From IMG/VR virus record IMGVR_UViG_3300007541_000036, positions 1 through 45,111 of that record: DNA of 45,111 nt; one strand, given 5' to 3'. Position 1 is the stretch's first letter. Each line of letters begins with the position of its first letter. Source of the stretch: a virus. Below, piece by piece: positions 1 through 45,111 of the stretch. The notes under the pieces are model-generated. The model saw only the letters and a list, made by a program, of their open reading frames with translations. It made no database searches and was not told the origin of the DNA. A program made the translations under genes and the position numbers.

Positions 1-1
1 C

Positions 2-1687
2 AAAATGGGTCCTGATACATACCACAATGTTCAAAATTATTATACAATTCCTGAAACTGGGTTTTATAATGTAACTTATTTATTTGATTTAATAGTAAGT
101 AGTTTTGGTGGGGATGTAGCTTATCTTTCTTCTCCTACTTATTTTGCAGGTAGTCGACTGCCTAATAATCAAGCAGAAGTAATGTTTAATAAGCATCCTA
201 TCCCATATGATCCTGAAGTACACGGCACTGATAAATTAGCTCACTATGAAACTATTGGGGGTCACTCAGCTAATACTATGTATGGGGTTATAAAAAGAAC
301 CCCTAATCCTGATTATTATGGTGCCCCTATAATACCAGGGGATGCCGCAGGTGTTCCTAGAATAGTAGCTACTTCATCTTTATCATTAGTTACCAAACTA
401 GATCAAATAAGAAATGTAAATGTCTTTAATAACACAGGTTTTACTAGATTTAGTGGGTTTATAGACGATTTTGGTAGAGAACAATGGGGTACTTTCCATT
501 TAGGTATAGGCAATAGCTCAGGATTAGAACAAGACGCTATAATAGAAGGGTGGGCAAATTGGGAACGAGATGTTTGGGATTTAAACTCAGACCAACTTCT
601 TAGTTTAGAACAAATACAATGTATATTAGTTCCCGACTGGGTTTATTATCTGAATGATGGTTCAACCGTATTAATCCAAGTTAATCCTCTTTATGGAGAA
701 TTACCCGAAGTAGGAACAGGTCCCTTTGGGGATGTTCCTTCACTTACAGGTAACGTAAATTTCAGTACTAATTATTTGTTACCCCTTTTAGATGCTCCTT
801 TAGTTGAAGATAGAACAGGATTTACTTCGTTCTTAGGGGCGTTAAATCAGATGCTTGAAGAAGTCCAAGACATTCAAGACTTACAAGCACAAGCAGAAGC
901 TTTACAAAATGTAGATTTAGGTCCTTTAGCTCGTTATATTAGACAAGGATGGAGTGTTGACACACAGTATAACGATGTAGGTCAATTTATATATGAAATG
1001 TATTTTGGTGTTAACGAAGCAGGTGAAATAACTAATCTTGACAGTACAGCTGAAGGATTCAATAATTTTATAGGTCAACTAAATGAACTTCAATTAAACC
1101 AAACTTCTGGGGGTGAATATTATTTTTCTGTACCTGACGATTGGAATGGTTCTGATTTTGAAAATTGGGTTAAAGAAACCTCAAGACAAGTAGACGAAGG
1201 AAATCGTGTAACTATAACATTTGGAAATTTGTCTTCTACTAACACAGACAATGTTTTTGGTACATCCTTTAGGGGTGTCGTTAATGCTGACTTAAGAGGT
1301 AGTGTCTTAGTAAATTCCTTTAACCAACAATGGGACCAACTCACAGGAGGTATTTATGCTGAATCCTTAGGTGCCGCTGTTGTAAATGATAATAAAAATA
1401 TATTCTTTGTTAAAGGCGATAGAGTTCACGTAGAGATAGCTGTAGGACCTATTATGCACGAAAACGGAACGTTACCGTGGTTCCAAACCAATACTCCTTC
1501 TCCTGATTTATCTATTGTGGGGGAATATAAAAAGATTGGCAGCGTTACTGGTTGTTACGTATTAGATTCATCAATGTTAGGTATCACTCCTATATCATCT
1601 TATGATTCGGAATTAACTCCCCATTTAGAATTTATAGTTACGAACGATACTAACACTATAGTAAAAGGAACATATAAACATTATTAA
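2..1687 (+). CDS. Virion structural/adhesin-type protein, 5' end probably cut by window
   Basis: The frame is open from base 2. The first ATG (base 5) directly follows an in-frame AAA, so the true start may lie outside the window; 560 residues are visible from that ATG. I do not recognise the family. The early stretch, with YTIPETGFYNVTYLFD-like text, has the look of a beta-sandwich binding domain. A central segment around residues 275-300 (LNQMLEEVQDIQDLQAQAEALQ) looks like a short coiled coil, and the rest is Asn/Thr/Gly-rich beta-type sequence. The C-terminus ends with a VKGTY motif that recurs near the end of the next gene product. The next gene starts one base after the stop. Position beside fibre genes suggests a virion component, perhaps a receptor-binding protein; this is inference. 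Confidence 0.6.
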   Translation, partial: KMGPDTYHNVQNYYTIPETGFYNVTYLFDLIVSSFGGDVAYLSSPTYFAGSRLPNNQAEVMFNKHPIPYDPEVHGTDKLAHYETIGGHSANTMYGVIKRTPNPDYYGAPIIPGDAAGVPRIVATSSLSLVTKLDQIRNVNVFNNTGFTRFSGFIDDFGREQWGTFHLGIGNSSGLEQDAIIEGWANWERDVWDLNSDQLLSLEQIQCILVPDWVYYLNDGSTVLIQVNPLYGELPEVGTGPFGDVPSLTGNVNFSTNYLLPLLDAPLVEDRTGFTSFLGALNQMLEEVQDIQDLQAQAEALQNVDLGPLARYIRQGWSVDTQYNDVGQFIYEMYFGVNEAGEITNLDSTAEGFNNFIGQLNELQLNQTSGGEYYFSVPDDWNGSDFENWVKETSRQVDEGNRVTITFGNLSSTNTDNVFGTSFRGVVNADLRGSVLVNSFNQQWDQLTGGIYAESLGAAVVNDNKNIFFVKGDRVHVEIAVGPIMHENGTLPWFQTNTPSPDLSIVGEYKKIGSVTGCYVLDSSMLGITPISSYDSELTPHLEFIVTNDTNTIVKGTYKHY

Positions 1688-1688
1688 T

Positions 1689-2687
1689 ATGATTAACCTC
1701 CCTTTAAACAGAAAAACACCTACCACTCACACCCTTTCTCAAAGGTGCCTCCCTGGTGGTCCTGCTTCTGCTACTTACGATATATCTAATTACACTTACT
1801 ACAGTGAAAATGGCGGAGGGAATACTTATCCTTTACAACCCAGTATCCTAGCTATAGATGGTGACAAACAAGTAGGAGGTTACTTATATGATTCATCATC
1901 AGATGATACTAATTACAATAGAGGAATCTATCCCTCCCCCCACGTAGTTACTGAAAAAGCCTTCTATACTGAATTAACTCCTGAGTATACTCAAAGTTTT
2001 GGCCCATTTGGTCCTATTTACACTGATTTTAGAGGACAAACTTTTTTAAGGGTCGACCTAACTGAAGGTGGAAAGGTATTTAGACACAATGCTGTAATAG
2101 TAAAAGGATCAATTCATTGTACTACTCAAAGACATATCCAACCTTCTGATATGCAAAATGAAGGAAGTGAACCTATTTTATATGGTTTATATGACTTTGA
2201 ATTTTATTTTGTTTGTCAACCATTACACTCTAATTATCAACCTGAAGGGGTAAGTGCTTCTGAACTCACTGAATTAAATAAACTAAAAACCCTATATAGT
2301 AGTTATTTCTACGCTAGAAATAGATCTTTTGGAGATGATTCTCTTACAGCGTCAGATGGGGTTACTACTTTAGGTTTTACTCAACAAAATCCTATGCTTG
2401 GAAACGCAAGTTCTTTAAACCCTAACCACAACTGGGCTGAATTTGCTTTAACAAGTGAAACTAATGCTAACCACGACGAAATTTATGTGGTACCTTCTAT
2501 TCAACGTCCTATTCCAGCACTTGATTCTAATAATTCATATGTAACTCCTCTTGAAGCTAACTTAACAACAGACCCAAATGATAAATGGGATTTAAATCAC
2601 GTAAACTTTAGATTTGCTTTACCCATTCAACAACCTTTTGGTGTCCCTAATAGATTCGCTGTAAAAGGCACATATTTATTAATATAA
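1689..2687 (+). CDS. Hypothetical virion structural protein
   Basis: This gene encodes 332 residues of a family I do not recognise. The protein is rich in Tyr, Asn, Ser and Pro and lacks signal peptide or membrane segments, as expected for a virion protein. Its last residues (RFAVKGTYLLI) resemble the end of the upstream protein (TIVKGTYKHY), suggesting the two share a C-terminal strand or fold. It starts one base after the upstream stop (TAATATG) and is followed 9 bases later by the giant fibre gene, so the three are probably co-transcribed. A role as a minor capsid, tail or adhesin component is inferred only from context. Confidence 0.6.
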   Translation: MINLPLNRKTPTTHTLSQRCLPGGPASATYDISNYTYYSENGGGNTYPLQPSILAIDGDKQVGGYLYDSSSDDTNYNRGIYPSPHVVTEKAFYTELTPEYTQSFGPFGPIYTDFRGQTFLRVDLTEGGKVFRHNAVIVKGSIHCTTQRHIQPSDMQNEGSEPILYGLYDFEFYFVCQPLHSNYQPEGVSASELTELNKLKTLYSSYFYARNRSFGDDSLTASDGVTTLGFTQQNPMLGNASSLNPNHNWAEFALTSETNANHDEIYVVPSIQRPIPALDSNNSYVTPLEANLTTDPNDKWDLNHVNFRFALPIQQPFGVPNRFAVKGTYLLI

Positions 2688-2696
2688 AATACACTT

Positions 2697-5600
2697 ATGA
2701 GCAATATATCTTTTAATCCTTTTAACTTATCTGCTACACCTAACTCGGGTTCATTATCTATTGGGACTAATATTCCTTTAATTAGTTTTAAAAGATTTAA
2801 CAGTACATTTCTTACGGCATCCCAAATGGATGTTGGTTCTATAAATTTAGAATATACTTCTATAGATAGCGGATCTTCAGCAGATATAATTTTTAAAGTT
2901 GCCTCTCCTGAAAATTACAACTCCACTGCTTCTGCTGTATTAAAAATATCAGCAACAGGTAGCTCAAATGCCCCAAGAATTGGTATCGGTGATTTTAACA
3001 CAGGAACTATTGATTCGCAATTACACGTTAAAGGTGATACTAAAATTGAAAACGGTGGACTTAAATTTACTGCCGACGGTGAAGATGATGTAGAATTTAC
3101 AAAGGCTAATTTAAAAGACATATTAGATGGTAAACCAGCAGCAGTTTCTAGCACTTCAAAATCAGGTTTAACTCGAACCAATACAACAAACGCTATTGTC
3201 TCATTAGCAGACGACAATACACTTATTAAAATCAACGAAGCTGGAGTACTTGATTTCCAAGTAAGTGGTTCAACCGCTATAAAATTAGATAAAACAGGTA
3301 AAGGTGCACCAAAAGTAATGATCACAGGTTCAACCGAAATCTCAGGATCAACCATAGTTTCAGGCTCATTTACAGTAACAGACCTTTTAAACGTACTTGC
3401 TGATTATAACCAAACAGGTAGTTTTAGCGTTAGTGGTTCAACTACTCTTGCGGGTGATGTTAACGCTGACGGTGCTGTTAACGTAAATGATTTACTAACA
3501 GTATTAGGTGGATTTAACGCTAGTGGTAGTAACTATATTACTGGTAGTGTAGAAATTAGTGGCTCTCTTTATAGTAGAAGAACCAGATTACAACAATATG
3601 CTACAGGATCTGCAGCATTACAAGTAGGTGGTGGATTCATAGCTATGGGTAACCCACCTCCTGATGAAGGTGATGGAGATTTTGATTGGCCCTATAATCC
3701 TGATGCTAATGGTAATGGTCTTATAGAGGTAACTGATCTAATGGCTTTATTAGCGGTATATGGTCAAGAATTTAATGTTGCTTTTGAAGTCAACCCTGAC
3801 GGTATTCTTTGCGACGGTGACACCCACATTAGTGGTAACCTTTTCCACGGATACTGTGAGCCGTGTGATGAAACAGGTCATAATACTATAACTGGTAATT
3901 TTAACCATGCTCACGGATATAATAATACAATTACAGGTGATTTTTCATTTGCTAGAGGTAAAGACAATACAGTAGTAGGAGATTATGGTTTCCTAATGGG
4001 TCAAAATCTTACAACTACCACAGAATACCAAACTGTAGTAGGTAAACAAAACTCAACTAACGCAAATGCTTTATTTATAGTGGGTAAAGGTAGTGGAACA
4101 AACGCTTTAGAAGTTGAAGCCGACATATCTACAATTACTACTGATCTTACGGTAGGAGGGGATGAAATTAAGTTTACTGGAATTCCTAGTAACCCTAGCC
4201 TTCAAATACCTTTGGTTATAGATGGAACAGGTAAAATCTCTATAGGTCCTGAATACGCTACAGAAACCGGAGGTGGTGGAACTTTTGAAGGTTTTACAGC
4301 ATCTGTAGACGATGCCACTCAAGTAAATATATCTGCGGGTGCTATTGTTTCGTTTGTTGGAGGTAACAATATTGTAACTTCTGCCCCAGGTGGAACACAA
4401 ATCCAATTCGATTTGGATGGTGGTGTTTTGAGTGGATCAGCCCAAATTGCAACAGAAATTAGTGGCGCATTCACTTTAGTATCTTCTTCTATAGCGTCTA
4501 ATATAGATACTAATACTACAAATATAGACACTAATACAACTAATATAACTAACCTACAAACTAGTGCTTCTGCAGGTATTCGCCTTGAAGACGCTGACAG
4601 CGGGTTTAGCTTATCTATGTTTGAAACCGCTTCGTTCAGTGCGGCTGGTGGTGGTTTAACAGTTAACGTAACTGCAAACGACATTAAATATTCTTTAGAC
4701 GGTGTATTAAGTAGTTCACAACAAATAGCTTCCGAAATTAGTGGCGCTATAGATACTGCTACAGGTTCTGCTATTACAGATATATTGTACAACTATGAAT
4801 TACTAAGTGGTTCTATAGCAGATGACGACGATTGGCATTTAATAACAGGTGGTTCTGCTGTTACTTCAAGTAGAAATGTTCAAATAACCGCTAGTTTAGT
4901 TGTAGGTGATGGAGATATCGGAACATATTCATTTGCTCAAGGATTAAATGCAAACGCAATTGGGGATTATTCACATGCCCAAGGATCAAAAACATTGGCT
5001 TCTGGCGTAAATTCTCATGCAGAAGGTGCTGGAACAGCAGCACAAGGTAATAATTCTCACGCTGAAGGTGGTGCTACTAGAGCTGTAGGATCAGGCTCAC
5101 ACTCAGAAGGTTGGGCAACTATTTCTAGTGGTTCAAATTCTCACGCTGAAGGTTATTCTAACATAGCATATGGTGCTTATTCACACGTTGAAGGATATAT
5201 AACAACAGCGTCTGCTGACGGTTCACACGCTGAAGGATATAAAACATCAGTTGAAGCTACAGCACTTTATGGACACGCTGAAGGATACGATACAATAGCA
5301 AGAGGTCAAGGTGCTCACGCCGAAGGCAGTCAAACACTCGCACTAGGTGATGTATCACACGCTGAAGGTCGCCAAACCTCCGCGTCAGGTGATTATTCAC
5401 ACGCACAAGGCAGAATTACAGAAGCATACGGTAACTACTCATTTGCCGCTGGTATTGCTACATTAGCATCTGGCGCTTATTCGTTTGCTATAGGTTCAAA
5501 TAACGAATCAAAAGGTAACTATTCATTTGTTGCAGGTGCTACTTCCTTAGCTAAAGGATTATTCTCGTTTGCCCACGGTCAAAATGTAACAGCTTCAGGA

Positions 5601-6761
5601 GATTATTCACACGCTGAAGGTGGTGCTACATTAGCCGAAGGTTCTTACTCACACGCAGAAGGTAGATTAGCTACAGCTTCAGGAAATTATTCACACGCTG
5701 AAGGAAATAATACCGTAGCGTCTGGAATATATTCACACGCTGAAGGCTCTTCATCGTTAGCTTCAGGAACAGGAGCCCACGTTGAAGGTTTACATAACAC
5801 AGCTTCAGGCGAATTCTCACACGCACAAGGCGGATATAACACAGCTTCAGGTGATTATTCACACGCTCAAGGACTTAGAAACGTAGTACTTGCTGATTGG
5901 TCATTTGTAGGTGGTTATAGAAATATAGTAAGTGCCTCTATTGGAGATGGTAACGAATACTGTTTTGCTCATGGTAGTGATAACATTATATTCCATGATA
6001 GTAAAGGCTCTACAGTATTCGGAAGCAACAATACAGTAGGAAGAGATTCAGCAGGAGCCTTTATATTAGGAAGTACTAATATTGTAAGTGGTTCTGTTGG
6101 TAGTTATGCTGCTGGTACTTTTAACCTTATTAGAAGAGGTAGTAACAACTATTTCCACGGAAATAGAAACACAGGTTCATTCTCTGTAAATAGCCACGCT
6201 GAAGGGGAACTAAACTATATTTTAGGAGGTGATATTGATAACCAAGTATCTTACTCCCACATTGAAGGATATAATAATACTATTGGTAATAAAATACAAG
6301 CGGGTTATGGTAATGGTTCATACTCTCACGCTGAAGGAGCTTTTACTGAAGTATATGGACAATATGCACACACAGAAGGCTCTAGAACAATAGCTTATGG
6401 TACAGCTTCACACGCTGAAGGTAATGGAGCAATAGCGTATGGCGATTATTCACACGCCCAAGGTGACGGTACTATAGCTTCTGGTTCACATTCATTCTCG
6501 TCTGGTATTGGTACTATTGCAGGAGCAGCAGGTTCGGCTACATTTGGGCATTACAATGTTAAAGACACCAGTGAAGGATCATTGCTTATAATTGGTAACG
6601 GTACTAGTGGTGGTAGTAGAAACGACCTAGCAGCCTTTAATACTGCAAGTATTTTACTTGACCCCGCAGCATTACCAACTTCTGATCCATCAGTTAACGG
6701 TCAATTGTGGAGAGAAGATGCAGGCGACGGAACCTGGAATTTAAAAATATCAATCGTTTAA
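2697..6761 (+). CDS. Giant fibre: dockerin-like calcium loops plus YadA-head-type repeats
   Basis: This 1354-residue protein is probably a trimeric fibre or adhesin exposed on the virion. The N-terminal part has the ITGSTEISGST-type beta repeats common in marine phage fibres. Two EF-hand-like loops of dockerin type follow: D254-x-N256-x-D258-G-x-V-N262-x-x-D265, and D336-x-N338-x-N340-G-x-I-E344-x-x-D347. Each is followed by a DLL/DLM helix, and a third such helix (DLLNVLADYN) lies upstream without its loop. From about residue 744 to 1265 there are about thirty 14-residue repeats of the form S-H-A-E-G-x(9), the pattern of YadA-type left-handed beta-rolls; a few earlier copies lie near residues 400-440. 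The C-terminus (LPTSDPSVNGQLWRED) matches that of the 7180-7740 gene product. Confidence 0.75.
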   Translation: MSNISFNPFNLSATPNSGSLSIGTNIPLISFKRFNSTFLTASQMDVGSINLEYTSIDSGSSADIIFKVASPENYNSTASAVLKISATGSSNAPRIGIGDFNTGTIDSQLHVKGDTKIENGGLKFTADGEDDVEFTKANLKDILDGKPAAVSSTSKSGLTRTNTTNAIVSLADDNTLIKINEAGVLDFQVSGSTAIKLDKTGKGAPKVMITGSTEISGSTIVSGSFTVTDLLNVLADYNQTGSFSVSGSTTLAGDVNADGAVNVNDLLTVLGGFNASGSNYITGSVEISGSLYSRRTRLQQYATGSAALQVGGGFIAMGNPPPDEGDGDFDWPYNPDANGNGLIEVTDLMALLAVYGQEFNVAFEVNPDGILCDGDTHISGNLFHGYCEPCDETGHNTITGNFNHAHGYNNTITGDFSFARGKDNTVVGDYGFLMGQNLTTTTEYQTVVGKQNSTNANALFIVGKGSGTNALEVEADISTITTDLTVGGDEIKFTGIPSNPSLQIPLVIDGTGKISIGPEYATETGGGGTFEGFTASVDDATQVNISAGAIVSFVGGNNIVTSAPGGTQIQFDLDGGVLSGSAQIATEISGAFTLVSSSIASNIDTNTTNIDTNTTNITNLQTSASAGIRLEDADSGFSLSMFETASFSAAGGGLTVNVTANDIKYSLDGVLSSSQQIASEISGAIDTATGSAITDILYNYELLSGSIADDDDWHLITGGSAVTSSRNVQITASLVVGDGDIGTYSFAQGLNANAIGDYSHAQGSKTLASGVNSHAEGAGTAAQGNNSHAEGGATRAVGSGSHSEGWATISSGSNSHAEGYSNIAYGAYSHVEGYITTASADGSHAEGYKTSVEATALYGHAEGYDTIARGQGAHAEGSQTLALGDVSHAEGRQTSASGDYSHAQGRITEAYGNYSFAAGIATLASGAYSFAIGSNNESKGNYSFVAGATSLAKGLFSFAHGQNVTASGDYSHAEGGATLAEGSYSHAEGRLATASGNYSHAEGNNTVASGIYSHAEGSSSLASGTGAHVEGLHNTASGEFSHAQGGYNTASGDYSHAQGLRNVVLADWSFVGGYRNIVSASIGDGNEYCFAHGSDNIIFHDSKGSTVFGSNNTVGRDSAGAFILGSTNIVSGSVGSYAAGTFNLIRRGSNNYFHGNRNTGSFSVNSHAEGELNYILGGDIDNQVSYSHIEGYNNTIGNKIQAGYGNGSYSHAEGAFTEVYGQYAHTEGSRTIAYGTASHAEGNGAIAYGDYSHAQGDGTIASGSHSFSSGIGTIAGAAGSATFGHYNVKDTSEGSLLIIGNGTSGGSRNDLAAFNTASILLDPAALPTSDPSVNGQLWREDAGDGTWNLKISIV
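4920..6500 (+). repeat. Tandem 42-bp coding repeats (SHAEG units)
   Basis: About thirty diverged copies of a 42-base unit encode 14-residue SHAEG/SHAQG/SFAxG repeats inside the giant fibre gene. The protein pattern is kept better than the DNA, so the array is maintained by selection on the beta-roll rather than by recent duplication. Confidence 0.85.
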
Positions 6762-6768
6762 TATTTAT
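6761..6768 (+). promoter_or_regulatory. ATATTTAT motif before the BppU-like gene
   Basis: ATATTTAT lies at the stop of the giant fibre gene and 11 bases before the next ATG. The same octamer recurs in other gaps, at 7758, 16123, 28764, 34334 and 44577, which suggests a phage promoter element. There is no experimental support. Confidence 0.35.
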
Positions 6769-6779
6769 ATTAAAATAAC

Positions 6780-7178
6780 ATGGCGGCAGGAAGATACTCA
6801 TTTGTAATTGAACAAGGGGCTACCCTTGATTTTGAAATAGCATATACTGATTCTAATGGTGACCCTGTAGATCTTACAGATTACACAGGTAGAATGCAAA
6901 TCAAAAGCACTCGAGGAGCGGATACCGCTTATATTACATTATCAAGTAGTTTAGCTACAGATAATACTGGTTTAAATTTTAGTGGATCTAACAGTGTTAA
7001 TCCACCCGCTTCGGGAACTATTGGTATCTTTATTTCTGCTAACTCTTCTTCGGCTTTAGATTTTAACGAAGCATATTACGATTTAGAAATAGTATCTGGC
7101 AGTGTGTATCCTGTAGTCACTCGAGTATTAGAAGGTAAAGTTAAACTTTCAAGAGAAGTAACCACAGGAAACTACTGA
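6780..7178 (+). CDS. BppU-like N-terminal-type virion protein
   Basis: The product is 132 residues. It opens with FVIEQGATLDFEIAYTDSNG and closes with VTRVLEGKVKLSREVT. This is the pattern of small beta-sandwich proteins common in cyanophage and other marine phage structural regions, related to the N-terminal domain of baseplate protein BppU. Such proteins often anchor receptor-binding parts to the baseplate. The short length means only this domain is present, so it may act as an adaptor for the neighbouring fibres. The leader (TTAAAATAAC) has no Shine-Dalgarno sequence. The next gene follows after a single base. Family identification is from pattern only. Confidence 0.65.
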   Translation: MAAGRYSFVIEQGATLDFEIAYTDSNGDPVDLTDYTGRMQIKSTRGADTAYITLSSSLATDNTGLNFSGSNSVNPPASGTIGIFISANSSSALDFNEAYYDLEIVSGSVYPVVTRVLEGKVKLSREVTTGNY

Positions 7179-7179
7179 T

Positions 7180-7740
7180 ATGGCTAATACTGTTAATGTT
7201 AACCAAAACAATAATACTGTAACTCTGGATGATCAGAATCGCAAGATTACTGTAACGGACAACAAAACCAGTACTACTGTCAATATTAGCCAACCTATTA
7301 CTAGAGTAGTAACAGTATCTGCTTTAGGTCCTCGTGGTCCTCAAGGTTTACCTGGAGCTGATGGAACTAGTGGTGAACGAACAGGACCCGTAGATTGGTC
7401 AGATTTAACTAATATTCCTAACCTTATAGATTACGATGGGGATATACAAGCTAATCAATTAGCTATATTTACAGACACTAATTTATCGGGATTACCTGTT
7501 AATCTTCCATTTAACTTACCTTTAGAAGTAACTGGGGATTTAACTCCAACAGTCAGAGGTTTATCTGGTTTAACCTACGATGGATCAATATTCTATGTTC
7601 AAGGTAATATCAGTTCTAGTGGAACAGTTTATGCTTCCCAATTAATTTTAGATTACGATGCCTTACCTAATACTGATCCTATAAATAGAGGACAAGTATG
7701 GAGAGATACCGGAGGTGTTCTTAAAATTTCTAGGGGGTAA
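7180..7740 (+). CDS. Short fibre with collagen-like segment
   Basis: The product is 186 residues. The N-terminal 45 residues are Asn/Thr/Val-rich. They are followed by a short collagen-like Gly-X-Y run near residues 50-65 (GPRGPQGLPGADG), a common trimerising element in phage fibres. The middle contains SSSGTVYASQL, the beta-repeat signature of the other fibres in this window. The C-terminus (LPNTDPINRGQVWRDTGGVLKIS) is homologous to the end of the giant fibre, so the two probably share a terminal fold. It is probably co-transcribed with the 132-residue gene one base upstream. Confidence 0.7.
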   Translation: MANTVNVNQNNNTVTLDDQNRKITVTDNKTSTTVNISQPITRVVTVSALGPRGPQGLPGADGTSGERTGPVDWSDLTNIPNLIDYDGDIQANQLAIFTDTNLSGLPVNLPFNLPLEVTGDLTPTVRGLSGLTYDGSIFYVQGNISSSGTVYASQLILDYDALPNTDPINRGQVWRDTGGVLKISRG

Positions 7741-7753
7741 GTAGTTGTATTTT

Positions 7754-7765
7754 TTTGATATTTAT
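7754..7765 (+). promoter_or_regulatory. TTTGATATTTAT putative late promoter
   Basis: TTTGATATTTAT sits 17 bases before the ATG of the neck gene, behind a T-rich stretch. The identical 12-mer occurs before the tape measure gene (34330) and at the end of the polymerase gene (44573). Recurrence at transcription-unit boundaries supports a promoter role; I have no direct proof. Confidence 0.5.
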
Positions 7766-7782
7766 TATCAAACACTGTATCT

Positions 7783-8931
7783 ATGGCATCAATCCCTATT
7801 TGGCCCGGCTCTAGCTCCTTTTTTCCTGGCGATACACCCTTTGGATTTTATGATAATGATAATAATTTCCAACAAGACGCTGATAAAGTATCTGACTGGT
7901 GTGCTAGAAGATTAGGGTACCCTATAGTTGACGTTGAGCTTCAAGCACTTAATTTTTATACTTGCTTTGAAGAAGCAGTAACTACGTACGCTCAATATGT
8001 TTATCAATACAAAATTATCGAAAATATTGGCGCTTTAGAGGGTAGCCAAACAGGCAGCGATTTAAATAACCAATACATTCAATCAAACCTTGGAAACCTT
8101 ATTACAGTTGCTGAACAGTATGGAACTGAAGCAGGAACTGGAGGTAATGTTGAGTATAAAAAAGGAAATATACAAATAATTGCAGGTCAACAAACTTACT
8201 CGATCAGCGATTTGTGGACAGATGTTAGCGAATCAGGCAATTCAATCCAGATCCAAAAAGTATACCACTATGCCCCACCAGCAATTGTAAGATATTTTGA
8301 TCCTTACGCTGGTACCGGTACAGGTATTCAATCGTTGATGGAAACATTTGGATTTGGTAATTATTCGCCGGGTGTAAACTTTATGTTAATGCCTATTTAT
8401 TACGATGCGTTAAAAATTCAAGCAATTGAGTTTAACGATCAAATCCGTAAATCAGCATATAGTTTTGACTTAATTAACAACGATACTATTAAAGTATTCC
8501 CCCGTCCTGCTAGAAACGAAAAACTATACTTTGACTATATTGTAGAACAAGATAGAAATAACCCAGTTAGAAACACTAGCACAGGATTAGTTACAAATGT
8601 TTCAAATGTTCCTTACGCTAATATTACTTACAACACAGTAAATTCACCTGCTAAAAACTGGATATTCCGTTATACTTTAGCAGTCTCAAAAGAAATGCTT
8701 GCTAGCGTAAGAGGTAAATATTCAACAGTTCCTATTCCAGGCGCTGAAGTTACAACAAACGCTTCAGAATTAAGAAGTGAAGCGTCGGCTGAAAAAACAG
8801 CACTTATTGAAGAACTAAAAACTATGCTTGAAGAATCTTCAAGAACAAAATACCTTGAAAGAGAAGCACAAATCGCTCAAAATACTCAAGATGTTCTTAC
8901 AAAAGTACCATATCCTATTTACATAGCATGA
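7783..8931 (+). CDS. gp13: Neck / head-completion protein (gp13-like)
   Basis: The product is 382 residues (T4 gp13 is 309). It begins with a Pro/Ser-rich stretch, then TPFGFYDNDNNFQQDADKV and a segment (WCARRLGYPIVDVELQ, then FEEAV) that I associate with the neck proteins of distant T4 relatives. Neck proteins close the filled head and form the docking site for the tail. It lies two genes upstream of a gp14-like gene, matching the 13-14 order in T4. The C-terminal 60 residues are Glu/Lys-rich and helical. A TTTGATATTTAT motif precedes the gene, and its stop overlaps the next start (ATGA). A generic head-tail connector is the main alternative. Confidence 0.6.
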   Translation: MASIPIWPGSSSFFPGDTPFGFYDNDNNFQQDADKVSDWCARRLGYPIVDVELQALNFYTCFEEAVTTYAQYVYQYKIIENIGALEGSQTGSDLNNQYIQSNLGNLITVAEQYGTEAGTGGNVEYKKGNIQIIAGQQTYSISDLWTDVSESGNSIQIQKVYHYAPPAIVRYFDPYAGTGTGIQSLMETFGFGNYSPGVNFMLMPIYYDALKIQAIEFNDQIRKSAYSFDLINNDTIKVFPRPARNEKLYFDYIVEQDRNNPVRNTSTGLVTNVSNVPYANITYNTVNSPAKNWIFRYTLAVSKEMLASVRGKYSTVPIPGAEVTTNASELRSEASAEKTALIEELKTMLEESSRTKYLEREAQIAQNTQDVLTKVPYPIYIA

Positions 8932-9284
8932 TAAAGTTACGCGATATATTAAACGAAGAAGTTAACCTCACATCAGTCGATGTAGTGCTAGTGACCGATA
9001 AAGATACTAACTTTACTGACGTATTAGACGGCGTAAGAGGTATACGTAAAATAACAACTGTAAACGTAACTACGTCACCTGAACTTGAAGAAAAAAACCG
9101 CCAAAGAACCGACGGTAAAGAAGTTCACACTGCTACAATTAAATTTTTAGGAGGTTTAGATCCTAAACAAGATTTAGATTTCTTTAAAACAACAATGCTA
9201 CAAAGCAAAAAAGGCGACCCAAATAAAAGAATAGATGGATTACGTCACGTTATATTCAAACCAGAATCAATAACCCGTGTATAA
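8928..9284 (+). CDS. Small protein with N-terminal targeting-like peptide and alpha/beta domain
   Basis: The product is 118 residues of unknown function, translationally coupled to the neck gene (ATGA overlap of 4 bases) and sharing one base with the gp14-like gene. It starts MIKLRDILNEE, reminiscent of the short amphipathic N-terminal sequences that send T4 internal proteins into the prohead. The body (VDVVLVTDKDTNFTDVLDGV, then HTATIKFLGG) suggests a beta-alpha-beta-beta ferredoxin- or ACT-like fold. A position between two neck genes implies a head or neck role. I see no catalytic motif. Confidence 0.6.
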   Translation: MIKLRDILNEEVNLTSVDVVLVTDKDTNFTDVLDGVRGIRKITTVNVTTSPELEEKNRQRTDGKEVHTATIKFLGGLDPKQDLDFFKTTMLQSKKGDPNKRIDGLRHVIFKPESITRV

Positions 9285-9835
9285 TGCCATTATTTGGAGG
9301 AGCCAGAGATATATCGCTGTTCAGATCAATGAACAGAGAATTAATTAATGACATTATTCAAACTGAGATCGCCTACTATAAATTAGCCTTAGAACAAACA
9401 GTTTCAAACATTTATGGTGAATCAAGTAAAAAATCATATTACGAACCTCTTCGCATTGCTTGTTTAATTGACAAAAGCGATCAAGAATGGAGTAGCGATG
9501 ATTTTGGTCCTGATATCAAACAAATCTACCAATATAAATTTTTAAGAGCCGATTTAGTAGATATTAACTTGGTTCCTGAGGTTGGCGATTTAATTTTATA
9601 TGACAATGACTTTTGGGAAGTAGATACATTTGTTGAAAACCAATATTTTGCTGGCAAAAACCCAGATTATGCTATTTCAACAGACACACAAACTTTTGGT
9701 ACTTCACTTTCTATTGTTTTATCTACTCACTTATCAAGAGTAGAAAAACTAAACTTAATCCCTCTCAGAGGAGGAAAATACCCCTCAACAAGTATAGCGT
9801 CTGGTTCTATAGCAAACGACATATCTTTATTCTAA
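9284..9835 (+). CDS. gp14: Neck protein (gp14-like)
   Basis: The product is 183 residues. The N-terminus (GGARDISLFRSMNRELINDI, then YYKLALEQTVSNIYGE) matches the gp14 neck family of T4-like cyanophages, where this block is highly conserved. gp14 acts with gp13 to complete the head and join it to the tail. The protein is shorter than T4 gp14 (256 residues), as in many distant relatives. It starts at the last base of the previous stop (TAATG) and is followed by the tail-completion candidate after one base, giving a tight neck operon. The start ATG is well supported because the conserved block begins almost immediately. Confidence 0.8.
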   Translation: MPLFGGARDISLFRSMNRELINDIIQTEIAYYKLALEQTVSNIYGESSKKSYYEPLRIACLIDKSDQEWSSDDFGPDIKQIYQYKFLRADLVDINLVPEVGDLILYDNDFWEVDTFVENQYFAGKNPDYAISTDTQTFGTSLSIVLSTHLSRVEKLNLIPLRGGKYPSTSIASGSIANDISLF

Positions 9836-9836
9836 T

Positions 9837-10733
9837 ATGGCAGATAACAGAATTAACCCAGATATACTAAGTAACAATACGTTACTAAGACGTAACCTAG
9901 AAGTAAGCGCACCCCCTGAATTCCAAGAATTACCTCCGGATACGGAAAGAGATGTGCCTGGCAAAAATCGTCATTTAGAAATTAGAAGAGACGACGATAA
10001 ACGTAGAGATACCACAATTACGTTACAAGATATCGACGAGGCCGTAATGTATTATTTAAACGAAGAACTAAATTTATCTGTACAATCTAACGGTGAAACC
10101 ATTAAAGTTCCCATTGTGTACGGCTCCGGTGAACGTTGGAAGACAGTGCAAGCAGATGGCTACTATCGCGATAAAAACGGACGTATCCAAACGCCCCTCA
10201 TCATGTTTAAGCGTTCTTCTGTAGAAAAAAGAAGAGACATAGGAAATAAATTAGATGGTAATAAACCTAATCTTTACGTTGTAGAACAAAATCGTTATAG
10301 CCAGCGAAATGCATACGATAGTTTCAGTATCTTAAACAACAACAGACAACCACAACGCGAATTATACCAAATACCGGTTCCAGATTATGTATTTGTAAAT
10401 TATGAAGCAGTAATGTGGACTGATTTTATGACTCAAAACAATAAATTAGTCGAAGCTATAGAATATGTTTCAGATGCTTATTGGGGAAATAAAGAAAGAT
10501 TCTTATTCCAAACAAATGTTGATTCAATCACCAACGTAAACGAATTACAAGTTGGGGATGATAGGTTAGTTAGAGCAACGTTTAATTTTAAGTTAGCTGG
10601 ATATTTAATCCCAGATACCTTTAAGAAGGAAACCCAAGCTAGAACCAAAGAGTTCACACCTTCTGAAATAGTTATTACCAGCGAAACTGTAAGAACATTA
10701 AATGACGCTTCTAACTTAAATGCCACAAAATAA
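9837..10733 (+). CDS. Tail completion / sheath-terminator candidate (gp15 position)
   Basis: The product is 298 residues. The N-terminal 55 residues are charged and Arg-rich, probably flexible. The body contains VPIVYGSGERWKT, then VPDYVFVNYEAVMWTDFM, AYWGNKERFLFQTN and RLVRATFNFKLAGYLIP. The VPI-Y-ERW block and the closing beta segment fit a tail-terminator type protein, and the gene sits where gene 15 follows 13 and 14 in T4. T4 gp15 is 272 residues. I cannot confirm homology by eye, so the assignment rests partly on order. Its last 14 bases overlap the start of the following fibre gene. Confidence 0.5.
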   Translation: MADNRINPDILSNNTLLRRNLEVSAPPEFQELPPDTERDVPGKNRHLEIRRDDDKRRDTTITLQDIDEAVMYYLNEELNLSVQSNGETIKVPIVYGSGERWKTVQADGYYRDKNGRIQTPLIMFKRSSVEKRRDIGNKLDGNKPNLYVVEQNRYSQRNAYDSFSILNNNRQPQRELYQIPVPDYVFVNYEAVMWTDFMTQNNKLVEAIEYVSDAYWGNKERFLFQTNVDSITNVNELQVGDDRLVRATFNFKLAGYLIPDTFKKETQARTKEFTPSEIVITSETVRTLNDASNLNATK

Positions 10734-12453
10734 AATTATATATGGTATTGGTAGGGTTCCTAAAGCAAGTGAATTTGCTATTGGGGAAATCATCATTAAC
10801 CTTGACGATGCTAAAGTCTACACCAAAGACAAACAAAATGTAGTATTTGAATTAGGAACCACAGGGTCGCAAGCACTTACGTTAGCATTTGCTACAGCTT
10901 CATTTCACACATCTTCATACCCCGATTTCTCCTATACAGCTTCTGAAGACAACAACCATTTAATATTTTCTGCAAGTACCGGCATTAGATTTACAGAAGG
11001 AGATTCACCTAACAGTGTAGTAATTACTGCTACTGGCGAATCAGTTACAGTAGCAACTGTAGCAGACACAGCATCCTACGTCCTATCTAGCAATGTAGAT
11101 GGGCCCTTAGGGATGGACAGCATTTTATCAGCCTCTCACGCACTTACCGCTTCTTATTTTGATGGCGAAGTAGCAAATGCAATCTCAGCTTCGTACGCAG
11201 TTACAGCTTCTTATGTTCAATCTGCTGCTACTGCTTCATTTGTTGAAGCAGCAAATATAGGGGGAGATATTGATGTATCACAATTAGACCTTATATTTGG
11301 GTACGGTTTAGAGTTTAATGTAGGTACTACTCAATTAGACGTTGCTGGTAATATTACGGGTTCAAATATTAGTTCTAGTGGTAATTTATTTGCTAGTTTA
11401 TCTTTTGATTCTCACGATAATGTAGTTGTATACGATACTTCTTCAGGAAAGTTACATTATACTTCTAGTAATTCTCTTGGGGGAGGTGGGGGTGATGCTG
11501 TATTACAAGAAGATTTAACTTCTTATCTACCCGTATCAATAAATGTTGGTGGTGTTTTTGATAACGAAACTTTTTTACAAGGAACCTCATTAGAAACTGT
11601 ATTAAGAAATATTCTTATAGAATATAATCAAGCTACCTTAAATGACATTCAAGTAGGAGTATTTGATTATGATTTTGGGACATTTACTATTCAAATGGGT
11701 TCTCCTTCATATAGAGAAATAGGAAACAGCGCCTCAGTAGATTATATAAGATGGACATCCCAAAGTGATTCCTTAGGAAATTATTTTGATAACAGTGGGT
11801 ATTCTTATGCCTTATCAAGTAACCAAACAAATGCAGGTTCATCAAATAATACAATTACAGGATTTGATACCCCTCCTAATGTAGGAACACTATATGTTAC
11901 TAATAGTTTTGACCCTATTTACATAAACAGAATAACCCCTGGTATTGTAACCTTTACAGTAACAGGTACTCCTTCTTATACAGATGAAGGAACATATTTT
12001 CCTACAACTACTGATTCACAAACATTCTTAAGCCCTATATTTTTTGGAGGTAGCTCTACAGAAATAAATACAAGTAATATAAGTAACGTATTATTAGATA
12101 CCGTTTTAGGAAATATTTCTGGAAGCAGTCCTGCGGGTAGTGTTGGTATTAGAAATGCAGGTTCTCCTCAACAATCCTTAATAGATAATACTTCTACTGC
12201 ATTTCCATCAACCCTTAAAATCGCCATGCCTGATACAGTTACAGCTTCAGCAGCTTATACTTATATTATATACCCTGACCATTTTGGTGATTTAACAGAA
12301 ATATCAAATGGATCACAAAACGAATTTAATACATTTACTAAAATGGGAACCGCGGATCATACCAGATATGACTTAAATACTACATATAAAGTATATAGAT
12401 CCGCAGGATATAGACCATTTGAACCCGGAACACTATTAACATTAAACGACTAA
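10720..12453 (+). CDS. Mosaic tail fibre protein
   Basis: The product is 577 residues, starting inside the end of the previous gene (14-base overlap). The N-terminus (ASEFAIGEIIINLDDAKVYT) has the attachment-domain pattern of marine phage fibres. The next part carries repeated TASY/TASYV units and a SSSGNLFASLSF-DSHDNVVVYDTSSGKLHY module that recurs in the 12455 and 16203 gene products. From about residue 265 a different domain follows (FLQGTSLETVLRNILIEY), then Ser/Thr/Asn-rich beta sequence that may be the receptor-binding tip. No enzymatic motif is visible. Confidence 0.75.
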   Translation: MPQNKIIYGIGRVPKASEFAIGEIIINLDDAKVYTKDKQNVVFELGTTGSQALTLAFATASFHTSSYPDFSYTASEDNNHLIFSASTGIRFTEGDSPNSVVITATGESVTVATVADTASYVLSSNVDGPLGMDSILSASHALTASYFDGEVANAISASYAVTASYVQSAATASFVEAANIGGDIDVSQLDLIFGYGLEFNVGTTQLDVAGNITGSNISSSGNLFASLSFDSHDNVVVYDTSSGKLHYTSSNSLGGGGGDAVLQEDLTSYLPVSINVGGVFDNETFLQGTSLETVLRNILIEYNQATLNDIQVGVFDYDFGTFTIQMGSPSYREIGNSASVDYIRWTSQSDSLGNYFDNSGYSYALSSNQTNAGSSNNTITGFDTPPNVGTLYVTNSFDPIYINRITPGIVTFTVTGTPSYTDEGTYFPTTTDSQTFLSPIFFGGSSTEINTSNISNVLLDTVLGNISGSSPAGSVGIRNAGSPQQSLIDNTSTAFPSTLKIAMPDTVTASAAYTYIIYPDHFGDLTEISNGSQNEFNTFTKMGTADHTRYDLNTTYKVYRSAGYRPFEPGTLLTLND

Positions 12454-12454
12454 T

Positions 12455-13804
12455 ATGCCAGTAAAGTTTGGATCCATATTACACTTGAATAATTCGGCTT
12501 CTGAAGCCACTATGGATGCAAACAACCTTAGAGGTACAACATTCTTAATAGATAGTTTTGATTCGGCAAGTTTAGCAACTATTGGTTCTGGATTACCTTC
12601 AGCCCCTGGTAAAAGAAGATTAGGTGCTATAGTAAGCACTACGGGTAGTATTACCGATCCTGTAAAATACTATGTCTATAACCAAACCAGCTCTGGAGAC
12701 CTTAATTTATCTGGATCTGAATGGACTAATACATCAAACTGGTCTGAAATTAATTTAGGGGCATCTAGTGCAGACGACCTTGATTGGTATATAGATGTAG
12801 GAAATGGTAGATTAACCTCTTCTTTAGATATATTAGTTCAAGGAGACGGTGTATTTACGGGTTATGTTTCGGCTAGTGGAAATGTTTACGGCGATAGAAT
12901 AACAATAGATACTTCTGTTGACTTAAGAAACCAAGCAGATAACTTATACATAGTTGCTGACGGAATAACAGGAGCTTCTAAAGTCACAAGCTTAAGTTTC
13001 CCTATAGGAGCTGGAAATCAATTTGATTTATTAGGGGATCCTATGCTTAACCTTAATATTGGTGCAAGCGCTACTAATATTAATATTGGTGCCTTTAATA
13101 GTACTACAACTATTGCGAGTGATTTAAACGTTTTAAGAAACGCCCAATTTGTTAATATCACAGCTTCCCAAAATGCTATAGTTACGGGGTATGTTTCAGC
13201 TTCAGAATTTAGAGGTGATTTAATAGGTACTGCTGCTACTGCTTCTTATGTACTAGCGTCTAATATAGATCAACCATTCACTAACATCACCTCTTCAGGA
13301 GATATAAGCGCTAGTGGCTTATTATATATTTCTATGTCTGAAGATACTGCAGGTGACTATAATCCTGTTGTAGTATACGACGTTGATACAGGTAGATTAT
13401 ATTACACTGGAAGTTATGGAAGTGGTAACGGTGTAGCCTTTCCATATTCAGGTTCTGACGATTTATATGGTACCCCCGCTCAAGCAATGATTACAGGTTC
13501 ACTATATTTAAGCGGATCTGGACATATTACAGCAAGTGGGAACGTAGATATTTTTGGTGATTTAAATGTTCAAGGTAATTTTTCTATACCAGGTTATAAT
13601 AATGTACAAAACACATTAGATGGGTTAGTAGCAGGAGGTGATAACTTAGGTACCCACACTGCATCCAAAGACCTCAATATGGATGGGTATAACATATATA
13701 GTTCAAGTGTATTTATATTTGACGCTAACAACCCTGAACCCCCAGCAGTAGCAGGCGGTATGTTTTACTCTGCCTCAAACGATTTCTATCTTGGATTTGC
13801 TTAA
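12455..13804 (+). CDS. Mosaic tail fibre protein
   Basis: The product is 449 residues. The N-terminal portion (FGSILHLNNSASEATMDANN) is unlike the other fibres here. The central part is shared: GYVSASGNVYGD, then NINIGAFNSTTTIASDLNV (related to a module in the 14021 product) and ISASGLLYIS with VVVYDVDTGRLYYTGSYG (shared with the 16203 product). The last 90 residues include NNVQNTLDGLVAGGDNLGTH, resembling the N-terminal part of the 16203 protein. Module sharing between neighbours indicates recombination within the fibre array. It starts one base after the previous stop. Confidence 0.75.
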   Translation: MPVKFGSILHLNNSASEATMDANNLRGTTFLIDSFDSASLATIGSGLPSAPGKRRLGAIVSTTGSITDPVKYYVYNQTSSGDLNLSGSEWTNTSNWSEINLGASSADDLDWYIDVGNGRLTSSLDILVQGDGVFTGYVSASGNVYGDRITIDTSVDLRNQADNLYIVADGITGASKVTSLSFPIGAGNQFDLLGDPMLNLNIGASATNINIGAFNSTTTIASDLNVLRNAQFVNITASQNAIVTGYVSASEFRGDLIGTAATASYVLASNIDQPFTNITSSGDISASGLLYISMSEDTAGDYNPVVVYDVDTGRLYYTGSYGSGNGVAFPYSGSDDLYGTPAQAMITGSLYLSGSGHITASGNVDIFGDLNVQGNFSIPGYNNVQNTLDGLVAGGDNLGTHTASKDLNMDGYNIYSSSVFIFDANNPEPPAVAGGMFYSASNDFYLGFA

Positions 13805-13813
13805 TATGTATAT
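13804..13813 (+). promoter_or_regulatory. ATATGTATAT intergenic motif
   Basis: This is one of eight occurrences of ATATGTATAT or a one-mismatch variant in gaps of the fibre-tail region. It overlaps the stop of the upstream fibre gene and lies 18 bases before the small gene at 13832. It may be a promoter or operator. Confidence 0.3.
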
Positions 13814-13831
13814 GAGAAAAACAGTTTTAAA

Positions 13832-14014
13832 ATGAATTTTGCAAAATTAAGAAAAAAAGCCCAAGAAACCCCCAATACGCTGGGGTTAACCAAAGAAGAA
13901 TGCACTGTACTATTAAATCTAATAGGCGATAGTAATATAAAAGTTAGAAATATCCAACAAGTATATGATTTAGTATACAAAATGCAAGAATTTATCCAAA
14001 AGGAACAAACATAA
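13832..14014 (+). CDS. Small helical protein, paralogue of the 15968 gene
   Basis: The product is 60 residues of unknown function. It is mostly alpha-helical by composition: an LTKEECTVLLNLI helix, then a DSNIKVRN turn, then a QQVYDLVYKMQEFIQK helix. The 51-residue product of 15968-16123 has the same two-helix pattern with matching hydrophobic positions and shared E, I, S-x-I, N, V and K residues. Both lie upstream of fibre genes whose products begin M-x-NWKKVI-x-SGS. A fibre assembly chaperone or a small baseplate linker is possible, but this is inference. An ATATGTATAT motif lies just upstream. Confidence 0.6.
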   Translation: MNFAKLRKKAQETPNTLGLTKEECTVLLNLIGDSNIKVRNIQQVYDLVYKMQEFIQKEQT

Positions 14015-14020
14015 TAACAC

Positions 14021-15082
14021 ATGGCAAACTGGAAAAAAGTAATAGTATCAGGTAGTGTTGCTGAATTAGCAGCCATAACCGCATCTTCATATACAGGTTC
14101 ATTCACAGGTGATGGTTCTGGATTAACAGGAGTAGCTGGTTCTTTCCCAACAGTACATTTACCTACAGTTGATGTGGATGATGCTACCCAATTTTTTGTA
14201 TATGACGGTGGTTCTAAATTTATTTCCGGTTCTCAGCTTCAAGATTATATCTACACCGATATTACAGGTGATATTACTGTTACAGCAGATGGTGTTGCTT
14301 CATTAACTGGTGGGGCGGCCGCTACTGCTTCTCTTGCACTTTCTGCCTCTACAGTTTTCGTCACACAACACAGTTCTACTCCAGATCCACTTTATCTTTT
14401 AGGAGTTAGCGGTGATGGAAATGATAAAACTCTTTATAGTACAAATGAAAGTGGCCGTTCTATATTTTTTGATCATTCTGATTCTACCCTTGTTGTTTCT
14501 GACAACCTAAAAATAGGTGATGGTTCTCCAGCTATAGCCTCCATTTCTTCAAGCGCTACTACATTTGACTTATTAAACAAAGGCGTTACTACTCTTAATT
14601 TTGGTGGTGAGGCTACTGCTGTTAATATAGGTAATCCTACCAGTACTACAACCATTGCAGACGATTTAAGAGTTGTAGGTGACTTAATAGTAAATGGCAA
14701 CACAGTTCAATTAGAAGTAACCAACTTAAACGTTGATGACCAGTTTATTCTTTTAAACAGTCACTCAGCAGCCACAGCTACCCCCTTAGACGGCGGTATT
14801 ATAGTACAAACCAGTGGTAGTACAAGTGATGGTGCTTTAGGTACCGCTCTTTACTATGATACTAACGATAATAGGTGGGCTTTAAAACAATCTAGCTCCG
14901 CTGCCTGGGATTCTACATCCATAGTAGTTGCTGATCAATATGTTGTTTCAGTATCTAGCTCGGCGGTTGCTCCTACAGGTATTCCTAGTAATTTTGGCAA
15001 CAATGATGCGTCAAGATACGGTATGATGTATGTAGATACTAGTGACACTACCAATGGGGGCCTATATATCTATTTGCCCTAA
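14021..15082 (+). CDS. Mosaic tail fibre, NWKKVI-type N-terminus
   Basis: The product is 353 residues. The N-terminus MANWKKVIVSGSVAELAAIT is the typical attachment segment of a marine phage fibre family and is nearly repeated in the 16203 product (MPNWKKVIISGSDAPVSAIT). The middle holds a TTTIADDLRVVGDLIVNG module. A DQFILLNSHSAAT segment then leads to ALYYDTNDNRWALK, a small beta domain also recognisable near the end of the 22433 product (GDRIITLNTADGAGDAG and SLLWDTDGNYWKV). The end (RYGMMYVDTSDTTNGGLYIY) is a probable C-terminal cap. The gene follows the 60-residue gene by 6 bases, and the leader ATAATAACAC has no Shine-Dalgarno sequence. Confidence 0.78.
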   Translation: MANWKKVIVSGSVAELAAITASSYTGSFTGDGSGLTGVAGSFPTVHLPTVDVDDATQFFVYDGGSKFISGSQLQDYIYTDITGDITVTADGVASLTGGAAATASLALSASTVFVTQHSSTPDPLYLLGVSGDGNDKTLYSTNESGRSIFFDHSDSTLVVSDNLKIGDGSPAIASISSSATTFDLLNKGVTTLNFGGEATAVNIGNPTSTTTIADDLRVVGDLIVNGNTVQLEVTNLNVDDQFILLNSHSAATATPLDGGIIVQTSGSTSDGALGTALYYDTNDNRWALKQSSSAAWDSTSIVVADQYVVSVSSSAVAPTGIPSNFGNNDASRYGMMYVDTSDTTNGGLYIYLP

Positions 15083-15092
15083 TTAGTTTATT

Positions 15093-15102
15093 ATATGTAT
15101 AT
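15093..15102 (+). promoter_or_regulatory. ATATGTATAT intergenic motif
   Basis: A second exact ATATGTATAT, in a 36-base gap, 16 bases before the lectin-like gene. Its spacing to the start resembles that at 13804. Confidence 0.3.
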
Positions 15103-15118
15103 ATGGTAAATTGGTTTT

Positions 15119-15964
15119 ATGGGAATTATAAAAAATCCACTTAATATTGTAACAGATAATTTGTACGCATATTACGATGCGGCAAATCCTATTTCTTACC
15201 GAAGTGAAGGAGACTCAACAGACCTTAGATCTCTTTATAGTATAATTGAACCATTAACCATTTTTAAAAGAATCACTCAAACATCTACTGATCCTTTAAA
15301 CTATTCATCCGACTATAAAGGTTACATCAATTTTATCAGTCCTGTTGTTCTTAATGCAAACAACAAATTATTTACTAATTTCGATCGAACAGGTACCTGT
15401 TTTAGCTGGTTTGTTAGATTTACTTCTTATCCTACTATAACATTATCAGGTTTTAACTACCCTACATTTTTCCTTATAGGAAATGGTATTACTATACAAA
15501 GTTCAAATAATTTTGAATTTAGATTGGGTAAAAATGGTTCTCAAATTACATTAGAACTAGAATCAGTATTTTTTTCTAATTTTGGACTCCAAAATGGTAA
15601 TATTCCTTTAGATTACGCTGGTCAACACGGTAACGATAATAATACTAGAGAATTTATAGTAGACATCACAGATTATTTTACTTTAAACGAGTGGATGATG
15701 ATAACCTTAAATATGGAATATTACAATGTATTTCCTAATGAATATGATAATTTCTGGAAAATATATATAAACGATACTCTTGTAGGAGAAGAACCGTCTA
15801 GTTGGGCTCCTATTAGATTTATTAACGTTTCTAATAACAGACATGTATTTAATGATTCATATAACGATATAGACATATCTACTATGATGTCCTATAACAC
15901 AACACTTTCAGACGCACAAATAGCACAAAATTACAATGCTTTAAAACATAGATTTAATTTATAA
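15119..15964 (+). CDS. LamG / concanavalin-like lectin adhesin
   Basis: The product is 281 residues. The opening (VTDNLYAYYDAANPISY) and the closing (MMSYNTTLSDAQIAQNYNALKHRF) are the conserved ends of the concanavalin A-like (LamG-type) domains found in phage adhesins. These are usually written as LVLYLDAANP at the start and YNRALSAxEIxQNYNALKxRF at the end. The middle has the expected beta-strand alternation. Such domains bind glycans, so this is a candidate surface-polysaccharide-binding protein. It stands alone, without a fibre shaft, and may attach to one of the neighbouring fibres. Confidence 0.75.
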   Translation: MGIIKNPLNIVTDNLYAYYDAANPISYRSEGDSTDLRSLYSIIEPLTIFKRITQTSTDPLNYSSDYKGYINFISPVVLNANNKLFTNFDRTGTCFSWFVRFTSYPTITLSGFNYPTFFLIGNGITIQSSNNFEFRLGKNGSQITLELESVFFSNFGLQNGNIPLDYAGQHGNDNNTREFIVDITDYFTLNEWMMITLNMEYYNVFPNEYDNFWKIYINDTLVGEEPSSWAPIRFINVSNNRHVFNDSYNDIDISTMMSYNTTLSDAQIAQNYNALKHRFNL

Positions 15965-15967
15965 AAA

Positions 15968-16123
15968 ATGGTTAACATAAAATTAGACCCCCAAGAAGCG
16001 CAATTTATAGTTGCAGCTATCCACAATTCCCAAATTATGGGAAAAAACGCCCACCTAGTATCAGGTATATTGCAAAAAATTGAAAGTAAGTTAGAAAATA
16101 TCGTCCCCGTTCAGGGAGAATAA
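15968..16123 (+). CDS. Small helical protein, paralogue of the 13832 gene
   Basis: The product is 51 residues, starting 3 bases after the lectin stop. It contains the helix LDPQEAQFIVAAIHNSQI, then a KNAHLVSGILQKIESKLE helix. It aligns without gaps to the 60-residue protein of 13832-14014 across about 40 positions, with matching hydrophobic spacing. Both are upstream of an NWKKVI-type fibre gene, suggesting a conserved gene pair. Function is unknown; a small chaperone or fibre-base subunit fits the context. Confidence 0.6.
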   Translation: MVNIKLDPQEAQFIVAAIHNSQIMGKNAHLVSGILQKIESKLENIVPVQGE

Positions 16124-16130
16124 TATTTAT
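16123..16130 (+). promoter_or_regulatory. ATATTTAT motif before the structured leader
   Basis: ATATTTAT begins at the last base of the small gene's stop and precedes the structured stretch 16137-16196. If it is a promoter, the structure would be the 5' end of the fibre transcript. Confidence 0.4.
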
Positions 16131-16136
16131 ATCTAG

Positions 16137-16196
16137 CTATTATTGGCCCGAAAGGGAAGTAGGCAGCAACGTTGCTGTATCTAACCGTAGTAGTAG
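16137..16196 (+). ncRNA. Candidate structured 5' leader (three-way junction)
   Basis: This stretch is visibly less AT-rich than its surroundings and can fold as RNA. Bases 16137-16145 (CTATTATTG) pair with 16188-16196 (TAGTAGTAG), nine pairs with three G-U. Inside are a CCC-GAAA-GGG hairpin (16147-16156) and a 14-base perfect palindrome, CAGCAACGTTGCTG (16164-16177), which can form a 5-bp hairpin with loop ACGU. The outer helix ends six bases before the fibre ATG at 16203. The folding was done by hand; a role in translation control is inference. Confidence 0.35.
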
Positions 16197-16202
16197 AAAG
16201 TA

Positions 16203-18464
16203 ATGCCGAACTGGAAAAAAGTCATCATATCGGGCAGTGACGCCCCTGTAAGTGCTATAACAGCTAGTGTTGTTCCCGAAATTGGGGAAAGCGCAATTAA
16301 TCTGTTAGCAATCCGGTCTACAGGCGAAGTTGTTCAAATACAACAACAAGATCTACTACAAGCAGGTAACGACAATTTAGGTGACCACACTGCATCTGCA
16401 GCCGCTGGTCTTAATATGAATGGTTTACCCATTTATAGCGCTAGTCAATTAGATATTAAATCTAGTGGTGCACAAAGTTTTATAAAGTTTGATCCTGTAG
16501 GAAATGGTACTAGTCATAGTGGTATAATACAATTACAACCAAATGCTTCAACTCAAGGTCCTGAAATAACACTACAAAGTTTATCGGGTGCTAATCGTGA
16601 TATATTTTTATCAGCAGGAGGTCAAGACTACCTTCACCTCAACCATACTACAAATAAACGACTTTATATTAACCCCGATGGTCTTGATATTGACTTTGTA
16701 GCAGAAGGAAATAATGATGATTCTTTATTATTTGTAAATGCCGGTACTGATAGAGTAGGAATAGGATATAATTCCCCTTCCCAAAAATTAAGTGTAGATG
16801 GTGGAATTTATGCCAATGGTAATATTACAGGAAGTAATATAAGTGCCAGTGGTCTTTTATTTGCATCAGCTTCAACCCCCTTAGTCTCTAGCGATTCAAT
16901 TCTTGCGGTAGTGTACGATACAGGTTCTGGCCAGTTTTATTACACTGGTTCTTATGGAACACAAGATCCTACATTCCCTTTTGAAGGCGACGCAGTAATC
17001 TCAGGTAGTTTAACCATTACAGGCAGTAGAGCAGACGGTACTATATTCGAAGTTTACGGTGAAAGTACTCCGATTTTTGAAATTATCGATTCATACGATA
17101 CACTTTTCCAAATTAACGATGTATCTGGAATTTCTAGACTTAAAGTTGACGGCAGTGGTCACACATCAGCTAGCCGAGACGTTGTAGTAGGCGAAAACCT
17201 ATACATTAAAAATATTTCAAATATTGGTGCAACCGCTGGCGATATTCTTGTGGCAGGTTCTGACGGTAAAATATATTATACCGCTAGCGTAGGTGGTGGT
17301 GGCGGTGGTGACTCAAACCAAAACGCATTTAGCACTGCGTCTTTCGGTTCTGCGGGCGAATTAATAGCGTCTTCACCAACTTCATCTTTTGAATTTGCGT
17401 TTGAAGGTATTAGTGGTTCAATTGAAAACAATGCTTTAAAATTAACTAGCCATAAATCCTTTGTATACACATTTAGCTCTAGTACGAATACTGGTGCGTA
17501 CCCTTCTTTAGGTGAAATTATAGAAGTAGAGGGAGGCCCAGGAACTCGTTATCTGCGTATTGCTACTAAATCGTTAGACGGAGTAGATATATTCCCTGAC
17601 GATACAGATATAGACGATTACCTATACAGAGATGTTGGTTCACACATAAATTTGACTTCAACTAGTTCTCAACATTTTGTACAATATTTTGTAAGTATAA
17701 ATTCAACTGTTCAAGGTACTTTAGACGCTGGTTATTTACAATATAATGTTGACCCTAGGGATGCTATCAGCAATATTAATGTAGGTGAATTACAACACAC
17801 TGATCTTACAGATCAAGTAGTTGAATTTAGGTGGGATAAGTCAGCAGCAGTAGGAAATATATACGGTACTGAAACTAGTACTGGTACTATAGCTAAATCA
17901 TTTGTAAACGCACTTTATGGTATCAAATCAGACAATATACTAGATACTAGATATGTTAATAATGTAGCATTAGCAGATTATACCCCATACCCCTCATCCT
18001 CTCTCACAGAAGAAATATACCTTCTCCCAGTAATCCCCTCATCCTCCAAACCACTTATAGCTGCTTTAACTGCATCTGGTAATATAACAGCAAGCGGCAC
18101 AGTATACGCTAATGGCGTTCAAATAGGAACCAGTGGTTCTAACAGTAATGGTCATTTAACTATATGGAGAAACAGCGTTGATAAACAGGCTGTAATAGCT
18201 TTCCCCCAATTCGGTGATACACAAAACGACCCAGGAATGATTCGCCACTATAATTCAGGCGATACTGGTATTATGGAATTCAGTGTTTCCGACCAAGATG
18301 GGAGTAATGATAAGTTTGTATTTGGGCACGGTGGATATACAGAAACAGCAGTTACCCCCGCCCTTACTATAACAGCAGATGGAAATATTAGTGCTAGCGG
18401 CGATGTTAATACGATATCCGCAATAACAGGCGCTTTTGGTTTAATTGACGGAGGATCATTCTAA
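16203..18464 (+). CDS. Long mosaic tail fibre, NWKKVI-type N-terminus
   Basis: The product is 753 residues. The attachment N-terminus MPNWKKVIISGSDAPVSAIT is shared with the 14021 product. Then come a DNLGDHTASAAAGLNMNGLP segment (related to the end of the 12455 product), an ISASGLLFAS module with VVYDTGSGQFYYTGSYG, a poly-Gly joint near residue 365 and several beta domains. The C-terminus (AITGAFGLIDGGSF) shares the DGGS/TF/Y ending with the 19370 minigene and the 22433 product. The start is well fixed by the conserved MPNWKK and lies six bases after a foldable RNA element. The stop overlaps the next start by one base (TAATG). Confidence 0.78.
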   Translation: MPNWKKVIISGSDAPVSAITASVVPEIGESAINLLAIRSTGEVVQIQQQDLLQAGNDNLGDHTASAAAGLNMNGLPIYSASQLDIKSSGAQSFIKFDPVGNGTSHSGIIQLQPNASTQGPEITLQSLSGANRDIFLSAGGQDYLHLNHTTNKRLYINPDGLDIDFVAEGNNDDSLLFVNAGTDRVGIGYNSPSQKLSVDGGIYANGNITGSNISASGLLFASASTPLVSSDSILAVVYDTGSGQFYYTGSYGTQDPTFPFEGDAVISGSLTITGSRADGTIFEVYGESTPIFEIIDSYDTLFQINDVSGISRLKVDGSGHTSASRDVVVGENLYIKNISNIGATAGDILVAGSDGKIYYTASVGGGGGGDSNQNAFSTASFGSAGELIASSPTSSFEFAFEGISGSIENNALKLTSHKSFVYTFSSSTNTGAYPSLGEIIEVEGGPGTRYLRIATKSLDGVDIFPDDTDIDDYLYRDVGSHINLTSTSSQHFVQYFVSINSTVQGTLDAGYLQYNVDPRDAISNINVGELQHTDLTDQVVEFRWDKSAAVGNIYGTETSTGTIAKSFVNALYGIKSDNILDTRYVNNVALADYTPYPSSSLTEEIYLLPVIPSSSKPLIAALTASGNITASGTVYANGVQIGTSGSNSNGHLTIWRNSVDKQAVIAFPQFGDTQNDPGMIRHYNSGDTGIMEFSVSDQDGSNDKFVFGHGGYTETAVTPALTITADGNISASGDVNTISAITGAFGLIDGGSF

Positions 18465-18793
18465 TGGCAACAGTAAGAACACCATATAAATGGAACACAG
18501 CAAATTTTGCATGGAACGATAATCCCTATACTTGGGATGACGTTGCATTAGTAGAAGAAATTGTTGACGAGGTTGTAGAAGAAGCCCGCCGTAGAGGTGG
18601 GATGGTTGACGACGATTACGTACATCCTCTATTTAAAGACGAAAAAAAGAAAAAACGCTTAATAAAACTAATATACAAAACCCAAGGTAAAGTACTTAAA
18701 GAAGAAAAGGAAATCAAAGAAATTAAAGTTACAGTTAAAGACGTTAAAATCCTTGCGAAAGAAGTACTAGGTATTAACGTAAAAATACTCTAA
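18464..18793 (+). CDS. Small structural protein, Trp-rich N-terminus and basic C-terminus
   Basis: The product is 109 residues. The N-terminus has aromatic repeats (PYKWNTANFAWNDNPYTWDD), a style seen in small structural proteins of marine T4-like phages. An acidic helix follows (VEEIVDEVVEEARRR), then a strongly basic Lys-rich helical tail (KDEKKKKRLIKLIYKTQG). No enzymatic motif is present. It is translationally coupled to the upstream fibre and is followed after three bases by another structural gene. It could be a fibre-attachment or DNA/head-associated protein; function is unknown. Confidence 0.6.
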   Translation: MATVRTPYKWNTANFAWNDNPYTWDDVALVEEIVDEVVEEARRRGGMVDDDYVHPLFKDEKKKKRLIKLIYKTQGKVLKEEKEIKEIKVTVKDVKILAKEVLGINVKIL

Positions 18794-18796
18794 GAT

Positions 18797-19363
18797 ATGT
18801 ACAAATTATACACAGACAAACAAGAATTATTTGAATGCGACATTCAACTTGAAGGAGCATCGTTAACTGACTCTAAGGCTCGCTTAGTTATCGAGACCGA
18901 AGATTTAGCTTTGCTTTTTAAAGGTAACATCGATAGTAAAGGAAAATGCCAAATCCCTGTTAAGCGCCTTAAGGGCCTTTTAGGTGAAAACGTTAAAGGA
19001 ACAATTAAACTCGAAGTTATTGCTGAAGACACTTATTTTACCCCTTGGGAATCAGATTTTGAAGTTGAAGCGTCTAAAAAAGTTCAAGTAGAAGTTAAGT
19101 CGCAAACTAAAGAAGTTATTAAAGAATCTAAACCGTCTGTAAAAGTTAAAAATGTTAACGAAGTTACAAACAAAGAAAAAGATCACGTATTAAACATTCT
19201 CAAATTATTGATTAAAGAAGATATTAATTTAAGTAATGTATCTTTTAGAAAAAATAAACTAAATCACATTGTTGCTACTTATCTAGAAAAGCATCCTATT
19301 AACGAAGTTCAAAAAGACAAAATTGTTAATGGTGTAATAAGTGGACTTTCAAAATTAAAATAA
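18797..19363 (+). CDS. Virion-associated beta-domain protein with helical tail
   Basis: The product is 188 residues. Residues 1-95 look like an immunoglobulin-like beta sandwich (LEGASLTDSKARLVIETEDL, then GKCQIPVKRLKG and TIKLEVIAEDTYFTPWESDF). A charged linker rich in Val/Lys/Glu (about residues 95-125) leads to a helical C-terminal domain of about 60 residues. Similar proteins occur in the structural regions of marine T4-like phages, but I know of no assigned function. It lies between fibre genes and the 19370 minigene. Confidence 0.6.
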   Translation: MYKLYTDKQELFECDIQLEGASLTDSKARLVIETEDLALLFKGNIDSKGKCQIPVKRLKGLLGENVKGTIKLEVIAEDTYFTPWESDFEVEASKKVQVEVKSQTKEVIKESKPSVKVKNVNEVTNKEKDHVLNILKLLIKEDINLSNVSFRKNKLNHIVATYLEKHPINEVQKDKIVNGVISGLSKLK

Positions 19364-19369
19364 TAAATT

Positions 19370-19534
19370 ATGGCCCTTCCGGATTTAACAGGTCAAAATA
19401 TAGAAGATACGTACCAGCGATTATTGCAAAAATCCGGTAGTGGCGATATTACAGATGGCACAGGTTCACTATTTATCCCCAAATCAGCAGTTACTGCTTC
19501 TTTCATAGGATCTATAGATGGAGGATCATTTTAA
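19370..19534 (+). CDS. Mini-fibre: attachment N-terminus joined directly to a C-terminal cap
   Basis: The product is 54 residues. It starts MALPDLTGQNIEDTYQRLLQ, which resembles the N-terminus of phage tail fibres, and ends FIGSIDGGSF, matching the terminal DGGS/TF/Y of two large fibres here. About 15 residues (DITDGTGSLFIPKSA) are all that lie between. It looks like a fibre gene reduced to its two ends, either a deletion remnant or a functional small plug. The ATG is embedded in TAATAAATTATGG, seven bases after the upstream stop, and an ATATGTATAT motif follows the stop. Confidence 0.55.
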   Translation: MALPDLTGQNIEDTYQRLLQKSGSGDITDGTGSLFIPKSAVTASFIGSIDGGSF

Positions 19535-19536
19535 AC

Positions 19537-19546
19537 ATATGTATAT
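19537..19546 (+). promoter_or_regulatory. ATATGTATAT intergenic motif
   Basis: An exact copy ends only three bases before the ATG at 19550, so here it cannot be an ordinary -10 box for that start unless transcription is leaderless. This weakens a simple promoter reading and favours an operator or RNA element. Confidence 0.3.
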
Positions 19547-19549
19547 ACA

Positions 19550-20233
19550 ATGGCAACAGTAATTAAATTAAAAAGCGGTACTCAAAATTCAGTTCCTTCG
19601 TCTTTACAACAAGGCGAATTTGCTATTAACGTTGACAATGGTAATTTATATTATGGTAGTGGTTCAGACAATGACGTAAAACAAAATATATCACTCCAAA
19701 CCCTTCGTATTTCTGGTAGCCAAACAGATAATACTGATGTTGCTGCTGATACTCCTATTATAGGAGAAAATATGAACTCGGGTATTGAAAGTGGTGTTGT
19801 TTTAATCACAGGTTCATTTGATGGTTCAGGTGAATGGGATGTAAACTTATTTAAAACACCTATAACAAACCATTCTGTTGATTTTAATGCTAGTTATAAA
19901 TTTACTTTATCAGATGGAACAATTGATCGTGGAGAAGCTATAGGGAATATAGGATGGGATCCGGATTCTTCCGATTTTACCACAGATGAATCTACTTCAG
20001 TTCAAGGTAGTTCATTTATACCACAAACCGCTGACGTACCTTATCAGCGTGTACTTTTAATAAACTCCCTCACTACTGCGTTCTTTGGTTTATCTTACAG
20101 TAATTTCCAACTCCACGGACCTACTAGTGATTATGCTATATTCAAATGGATTACAGGATCTAATTTAGACACATCAGATTTAAGTAATGCTGAGTATGAA
20201 GTAGTTGTTAACTATAAAGCCTACAAATTTTAA
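19550..20233 (+). CDS. Short tail fibre protein
   Basis: The product is 227 residues. The N-terminus (MATVIKLKSGTQNSVPSSL, then QGEFAINVDNGNLYYGSGSD) is the classic phage fibre attachment domain, with the pattern xVIKLKxGxx-PxxLxxGExAxNxxxGxLYxG. The remainder has beta-type sequence with a VLITGSFDGSGEWDVNLF segment and ends EVVVNYKAYKF. There is no shaft, and the next gene, starting three bases later, lacks an attachment domain of this type, so the two may form one composite fibre. That pairing is inference. Confidence 0.75.
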   Translation: MATVIKLKSGTQNSVPSSLQQGEFAINVDNGNLYYGSGSDNDVKQNISLQTLRISGSQTDNTDVAADTPIIGENMNSGIESGVVLITGSFDGSGEWDVNLFKTPITNHSVDFNASYKFTLSDGTIDRGEAIGNIGWDPDSSDFTTDESTSVQGSSFIPQTADVPYQRVLLINSLTTAFFGLSYSNFQLHGPTSDYAIFKWITGSNLDTSDLSNAEYEVVVNYKAYKF

Positions 20234-20236
20234 AAA

Positions 20237-22099
20237 ATGTTAATAAGTAATCTAATATTTGTATCAGGGTCAGATCCAACAGGTTCACTAAAATTTTATA
20301 GTGGAGATGATGTATTAGCTTTAGGTCCTACTAAAAATAATTCGTTAGAAACTAAACTATATAGAGCAGGTTCAAATCCAGTTAGTCTATTGTTTATAAC
20401 ATCGTCTGGTAATGATTCTAAAATAGGTATAAATACTAGAGATCCTAAATCATTTTTGGACGTTAGAGGTAATACGAGCACCGAACCTGCTGATATAGTT
20501 TTAAGAACAGCAAAACCTTCAGATGCCAAAATTTCAGCAGGAGATGAAACAGGTAGAATTTCATTTGTAATAGAATCATCTTCATTTACTAATGGTAAAA
20601 CTAAAACTCAATTTATTAGAAGCGGTAGTTCGGCAGAAATATTTTCAAGAGTTATTGATGAAAACTTGAACGTTGCATATGGTAGTTTAATTTTTTCAGT
20701 TAATAGTTCGGACTCCCCACTAGAACCTAAAGAAGCTTTAACAATTGGACAAGGATCTATAGGAGGCTATAGTGGTGTAGGGTTAATAATATCGGGTAAT
20801 ATAGAAATATCTAATGATGTTCCTATAATCACCCTAAAAGATACAACTACGGGTAACATAAACGCTCGTTTAGGTGCCCCTAATAATATAAACTCTGATT
20901 GGTGCAATTTACTTTTAAACAATGCCGGAACTACTAAAATCCAATTAATAGGCCAAGATGGCAGTATCAGCAGCAGTGGAGATCTTACCGCTAATAATGG
21001 TTCATTCTCAGGAGATCTCACAGTTGAAGGTGATATTATAGCCCAAAATTATATAGTTTCATCTTCAGTCACTTATATGACACAGTCGTTCTCTAGTGGT
21101 TCGACAATTTTTGGAGATACATTAGACGACACCCACCAATTTACAGGTAGTGTTGATATAACAGGTTCGTTAACTGCCGCAGGTATAAACTACCCAACAA
21201 CCGACGGTGATAATGGCGATACATTAATAACAGACGGTGCTGGCAATTTATCATTTACTAGAACAACAGTATATGCCAATGTTAAAAACGTCTCTGGAGG
21301 AGAATTAATAAAAGGATACCCAGTCCACGTTACTGGTACCGCAGGTAACACTAGTGAAGTTATAGCAGCATCCGCTTCAAATGCAGCTACAATGCCTGCT
21401 CACTTTATTCTAAATGAAACATTAGCAGATGATGCTGAAGGATTAGCAATTGCTGTTGGATACATTAATGGAGTTAACACCATTGGCTTTAATGAAGGTG
21501 ATACTGTTTATGTAGCAGCGGATGGTGGTTATACAAATGTTAAACCAACAGGATCTAATTTAATTCAAAACTTAGGTATAGTAGATAAAGTAGCAGAAAA
21601 TGGATCTGGTTTTATTTTAGGTGCTGGTAGATCAAACGACGTACCAAATTTATTAGACAATCAAATATTTTTTGGTTCAGGAAGTAATCAAAGCCACCAA
21701 ATTCATATTTCAGGGGCCCTTGATACTACCACAGTAAATAATATTACAGCAGACGGTACAATTCGCGCAAGAGTAAAGTCCTTCGATATTCCCCACCCAA
21801 CACGTAAAGGTAAACGATTAGTTTATGGTGCGCTTGAGGGACCTGAACATGGAATTTACTGCCGTGGGGAATCAAAAGAATTAAAAGCAAAATTACCTCC
21901 TGAATGGAGAGCAATGATAGATAAAAAAGGCATCACTGTTCAAATTACCCCTATTGGTGATTGGCAGCCTTTATATTTTAAAAAATTAGAAAGCAATTGG
22001 TTATATTTTGGATGTGGCGATAATAGAGAAAACGTCCATTTTTACTGGGAAATAAAAGGTGAAAGAACTGACGTTCCTAGTCTCGAAACAGTACAATAA
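20237..22099 (+). CDS. Tail fibre with conserved GALEGPEHGIY C-terminal domain
   Basis: The product is 620 residues. After a non-standard N-terminus (MLISNLIFVSGSDPTGSLKF) it carries standard fibre modules, including SFLDVRGNTSTEPADIVLRT, NISGSLTA-type repeats and a GYPVHVTGTAGNTSEVIAAS domain around residues 355-480. The last 115 residues (KSFDIPHPTRKGKRLVYG, then LEGPEHGIYCRGESKEL and ITVQITPIGDWQPLYFKKL) form a conserved terminal domain I recognise from fibres of marine T4-like phages. It may fold or protect the tip. A two-component fibre with the preceding 227-residue protein is possible. Confidence 0.78.
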   Translation: MLISNLIFVSGSDPTGSLKFYSGDDVLALGPTKNNSLETKLYRAGSNPVSLLFITSSGNDSKIGINTRDPKSFLDVRGNTSTEPADIVLRTAKPSDAKISAGDETGRISFVIESSSFTNGKTKTQFIRSGSSAEIFSRVIDENLNVAYGSLIFSVNSSDSPLEPKEALTIGQGSIGGYSGVGLIISGNIEISNDVPIITLKDTTTGNINARLGAPNNINSDWCNLLLNNAGTTKIQLIGQDGSISSSGDLTANNGSFSGDLTVEGDIIAQNYIVSSSVTYMTQSFSSGSTIFGDTLDDTHQFTGSVDITGSLTAAGINYPTTDGDNGDTLITDGAGNLSFTRTTVYANVKNVSGGELIKGYPVHVTGTAGNTSEVIAASASNAATMPAHFILNETLADDAEGLAIAVGYINGVNTIGFNEGDTVYVAADGGYTNVKPTGSNLIQNLGIVDKVAENGSGFILGAGRSNDVPNLLDNQIFFGSGSNQSHQIHISGALDTTTVNNITADGTIRARVKSFDIPHPTRKGKRLVYGALEGPEHGIYCRGESKELKAKLPPEWRAMIDKKGITVQITPIGDWQPLYFKKLESNWLYFGCGDNRENVHFYWEIKGERTDVPSLETVQ

Positions 22100-22100
22100 C

Positions 22101-22110
22101 ATATGTATAA
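22101..22110 (+). promoter_or_regulatory. ATATGTATAA variant motif
   Basis: A nine-of-ten match to the ATATGTATAT motif, two bases after the stop at 22099 and three before the GTG start at 22114, the same tight spacing as at 19537. Confidence 0.25.
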
Positions 22111-22113
22111 CCA

Positions 22114-22404
22114 GTGCCAATATACGCAAGAGATATAATCATAACACCTGCTAGTGGATCCATTATATTTAGTGGATCCGCAAACGGTGGCTTATCGTCT
22201 TCTTTAATTGTAGACGACAGTGGTAGTTTAACCATTAATATAGTTGAAAATGGTAATCTTTCAATTAACGGAATGATATTGGCTACTGCCTCTAAAATAG
22301 ACATCACAGGATCTATAGTAGTAACAGGCAGTGTAAACACAGACGATTTAACAGTTAATAATATATTTACACTTAATGGAAGTCTTGATTTAGGGAACTT
22401 CTAA
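22114..22404 (+). CDS. Small fibre-like protein, GTG start
   Basis: The product is 96 residues. I chose the GTG at 22114 because the ATG just upstream is out of frame and no other in-frame ATG gives a full-length product. The protein (MPIYARDIIITPASGSIIF, then SLIVDDSGSLTINIVENG) is made entirely of the short beta repeats seen in the larger fibres, ending LTVNNIFTLNGSLDLGNF. It has neither an attachment domain nor a known C-terminal cap, so it may be a shaft fragment or an adaptor. It is flanked on both sides by ATATGTATA-type motifs. Confidence 0.55.
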   Translation: MPIYARDIIITPASGSIIFSGSANGGLSSSLIVDDSGSLTINIVENGNLSINGMILATASKIDITGSIVVTGSVNTDDLTVNNIFTLNGSLDLGNF

Positions 22405-22413
22405 TATGTATAT
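22404..22413 (+). promoter_or_regulatory. ATATGTATAT motif merging into TATATTTG
   Basis: An exact ATATGTATAT runs into TATATTTG (22409-22416), which fits the Bacteroidetes -7 consensus TAnnTTTG. I see no convincing -33 TTTG upstream. It lies 19 bases before the ATG at 22433. Confidence 0.35.
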
Positions 22414-22432
22414 TTGAAAATAATAACACAAT

Positions 22433-24715
22433 ATGGCTCAAGTAATTAAAATTAAAAGAGGTGGTATAGAAAGTTTAGTAGCTTCTACACCTACTTTACA
22501 ACAAGGTGAATTGTTGCTTGCAACAGGTTCAGTAAACGGTTTAGGAGCAACGTTTTTTGTAGCTTCTGCTTCAAATAGCCCTTCACTTCCTTATGCAAAA
22601 GTAGAAAGCATTTCAGACGGTCCTGCACTAGCGTCATCGTTAGATGGCAATTTTGAAGGATTACTTATTCACTCTTCAAGTGATAATAAACTTTATAGAT
22701 ATAATGGTACTGCATTTGTAGAATTACCAATTGCCGCAGGTAGCTTTGTAGGTACATTACCTGTCTCTAATGGAGGTACAAATGCAACATCATTTGCTGA
22801 CAAAGCAGTTATTATTTCACAAGATTCCGGAACTGATACGTTATCTGCTTTAGCACTAACAACCTCAGGCCAATTAGTCATTGGTGGCGCCAGTGGTCCT
22901 GCTGCAGCTACATTAACTGAAGGCACAGGTCTTACTATTACTAACGGTGATGGCTCAATAACAATAGCTACTAACGACGGTGAAATCGACCACGATTCGT
23001 TACTTAACTTTAGCGCAGACGAACACTTCACCCAAGCTAATATTACTACAGTAGGCACAGTTACTTCAGGTGATGTAAGTGCTATATTACCTTCTGGCAC
23101 AGTTTCAGGTTCCTCTCAAACAGTAGCTAATTTAGATGGGCAAGATGTTACTGTAAGTAGTTTAACTGTAGAAAATTCATTTACTGGGTTTCAATTAAAA
23201 AATGGTTCAGGAACTGCTACATATGTTAAATTTTCTCCTACGACTGGTCTAGAAATAGATTTAGGAGGATATGGAAATAGTATAAGTGCTAGCCAAGATA
23301 TTAAAACTCATGGTGATTTTATAGGTGCAAATACCCATATAAGACTTACTGCCCCTGATGGAGGTGGTAGTGGATTATACTTAAGTAGTAGTGGGGAGTT
23401 ATCTACAGGAAATTTTAAATTATCATTAGGAGATATAGAAGGAGAAGGTAACTCTACAACCCTTATAGTAGATGATATTAATGAACAAATTTCACTAAGC
23501 AAAACCTTAAGTGTAACAGGCAATATAACAGTTACGGGAACTGTAGATGGTGTAGATATAGCTTCATTAGAAAATAGTGTACAAGCTAATGATACTGAAA
23601 TCGCTAACTTAACTGCTGCAACAAGCTCGTATAGTACTGCAACCGGTGTTGAAAACAACGCCGATGTAACTGACTTTACTAATGTTCAAGCTGCAGGCGC
23701 TTTGATGGATTCAGAAGTTACATCATTGTCATTAATTAAAGGACTCACGGCAGCACAAATTAGTGGTGCCTTTGATTCTGTAAGCGCTTCACTTGCTTCA
23801 AATATTCCTACAAACAATAACCAATTAACTAATGGTGCTGGATATATTACAGATTACACTGTAACTAGTGGCGATGTAACAGCTCACGTAGGCGATATTG
23901 ATCATGATTCGTTACTTAACTTTAGCGCAGACGAACACTTTACCCAGGCAAATATCACAACAGTTGGAACTGTTACTTCAGGTGATGTAAGTGCTATATT
24001 ACCTACAGGTACCGTTTCTGGTTCTGAACAAGTTGAAGACATTGTTGGTGGTATGCTTACAGGTAATACTGAAACACTTATTACAGTAACATATCAAGAT
24101 GGGGACGGAACTATTGATTTTGTAGTTGACAATGACTTATCAAACTACTCAAATGCTTCTACTAACTTTATTACAACTGGTGCTTCAGTTGGTGGTGATT
24201 TAACTGGAACAATTGCTTCAGCTACAGTAACTAAAATACAAAACACATCTATTACTTCAACCCAAGCTGGTTATTTAGCAACATTAGACCAATCAGTATC
24301 ATCAAGTGCGTCTCCCACATTCGCCGGATTAACAGTTACAGGCGACGTTTCGGTCCAAGGTTCATTAACAACAGTTAACTCAAACGAAGTTAATTTAGGT
24401 GATAGAATTATTACCCTTAACACTGCAGATGGAGCAGGTGACGCTGGTATCCAAGTTCACGATACTAACACAGCTGAAACAGGTTCGTTACTTTGGGACA
24501 CTGATGGCAATTACTGGAAAGTAGGTGTTGTAGGTGGTACTGATTACCGTTTAGCAGAATGGGATGGCGAAACTGCAGGTGGTGGTGATTTCATTCACAC
24601 TGATTCTAACGGCAGAATAAACGCAATTAATACTACAACAGACGGCGATTTATTAATCTCCGATGGTGACGGTACATTCACAGTTACTAACGTAATTGAC
24701 GGCGGTACTTATTAA
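22433..24715 (+). CDS. Long tail fibre with internal 47-residue repeat
   Basis: The product is 760 residues. The N-terminus (MAQVIKIKRGGIESLVAS, then LQQGELLLATGS) is a fibre attachment domain. A 47-residue segment beginning with DHDSLLNFSADEHFTQ occurs twice, near residues 183-229 and 487-533. It is a widely shared fibre motif. Around residues 630-690 is the GDRIITLNTADGAGDAG and SLLWDTDGNYWKV domain related to the 14021 fibre. The end (VTNVIDGGTY) is the DGGS/TF/Y cap. A strong hairpin terminator follows the stop, so this gene probably ends a transcription unit. Confidence 0.8.
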   Translation: MAQVIKIKRGGIESLVASTPTLQQGELLLATGSVNGLGATFFVASASNSPSLPYAKVESISDGPALASSLDGNFEGLLIHSSSDNKLYRYNGTAFVELPIAAGSFVGTLPVSNGGTNATSFADKAVIISQDSGTDTLSALALTTSGQLVIGGASGPAAATLTEGTGLTITNGDGSITIATNDGEIDHDSLLNFSADEHFTQANITTVGTVTSGDVSAILPSGTVSGSSQTVANLDGQDVTVSSLTVENSFTGFQLKNGSGTATYVKFSPTTGLEIDLGGYGNSISASQDIKTHGDFIGANTHIRLTAPDGGGSGLYLSSSGELSTGNFKLSLGDIEGEGNSTTLIVDDINEQISLSKTLSVTGNITVTGTVDGVDIASLENSVQANDTEIANLTAATSSYSTATGVENNADVTDFTNVQAAGALMDSEVTSLSLIKGLTAAQISGAFDSVSASLASNIPTNNNQLTNGAGYITDYTVTSGDVTAHVGDIDHDSLLNFSADEHFTQANITTVGTVTSGDVSAILPTGTVSGSEQVEDIVGGMLTGNTETLITVTYQDGDGTIDFVVDNDLSNYSNASTNFITTGASVGGDLTGTIASATVTKIQNTSITSTQAGYLATLDQSVSSSASPTFAGLTVTGDVSVQGSLTTVNSNEVNLGDRIITLNTADGAGDAGIQVHDTNTAETGSLLWDTDGNYWKVGVVGGTDYRLAEWDGETAGGGDFIHTDSNGRINAINTTTDGDLLISDGDGTFTVTNVIDGGTY
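22979..23119 (+). repeat. Intragenic 141-base repeat, copy 1
   Basis: This 141-base coding segment is repeated at 23891-24031 in the same gene. The two encode nearly identical 47-residue stretches, with conservative changes at D/E, S/T and S/E positions, while many third codon positions differ. Confidence 0.8.
23891..24031 (+). repeat. Intragenic 141-base repeat, copy 2
   Basis: This is the second copy of the repeat at 22979-23119, 912 bases further on. Synonymous divergence points to an old duplication kept at the protein level. Confidence 0.8.
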
Positions 24716-24735
24716 AAAAATATATATACTTTTTT

Positions 24736-24767
24736 GTAAAGAGTCTCGTTTTTTCGAGGCTCTTTAC
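24736..24767 (+). terminator. Hairpin terminator after the 760-residue fibre
   Basis: GTAAAGAGTCTCG pairs with CGAGGCTCTTTAC over 13 bp with one G-U, around a six-T loop. It is preceded by a T-run, and downstream the sequence is TATTTATATTC rather than a clean T-tract. It sits 20 bases after the fibre stop. Confidence 0.65.
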
Positions 24768-24775
24768 TATTTATA
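24768..24775 (+). promoter_or_regulatory. TATTTATA motif directly after the terminator
   Basis: TATTTATA directly follows the terminator stem and precedes the next fibre gene by about 40 bases. The terminator-then-motif order is repeated at 34301-34341. Confidence 0.4.
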
Positions 24776-24815
24776 TTCACAGTATATACTGTTAACTCAA
24801 AAATAGACCATATAT

Positions 24816-26831
24816 ATGGCACAAGTAGTAAAACTAAAACGCAGTTCAACTGCAGGTAATGCTCCCACATCGGGGCAGATGGTAGCCGGAGAATTGGCTA
24901 TGAATACCGCTGACGGTAAACTATTTTTAAGAGACGATTCAGATGTACGTCCTATAATAACTGTCGATAATGAAGTTACTGGTAGTATAAACTTAATAGG
25001 TAATATAACAGCCTCGGGAATTATAAGTGCAAGTGGTAATATATATGGAGGATTAAGTCTTACTCTTGATAATAAGATTGTCTTAAACCGAGCGGGAGGT
25101 TCTGGTTTATTAGATGTAGGCCCAGACTCGGATTTTACTACTATTCGATATGGTAAAAATGGCAACCCTAATCATGATTTCAAAGGTAATATTACAGCTT
25201 CAAGTAATATTAGCTCGAGTGGAACAAGCGATAATTTCTTTGGAGGTAGATTAGTACTAGATAACTCAAAATATGTTGCTAGTACTGTAGGAGGTACTAC
25301 ACGAAACATCCTTGGTATAGATGGATCTTTTGTTACTCAAGTAGCTAGTAGTAACCTTGCAACTAATATAAAAGGAACCTCTATAACAGCATCTAATAAT
25401 ACTTTAATACAAGGCACTCTAGCAATTGATGGTATCGCAGACGTATCAGCCTCTATCGCATCCGCAGGAGGAGGTGGAGCTGTTGCCACTTATACAAATG
25501 GTTCTGACAACAGAATTATAACATCTACAGGTACAGATGGCATTAATGGTGAAGCTAATTTAACATTTGATGGCACTTCTTTAACCTTAACAGGTAATAT
25601 TACAGCCTCAGGTAATGTAAGTGCAAGTGGTACTATAGTAGGCTCAAACCTTTCAGGCACAAACACAGGCGACCAAGACCTATCATCTTATATTCAGAAC
25701 TCTCAAACAAGCTCTATGAGTGTTGCTACTGCTTCTTATGTAGCAGGTGCTAATGTTGATGGAGCCGTTTCATTAGCAACAGTTGCTACCACAGCTATAG
25801 CAGCTGCTTCAGCTACAAATGCTACAAATGCTACAAACGCTTCTTATGTTAATGTTGCTTCTATTACAGCTGATACAGAATATGGAGTTGTATTTAGAGA
25901 TGGCTCCTCACCAGGAAATCAACAATTATATGCTGATTCTGAAGAAGATACACCATCTTGGAACCCATCAACAAATGTGTTTACAACCCCTAACTTAGTA
26001 GCTACTACAATAAGCTCAAGTGGAACAAGCGACAATTTCTTTGGAGGTAGATTAGTACTAGATAACTCAAAATATGTTGCTGGTACTGAAACAGGAGGTA
26101 CTACACGAAACATCCTTAGTATAGATGGTTCTAATATTACTCAAGTAGCTAATGGCAACCTTGCAACTAACATTAAAGGTACCTCAATCAGTATAGATAA
26201 TGCTCTTACTGTAGACACTGGTAATATTACAGTAACTAATGGTAATGTTCATTTAGATACAAATAATACTCAAATCACAGGTAAGTTAACTGGAGGGACT
26301 GAAGGAGATTTAATTGGAATAAATGCTAGTGATTCTGTAGTAGTTGGAAACACTACAGCAGATAGTATTACTTTAGTAGGAAACACAGAACTTCAAGGTA
26401 ATTTAAATATTTCACAAACTACAAACAGCAATGTGATAATTACAGGTAGTATAACTCACAAATTTCCTGATGCTACCTACACATATCAAGGTGAATTATC
26501 TCCTTTAGCAGGAACCTTATTAACAGCAGGTGAAGTTTACCACTACTCAGGTAGTGGTTGGATTGTTGCTGACGCAAGTGACGATACCGCCACAAAACAC
26601 TTAGGAGTAGCAGTGTCTGCTACTGAAGTAATGATTAGAGGATATATTAGAAATACGGTATATGCCGGATTAGGAACAGGTAACGTACTTTACCTTTCTA
26701 CTACAGCAGGAGACGTAACTATAACACCACCTTCTACAGCAGGAGAATACGTTCGAGTTTTAGGGTATTGTGTAGAGGGTACTACTCGAGTAATTTATTT
26801 TAACCCATCCCAAGACTGGATAGAATTATAA
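24816..26831 (+). CDS. Long tail fibre with duplicated FFGGRLVLDNSKY module
   Basis: The product is 671 residues. The N-terminus (AQVVKLKRSSTAGNAPTSG, then VAGELAMNTADGKLFLRDD) is the standard fibre attachment domain. A module containing SGTSDNFFGGRLVLDNSKY, then TTRNILxIDGS and NLATNIKGTSI, occurs twice, near residues 133-190 and 400-457. The C-terminal domain (GELSPLAGTLLTAGEVYHY, then GLGTGNVLYLSTTAGDVT and YFNPSQDWIEL) is a conserved cap of marine phage fibres. It is the first gene after a terminator and a TATTTATA motif. Confidence 0.8.
   Translation: MAQVVKLKRSSTAGNAPTSGQMVAGELAMNTADGKLFLRDDSDVRPIITVDNEVTGSINLIGNITASGIISASGNIYGGLSLTLDNKIVLNRAGGSGLLDVGPDSDFTTIRYGKNGNPNHDFKGNITASSNISSSGTSDNFFGGRLVLDNSKYVASTVGGTTRNILGIDGSFVTQVASSNLATNIKGTSITASNNTLIQGTLAIDGIADVSASIASAGGGGAVATYTNGSDNRIITSTGTDGINGEANLTFDGTSLTLTGNITASGNVSASGTIVGSNLSGTNTGDQDLSSYIQNSQTSSMSVATASYVAGANVDGAVSLATVATTAIAAASATNATNATNASYVNVASITADTEYGVVFRDGSSPGNQQLYADSEEDTPSWNPSTNVFTTPNLVATTISSSGTSDNFFGGRLVLDNSKYVAGTETGGTTRNILSIDGSNITQVANGNLATNIKGTSISIDNALTVDTGNITVTNGNVHLDTNNTQITGKLTGGTEGDLIGINASDSVVVGNTTADSITLVGNTELQGNLNISQTTNSNVIITGSITHKFPDATYTYQGELSPLAGTLLTAGEVYHYSGSGWIVADASDDTATKHLGVAVSATEVMIRGYIRNTVYAGLGTGNVLYLSTTAGDVTITPPSTAGEYVRVLGYCVEGTTRVIYFNPSQDWIEL
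25212..25386 (+). repeat. Intragenic repeat, copy 1 (FFGGRLVLDNSKY module)
   Basis: A coding segment of about 175 bases is closely repeated at about 26013-26187 in the same gene, apart from one extra codon in copy 2 and scattered substitutions. The high nucleotide similarity suggests a fairly recent internal duplication. Confidence 0.75.
26013..26187 (+). repeat. Intragenic repeat, copy 2 (FFGGRLVLDNSKY module)
   Basis: This is the second copy of the module at 25212-25386, with approximate ends. Several blocks of more than 20 bases are identical between the copies. Confidence 0.75.
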
Positions 26832-26836
26832 TAATC

Positions 26837-28153
26837 ATGCCTAAATTTAGTGGAATAGACGCATCTTTAATTGCCGCTTTTAGCGGAAAAAGCTTTGTTG
26901 AAGGCGGTGGTGGAGGTGTCACGCTACCTTCTGAAACTGACACTGGTGTAATATATTTTGAAGCAGGAGGATTTAATGATAGTATTATTGATGCTGATGA
27001 AATATTTAGTAGTGCCTCAATTTCTTTATACAAAGCCCAAATATTTGACAGAACCGATATTGTTTCAATAAAAGCTAATCCCTATCATATATTTGCTCTT
27101 TCGTCCACTGGAGCATTGTATTCTGCAGGATCAACTAATACTACTAGTATGGGGAGAAGCACAACAGGTACAGGAAATGAAACGTACAACTTTGTAGAAA
27201 CCCTAACCTCAGTAGACAAATTTGCCCCCCACGCTAATGGATGTTTTGCTATCAAAACAGATGGAACTTTGTGGTGGTGCGGGAGTATTAGCAATTATGC
27301 TCAAGCAGCTAATATTTCAAACCAATCAGTAAATTATGCATATGGTTCATGGCTACAATTCGGTACTGACACAGATTGGAAAGATATATTTATTTTCCCA
27401 TCATACCCATATACAGCATTTGCAGTAAAAGGGGGGATAGGCTCTGAATATCTTTATAGCTGTGGATATAATCAATATGGTAGAACAGGATTAGGTCTTA
27501 GCTCGGGAATAACATTGGGTTGGACTAGAGTAAAATCAGATGCTTCTACAGACTGGACAGAAACTATAGATTGGGTGCATTCTAGTTATTATGGTGTTAC
27601 TATAATTACTAAAAGTGGGAAATTATTTTGTATGGGTGATGGTCAATACCATGGGTGTGGGCAGGGAGGTACTACAGATCAATTATACCCAATACAAGTA
27701 GGAACTGATACTGATTGGGTTAAATCTTACGACGTAGGCCAAGCGGGGGCGTTTGCTATAAAATCAACAGGAGAAATCTATTCCTCTATTAGTAATACTG
27801 GTTACTATGAAATCCGTCCTTCTATCGCTGACAGAACATTTAGGCAATGTGGCACGGGCTCAGATTATGAAGATATTAGAGTACAAGATACTATAAATGG
27901 ATCAGGTGCTGAAGTAATTTTTAAAAAATCTACTGATGGAAATTGGTACTTTAATGCTAATCAAACTTTTTATTGTTTAGGAGGCGCAAACCCTGCAACT
28001 GATGGGGCCGACAATTGGATAACAATAAATGAAGTACTTCAAGGAAACGATATGACAAGAACTGGTTCTATAGAAGATATCTTAATTACTTTTAAAAACA
28101 ACAACCAAGTCCAAGGAGAAATTATTACATTTGTAATCTCAGGAAGCGCATGA
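26837..28153 (+). CDS. RCC1-like beta-propeller adhesin
   Basis: The product is 438 residues. After about 100 N-terminal residues with a Gly-rich turn there are at least five RCC1-type units. Their inner strands read FALSSTGALYSAG, FAIKTDGTLWWCG, a variant ending YLYSCGYNQYGRTG, VTIITKSGKLFCMGDGQ and FAIKSTGEIYSS. They are separated by GTDTDWKDI and GTDTDWVKS linkers. RCC1 propellers mediate binding, so this is a probable receptor-binding protein of the tail. The C-terminal 80 residues differ and end ITFVISGSA. The stop overlaps the next gene start by four bases (ATGA). Confidence 0.78.
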   Translation: MPKFSGIDASLIAAFSGKSFVEGGGGGVTLPSETDTGVIYFEAGGFNDSIIDADEIFSSASISLYKAQIFDRTDIVSIKANPYHIFALSSTGALYSAGSTNTTSMGRSTTGTGNETYNFVETLTSVDKFAPHANGCFAIKTDGTLWWCGSISNYAQAANISNQSVNYAYGSWLQFGTDTDWKDIFIFPSYPYTAFAVKGGIGSEYLYSCGYNQYGRTGLGLSSGITLGWTRVKSDASTDWTETIDWVHSSYYGVTIITKSGKLFCMGDGQYHGCGQGGTTDQLYPIQVGTDTDWVKSYDVGQAGAFAIKSTGEIYSSISNTGYYEIRPSIADRTFRQCGTGSDYEDIRVQDTINGSGAEVIFKKSTDGNWYFNANQTFYCLGGANPATDGADNWITINEVLQGNDMTRTGSIEDILITFKNNNQVQGEIITFVISGSA

Positions 28154-28404
28154 TATACTCAGTAACACTTACAACAGAAAACGAATTCAACCAAACATGG
28201 AGTCATCCTTCATGTCCAAATTTAGGATGGACTTTTATTGAAGAAACATTTGAAGATTGCCTTCAAGAAGACGGAACATACGTTGCTACTTACGATACGT
28301 TAGTAATTCCTGAAGGTGAAACAATGTGTTTTACATACCTAACAGATTCTGGTGAAACTACATACCATTTAGGTCCTGGAGAATACGGAATTAAACCCGA
28401 ATAA
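28150..28404 (+). CDS. Small protein coupled to the RCC1-like adhesin
   Basis: The product is 84 residues of unknown function. It overlaps the end of the propeller gene by four bases, so it is probably translated by re-initiation and may act with that protein. The sequence is acidic and contains three Cys (SCPNLG, EDCLQ, TMCFTY) and a GPGEYGI motif near the end. It looks like a small beta domain. A fibre chaperone or tip cap is conceivable, but nothing in the sequence proves it. Confidence 0.55.
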   Translation: MIYSVTLTTENEFNQTWSHPSCPNLGWTFIEETFEDCLQEDGTYVATYDTLVIPEGETMCFTYLTDSGETTYHLGPGEYGIKPE

Positions 28405-28414
28405 TTTGGGGTTT
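28393..28414 (+). terminator. Weak hairpin across the stop of the 84-residue gene
   Basis: AAACCC pairs with GGGTTT over 6 bp, with the TAA stop inside a 10-base loop, followed by T-C. It is weak alone, but it is placed like the stop-spanning terminator at 34301. Confidence 0.3.
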
Positions 28415-28427
28415 TCAAAATATTTAC

Positions 28428-28437
28428 ATACGTATAT
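28428..28437 (+). promoter_or_regulatory. ATACGTATAT motif preceded by ATATTTAC
   Basis: ATATTTACATACGTATATGCAA-type text (28420-28440) is matched by TATTTAC-T-CATATATGTATATGCAA at 33252-33276, so the two sites share an extended composite motif. It lies 23 bases before the ATG at 28461. Confidence 0.4.
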
Positions 28438-28460
28438 GCAAACCATTAAAAATAAAAGTT

Positions 28461-28739
28461 ATGGCAGACACAGTAAAATTCACTGAAGAAGAATTAAACG
28501 AAATTAAAGACCTCCAAAAACTATTCAACACAGTTGTTTACCAAGCAGGTCAAACTTACCTCGAAAATTTAGCTCTTAGAAAGAAAAAAGAACAAGTTTC
28601 TAGCAATTTCGATGAAGTAAAAAGACGCGAACAAGAAATCGTATCTAAGCTCACTACTACCTACGGACAAGGAAAAATTAACCTAGAAACCGGTGAGTTT
28701 ACTCCAGTTTCAACTACCGAGGAAGAAGCAGAAGATTAA
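28461..28739 (+). CDS. Small coiled-coil protein before the sheath genes
   Basis: The product is 92 residues. Residues 6-70 are a continuous amphipathic coiled coil (TEEELNEIKDLQKLFNTVVY, then KKKEQVSSNFDEVKRREQEI). A conserved-looking tail follows (TYGQGKINLETGEFTPV), with an acidic end. Proteins of this shape are common in marine T4-like phages next to tail genes. Function is unknown; a tail assembly factor is a reasonable guess. It has its own composite ATATTTAC/ATACGTATAT motif and is followed by a hairpin. Confidence 0.65.
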   Translation: MADTVKFTEEELNEIKDLQKLFNTVVYQAGQTYLENLALRKKKEQVSSNFDEVKRREQEIVSKLTTTYGQGKINLETGEFTPVSTTEEEAED

Positions 28740-28763
28740 GCACTCGGTTTAGAAACCTTTCTT

Positions 28764-28771
28764 ATATTTAT
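28764..28771 (+). promoter_or_regulatory. ATATTTAT motif before the first sheath gene
   Basis: The octamer lies 58 bases before the sheath start and overlaps the foot of the hairpin at 28769-28797. The sheath is expected to need very strong late transcription. Confidence 0.35.
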
Positions 28772-28797
28772 GGGGGACCAACTATGGGTTCCCCATA
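28769..28797 (+). terminator. GC-rich hairpin between coiled-coil and sheath genes
   Basis: TATGGGGGACC (28769-28779) pairs with GGTTCCCCATA (28787-28797): 11 bp with one G-U, and loop AACTATG. Only a short T-run follows, so it may be a weak terminator, an attenuator or an mRNA-stabilising 5' hairpin for the sheath transcript. Confidence 0.5.
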
Positions 28798-28829
28798 TTT
28801 GTTTACACAAGACAATAAAAATATAGGAA

Positions 28830-30896
28830 ATGGCAACAGAAACAATCTTATCTCCCGGAGTTCTTTTACAAGAAACCGATAAATCCTTTATCACACCTGG
28901 GGTTGATCCATCAGGAATGGCAATCATTGGCCCTACTGCAAGAGGACCAGTTAATATCCCCTTACAAATCAACAATTACAGTGATTTTAAAGAAATTTTC
29001 GGTACTACATTCCAAAATGACACGCAAAGAGAAGAATATTTTACACACCTTGCAGTAAAAAATTACTTTGCAAACGGGGGAGCAAGCGCTCTTGTAACTA
29101 GAGTAGTATCTGGTTCATTTACTTCAGCCGCTAATACTCACATCACATCTTCAAAAGGTGGGCAACCTGGCAGATTAACCTCAACACAAACTACAGCTTC
29201 TGATTCATCAGGAACTTGGAATTCTCTTGCTGATGGTACACCATCTTCCATAAACACTTATTCCGACATAGCTTTAAGTGGTGGTAGTGGCACAGGAGGA
29301 AAAGTTAGTGTTACAATATCAGCTTCATTATTAACTAATTTAACTTTAAGTTTAGGTGCAAATTATGAATTAAATGACGTATTAGAATTTGCTGGAACTA
29401 GTGTTGATGGTGGTGGTACTCACACTTTAGAACCATTAACTGTCAATAACCTTATTAATAACCAACCATTTACTTTAGTAACTATTGGTCAAGGTACCGT
29501 ATTTAACCAAAGCGTTGGTATTGCTACTACTGCATCTGAATACGCTAACGGTGCTTTTGAGACAGGTTCTAAAGATAACATTAAGTGGGAAATTAAAGAT
29601 ATAAATAATGCCCAAGGTACATTTACTCTTATTATTAGAAGAGGCGATGATACACCTGCAGCTCCTATTGTTCTTGAAACATTTACTGAATGTTCGCTCG
29701 ACCCACTATCAGAAAATTACATCGCTAAAAGAGTAGGCGACCAAACACAAGCAGCAGAGTTAGACAGCGAAACTGGAGATTATTTAGTTACTACCACAGG
29801 TGAATTCCCCAACAAATCTAAATACGTTCGTGTATCTAACGTTCAGTATCCCACATACAAGTATATCACAAACGAAGGAGTTGTTGGGGTTGATAGTGAC
29901 AGCGTATCTTACTCAGGTTCATTACCCCTACCACGATCTGGTGGTTTTTATGGAGCTATAGGAGACTTATTAAGCACTACAGCTGCCGATAATAGATTCG
30001 GATCAGCTTCAGGAACAAGCGTTGATAATATTCAAGGTTTAAGTACCTCTTCTTACGACATAGCAATTTCACTTCTTAAAAACAAAGACGAATACAAATT
30101 CAAAACACTTGTTATCCCTGGACTTAACCAAGATACCCACGCAACCACAATCAACACTGTAATTGAAAACACTACAGCACGTGGTGATAGCTTCTTTGTT
30201 ACAGACATGGAAGTTTGGGGTGAATCAGTGGCAAACGTAGTTGACGAAGCTGGAGATATCGATTCTTCATTCGCTGCTACTTACTGGCCTTGGGTTCAAG
30301 TTAGAAGTACCGAATTAGCTAGAAATATTTGGTGCCCCGCTTCAACTATTATTCCTGGTGTTTATTCTAAAAATGACAGCATAGGAGCGCCTTGGTTTGC
30401 ACCTGCTGGTGAAATTAGAGGTAAATTAGGTAGATTAGTAACTGGAGTAGAAAAGAAATTAAGCAAAGGAAGCCGCGATACATTATACGGTAATAAAGTT
30501 AACCCAATCGCAACTTTCCCCAATAGTGGTGCTATAATATTCGGTCAGAAAACATTACAAAACGCTAAGAGCGCTCTTGATAGAGTAAACGTTCGCAGAA
30601 TGTTACTTGATGTTAAAGATACAATCGGTACATTTGCTGATAATATTGTATTTGAACAAAACACAGCTGCAACTCGCGATCGTTTTATAAGACAAGCTAC
30701 TCCATATCTTGAAAGCTTAGTACAAAGACAGGGTCTTTATGCATTCCAGGTTAAAATGGACGGTCAAAATAACACACCTGATGTTATTGACGAAAATAAA
30801 CTCGTTGGTCAAGTATTTTTACAACCAACTAAAACAGCAGAATTCATTGTAATTGACTTCACTCTAACAAGAACTGGAGCTTCATTTACAGATTAA
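28830..30896 (+). CDS. gp18: Tail sheath protein, copy 1, with inserted domain
   Basis: The product is 688 residues (T4 gp18 is 659). The N-terminus (LSPGVLLQETDKSFITPGVD, then GPTARGPVNIP) and the C-terminal core (YWPWVQVRSTELARNIWCP, then ALDRVNVRRMLLDVKDTI and VGQVFLQPTKTAEFIVIDF) are diagnostic of contractile tail sheath proteins. Compared with copy 2 it carries about 110 extra residues, near 98-211. These contain ALSGGSGTGGKVSVTI and LGANYELNDVLEF, a pattern like the GSGYTVGDVL-type beta domains seen in phage surface proteins. The insert probably protrudes from the sheath. The gene has an A-rich leader and no Shine-Dalgarno sequence. Confidence 0.92.
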   Translation: MATETILSPGVLLQETDKSFITPGVDPSGMAIIGPTARGPVNIPLQINNYSDFKEIFGTTFQNDTQREEYFTHLAVKNYFANGGASALVTRVVSGSFTSAANTHITSSKGGQPGRLTSTQTTASDSSGTWNSLADGTPSSINTYSDIALSGGSGTGGKVSVTISASLLTNLTLSLGANYELNDVLEFAGTSVDGGGTHTLEPLTVNNLINNQPFTLVTIGQGTVFNQSVGIATTASEYANGAFETGSKDNIKWEIKDINNAQGTFTLIIRRGDDTPAAPIVLETFTECSLDPLSENYIAKRVGDQTQAAELDSETGDYLVTTTGEFPNKSKYVRVSNVQYPTYKYITNEGVVGVDSDSVSYSGSLPLPRSGGFYGAIGDLLSTTAADNRFGSASGTSVDNIQGLSTSSYDIAISLLKNKDEYKFKTLVIPGLNQDTHATTINTVIENTTARGDSFFVTDMEVWGESVANVVDEAGDIDSSFAATYWPWVQVRSTELARNIWCPASTIIPGVYSKNDSIGAPWFAPAGEIRGKLGRLVTGVEKKLSKGSRDTLYGNKVNPIATFPNSGAIIFGQKTLQNAKSALDRVNVRRMLLDVKDTIGTFADNIVFEQNTAATRDRFIRQATPYLESLVQRQGLYAFQVKMDGQNNTPDVIDENKLVGQVFLQPTKTAEFIVIDFTLTRTGASFTD

Positions 30897-30923
30897 TTAT
30901 AGAACTATACAAAATAAAATAAA

Positions 30924-32660
30924 ATGGCAACAGAAACAATTTTATCACCTGGTGTATTACTCCAAGAAATAGATAAATCATTTATCACTCCTGGAGTTGA
31001 CCCTTCTGGGTTAGCAATTATTGGACCTACAGCTAAAGGTCCGGTTGAAATCCCTACTTATATTAGAGATTACAACACTTTTAAAGAAGTATATGGAACT
31101 ACATTAGAATCAGCATCTAATGCTTATGAATATTATACTAGTTTAGCTGTAAAGAATTACTTCCAAAATGGTGGTTCTAACTGTCTAGTAACTAGAGTAG
31201 TTAGGGATGCTAGCAGCTGGACTCCCGCCTCAAGCAGCAGAATAGCTCCTAGAGATGCTGCAGATACTGCTGGTGATGGACCATTTACTTTAGAAACCTT
31301 AAGTAAAGGTACTTTAATGAATAGCTCAGGATCTGAATATTCTAACGGTGCTTTAGAAAATGGATCTAAAGATAACATAAGATGGGAAGTTAAAGATATA
31401 AACACAGCACAAGGTACATTTACTCTTATTATTAGAAGAGGTGACGACACTACTGCTAAACCAATAGTTGTTGAAACATTTACCGAATGTTCACTTGATC
31501 CACTTTCTGAAAACTATATTTCTCGTAGAGTAGGCGATCAATACTATAGCAAAGATGAAACTGATCCTGACAATATACTAGTTACTATTAATGGTGAATT
31601 TCCTAACAAATCCAGATACGTTAGAGTTTCTGCTGTAAGTTCTTCACTATACCAATATATTGATAATGGTGGTTCAGTCCAAGCTGGATATGCTGACAAG
31701 TTACCTAACAGCGGAAGTGGTATATTTGATGGTGGTACTGGTGGCAATTTAGATGGTGCCCCATTATTTGGTGAAAATGGTGTTGCAGACAACGCTATTC
31801 AAGGCCTCCAAGAAGACGATTACGATGACGCTATCAACATCCTAAAAAACAAGGATGAATACAGATTCAAAACCCTAGTTGCTCCTGGTTTAACACAGGA
31901 ATTAGCAAGCGATAAAGTATCAACTATAATTGAAAACACTACTGCACGTGGCGATAGCTTCTACGTAGTTGACTTGGTAGATTATGGTAAAACTACCGCA
32001 AATGTAACCACAGAAGCAGGTGAATTAGATACTTCATTCGCAGCTTCTTACTGGCCTTGGGTACTTGTTAGAAGCACTGAATTAGGTAGAAACGTATGGT
32101 GCCCAGCTTCAACAGTAATTCCAGGTGTATACTCTAAAAACGACAGCATTGCAGCTCCTTGGTTCGCACCTGCTGGTTTGACTAGAGGTGGTATTACCAA
32201 CGTTACTAGAGTAGAAAAGAAACTCAGCAAAGCAGTTAGAGATACTTTATACTCAAACAAAGTTAACCCACTTGCTACTTTCCCAGGACAAGGTATCGTA
32301 GTATTCGGCCAGAAAACACTACAAAACGCTAAGAGTGCTCTTGACAGAGTAAACGTTCGCAGAATGTTACTTGACGTTAAAGACACTATCAACGGATTCG
32401 CTAGAAGTATCTTGTTTGAACAGAATACCGAAGCAACTCGCGAACGCTTTGTAAGATTAGCTACTCCATACCTTGAAAGCTTGGTACAGAGACAAGGCCT
32501 CTACGCTTTCCAAGTCAAGATGGATGGCCAAAATAACACACCGGATGTTATTGACGAAAACAAATTGGTAGGACAGGTGTTCTTACAACCAACAAAGACC
32601 GCAGAATTCATCGTTCTCGACTTTACTTTAACACCAACCGGAGCCTCCTTCACAGATTAA
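30924..32660 (+). CDS. gp18: Tail sheath protein, copy 2 (without the insert)
   Basis: The product is 578 residues, a tandem paralogue of the preceding sheath gene. The ends are almost the same: the first 25 residues differ at one position, and the segment LYAFQVKMDGQNNTPDVIDE and its continuation are identical. The encoding DNA nevertheless differs at many third positions, so the duplication is old and the protein is held by purifying selection. It lacks the 110-residue insert of copy 1. The two may be mixed along one tail, occupy different zones, or be alternatives. The leader is AAATAAAATAAA. Confidence 0.92.
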   Translation: MATETILSPGVLLQEIDKSFITPGVDPSGLAIIGPTAKGPVEIPTYIRDYNTFKEVYGTTLESASNAYEYYTSLAVKNYFQNGGSNCLVTRVVRDASSWTPASSSRIAPRDAADTAGDGPFTLETLSKGTLMNSSGSEYSNGALENGSKDNIRWEVKDINTAQGTFTLIIRRGDDTTAKPIVVETFTECSLDPLSENYISRRVGDQYYSKDETDPDNILVTINGEFPNKSRYVRVSAVSSSLYQYIDNGGSVQAGYADKLPNSGSGIFDGGTGGNLDGAPLFGENGVADNAIQGLQEDDYDDAINILKNKDEYRFKTLVAPGLTQELASDKVSTIIENTTARGDSFYVVDLVDYGKTTANVTTEAGELDTSFAASYWPWVLVRSTELGRNVWCPASTVIPGVYSKNDSIAAPWFAPAGLTRGGITNVTRVEKKLSKAVRDTLYSNKVNPLATFPGQGIVVFGQKTLQNAKSALDRVNVRRMLLDVKDTINGFARSILFEQNTEATRERFVRLATPYLESLVQRQGLYAFQVKMDGQNNTPDVIDENKLVGQVFLQPTKTAEFIVLDFTLTPTGASFTD

Positions 32661-32661
32661 T

Positions 32662-32671
32662 ATATGTATTA
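32662..32671 (+). promoter_or_regulatory. ATATGTATTA variant motif before the tail tube gene
   Basis: A near match to ATATGTATAT begins two bases after the second sheath stop, 29 bases before the tube start. Confidence 0.25.
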
Positions 32672-32700
32672 ATAACCAACAACACTAAAAATAAAATAAA

Positions 32701-33204
32701 ATGGCAATTTTAGATAATTCAGAGTTAGGCACAATCGGTATGTTCTACAAGACATACGAGCCAAAAACTAAAAACAGATTCTACTTCGATATCGAAGGTG
32801 TACCTGCTTTCTTAGTTAAAAAAGCAGACAGACCAAAACCTTCATTTGAAGAAGTAGTACTTGACCACATTAACGTACAAAGAAAACTCAAAGGTAGAGT
32901 TTCTTGGGGTGACATTACGTGCGAATTGTACGATCCAATCAACCCATCAGGTGCACAAGCCGTAATGAACTGGTTTAGACTCCACCACGAATCAATAACT
33001 GGTAGAGACGGTTACCAAGATTTCTACAAGAAAGACGTTAAATTCCGTTCTTTAGGTCCTGTAGGTGATGTTGTTGAAGAGTGGGAATTGAAAGGAGCAT
33101 TTATTAAGAGTGCTGACTTCCAAGACGCCGATTGGTCAAACGCAAATACTGCACAGACAATTAGCTTAACTCTTGCAATGGATTACTGCGTATTAAGATA
33201 CTAA
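32701..33204 (+). CDS. gp19: Tail tube protein (gp19-like)
   Basis: The product is 167 residues (T4 gp19 is 163). It is the hexameric building block of the inner tail tube. The pattern is that of gp19-type tubes: an N-terminal arm (GTIGMFYKTYEPKTKNRFYF), the strand-loop FLVKKADRPKP, KGRVSWGDITCELYDP, a GAQAVMNWFRLHHE helix and the terminal strand (TISLTLAMDYCVLRY). It follows the sheath genes, as in T4. A perfect rho-independent terminator follows 21 bases after the stop, so the sheath-tube unit ends here. Confidence 0.92.
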   Translation: MAILDNSELGTIGMFYKTYEPKTKNRFYFDIEGVPAFLVKKADRPKPSFEEVVLDHINVQRKLKGRVSWGDITCELYDPINPSGAQAVMNWFRLHHESITGRDGYQDFYKKDVKFRSLGPVGDVVEEWELKGAFIKSADFQDADWSNANTAQTISLTLAMDYCVLRY

Positions 33205-33225
33205 TTGCCAAAAACAATATAAAAG

Positions 33226-33249
33226 AAAAGGCGCCTTTGGGCGCCTTTT
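33226..33249 (+). terminator. Strong intrinsic terminator after the tail tube gene
   Basis: AAAAGGCGCC pairs perfectly with GGCGCCTTTT around a TTTG loop, and the T-run continues into TCT. This is the clearest rho-independent terminator in the window. Confidence 0.9.
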
Positions 33250-33262
33250 TCTATTTACTCAT

Positions 33263-33272
33263 ATATGTATAT
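33263..33272 (+). promoter_or_regulatory. ATATGTATAT motif preceded by TATTTAC
   Basis: An exact ATATGTATAT inside TATTTAC-T-CATATATGTATATGCAA, the same composite as at 28420-28440. It directly follows a strong terminator and lies 20 bases before the chaperone ATG, a natural place for a promoter. Confidence 0.45.
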
Positions 33273-33292
33273 GCAACAATAAATGTTATAAC

Positions 33293-34054
33293 ATGGCAGA
33301 AAAAAAGTTACAAACTGAAATGGTTGGCCTACCTTCAAAAGGCCTTTTATACCCAGAGGGTTCTCCACTTCGCAACGGCTCAATAGAAGTAAAGTATATG
33401 ACGGCCAAAGAAGAAGATATCCTAACAAACCAATCCTACATTAAATCGGGTGTAGTAATTGATAAATTATTGCAATCGCTAGTGGTGTCTCCTATCGATT
33501 TTAACGACATTTTAATTGGAGATAAAAACGCTGTTTTGGTTGCAGCGCGGGTCTATGGTTATGGTCCTCATTATGTGTTTAACTACACTAATCCTAGCAC
33601 TAATGAAGACGAAGAAGTTATGATCGATTTAGCTCAAGTGCAAGATAAAGAGATAGATGAATCACTTATCAAAACACCTGGTGTAAACGAATTTGATTTT
33701 GAATTACCCGCTTCAAAAAGAAAAGTTACATTTAAACTTCTCACCCAAAGAGACGAAAACAACATTCAGCTTGATCTTAAGAATCAAAGAAAAATGAAAA
33801 GAGAAGCAGAATTAACCACACGTCTCAAACACACCATCGTAGCAATTGATGGAGACAAAGATAAAGCTGCCATTAAAGAATTTGTAGATTCAGAATTGCT
33901 TGCAGTAGATTCAAGAGCGTTAAGAAACTACATTAAGGATGTGTCACCTGACGTAGATCTTACGTTTAACTTCGAAGGAGAGGACGGTACCGTTGTTAAT
34001 AACGTCCAAATTCCCATCGGAGTAACGTTCTTTTGGCCTGACCTCCAGGTATAA
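33293..34054 (+). CDS. Tail assembly chaperone / gp26-like protein
   Basis: The product is 253 residues. It contains LPSKGLLYPEGSPLRNGSIE, then YMTAKEEDILTNQSYIKSG, DKLLQSLV, ARVYGYGPHYVFNY and FKLLTQRDENNIQ, and ends GVTFFWPDLQV. This pattern resembles the gp26-like / tail chaperone family of T4-type phages. A place between the tail tube and the tape measure is the classical position of the tail assembly chaperone in tailed phages. Such chaperones coat the tape measure during tail building and are often made in two forms by ribosomal frameshifting. Here a second frame (34026-34304) continues from the end of this gene. Confidence 0.65.
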   Translation: MAEKKLQTEMVGLPSKGLLYPEGSPLRNGSIEVKYMTAKEEDILTNQSYIKSGVVIDKLLQSLVVSPIDFNDILIGDKNAVLVAARVYGYGPHYVFNYTNPSTNEDEEVMIDLAQVQDKEIDESLIKTPGVNEFDFELPASKRKVTFKLLTQRDENNIQLDLKNQRKMKREAELTTRLKHTIVAIDGDKDKAAIKEFVDSELLAVDSRALRNYIKDVSPDVDLTFNFEGEDGTVVNNVQIPIGVTFFWPDLQV

Positions 34055-34304
34055 ACCAGTAATATACGATGAGGTATTCGACCTCACATACTGGGGACAG
34101 GGAGGATTCAGTTTCGAACAAGCGTGGAATTTACCAGTTTATATGAGGCGCTATTATATAAATAAAATAAGCGACATTCATAAAAAACAGGAAGAAGCAT
34201 CTAAAGGACATAATGAAGACGAACAAGCGATGAAAACTCTTGAAAATTTCAATATAGACTGGGATAACATTCCTCGAGATTCAGGGCTTAAAAATGAACT
34301 GTAA
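34026..34304 (+). CDS. Frameshift extension of the tail chaperone (+1 frame)
   Basis: The +1 frame is open from 34026 (after a TAA at 34023-34025) to the TAA at 34302, giving 92 codons. The product includes VIYDEVFDLTYWGQGGFSFE, then AWNLPVYMRRYYINKI and a charged helical tail ending DSGLKNEL. No ATG, GTG or TTG occurs before the conserved-looking WGQGGFSFEQAW block; the first ATG (34143) would remove it. Overlap with the end of the chaperone and the slippery TTC-TTT-TGG at 34028-34036 suggest expression as a chaperone fusion by frameshifting. An assembly indel in the TTTT run is the main alternative. Confidence 0.65.
   Translation, partial: RSFGLTSRYKPVIYDEVFDLTYWGQGGFSFEQAWNLPVYMRRYYINKISDIHKKQEEASKGHNEDEQAMKTLENFNIDWDNIPRDSGLKNEL
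34028..34036 (+). other. Candidate +1 frameshift site TTC-TTT-TGG
   Basis: The allowed shift window is 34026-34054, bounded by the +1-frame stop on the left and the zero-frame stop on the right. Within it, a Phe tRNA on TTT (34031-34033) can move one base to TTT (34032-34034) with perfect pairing, after which GGC is read. No other codon in the window re-pairs as well. Confidence 0.5.
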
Positions 34305-34325
34305 GGCGGTATAACACTGCCTTAC
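34301..34325 (+). terminator. Terminator overlapping the stop of the frameshift product
   Basis: GTAAGGCGGT pairs with ACTGCCTTAC over 10 bp with one G-U and loop ATAAC, followed by AC and a T5 run. The TAA stop lies inside the left arm. It is directly followed by the TTTGATATTTAT motif. Confidence 0.75.
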
Positions 34326-34329
34326 ACTT

Positions 34330-34341
34330 TTTGATATTTAT
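34330..34341 (+). promoter_or_regulatory. TTTGATATTTAT putative late promoter
   Basis: This is identical to the 12-mer before the neck gene. It ends 18 bases before the tape measure ATG, compared with 17 at the neck gene, and follows a terminator. The matched spacing strengthens the promoter reading. Confidence 0.55.
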
Positions 34342-34359
34342 ATAGGAATATTTCTATAC

Positions 34360-37300
34360 ATGGCTGAAGAACAAGATTTAGATAAACTGATAGAAAAGAG
34401 AAAACAACTCGCCGAACTTTTACAGCGTGAAGGAAATCTTAGTGCTCAAAGGGCTAAAGCTATTTCTGAACAATACAATACTTTAGAAGAAATAGCAAAT
34501 ATTACTCAAACCGTTACCCAAAATGGTGAGAGTTTTGTTAAAGAATTAAATAAAGCCGTAGATGCAGGAACAGGTTTATACGATGTTTCGGTAGGTTTAG
34601 TAGAAAGTCTTAAAGAAAGTTTAGGTATTCAAACAAGACGCAATGAATTTGATAGAGATCTTTTTAAAATTAATAAAGATATAACAAATACTTTAAGAGA
34701 TCAAAAAGAAAATTTAACCAGTGAAAGCGATGTATCTAAACAAATAGCCAAAAACGACGAAAAACGTTTAGCAGCATTAAAAATATCTAAATCCCTAACT
34801 GAGGGAATGAGCGAAGAGTCTTTAAAGCAAGTACAAAAAGCTCAAGACGTTTATTTAGCTAGACAAGATATAGAAAAATTAATTAAAGCAGAATTAGCAG
34901 CTGTAGCAGCAGGTGCTCCTTACGACGCAGCAAAATTAGAAAGATTACAAGCTTCAGCTAGGTCTTTAGATAACTCTCTTGAAACCCAATTAGAGACACT
35001 AAATCCTATGCAACAACAATTGTTGTTTACTAATATGAATGTTGCTGGTTTAGAAGAAGCTAATGCAAAACAAAAAGAACAATTAGCTAGAATACAAGAA
35101 ATCAATAAAGCTACTGGCTTAACAGGTGCCATTATTGGGGGACTTAGCAAACTTCCCGGTATAGGACAAATATTTAAAGCCCAAGATTTAGAAGATATTA
35201 AAAAAGAACTCCTAGAATCTGGACAAGAAGCCGATAAATTTCAAATAGCAGGCAAATTAGTTTCTAAAACATTTGATAACCTCAAAAATACGCTCAGCGA
35301 CCCTGTATTTTTATTTACAGCACTTACAGGAGCTTTGGTTAGAAATTCAAAACTAGTTAACGAATTTCAAACAGAACTAGGTGTAGGTTACAACAATGCG
35401 CTTGCTATGCGCACAGAAATAGCAAATGCTGCGGACGCAAGTGGTGATTTGTTTATTAACAGTGAACGATTACAAAAATCCGTATTTGCTTTAGCACAAA
35501 ATACAGGTGTATTTTTTGATCTTAGCTCTAAATCAGCCGAAACATTTACCAACTTAACAGAACGAATGGGGTTAGCTGCAAATGAAGCAGGTAACCTTAC
35601 AATGTTGTTAAGACTTCAAGGTAAAGATACAGAAACTACTATGTCTAACTTAGTAGGAACTGCAAATGCCGCCTTAGCTACAAGTAAAACCACAGCAAAC
35701 GTTAAAGATATATTAGGTGATGTCGCTAAATCATCAAAAGGATTACAGGCATCATTCGCTGCTAATCCAGGTGCACTTGCTAAAGCTGCAGTTGCCGCTA
35801 GAGAATTAGGTGCTACCTTAAAAGATATAGAAGCTACTCAAAAAAGTCTATTAAGTTTTGAATCAAGCATAGAAGCAGAATTAAAAGCAGAATTGCTAAC
35901 AGGAAAACAACTTAATCTTGAAAAAGCAAGAGCAGCGGCACTTAATAACGATATGAAAACCTTGGGTGAAGAACTCAAGAAACAAAATGTTGATTTAGCT
36001 TCGTTTGGAAAAATGAATGTTCTTCAACAAGAAGCTATGGCTGAAGCAATGGGTATGAGTCGCGATGCTATGGCAGAAATGTTACTAAAACAACAAACCC
36101 AAGGCATGGCTGCTGAAGAAGTTAGAGCCAAATTTGGTGAACAAGCATACGAGCAATTTAAAGCTATGGATGCTAGCCAAAAAATGAATGAAGCTATGGC
36201 AAAATTAAAAGACATATTTGCCAATCTCTTAACAGTAGTTACTCCTATTATTGATGCCCTTGCATTTGTACTTCAACCTATTGCTATGATAGGGCAGGGA
36301 ATAGCCAAGCTTAACGAATGGACAAAAGGCTGGGCTAGTAAAATATTAGGTGTAGTTGTTGCAGTTAAAATGCTTAGTGGGGGATTTGGGGGGCTACTTG
36401 ATAAAATTAAAGGAATTTCATTTGGTGGGTTAAGAGAAAGAATAGTAAGTGCTTTTGATTCTAAAACTTATACTGGTTTCTTTAGTGGTATACAAGAAAG
36501 ATTTAAAGGATTATCTGAACCATTAAAAGGACTTAGAGATAAACTAATGGATACTTTTGGGGGAGCCGCTGATAAAGCCAAAGGGATTCAATTTGACGAA
36601 AGAATAGGTAAAAAAGGTGGATTCCGTGATATGGTTTCAGGACGCTTTGTAAGCGAAGAAGCCGCCAATAAAGCTGGAGTATTTAAACCAGGTACAGGTC
36701 CAACAGCTGCTGCCGCAGCTGGTGCTACTGACGCTGCTGGTTCTGCAGGTGCCGCAGCTACTGCTGCCCCTAAAGGAGCTGCTGCTGGTGCTGCTGGTGC
36801 TACTGACGCTGCTGGTTCTGCAGGTGCTACCCCTGCGCCCGCAGATAATGGTAAAACTTTAAAAGAAAAAATGCAAAATATTGCCGAAGGTATTAAAGCC
36901 TTTGCTGATAAAGATGTAATTAAAGGTGCTTTATCTATGATAGTTGCTGCACCTGGTTTAGTAGCGCTTGGTTTAGCGTCGTTACCTTTAAAAATCACTG
37001 AAAAAATTAACGGTAAAGCTATCCAAACAGGTATGGAAGGTATAGCTAATGGAATTAAAGCATTTGAAGGTACTACTAAAGGGGCATTAGCATTATTAGT
37101 CGCTACCCCTGGATTATTAGCACTTGGTTTAGCTGCTCCTGGATTAGCATTAATAGGAGTTGTAGGAACTGGTATAGCCGCTGGTTTAAAAGGTATATCT
37201 GTTGGTATGAATGCTCTAGGTAAAAACATGGTTGGTATTATAAAAGGTTCTATAGCATTAACAACTTTAGCTTTACCAATAGCAGCCGCCGCAGCTGCAT

Positions 37301-38346
37301 TCCAATTATTAGAGGGAGTTGATCCTGGCGCTATGATAGCGTTTAGTGTTTCTTTAGGAATTTTAGGAACAGCAGCCGCTATTTTAGGAAGTATGTTACC
37401 TGTAGTTGCTATGGGTGCATTAGCATTAACAACCTTAGCTATTCCTATAGCAGCTACAGCAGCAGCCTTTAGTTTATTAAAGGGTATAGATACTTCTATG
37501 ATGTTAGGATTTGCTGCTGCTTTAGGTGTTTTAGGATTAGCAGCAGCTGGTTTTGGGATAGTAGCCCCATTAATAATAACAGGTTCAGTAGCTATTGGTG
37601 CTTTAGGATTAGCTTTATTACCTTTAGCAGTTGCAATGAATGTAGCTGCTCCTGCGGCTGAACAATTTGCACATGTATTATCTAGTTTAGGAGAAATAAA
37701 TGTAGCTAATTTATTTGGATTAGCAATGACATTACCTACATTAGCCTTTGGTATTGGTGCTTTAGCACTTTCGATTGGAACCGCAGTTCTTGCAGCTATT
37801 TCTTTAAAAGTTTTAACCAATGCTTTAGAACCATTAGCTGAAATGGCCCCTAAGTTTGACATAACTAATAAATCACTAGCAGGTATTGCTGGAAGTATAG
37901 CTTTAATAAGTACTTCTTTAGCAGGTTTAGATGTTTCTAAATTAGAACAAATAGCAGATTTAGGAGAAAACATAAACATAACATCCACAGCGGGTTTAGA
38001 TGTTTCTAAATTAGAACAAATAGCAGATTTAGGAGAAAACATAAACATAACATCTACTACGGTAACATCAGCCGCACCAACCCCTTCTCCCCAATCACCA
38101 GGAACAACTTCTCTTACTGAAGGAACTACTACAGCAGCAAACGCTGGTGGCATTACAGGAGAAGAAGTTAGAGCAATTGTTGAAGAAACAGTTACAGCAA
38201 CTATTAACGCTCTTGTCCCTGACATGGTAGCAGCATTGAAAGAAGGTCAAGGCAAGATACAAGTTACTAACGATAACTTTAATAACTCTAGACAAAGCGA
38301 AGGTCCATCTCGCAACCGAAATATAGTAAACAATAACTTTGCATAA
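34360..38346 (+). CDS. Tail tape measure protein
   Basis: The product is 1328 residues, much longer than T4 gp29 (590). The first 300 residues are helical and coiled-coil-like with high Gln/Glu/Lys. The middle (about 380-620) is helical and Ala-rich. A low-complexity linker of Ala/Gly/Thr/Ser lies near 777-830, and a long hydrophobic Ala/Leu/Gly segment covers about 870-1170, as expected for a protein delivered into the host membrane. A 23-residue tandem duplication lies near 1188-1233. Tape measures set tail length, so a long tail is predicted. The position after the tail chaperone and before the tube initiator fits. The gene has its own terminator-promoter boundary upstream. Confidence 0.85.
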   Translation: MAEEQDLDKLIEKRKQLAELLQREGNLSAQRAKAISEQYNTLEEIANITQTVTQNGESFVKELNKAVDAGTGLYDVSVGLVESLKESLGIQTRRNEFDRDLFKINKDITNTLRDQKENLTSESDVSKQIAKNDEKRLAALKISKSLTEGMSEESLKQVQKAQDVYLARQDIEKLIKAELAAVAAGAPYDAAKLERLQASARSLDNSLETQLETLNPMQQQLLFTNMNVAGLEEANAKQKEQLARIQEINKATGLTGAIIGGLSKLPGIGQIFKAQDLEDIKKELLESGQEADKFQIAGKLVSKTFDNLKNTLSDPVFLFTALTGALVRNSKLVNEFQTELGVGYNNALAMRTEIANAADASGDLFINSERLQKSVFALAQNTGVFFDLSSKSAETFTNLTERMGLAANEAGNLTMLLRLQGKDTETTMSNLVGTANAALATSKTTANVKDILGDVAKSSKGLQASFAANPGALAKAAVAARELGATLKDIEATQKSLLSFESSIEAELKAELLTGKQLNLEKARAAALNNDMKTLGEELKKQNVDLASFGKMNVLQQEAMAEAMGMSRDAMAEMLLKQQTQGMAAEEVRAKFGEQAYEQFKAMDASQKMNEAMAKLKDIFANLLTVVTPIIDALAFVLQPIAMIGQGIAKLNEWTKGWASKILGVVVAVKMLSGGFGGLLDKIKGISFGGLRERIVSAFDSKTYTGFFSGIQERFKGLSEPLKGLRDKLMDTFGGAADKAKGIQFDERIGKKGGFRDMVSGRFVSEEAANKAGVFKPGTGPTAAAAAGATDAAGSAGAAATAAPKGAAAGAAGATDAAGSAGATPAPADNGKTLKEKMQNIAEGIKAFADKDVIKGALSMIVAAPGLVALGLASLPLKITEKINGKAIQTGMEGIANGIKAFEGTTKGALALLVATPGLLALGLAAPGLALIGVVGTGIAAGLKGISVGMNALGKNMVGIIKGSIALTTLALPIAAAAAAFQLLEGVDPGAMIAFSVSLGILGTAAAILGSMLPVVAMGALALTTLAIPIAATAAAFSLLKGIDTSMMLGFAAALGVLGLAAAGFGIVAPLIITGSVAIGALGLALLPLAVAMNVAAPAAEQFAHVLSSLGEINVANLFGLAMTLPTLAFGIGALALSIGTAVLAAISLKVLTNALEPLAEMAPKFDITNKSLAGIAGSIALISTSLAGLDVSKLEQIADLGENINITSTAGLDVSKLEQIADLGENINITSTTVTSAAPTPSPQSPGTTSLTEGTTTAANAGGITGEEVRAIVEETVTATINALVPDMVAALKEGQGKIQVTNDNFNNSRQSEGPSRNRNIVNNNFA
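37921..38058 (+). repeat. 69-base tandem duplication in the tape measure gene
   Basis: Two adjacent 69-base copies (37921-37989 and 37990-38058) differ at three positions and encode the 23-residue unit AGLDVSKLEQIADLGENINI plus TST twice. The near-identity marks a recent event. Confidence 0.95.
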
Positions 38347-39152
38347 TGGCATCACGTAGACCAGATATAACAACAGATATGGGCCGAGGTAACCCAGGTA
38401 GCCCTAAACGATTTACTTCACAAGAAGAAATTGACTATAGTATCGAAAACAGAGGTTACCAAGACGCTCGAAACTTGGCCCCTATAACTGATGTTACTAC
38501 AGATGGTCCTATCCCTGCGGATATACCAAGGGATATGATTAAATTTAACATCAAAGTTATTGATCCTGAAAATCCCCTCAATGCCGAAATGTTAGTATTT
38601 AGAGCATATTTGGACGATATAAGTGACAGTTATAAAGCAGGGTACAATAGTTACAAATACAATGGTAGAGCAGAAAATTTCTACACTTATAATGAATTTG
38701 ATCGCTCTATTTCATTTAAATTTAGAATCCAAGCCCAATCAAGGCAAGAAATGAAACCATTATACCAAAAACTAAATTATTTAGTTGCTCAAACTGCCCC
38801 ACAATATAAAAATGGTAGAATGCGAGCTAAATACAATAGATTAACCATTGGCGATTGGATAAACGAAGTGCCTGGATTTTTTGAAAGTATAAACTTAAAT
38901 TGGAAAGGGGCATATTCTTGGGAAATTGACTCAGAAGAACAACTTGGTTCAGACGGTATTCGAATGAACCAACTACCACAAAACTTAGACGTAGATTGTT
39001 CGTTTAAGCCCATCCACGATTTTGCCCCTGAAAACAGCAAAGATTCACCCTTTATTTTACCTCACAGAGGAGGTATAGACACTGCCCAAAACTGGCTTAT
39101 TTCTGATTCTACTTCGAACTTATTATCATCGTTAGGAACATTTGGATCATGA
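38346..39152 (+). CDS. Baseplate-tube junction protein (gp48/gp54-like)
   Basis: The product is 268 residues. It contains MIKFNIKVIDPENPLNAEML, then FRAYLDDISDSYKAGYNSYK, GRAENFYTYNEFDRSISFKF, a MKPLYQKLNYLVAQTAPQY helix and a terminal domain with PGFFESINLNWKG. The arrangement, tube-like beta strands then a helix, fits the tube-initiator or tube-cap proteins that sit between baseplate hub and tail tube. The gene lies directly between the tape measure and the gp53-like gene. Which of T4 gp48 and gp54 it matches cannot be told by eye. Its start shares one base with the tape measure stop, and its end overlaps the next gene by four bases. Confidence 0.65.
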   Translation: MASRRPDITTDMGRGNPGSPKRFTSQEEIDYSIENRGYQDARNLAPITDVTTDGPIPADIPRDMIKFNIKVIDPENPLNAEMLVFRAYLDDISDSYKAGYNSYKYNGRAENFYTYNEFDRSISFKFRIQAQSRQEMKPLYQKLNYLVAQTAPQYKNGRMRAKYNRLTIGDWINEVPGFFESINLNWKGAYSWEIDSEEQLGSDGIRMNQLPQNLDVDCSFKPIHDFAPENSKDSPFILPHRGGIDTAQNWLISDSTSNLLSSLGTFGS

Positions 39153-39457
39153 ATCGTTACAGCAATATACGACTTAAAAAAGACTCAGACGGTAAACGCT
39201 ATATAAGAAGCGTTATTTATCCTGAAATCCCTGAAACTTTAGACGATATTTACGTTGAAACAGAATACGGTGACCGTGTAGATATTTTAGCGTACCAATT
39301 CTATAACGATACATCTTTATGGTGGATTATTACAACTGCTAACCCGGGAAAACTAAGGCGCGATACTTATGTTTGTCCTGCGGGTTTACAAATTAGAATA
39401 CCTTTAGATCCTAACCCTATTATAGACGAATTTGAAAGAATAAATAGAGCTAGATGA
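39149..39457 (+). CDS. gp53: Baseplate wedge protein, gp53/LysM-like
   Basis: The product is 102 residues. The core (DIYVETEYGDRVDILAYQFY, then NDTSLWWIITTANPG and a final RIPLDPNP) is the LysM-like pattern of T4 gp53 and related small baseplate proteins. In these, a D-R-x-D-x-L-A-x-x-x-Y segment is followed by W-W-x-I. T4 gp53 is 196 residues, so this is a short form. It overlaps both neighbours by four bases (ATGA), giving translational coupling to the tube-junction and hub genes. Confidence 0.75.
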   Translation: MNRYSNIRLKKDSDGKRYIRSVIYPEIPETLDDIYVETEYGDRVDILAYQFYNDTSLWWIITTANPGKLRRDTYVCPAGLQIRIPLDPNPIIDEFERINRAR

Positions 39458-42400
39458 GTATTTTTAAACAGTCGTTTCCTAAATGGATCCAAAGTCAATT
39501 AAATAAAAGACAAGAACTTCAAGCTACTGGCCTCAATGGAGGAAAAAAAAGCAACGAAGCTCTTGTTTGGAACCAGTCTAAACAGTGTGTTATTAGAGCA
39601 ACCTCGTTAGTTGATTATACTAAGGAAGTAGACGGTGGTTTAGGTATAGGTGATTTTAATACAATAGGAGGAAATCAATTAGCAAAACGATTCATACTTC
39701 AAGGAGGTATACTAAACAAAGGACAAATTCGCAGAGCCCATTTTGGTCAAGAGAGTTCAGCATACGGAGACCCATTATTAGGATCCAACAGTGGTCCTGA
39801 GGGGTTCGGACAGGTACCAATGCCTGGTATTACTAGCTTAGACATTGCAACTAAAAGTGCGTATGGTTCTTTACGCCAAGCAAAATTAAGTTTTGTAGTT
39901 CACAATCTCAGACAACTAGAGATTATGGAATTGCTTTATATGCGACCAGGATACCCTGTGTTGGTAGAATGGCAATGGTCACCTTATGTACACAGTGTAG
40001 ACGGTGTAATACATAGAAGCCATAAAGTTAGTTCAGACACTGTATTCGCAGAAAAAGTTAACCAAGAACAACTATATTCTGAAATAATAAAACTAAAAAA
40101 AGAATCTGAAGGTAATTACGACGGATTTCTTGGATTCGTAACTAATTTTGGTTTCCAAGCGCGTCCTGATGGAGGATTCGATTGCTATTCAGAAATTGTG
40201 TCTATGGGTGAAGTTATTGACTCACTTAAAATAGGCAGTAGTTCACACATACTTTCAAAATTATTCCCGGGTAAAGAATTTACTTTTAAACTTCATAAAG
40301 AAGACGAAGACGAAGAAATCAAAAACCCAGATATACTAAGAGCTATACTCCTTGGTTTAGCTAAATTTACTGGCACTGTAGATACTGCTGGTGGTGAAAT
40401 ACCGTGGGCCCCTCAAATTTGGGAAAATTGGTTTAACAATGAATCTGGAGAATTAGCAGATGCCATAGTAAACATTATTATAGATAAATTTGAACCACTC
40501 CAAGCTTATACTAGCAGCGATGAAAAGATGCAAGCCTTAGAACAATATGTTCTAAAAACAAACCAAACTACAAGTTCTGGAGGCTTTAGAGTCCGATTAA
40601 ACACTGGATATGTTAGGTGGGATTTACTAGCATTCCTTTTTAACGAATTAGTATTCGCACGCCCTAGTGACGATACAGAACCACCTGTTAAAATAATACA
40701 GCACTTTTTAAGAAATAACCCCAACAACCAAGACAAACCAATACCCGAATTAATCAAATACGTAAAAATTACAGGGGGTAATAAAGATGATCTTATTGAT
40801 TTAAGTTGCGATCCTAAGGTTTGTATTTTACCTCACTCATTTTTTGATACTAGATTACAAGAAACTATAGATCCTGACCAAGGAAGATTAGGAAAAGTAA
40901 TAGAAGGTATTGGTGATGGTTTTGAGTGGCTCTTTGGTAGATTAAGTAATGCCGTTGTAGCATTAGTAGATAAAGACGTTGATTTTGCTGGATTTGGTTT
41001 TTCTGCAACAGAATTAAATCTTGAAGAAGAAGCTAAATACTACATTGGTGGTATTTATTTAAACACCAAAATGCTTTTAAAAGCATACGATTCAAGTATT
41101 AAAAACAAAGATCAATCAGAAGTAGATTTTGGTGATTTCTTTAAAGCTATATGGGACGACGTAAATGCTGCTTGTCCTTTACACAACTTTATTTTTAAAA
41201 TCGACAATGAATTCCCTAACACTGCGTATGTTATGGATTTACCTGTTGATAACAACCAATTAAAAGAAATTAAAGACAAATTATTTACTGTTGAAGTACA
41301 GTCGTCAAACAGCGCTGTAAGAGAATACGACATACAAGCAACTATCCCAGACGCATTAAAATCAACAGTGGCAGTACACGCTCAAAATCCAGATACAACA
41401 GAAGATTTAGACGATTTAACATTTCAAGCGTTTAATAGAAATATTAAAAACCGAATATTTTTCGCGCCTACCGTTAAAACCCAAGAACAAATAGATCGCG
41501 AACGTGCTCAAGCTGCACGTGAAAGGGAAGCGTATTCTAATTCTCCCGCCGCTAAAGAAGATAGAAGACTAGGAATATCATATGAAGAATCTAGAACCCC
41601 CGAAGGTAAAGCTAAAAAACGTTACTTACTTGCGGCTGAAAAATTCAACAAATTAACTCCACTTTATTTTGAAATTGTAAGTGCGGATGAAAATGATTCA
41701 ATAGAAGATTCAAACGATACTGTATCTGACCTTAAATCGTCTTTAAAAGAATTACAAACTGCTACCCTACAATTAGAACAGTTAAAAAATGCAAATTTAG
41801 GAGCGAGCGCAGTTATTCCCTTAGAATTCACAATGACACTTGACGGTATATCAAATATTCTTATTGGTTCCGTATTTAAAATTAGAGGCGATCGTTTGCC
41901 AAAAGCATATAGAGATAAAGTTGGATTTATTGTATTTAAAGAAGAACAAAGTATAACTTCGGGTCAAGATTGGGTTACCAAAATTGGAGGTAAAATGATT
42001 ATATTACCAACAGATAACCAAGGTAAAGACGTTGCGCCTGTAGTTACGCCTAAACCAGCTGAAAAACCTGCTCCGTTCCCTGAAATTCTCAGTGAACCTA
42101 CTTTAGTTGACAATACAGAAGTAGTTACGCCAGGTGATCCTACTCAAACCATAGTTCGAACATTTGAAATACCACCTACGCTTAATCCTTCTGAAAGATT
42201 ACCAGTCGATCAACTTACAACAAGCGAGACAGGAATAAACCTAATCAAACAGTTTGAAGGATTTAGAACAAACGCTTATGTTGATCCAGGTACTGGTGGA
42301 GAACCTATCACTATTGGGTATGGTACTACTAGGTATGCTGATGGAAGAAAAGTTAGAATGGGTGATACCATCACTGAATTCCAAGCTACTGAAGAATTAG

Positions 42401-42687
42401 CCCACCACGTAAAACAGGTAGCTGAAAAGGCCATCAGAAGATATATTGATGTTCCCTTAACCCAATTCGAATTTGATTCCCTATCAAGCTGGGTTTACAA
42501 TGTTGGTTCAGGTAACCTACAAAGTTCAACCCTAAGAAAAAAATTAAATGCACGAGATTATGAAGGTGCTGCAAATGAATTCCCAAGATGGACCAAGGCA
42601 GGTGGAAATGAATTAGCAGGTCTAGTAGCAAGAAGAACAGCAGAACGTAATTTATATTTAACAAATAACCCAGGAAACGTAACGTAA
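39454..42687 (+). CDS. Baseplate hub protein with C-terminal GH24 lysozyme
   Basis: The product is 1077 residues. The N-terminal 900 residues form the hub or spike part (FPKWIQSQLNKRQELQATG; SLRQAKLSFVVHNLRQLEI; ELLYMRPGYPVLVEWQW) and include helical linkers. The last 155 residues are a GH24 (T4-type) lysozyme: FEGFRTNAYVDPGTGG, then ITIGYGTT, an SSWVYNVGSGNLQSSTL helix and GLVARRTAERNLY. The probable catalytic residues are E935, D944 and T953; the spacing is standard from E to D, with three extra residues before T. This enzyme would cut peptidoglycan during injection, like T4 gp5, but with the lysozyme at the C-terminal end. It overlaps the gp53-like gene by four bases. Confidence 0.85.
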   Translation: MSIFKQSFPKWIQSQLNKRQELQATGLNGGKKSNEALVWNQSKQCVIRATSLVDYTKEVDGGLGIGDFNTIGGNQLAKRFILQGGILNKGQIRRAHFGQESSAYGDPLLGSNSGPEGFGQVPMPGITSLDIATKSAYGSLRQAKLSFVVHNLRQLEIMELLYMRPGYPVLVEWQWSPYVHSVDGVIHRSHKVSSDTVFAEKVNQEQLYSEIIKLKKESEGNYDGFLGFVTNFGFQARPDGGFDCYSEIVSMGEVIDSLKIGSSSHILSKLFPGKEFTFKLHKEDEDEEIKNPDILRAILLGLAKFTGTVDTAGGEIPWAPQIWENWFNNESGELADAIVNIIIDKFEPLQAYTSSDEKMQALEQYVLKTNQTTSSGGFRVRLNTGYVRWDLLAFLFNELVFARPSDDTEPPVKIIQHFLRNNPNNQDKPIPELIKYVKITGGNKDDLIDLSCDPKVCILPHSFFDTRLQETIDPDQGRLGKVIEGIGDGFEWLFGRLSNAVVALVDKDVDFAGFGFSATELNLEEEAKYYIGGIYLNTKMLLKAYDSSIKNKDQSEVDFGDFFKAIWDDVNAACPLHNFIFKIDNEFPNTAYVMDLPVDNNQLKEIKDKLFTVEVQSSNSAVREYDIQATIPDALKSTVAVHAQNPDTTEDLDDLTFQAFNRNIKNRIFFAPTVKTQEQIDRERAQAAREREAYSNSPAAKEDRRLGISYEESRTPEGKAKKRYLLAAEKFNKLTPLYFEIVSADENDSIEDSNDTVSDLKSSLKELQTATLQLEQLKNANLGASAVIPLEFTMTLDGISNILIGSVFKIRGDRLPKAYRDKVGFIVFKEEQSITSGQDWVTKIGGKMIILPTDNQGKDVAPVVTPKPAEKPAPFPEILSEPTLVDNTEVVTPGDPTQTIVRTFEIPPTLNPSERLPVDQLTTSETGINLIKQFEGFRTNAYVDPGTGGEPITIGYGTTRYADGRKVRMGDTITEFQATEELAHHVKQVAEKAIRRYIDVPLTQFEFDSLSSWVYNVGSGNLQSSTLRKKLNARDYEGAANEFPRWTKAGGNELAGLVARRTAERNLYLTNNPGNVT

Positions 42688-42688
42688 A

Positions 42689-43234
42689 ATGCCCTACATT
42701 CCTAAATCCCAATATACAGTTCAACACACCAATGGGGGTGAATTATATGATCCTGTCACTGGCCAAGAATATAGAGGAGAATATATTCAATACGGCCAAA
42801 GATATTTTGCTGGAAACACTATTTTAAACTTAAAAGTACCGTTAAGAAAAATAGATAAAGAAGAAAACATCGTATTACAAAACACACGTAACTTTCTTTA
42901 CAATCAACTTAACCCAAAACATTACCAGCGAATTAAAAAACGCTTTAAACCAGTTGCCTCTAAACCTCGCCCAACAGAAAAAGATTACGAAAAAGGAGAA
43001 TGGAAAAGGTATTTCTGCCAGCGAGTAAACCTTTTAGACAACATTATTGAAATGGACTCTGAAGGATATAAAAAACTTCAAAGCGGAGAATACGACAATG
43101 TATTGTACCTTGGGGGTGAAATTATGTGGTCATTAAAGGATCCCAAATTAAACAACGATAACGTTTTGAAATTAATAAGGCAATATCCAGGGATTCAATT
43201 TTTCTTCAACAATCCTGAGGAATTCGTAAGATAA
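42689..43234 (+). CDS. Conserved-type protein of unknown function after the hub gene
   Basis: The product is 181 residues. It contains YRGEYIQYGQRYFAGNTILN, then KPRPTEKDYEKGEWKRYFCQ, VLYLGGEIMWSLKD and a final FFFNNPEEFV. I associate this arrangement (F-A-G-N near the start, PTEKDYEKG-x-x-KRYF in the middle) with a conserved unknown protein of marine T4-like phages. It starts one base after the hub stop, so it is probably expressed with the baseplate genes, and it may be a baseplate or maturation component. Confidence 0.65.
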   Translation: MPYIPKSQYTVQHTNGGELYDPVTGQEYRGEYIQYGQRYFAGNTILNLKVPLRKIDKEENIVLQNTRNFLYNQLNPKHYQRIKKRFKPVASKPRPTEKDYEKGEWKRYFCQRVNLLDNIIEMDSEGYKKLQSGEYDNVLYLGGEIMWSLKDPKLNNDNVLKLIRQYPGIQFFFNNPEEFVR

Positions 43235-43251
43235 TTTCGTATATTTGAGGT

Positions 43252-44577
43252 ATGTACTACCTCATAGAAACACAAGAACAATTAGAACGGTTCTTCGAAG
43301 GTGAGGGTAACGAATGTTACCTTCAATTCGTTACGAATAACGACGAAATTCACCCTAAGCTACAATCGGTTTGCGCCTTGTATCTTTATTCATTTAGTAG
43401 GGAGAAGGGCTTCATGATCAACATAGATCACCCAGAGGGATTTGAGTTAGAGTTACCACTAAAGTACCTACAATCTTATACGAACATATTCGTCAAAGAA
43501 AAAACTAAAGCTTTACTATACATCCCCACACTCCCTTATACGGATATACAAAGCATATACTACTTACTAAAAAACGAACCACTACCTGCGTTGCCCAAAA
43601 CTGGAACACACACGTTCTATGAGCGCAAATTTGGCGCAAATAACGTGAATAAAATAATTCCCCTTGCAAAGCACTACGAGGCGATGACTAACGAATTTGA
43701 GGCGATTTACCCGTATATAAGCAACTTTAAAGAAGAAGAATCAAACAAGTGGTACAACGAAATACTTACACCTACGTTAGCAAGGATGGTAAGTGAAGGA
43801 TTTAAAATTAACGATACATTTAACAAACACTTTGATATAAATGAAAAATTTAGCATACGCGACTCCAAAATATACGGATGGTATAATTTTTGCACTACAA
43901 CAGGACGTCCTACAAACAATTTTAATAGCGTTAATTTCTCAGCTTTAAAACACGATACAGGAGAACGAGATGGTTTTGAAGCAGACAACGACATGCTTAT
44001 TGAAATGGATTTCGAGGGCTACCACCCCCGAATCATTGCACGCCTATCTGGGGACGAGTTAGATAAAAGCGAATCTGTACATACACAAATGGCGAAAATG
44101 TATTTCGACACTGAAGAAATAGACGCTGAAATGTACAAGCGAAGTAAAGAACTAACGTTTCAACAAATGTACGGGGGTATAAATAAAAAATACCTCAAAC
44201 ACACATATTTCAACAAAGCGCAACAATTTATAGACGAATTGTGGAGCGAATTCAATACAAAAGGATACGTTAAAACTGTAATAGCGAGGCGCAGGCTTTT
44301 AAAAGACAACTACAAAAACATGACTCCCCAAAAGCTATTCAACTACTACATACAAGCATTCGAAACGGAGTACAACTTTACTGTGCTTTCTCGCCTATTT
44401 AAAATACTCGAAGGAAAAAAGAGCAAAATTATCCTATATGTGTATGACTCAATATTGATAGATTTTGCGATCGAGGACGGGAAAGACACGCTTCAAGCGA
44501 TAAAAGCAACGATTTCATCAGATTTTCCCGTTAAAATAAAACGTGGTGTTACATACTCTTCTTTAGAGGACATTTGA
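43252..44577 (+). CDS. Divergent family A DNA polymerase
   Basis: The product is 441 residues, a replicative or repair DNA polymerase. The three palm/finger motifs are visible: A, D253-F-E-G-Y-H258-P-R260; B, K299-x3-F303-x3-Y307-G308; C, Y398-D399-S400. D253 and D399 are the expected metal-binding pair. Motif A usually reads DYSQIELR, so the steric-gate Glu is replaced by His. Motif C usually reads HDE. The N-terminal 150 residues could be a degenerate exonuclease domain, since I see no D-x-E catalytic signature. The length is much shorter than Pol I. T4 relatives normally carry a family B enzyme. A GAGG sequence lies just before the ATG. Confidence 0.8.
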   Translation: MYYLIETQEQLERFFEGEGNECYLQFVTNNDEIHPKLQSVCALYLYSFSREKGFMINIDHPEGFELELPLKYLQSYTNIFVKEKTKALLYIPTLPYTDIQSIYYLLKNEPLPALPKTGTHTFYERKFGANNVNKIIPLAKHYEAMTNEFEAIYPYISNFKEEESNKWYNEILTPTLARMVSEGFKINDTFNKHFDINEKFSIRDSKIYGWYNFCTTTGRPTNNFNSVNFSALKHDTGERDGFEADNDMLIEMDFEGYHPRIIARLSGDELDKSESVHTQMAKMYFDTEEIDAEMYKRSKELTFQQMYGGINKKYLKHTYFNKAQQFIDELWSEFNTKGYVKTVIARRRLLKDNYKNMTPQKLFNYYIQAFETEYNFTVLSRLFKILEGKKSKIILYVYDSILIDFAIEDGKDTLQAIKATISSDFPVKIKRGVTYSSLEDI

Positions 44578-44584
44578 TATTTAT
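44573..44584 (+). promoter_or_regulatory. TTTGATATTTAT motif overlapping the polymerase stop
   Basis: This is the third exact copy of the 12-mer found before the neck and tape measure genes. It contains the polymerase TGA and lies 26 bases before the next ATG. Confidence 0.45.
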
Positions 44585-44610
44585 TGTGGAACAACACAAT
44601 ACATACACAA

Positions 44611-45000
44611 ATGAACAACAAACTTTACTGCACTTTTCTCCAAGATGAGAGTGTCGATGAAGTTGTAGACAGAATCCTTGAGGAGCACGACATATTGTTT
44701 AACAAAATATTTGTTTTAGCGTCATTAGACGACGATAAAGTTATGTTGACATATAACATAGACGGTCCCGTTTATGATCTACAATTAGAAAACACTATAT
44801 TGGTTCACAGAAAAAAACAAACTAATACTCTATATACAATAAACGCCTTAAATGAGGTGATAAAATATCTAAACGAAGGGGTTTTAGATACTACGTACCA
44901 AGTGGACTGGACACGGTTCCGCAATTGCCTTCTTTTGACTCGCCCTGGTGGGTTTAAAAAGGTTAGAACACGTTTAAAAAATATAATTGAAGTAGAGTAA
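44611..45000 (+). CDS. Hypothetical protein between the polymerase and the possible gp32 gene
   Basis: The product is 129 residues from the ATG at 44611. A TTG nine codons upstream is possible but less likely, because the ATG follows an A-rich leader (ACATACACAA). The sequence (NNKLYCTFLQDESVDEVVDR, then NKIFVLASLDDDKVMLTYNI) looks like a small alpha/beta protein with a basic C-terminal end (FKKVRTRLKNIIEVE). No catalytic motif is recognised. Placement between two DNA-metabolism genes suggests a replication or regulatory role, by context only. Confidence 0.6.
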   Translation: MNNKLYCTFLQDESVDEVVDRILEEHDILFNKIFVLASLDDDKVMLTYNIDGPVYDLQLENTILVHRKKQTNTLYTINALNEVIKYLNEGVLDTTYQVDWTRFRNCLLLTRPGGFKKVRTRLKNIIEVE

Positions 45001-45028
45001 AAAGCCTTCTGGTAAAATTTGGATTCGT

Positions 45029-45067
45029 TGACCTGGGTTATTATATTTACCCAAAATTAAAAGGTCA
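45029..45067 (+). promoter_or_regulatory. Nested inverted repeat covering the start of the last gene
   Basis: TGACC (45029-45033) can pair with GGTCA (45063-45067), whose last A is the A of the start codon. Inside, TGGGT (45034-45038) pairs with ACCCA (45049-45053). Such a fold would hide the start codon. If the gene is gp32-like, this would fit translational autoregulation, known for T4 gene 32. Confidence 0.35.
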
Positions 45068-45111
45068 TGAATCTAGACGAAATTAGAAAGCGCATGGACC
45101 GCTTGCAAAAC
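45067..45111 (+). CDS. Start of a possible gp32-like ssDNA-binding protein (cut by window end)
   Basis: Only the first 15 codons are visible (MNLDEIRKRMDRLQN). The start follows an A-rich leader (AAAATTAAAAGGTC). The short charged helix at the N-terminus resembles the beginnings of ssDNA-binding proteins of distant T4 relatives, and the gene is next to DNA polymerase, so a gp32-like product is my first guess. The evidence is thin; 15 residues cannot prove it. Confidence 0.4.
   Translation, partial: MNLDEIRKRMDRLQN

Follow-up and report, generated by a model that had tools for sequence, protein, structure and literature searches.

The window analysed here is a stretch of 45,111 nucleotides of viral DNA (IMG/VR record IMGVR_UViG_3300007541_000036, positions 1 to 45,111), in which a gene coding for a probable tail assembly chaperone is located between those for the tail tube and the tape measure protein. 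The following features are found at this locus:

32701 to 33204, plus strand: tail tube gene, gp19-like (phrog_4542 tail tube, 2e-27; 48% identity to the neighbour gene in Flavobacterium phage immuto)
33293 to 34054, plus strand: short form (TAC-N), a gp26-like tail assembly chaperone of 253 aa (phrog_150, Pfam T4_baseplate, AF2 model)
34023 to 34025, plus strand: TAA in the +1 frame, directly 5' of the shift site (read from the sequence)
34026 to 34304, plus strand: TAC-C, the extension in the +1 frame, 92 codons (selection in its own frame, relatives)
34028 to 34036, plus strand: proposed +1 shift site TTC TTT TGG (conservation among relatives; UUU_Ynn site class, PMC5009743)
34360 to 38346, plus strand: tape measure protein of 1328 aa (matched by BLASTP at 2e-80 to an immuto gene with the annotation tail tape measure protein; no clear Pfam or PHROG match of its own)

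The chaperone ORF ends in ...VTFFWPDLQV*, and its codons from 34022 to 34039 are GTA ACG TTC TTT TGG CCT, followed by GAC. The +1 frame opens at 34026, just past the TAA, and closes with a stop codon at 34302-34304. Re-reading of the sequence thereby reproduced the end of the chaperone gene at 34054, the 92 codons of the +1 frame and the lack of any ATG, GTG or TTG before its conserved core, all as given in the original prediction. The first ATG is that of ...PVYMRR, within the core, and the sole start codons 5' of it are of rare type (CTG, ATA). Because of the TAA at 34023-34025, any shift between the two frames is confined to the 29-base overlap from 34026 to 34054.

The short form matched phrog_150 (baseplate hub; 1e-10), as did all 21 relatives scanned, and the same profile matches T4 gp26, T4 gp51 and the window gene alike. 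With Pfam T4_baseplate (PF12322) the window protein scored 6.5e-5 and 23.1 bits, just below the cut-off of 24.5, and 14 of the 21 scanned relatives matched this family (best 2.9e-9). The short form was modelled with AF2 (pLDDT 88.7), and on comparison with the PDB the top row was YqbN (3KLU), which we take to be an XkdN-like tail chaperone, with a modest Z of 5.6 (rmsd 4.4, 99 aligned residues), followed by the HK97 tail assembly chaperone 2OB9 with a similarly modest Z of 4.6 (rmsd 4.9, 94 aligned); the next rows, at Z 2.9, were unrelated. A Foldseek search against the PDB returned no match below 0.001, HK97 chaperone chains being among the weak matches, and a search of solved structures by sequence found nothing. 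Folded alone, the extension was predicted to be helical (AF2, pLDDT 75.6); it reached 16 bits with DUF6760 (PF20546), below the cut-off of 27, and the extensions of 12 out of 39 relatives matched this domain weakly as well (best 1.5e-4). It is very likely that the window gene is a tail assembly chaperone of the TAC-N/TAC-NC type, known as gpG/gpGT in lambda, in a T4-related myovirus.

The frame relation was followed in 91 distinct relatives, which comprise IMG/VR sequences, immuto, Microcystis phage Mel-JY01, the SP-15 group and others. The original prediction expected the extension to be kept, and so it is: all 91 carry it in the +1 frame, with a length of 38-108 codons, and the frame not used for the extension is usually shut within about 15 codons. 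The same relation was found at 9 further loci in bacterial metagenome assemblies. Moreover, the motif ARC-T7-GGCCTGAC matched at least 120 stretches in IMG/VR, of which 80 were fetched; every one of these encodes a homolog of the window gene, and 79 carry a +1 extension of 63-106 codons, the remaining one being short, probably cut by the end of the contig. Shortened by one T, the motif would bring both frames into one; in this form it gave 8 matches in IMG/VR, none of them in a chaperone homolog, so that the single continuous gene named beforehand as a refutation was not encountered. The two-frame arrangement is real and far beyond chance. A single gene broken by a sequencing or assembly indel might come to mind since homopolymers are error-prone, but this frame relation is shared by 91 distinct sequences, isolate genomes included, and no in-frame relative was found. 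For the family, the indel is refuted by these relatives, and its probability is practically nil.

Substitutions within the window clade point to the same reading of the two frames. For the extension, dN/dS is 0.105 in its own +1 frame, close to the 0.109 of the upstream chaperone gene, and it rises to 1.7 on translation in frame 0; by this measure the extension is evolving as a protein in the +1 frame only. Codon usage in the overlap is restricted too: proline is encoded by CCT in 84 of 86 sequences versus 42% elsewhere, and aspartate by GAC in 73/73 versus 20% elsewhere. Such a fixation exceeds what the amino acids need and is as expected if both frames are translated; this dual constraint likewise speaks against an indel.

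Two independent genes, with an extension that initiates by itself or by reinitiation, would leave a similar picture of two open frames. The annotation of Mel-JY01 does assign a TTG start to the extension, and truly split versions, in which an ATG overlaps the stop codon, exist in distant phages (L106 and Cygsa01). Nevertheless, the usual start codons are absent before the core in the window and in 29 of 86 distinct sequences, and the TTT_Y site is fixed together with the C-terminal codons of the short gene, which argues against separate genes. We thus regard this explanation as highly improbable, and relatives with an independent start, which would have spoken against the original prediction, were not found as a rule of the family.

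In all 91 distinct relatives, the overlap contains an in-frame TTT with T or C as the next base, and UUU_Y is the common denominator of all variants. Of the slippery TTTT put forward at first, the relatives keep an in-frame TTT_Y, its fourth base being either T or C. The most frequent form among the relatives is TTT TTT TGG CCT GAC, and most have seven T in a row; the window clade has TTC TTT TGG, and other variants are TTT CTT TGG, TTT CTT TAC, TTT TTT TAT, GCT TTT TGG, TTT TTT CAC, TTC TTT CGT and TTT CTA. TGG is the codon after the last TTT_Y in 79/91 relatives. In bacteria, UUU_Ynn is reported to be especially prone to +1 shifting (PMC5009743).

The extension frame could equally be reached by a shift of -2, and at TTT TTT TGG sites such a slip in the P site would keep the Phe pairing. 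In the window clade, however, tRNA-Phe would land on TCT, and it would mispair at the TTT CTT TGG and TTT CTA sites too; only a +1 move on TTT_Y suits 91/91, which makes the -2 shift very unlikely. The seven consecutive T of most relatives could also favour slippage of the RNA polymerase, leading to transcripts of mixed length. Yet the frames are kept in the window clade (TTCTTTT) and in others (TTTCTTT) that have no long T run, and polymerase slippage is therefore not general and extremely improbable as the explanation. The +1 frameshift is thus left to account for the arrangement as the original prediction proposed, with site, extension and gene order (tail tube, chaperone, tape measure) all conserved and with neither an independent start nor an in-frame relative. 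We consider that the short form and the fusion very probably arise by programmed +1 frameshifting at UUU_Y, a well-supported reading in which direction and site of the shift are deduced wholly from comparative evidence.

The usual stimulators were looked for as well. No conserved downstream RNA structure was found by prediction, and a by-eye look among relatives for an internal Shine-Dalgarno-like stimulator revealed no constant G-rich stretch. The adjacent stop of the RF2/prfB type is absent, the A-site codon being TGG with the stop several codons downstream, and the canonical -1 layout X_XXY_YYZ does not apply to the window, where the extension sits in the +1 frame.

According to the proposed mechanism, most ribosomes would terminate at 34054 and release the TAC-N of 253 aa, and a minority would move +1 at TTC_TTT_TGG. 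With the Trp codon waiting in the A site, the tRNA-Phe in the P site would slip from TTT at 34031-34033 to TTT at 34032-34034; in some relatives it would re-pair on UUC. Reading would then continue with GGC CTG... into the helical C-terminal domain, giving a TAC-NC fusion of 336 aa. We infer the occurrence of slippage, its efficiency and the exact slip codon; the short and long forms would presumably act in the loading of tape measure and tube.

Most known frameshifts in tail chaperone genes go in the -1 direction, and they fix the proportion of short to long product needed for tail assembly. Lambda gpG/gpGT resembles the window in its layout, with one gene ahead of that for the tape measure encoding a short and a long chaperone, whereas the shift of lambda is -1. 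A 2016 review cites the haloarchaeal myovirus HSTV-2 as a likely +1 case among G-T tail chaperone genes (PMC5009743); by this description it comes close to the window gene, although HSTV-2 is a virus of archaea. Listeria phage PSA, invoked as a precedent in the original prediction, does use +1 shifts in a phage structural operon, but these occur in cps and tsh (capsid and tail-shaft genes) rather than in a chaperone gene, at a CCC proline site, and are stimulated by a stop codon or a pseudoknot (PMC5009743).

Other groups of T4-like phages have a comparable two-part layout, in which gp26 is joined to a small extension, with a shift of opposite direction. In S-RIM8, phiM9 (Pootjesviridae), OLIVR6 and Aeromonas phage 65.2, a classical -1 heptamer (T TTT TTC or TTG) is found at the end of the gp26 gene, unlike the TTT_Y of the window. 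From this heptamer, or from a little 5' of it, the -1 frame is open and codes for a similar type of extension. The heptamer was present in every cyanophage-type IMG/VR locus that was read. Our loci with T_TTT_TTC/G at the gp26 end are L108 (2471-3369), L109, L110, L112 and L114-L193, from cyanophages and other T4-like groups. A +1 event in a T4-like phage, as first suggested, fits the family of the window, but other T4-like groups reach a homologous extension by -1 at T_TTT_TTC.

Homology of these extensions was assessed by profiles. Both the S-RIM8 extension and the C-terminus of T4 gp51 match phrog_634 (9e-30 and 1e-23, respectively). With hhalign, the extension of the +1 clade aligned with that of the -1 clade (E 6e-4), and the latter with the C-terminus of T4 gp51 (E 4e-5); the +1-clade profile gave no direct match to the single T4 sequences of gp26, gp51 and gp28. 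The link of the +1-clade extension to T4 gp51 is weak if taken directly, and runs through the cyanophage extensions and the PHROG and Pfam profiles.

T4 shares with the window a short part of the same family (phrog_150) but differs by having two full genes, divergently oriented, instead of one gene and a frameshift. The 2016 review names T4 as the exception to G-T frameshifting (PMC5009743). The original prediction remarked that T4 is not known for a +1 shift; a solution for T4 had already been published: according to the account given in PMC10885494, its short and long forms come from separate genes (Vladimirov, Gautam and Davidson, 2022, Virology 566:9-15, doi 10.1016/j.virol.2021.11.003). 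The same work is cited in PMC12846349 for poly-T -1 signals of T4-like phages. The short and long forms are thus encoded by separate genes in T4, whereas cyanophages and others have a -1 pair and the family of the window a +1 pair.

A limited literature search found no published description of +1 UUU_Y sites in T4-like chaperones. What seems to be new is the +1 direction with its deep conservation, the separate genes of T4 being already published. On balance, we favour the view that a +1 UUU_Y chaperone site, independent of a stop codon, is fixed in a very large clade of environmental phages which are related to T4 and probably often infect Bacteroidota, with -1 at T_TTT_TTC in related groups and a split into two genes in T4. 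If true, frameshifting would have changed its direction at one and the same position within a single gene family, and the site family would offer a test case for such a change. A conserved UUU_Y +1 site with neither adjacent stop nor visible RNA structure, present in at least 100 phage contigs, would also be an evolutionary test case for sites of this sort.

Annotations of isolate genomes overlook the extension or treat it as a fragment of its own (immuto, Mel-JY01, SP-15, RM378 and the cyanophage 'gp51'). A small hypothetical gene or gene fragment, listed apart from the chaperone gene, represents it in immuto (L002:3136-3246), Mel-JY01 (L001:3986-4222), RM378 (L102:3219-3395) and SP-15 (L103:3264-3383). 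Similarly, annotated 'gp51 baseplate hub assembly catalyst' genes of 46-60 aa resemble the 3' part of the -1 fusion, and in S-RIM8, phiM9, OLIVR6 and Aeromonas phage 65.2 the small -1-frame extension either figures as a tiny gp51 or is left unannotated. Two loci (L106:2501-3426 and L111:2072-2982) are apparently split: there the extension begins with an ATG that overlaps the stop codon of the short gene.

The DUF6760 lead was traced in 3 bacterial loci. One Bacteroidota-group genome (L205:871-1626) has T4_baseplate (PF12322) and DUF6760 in a single in-frame gene adjoining a gp19-like tube gene, which supports both parts working as one protein. On the view favoured above, the two-part module of gp26-like protein and DUF6760 would reach bacterial loci with gp19-like tube genes. 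At another bacterial locus with tube-like genes (L204:826-1194, minus strand, and the downstream ORF), DUF6760 is encoded in the -1 frame; the overlap is short and shows no clear slip site.

Elsewhere in the window, two adjacent tail-sheath-like ORFs (28830-30896 and 30924-32660) are almost the same at their N- and C-terminal ends but differ in the middle, and have apparently arisen by duplication. The tape measure protein (34360-38346) contains a duplicated stretch, AGLDVSKLEQIADLGENINITST, near its 3' end, and an ORF of 1077 aa at 39454-42687 ends in a segment that by eye is lysozyme-like (LIKQFEGFRTNAYVDPGTGGEPITIGYGTT).
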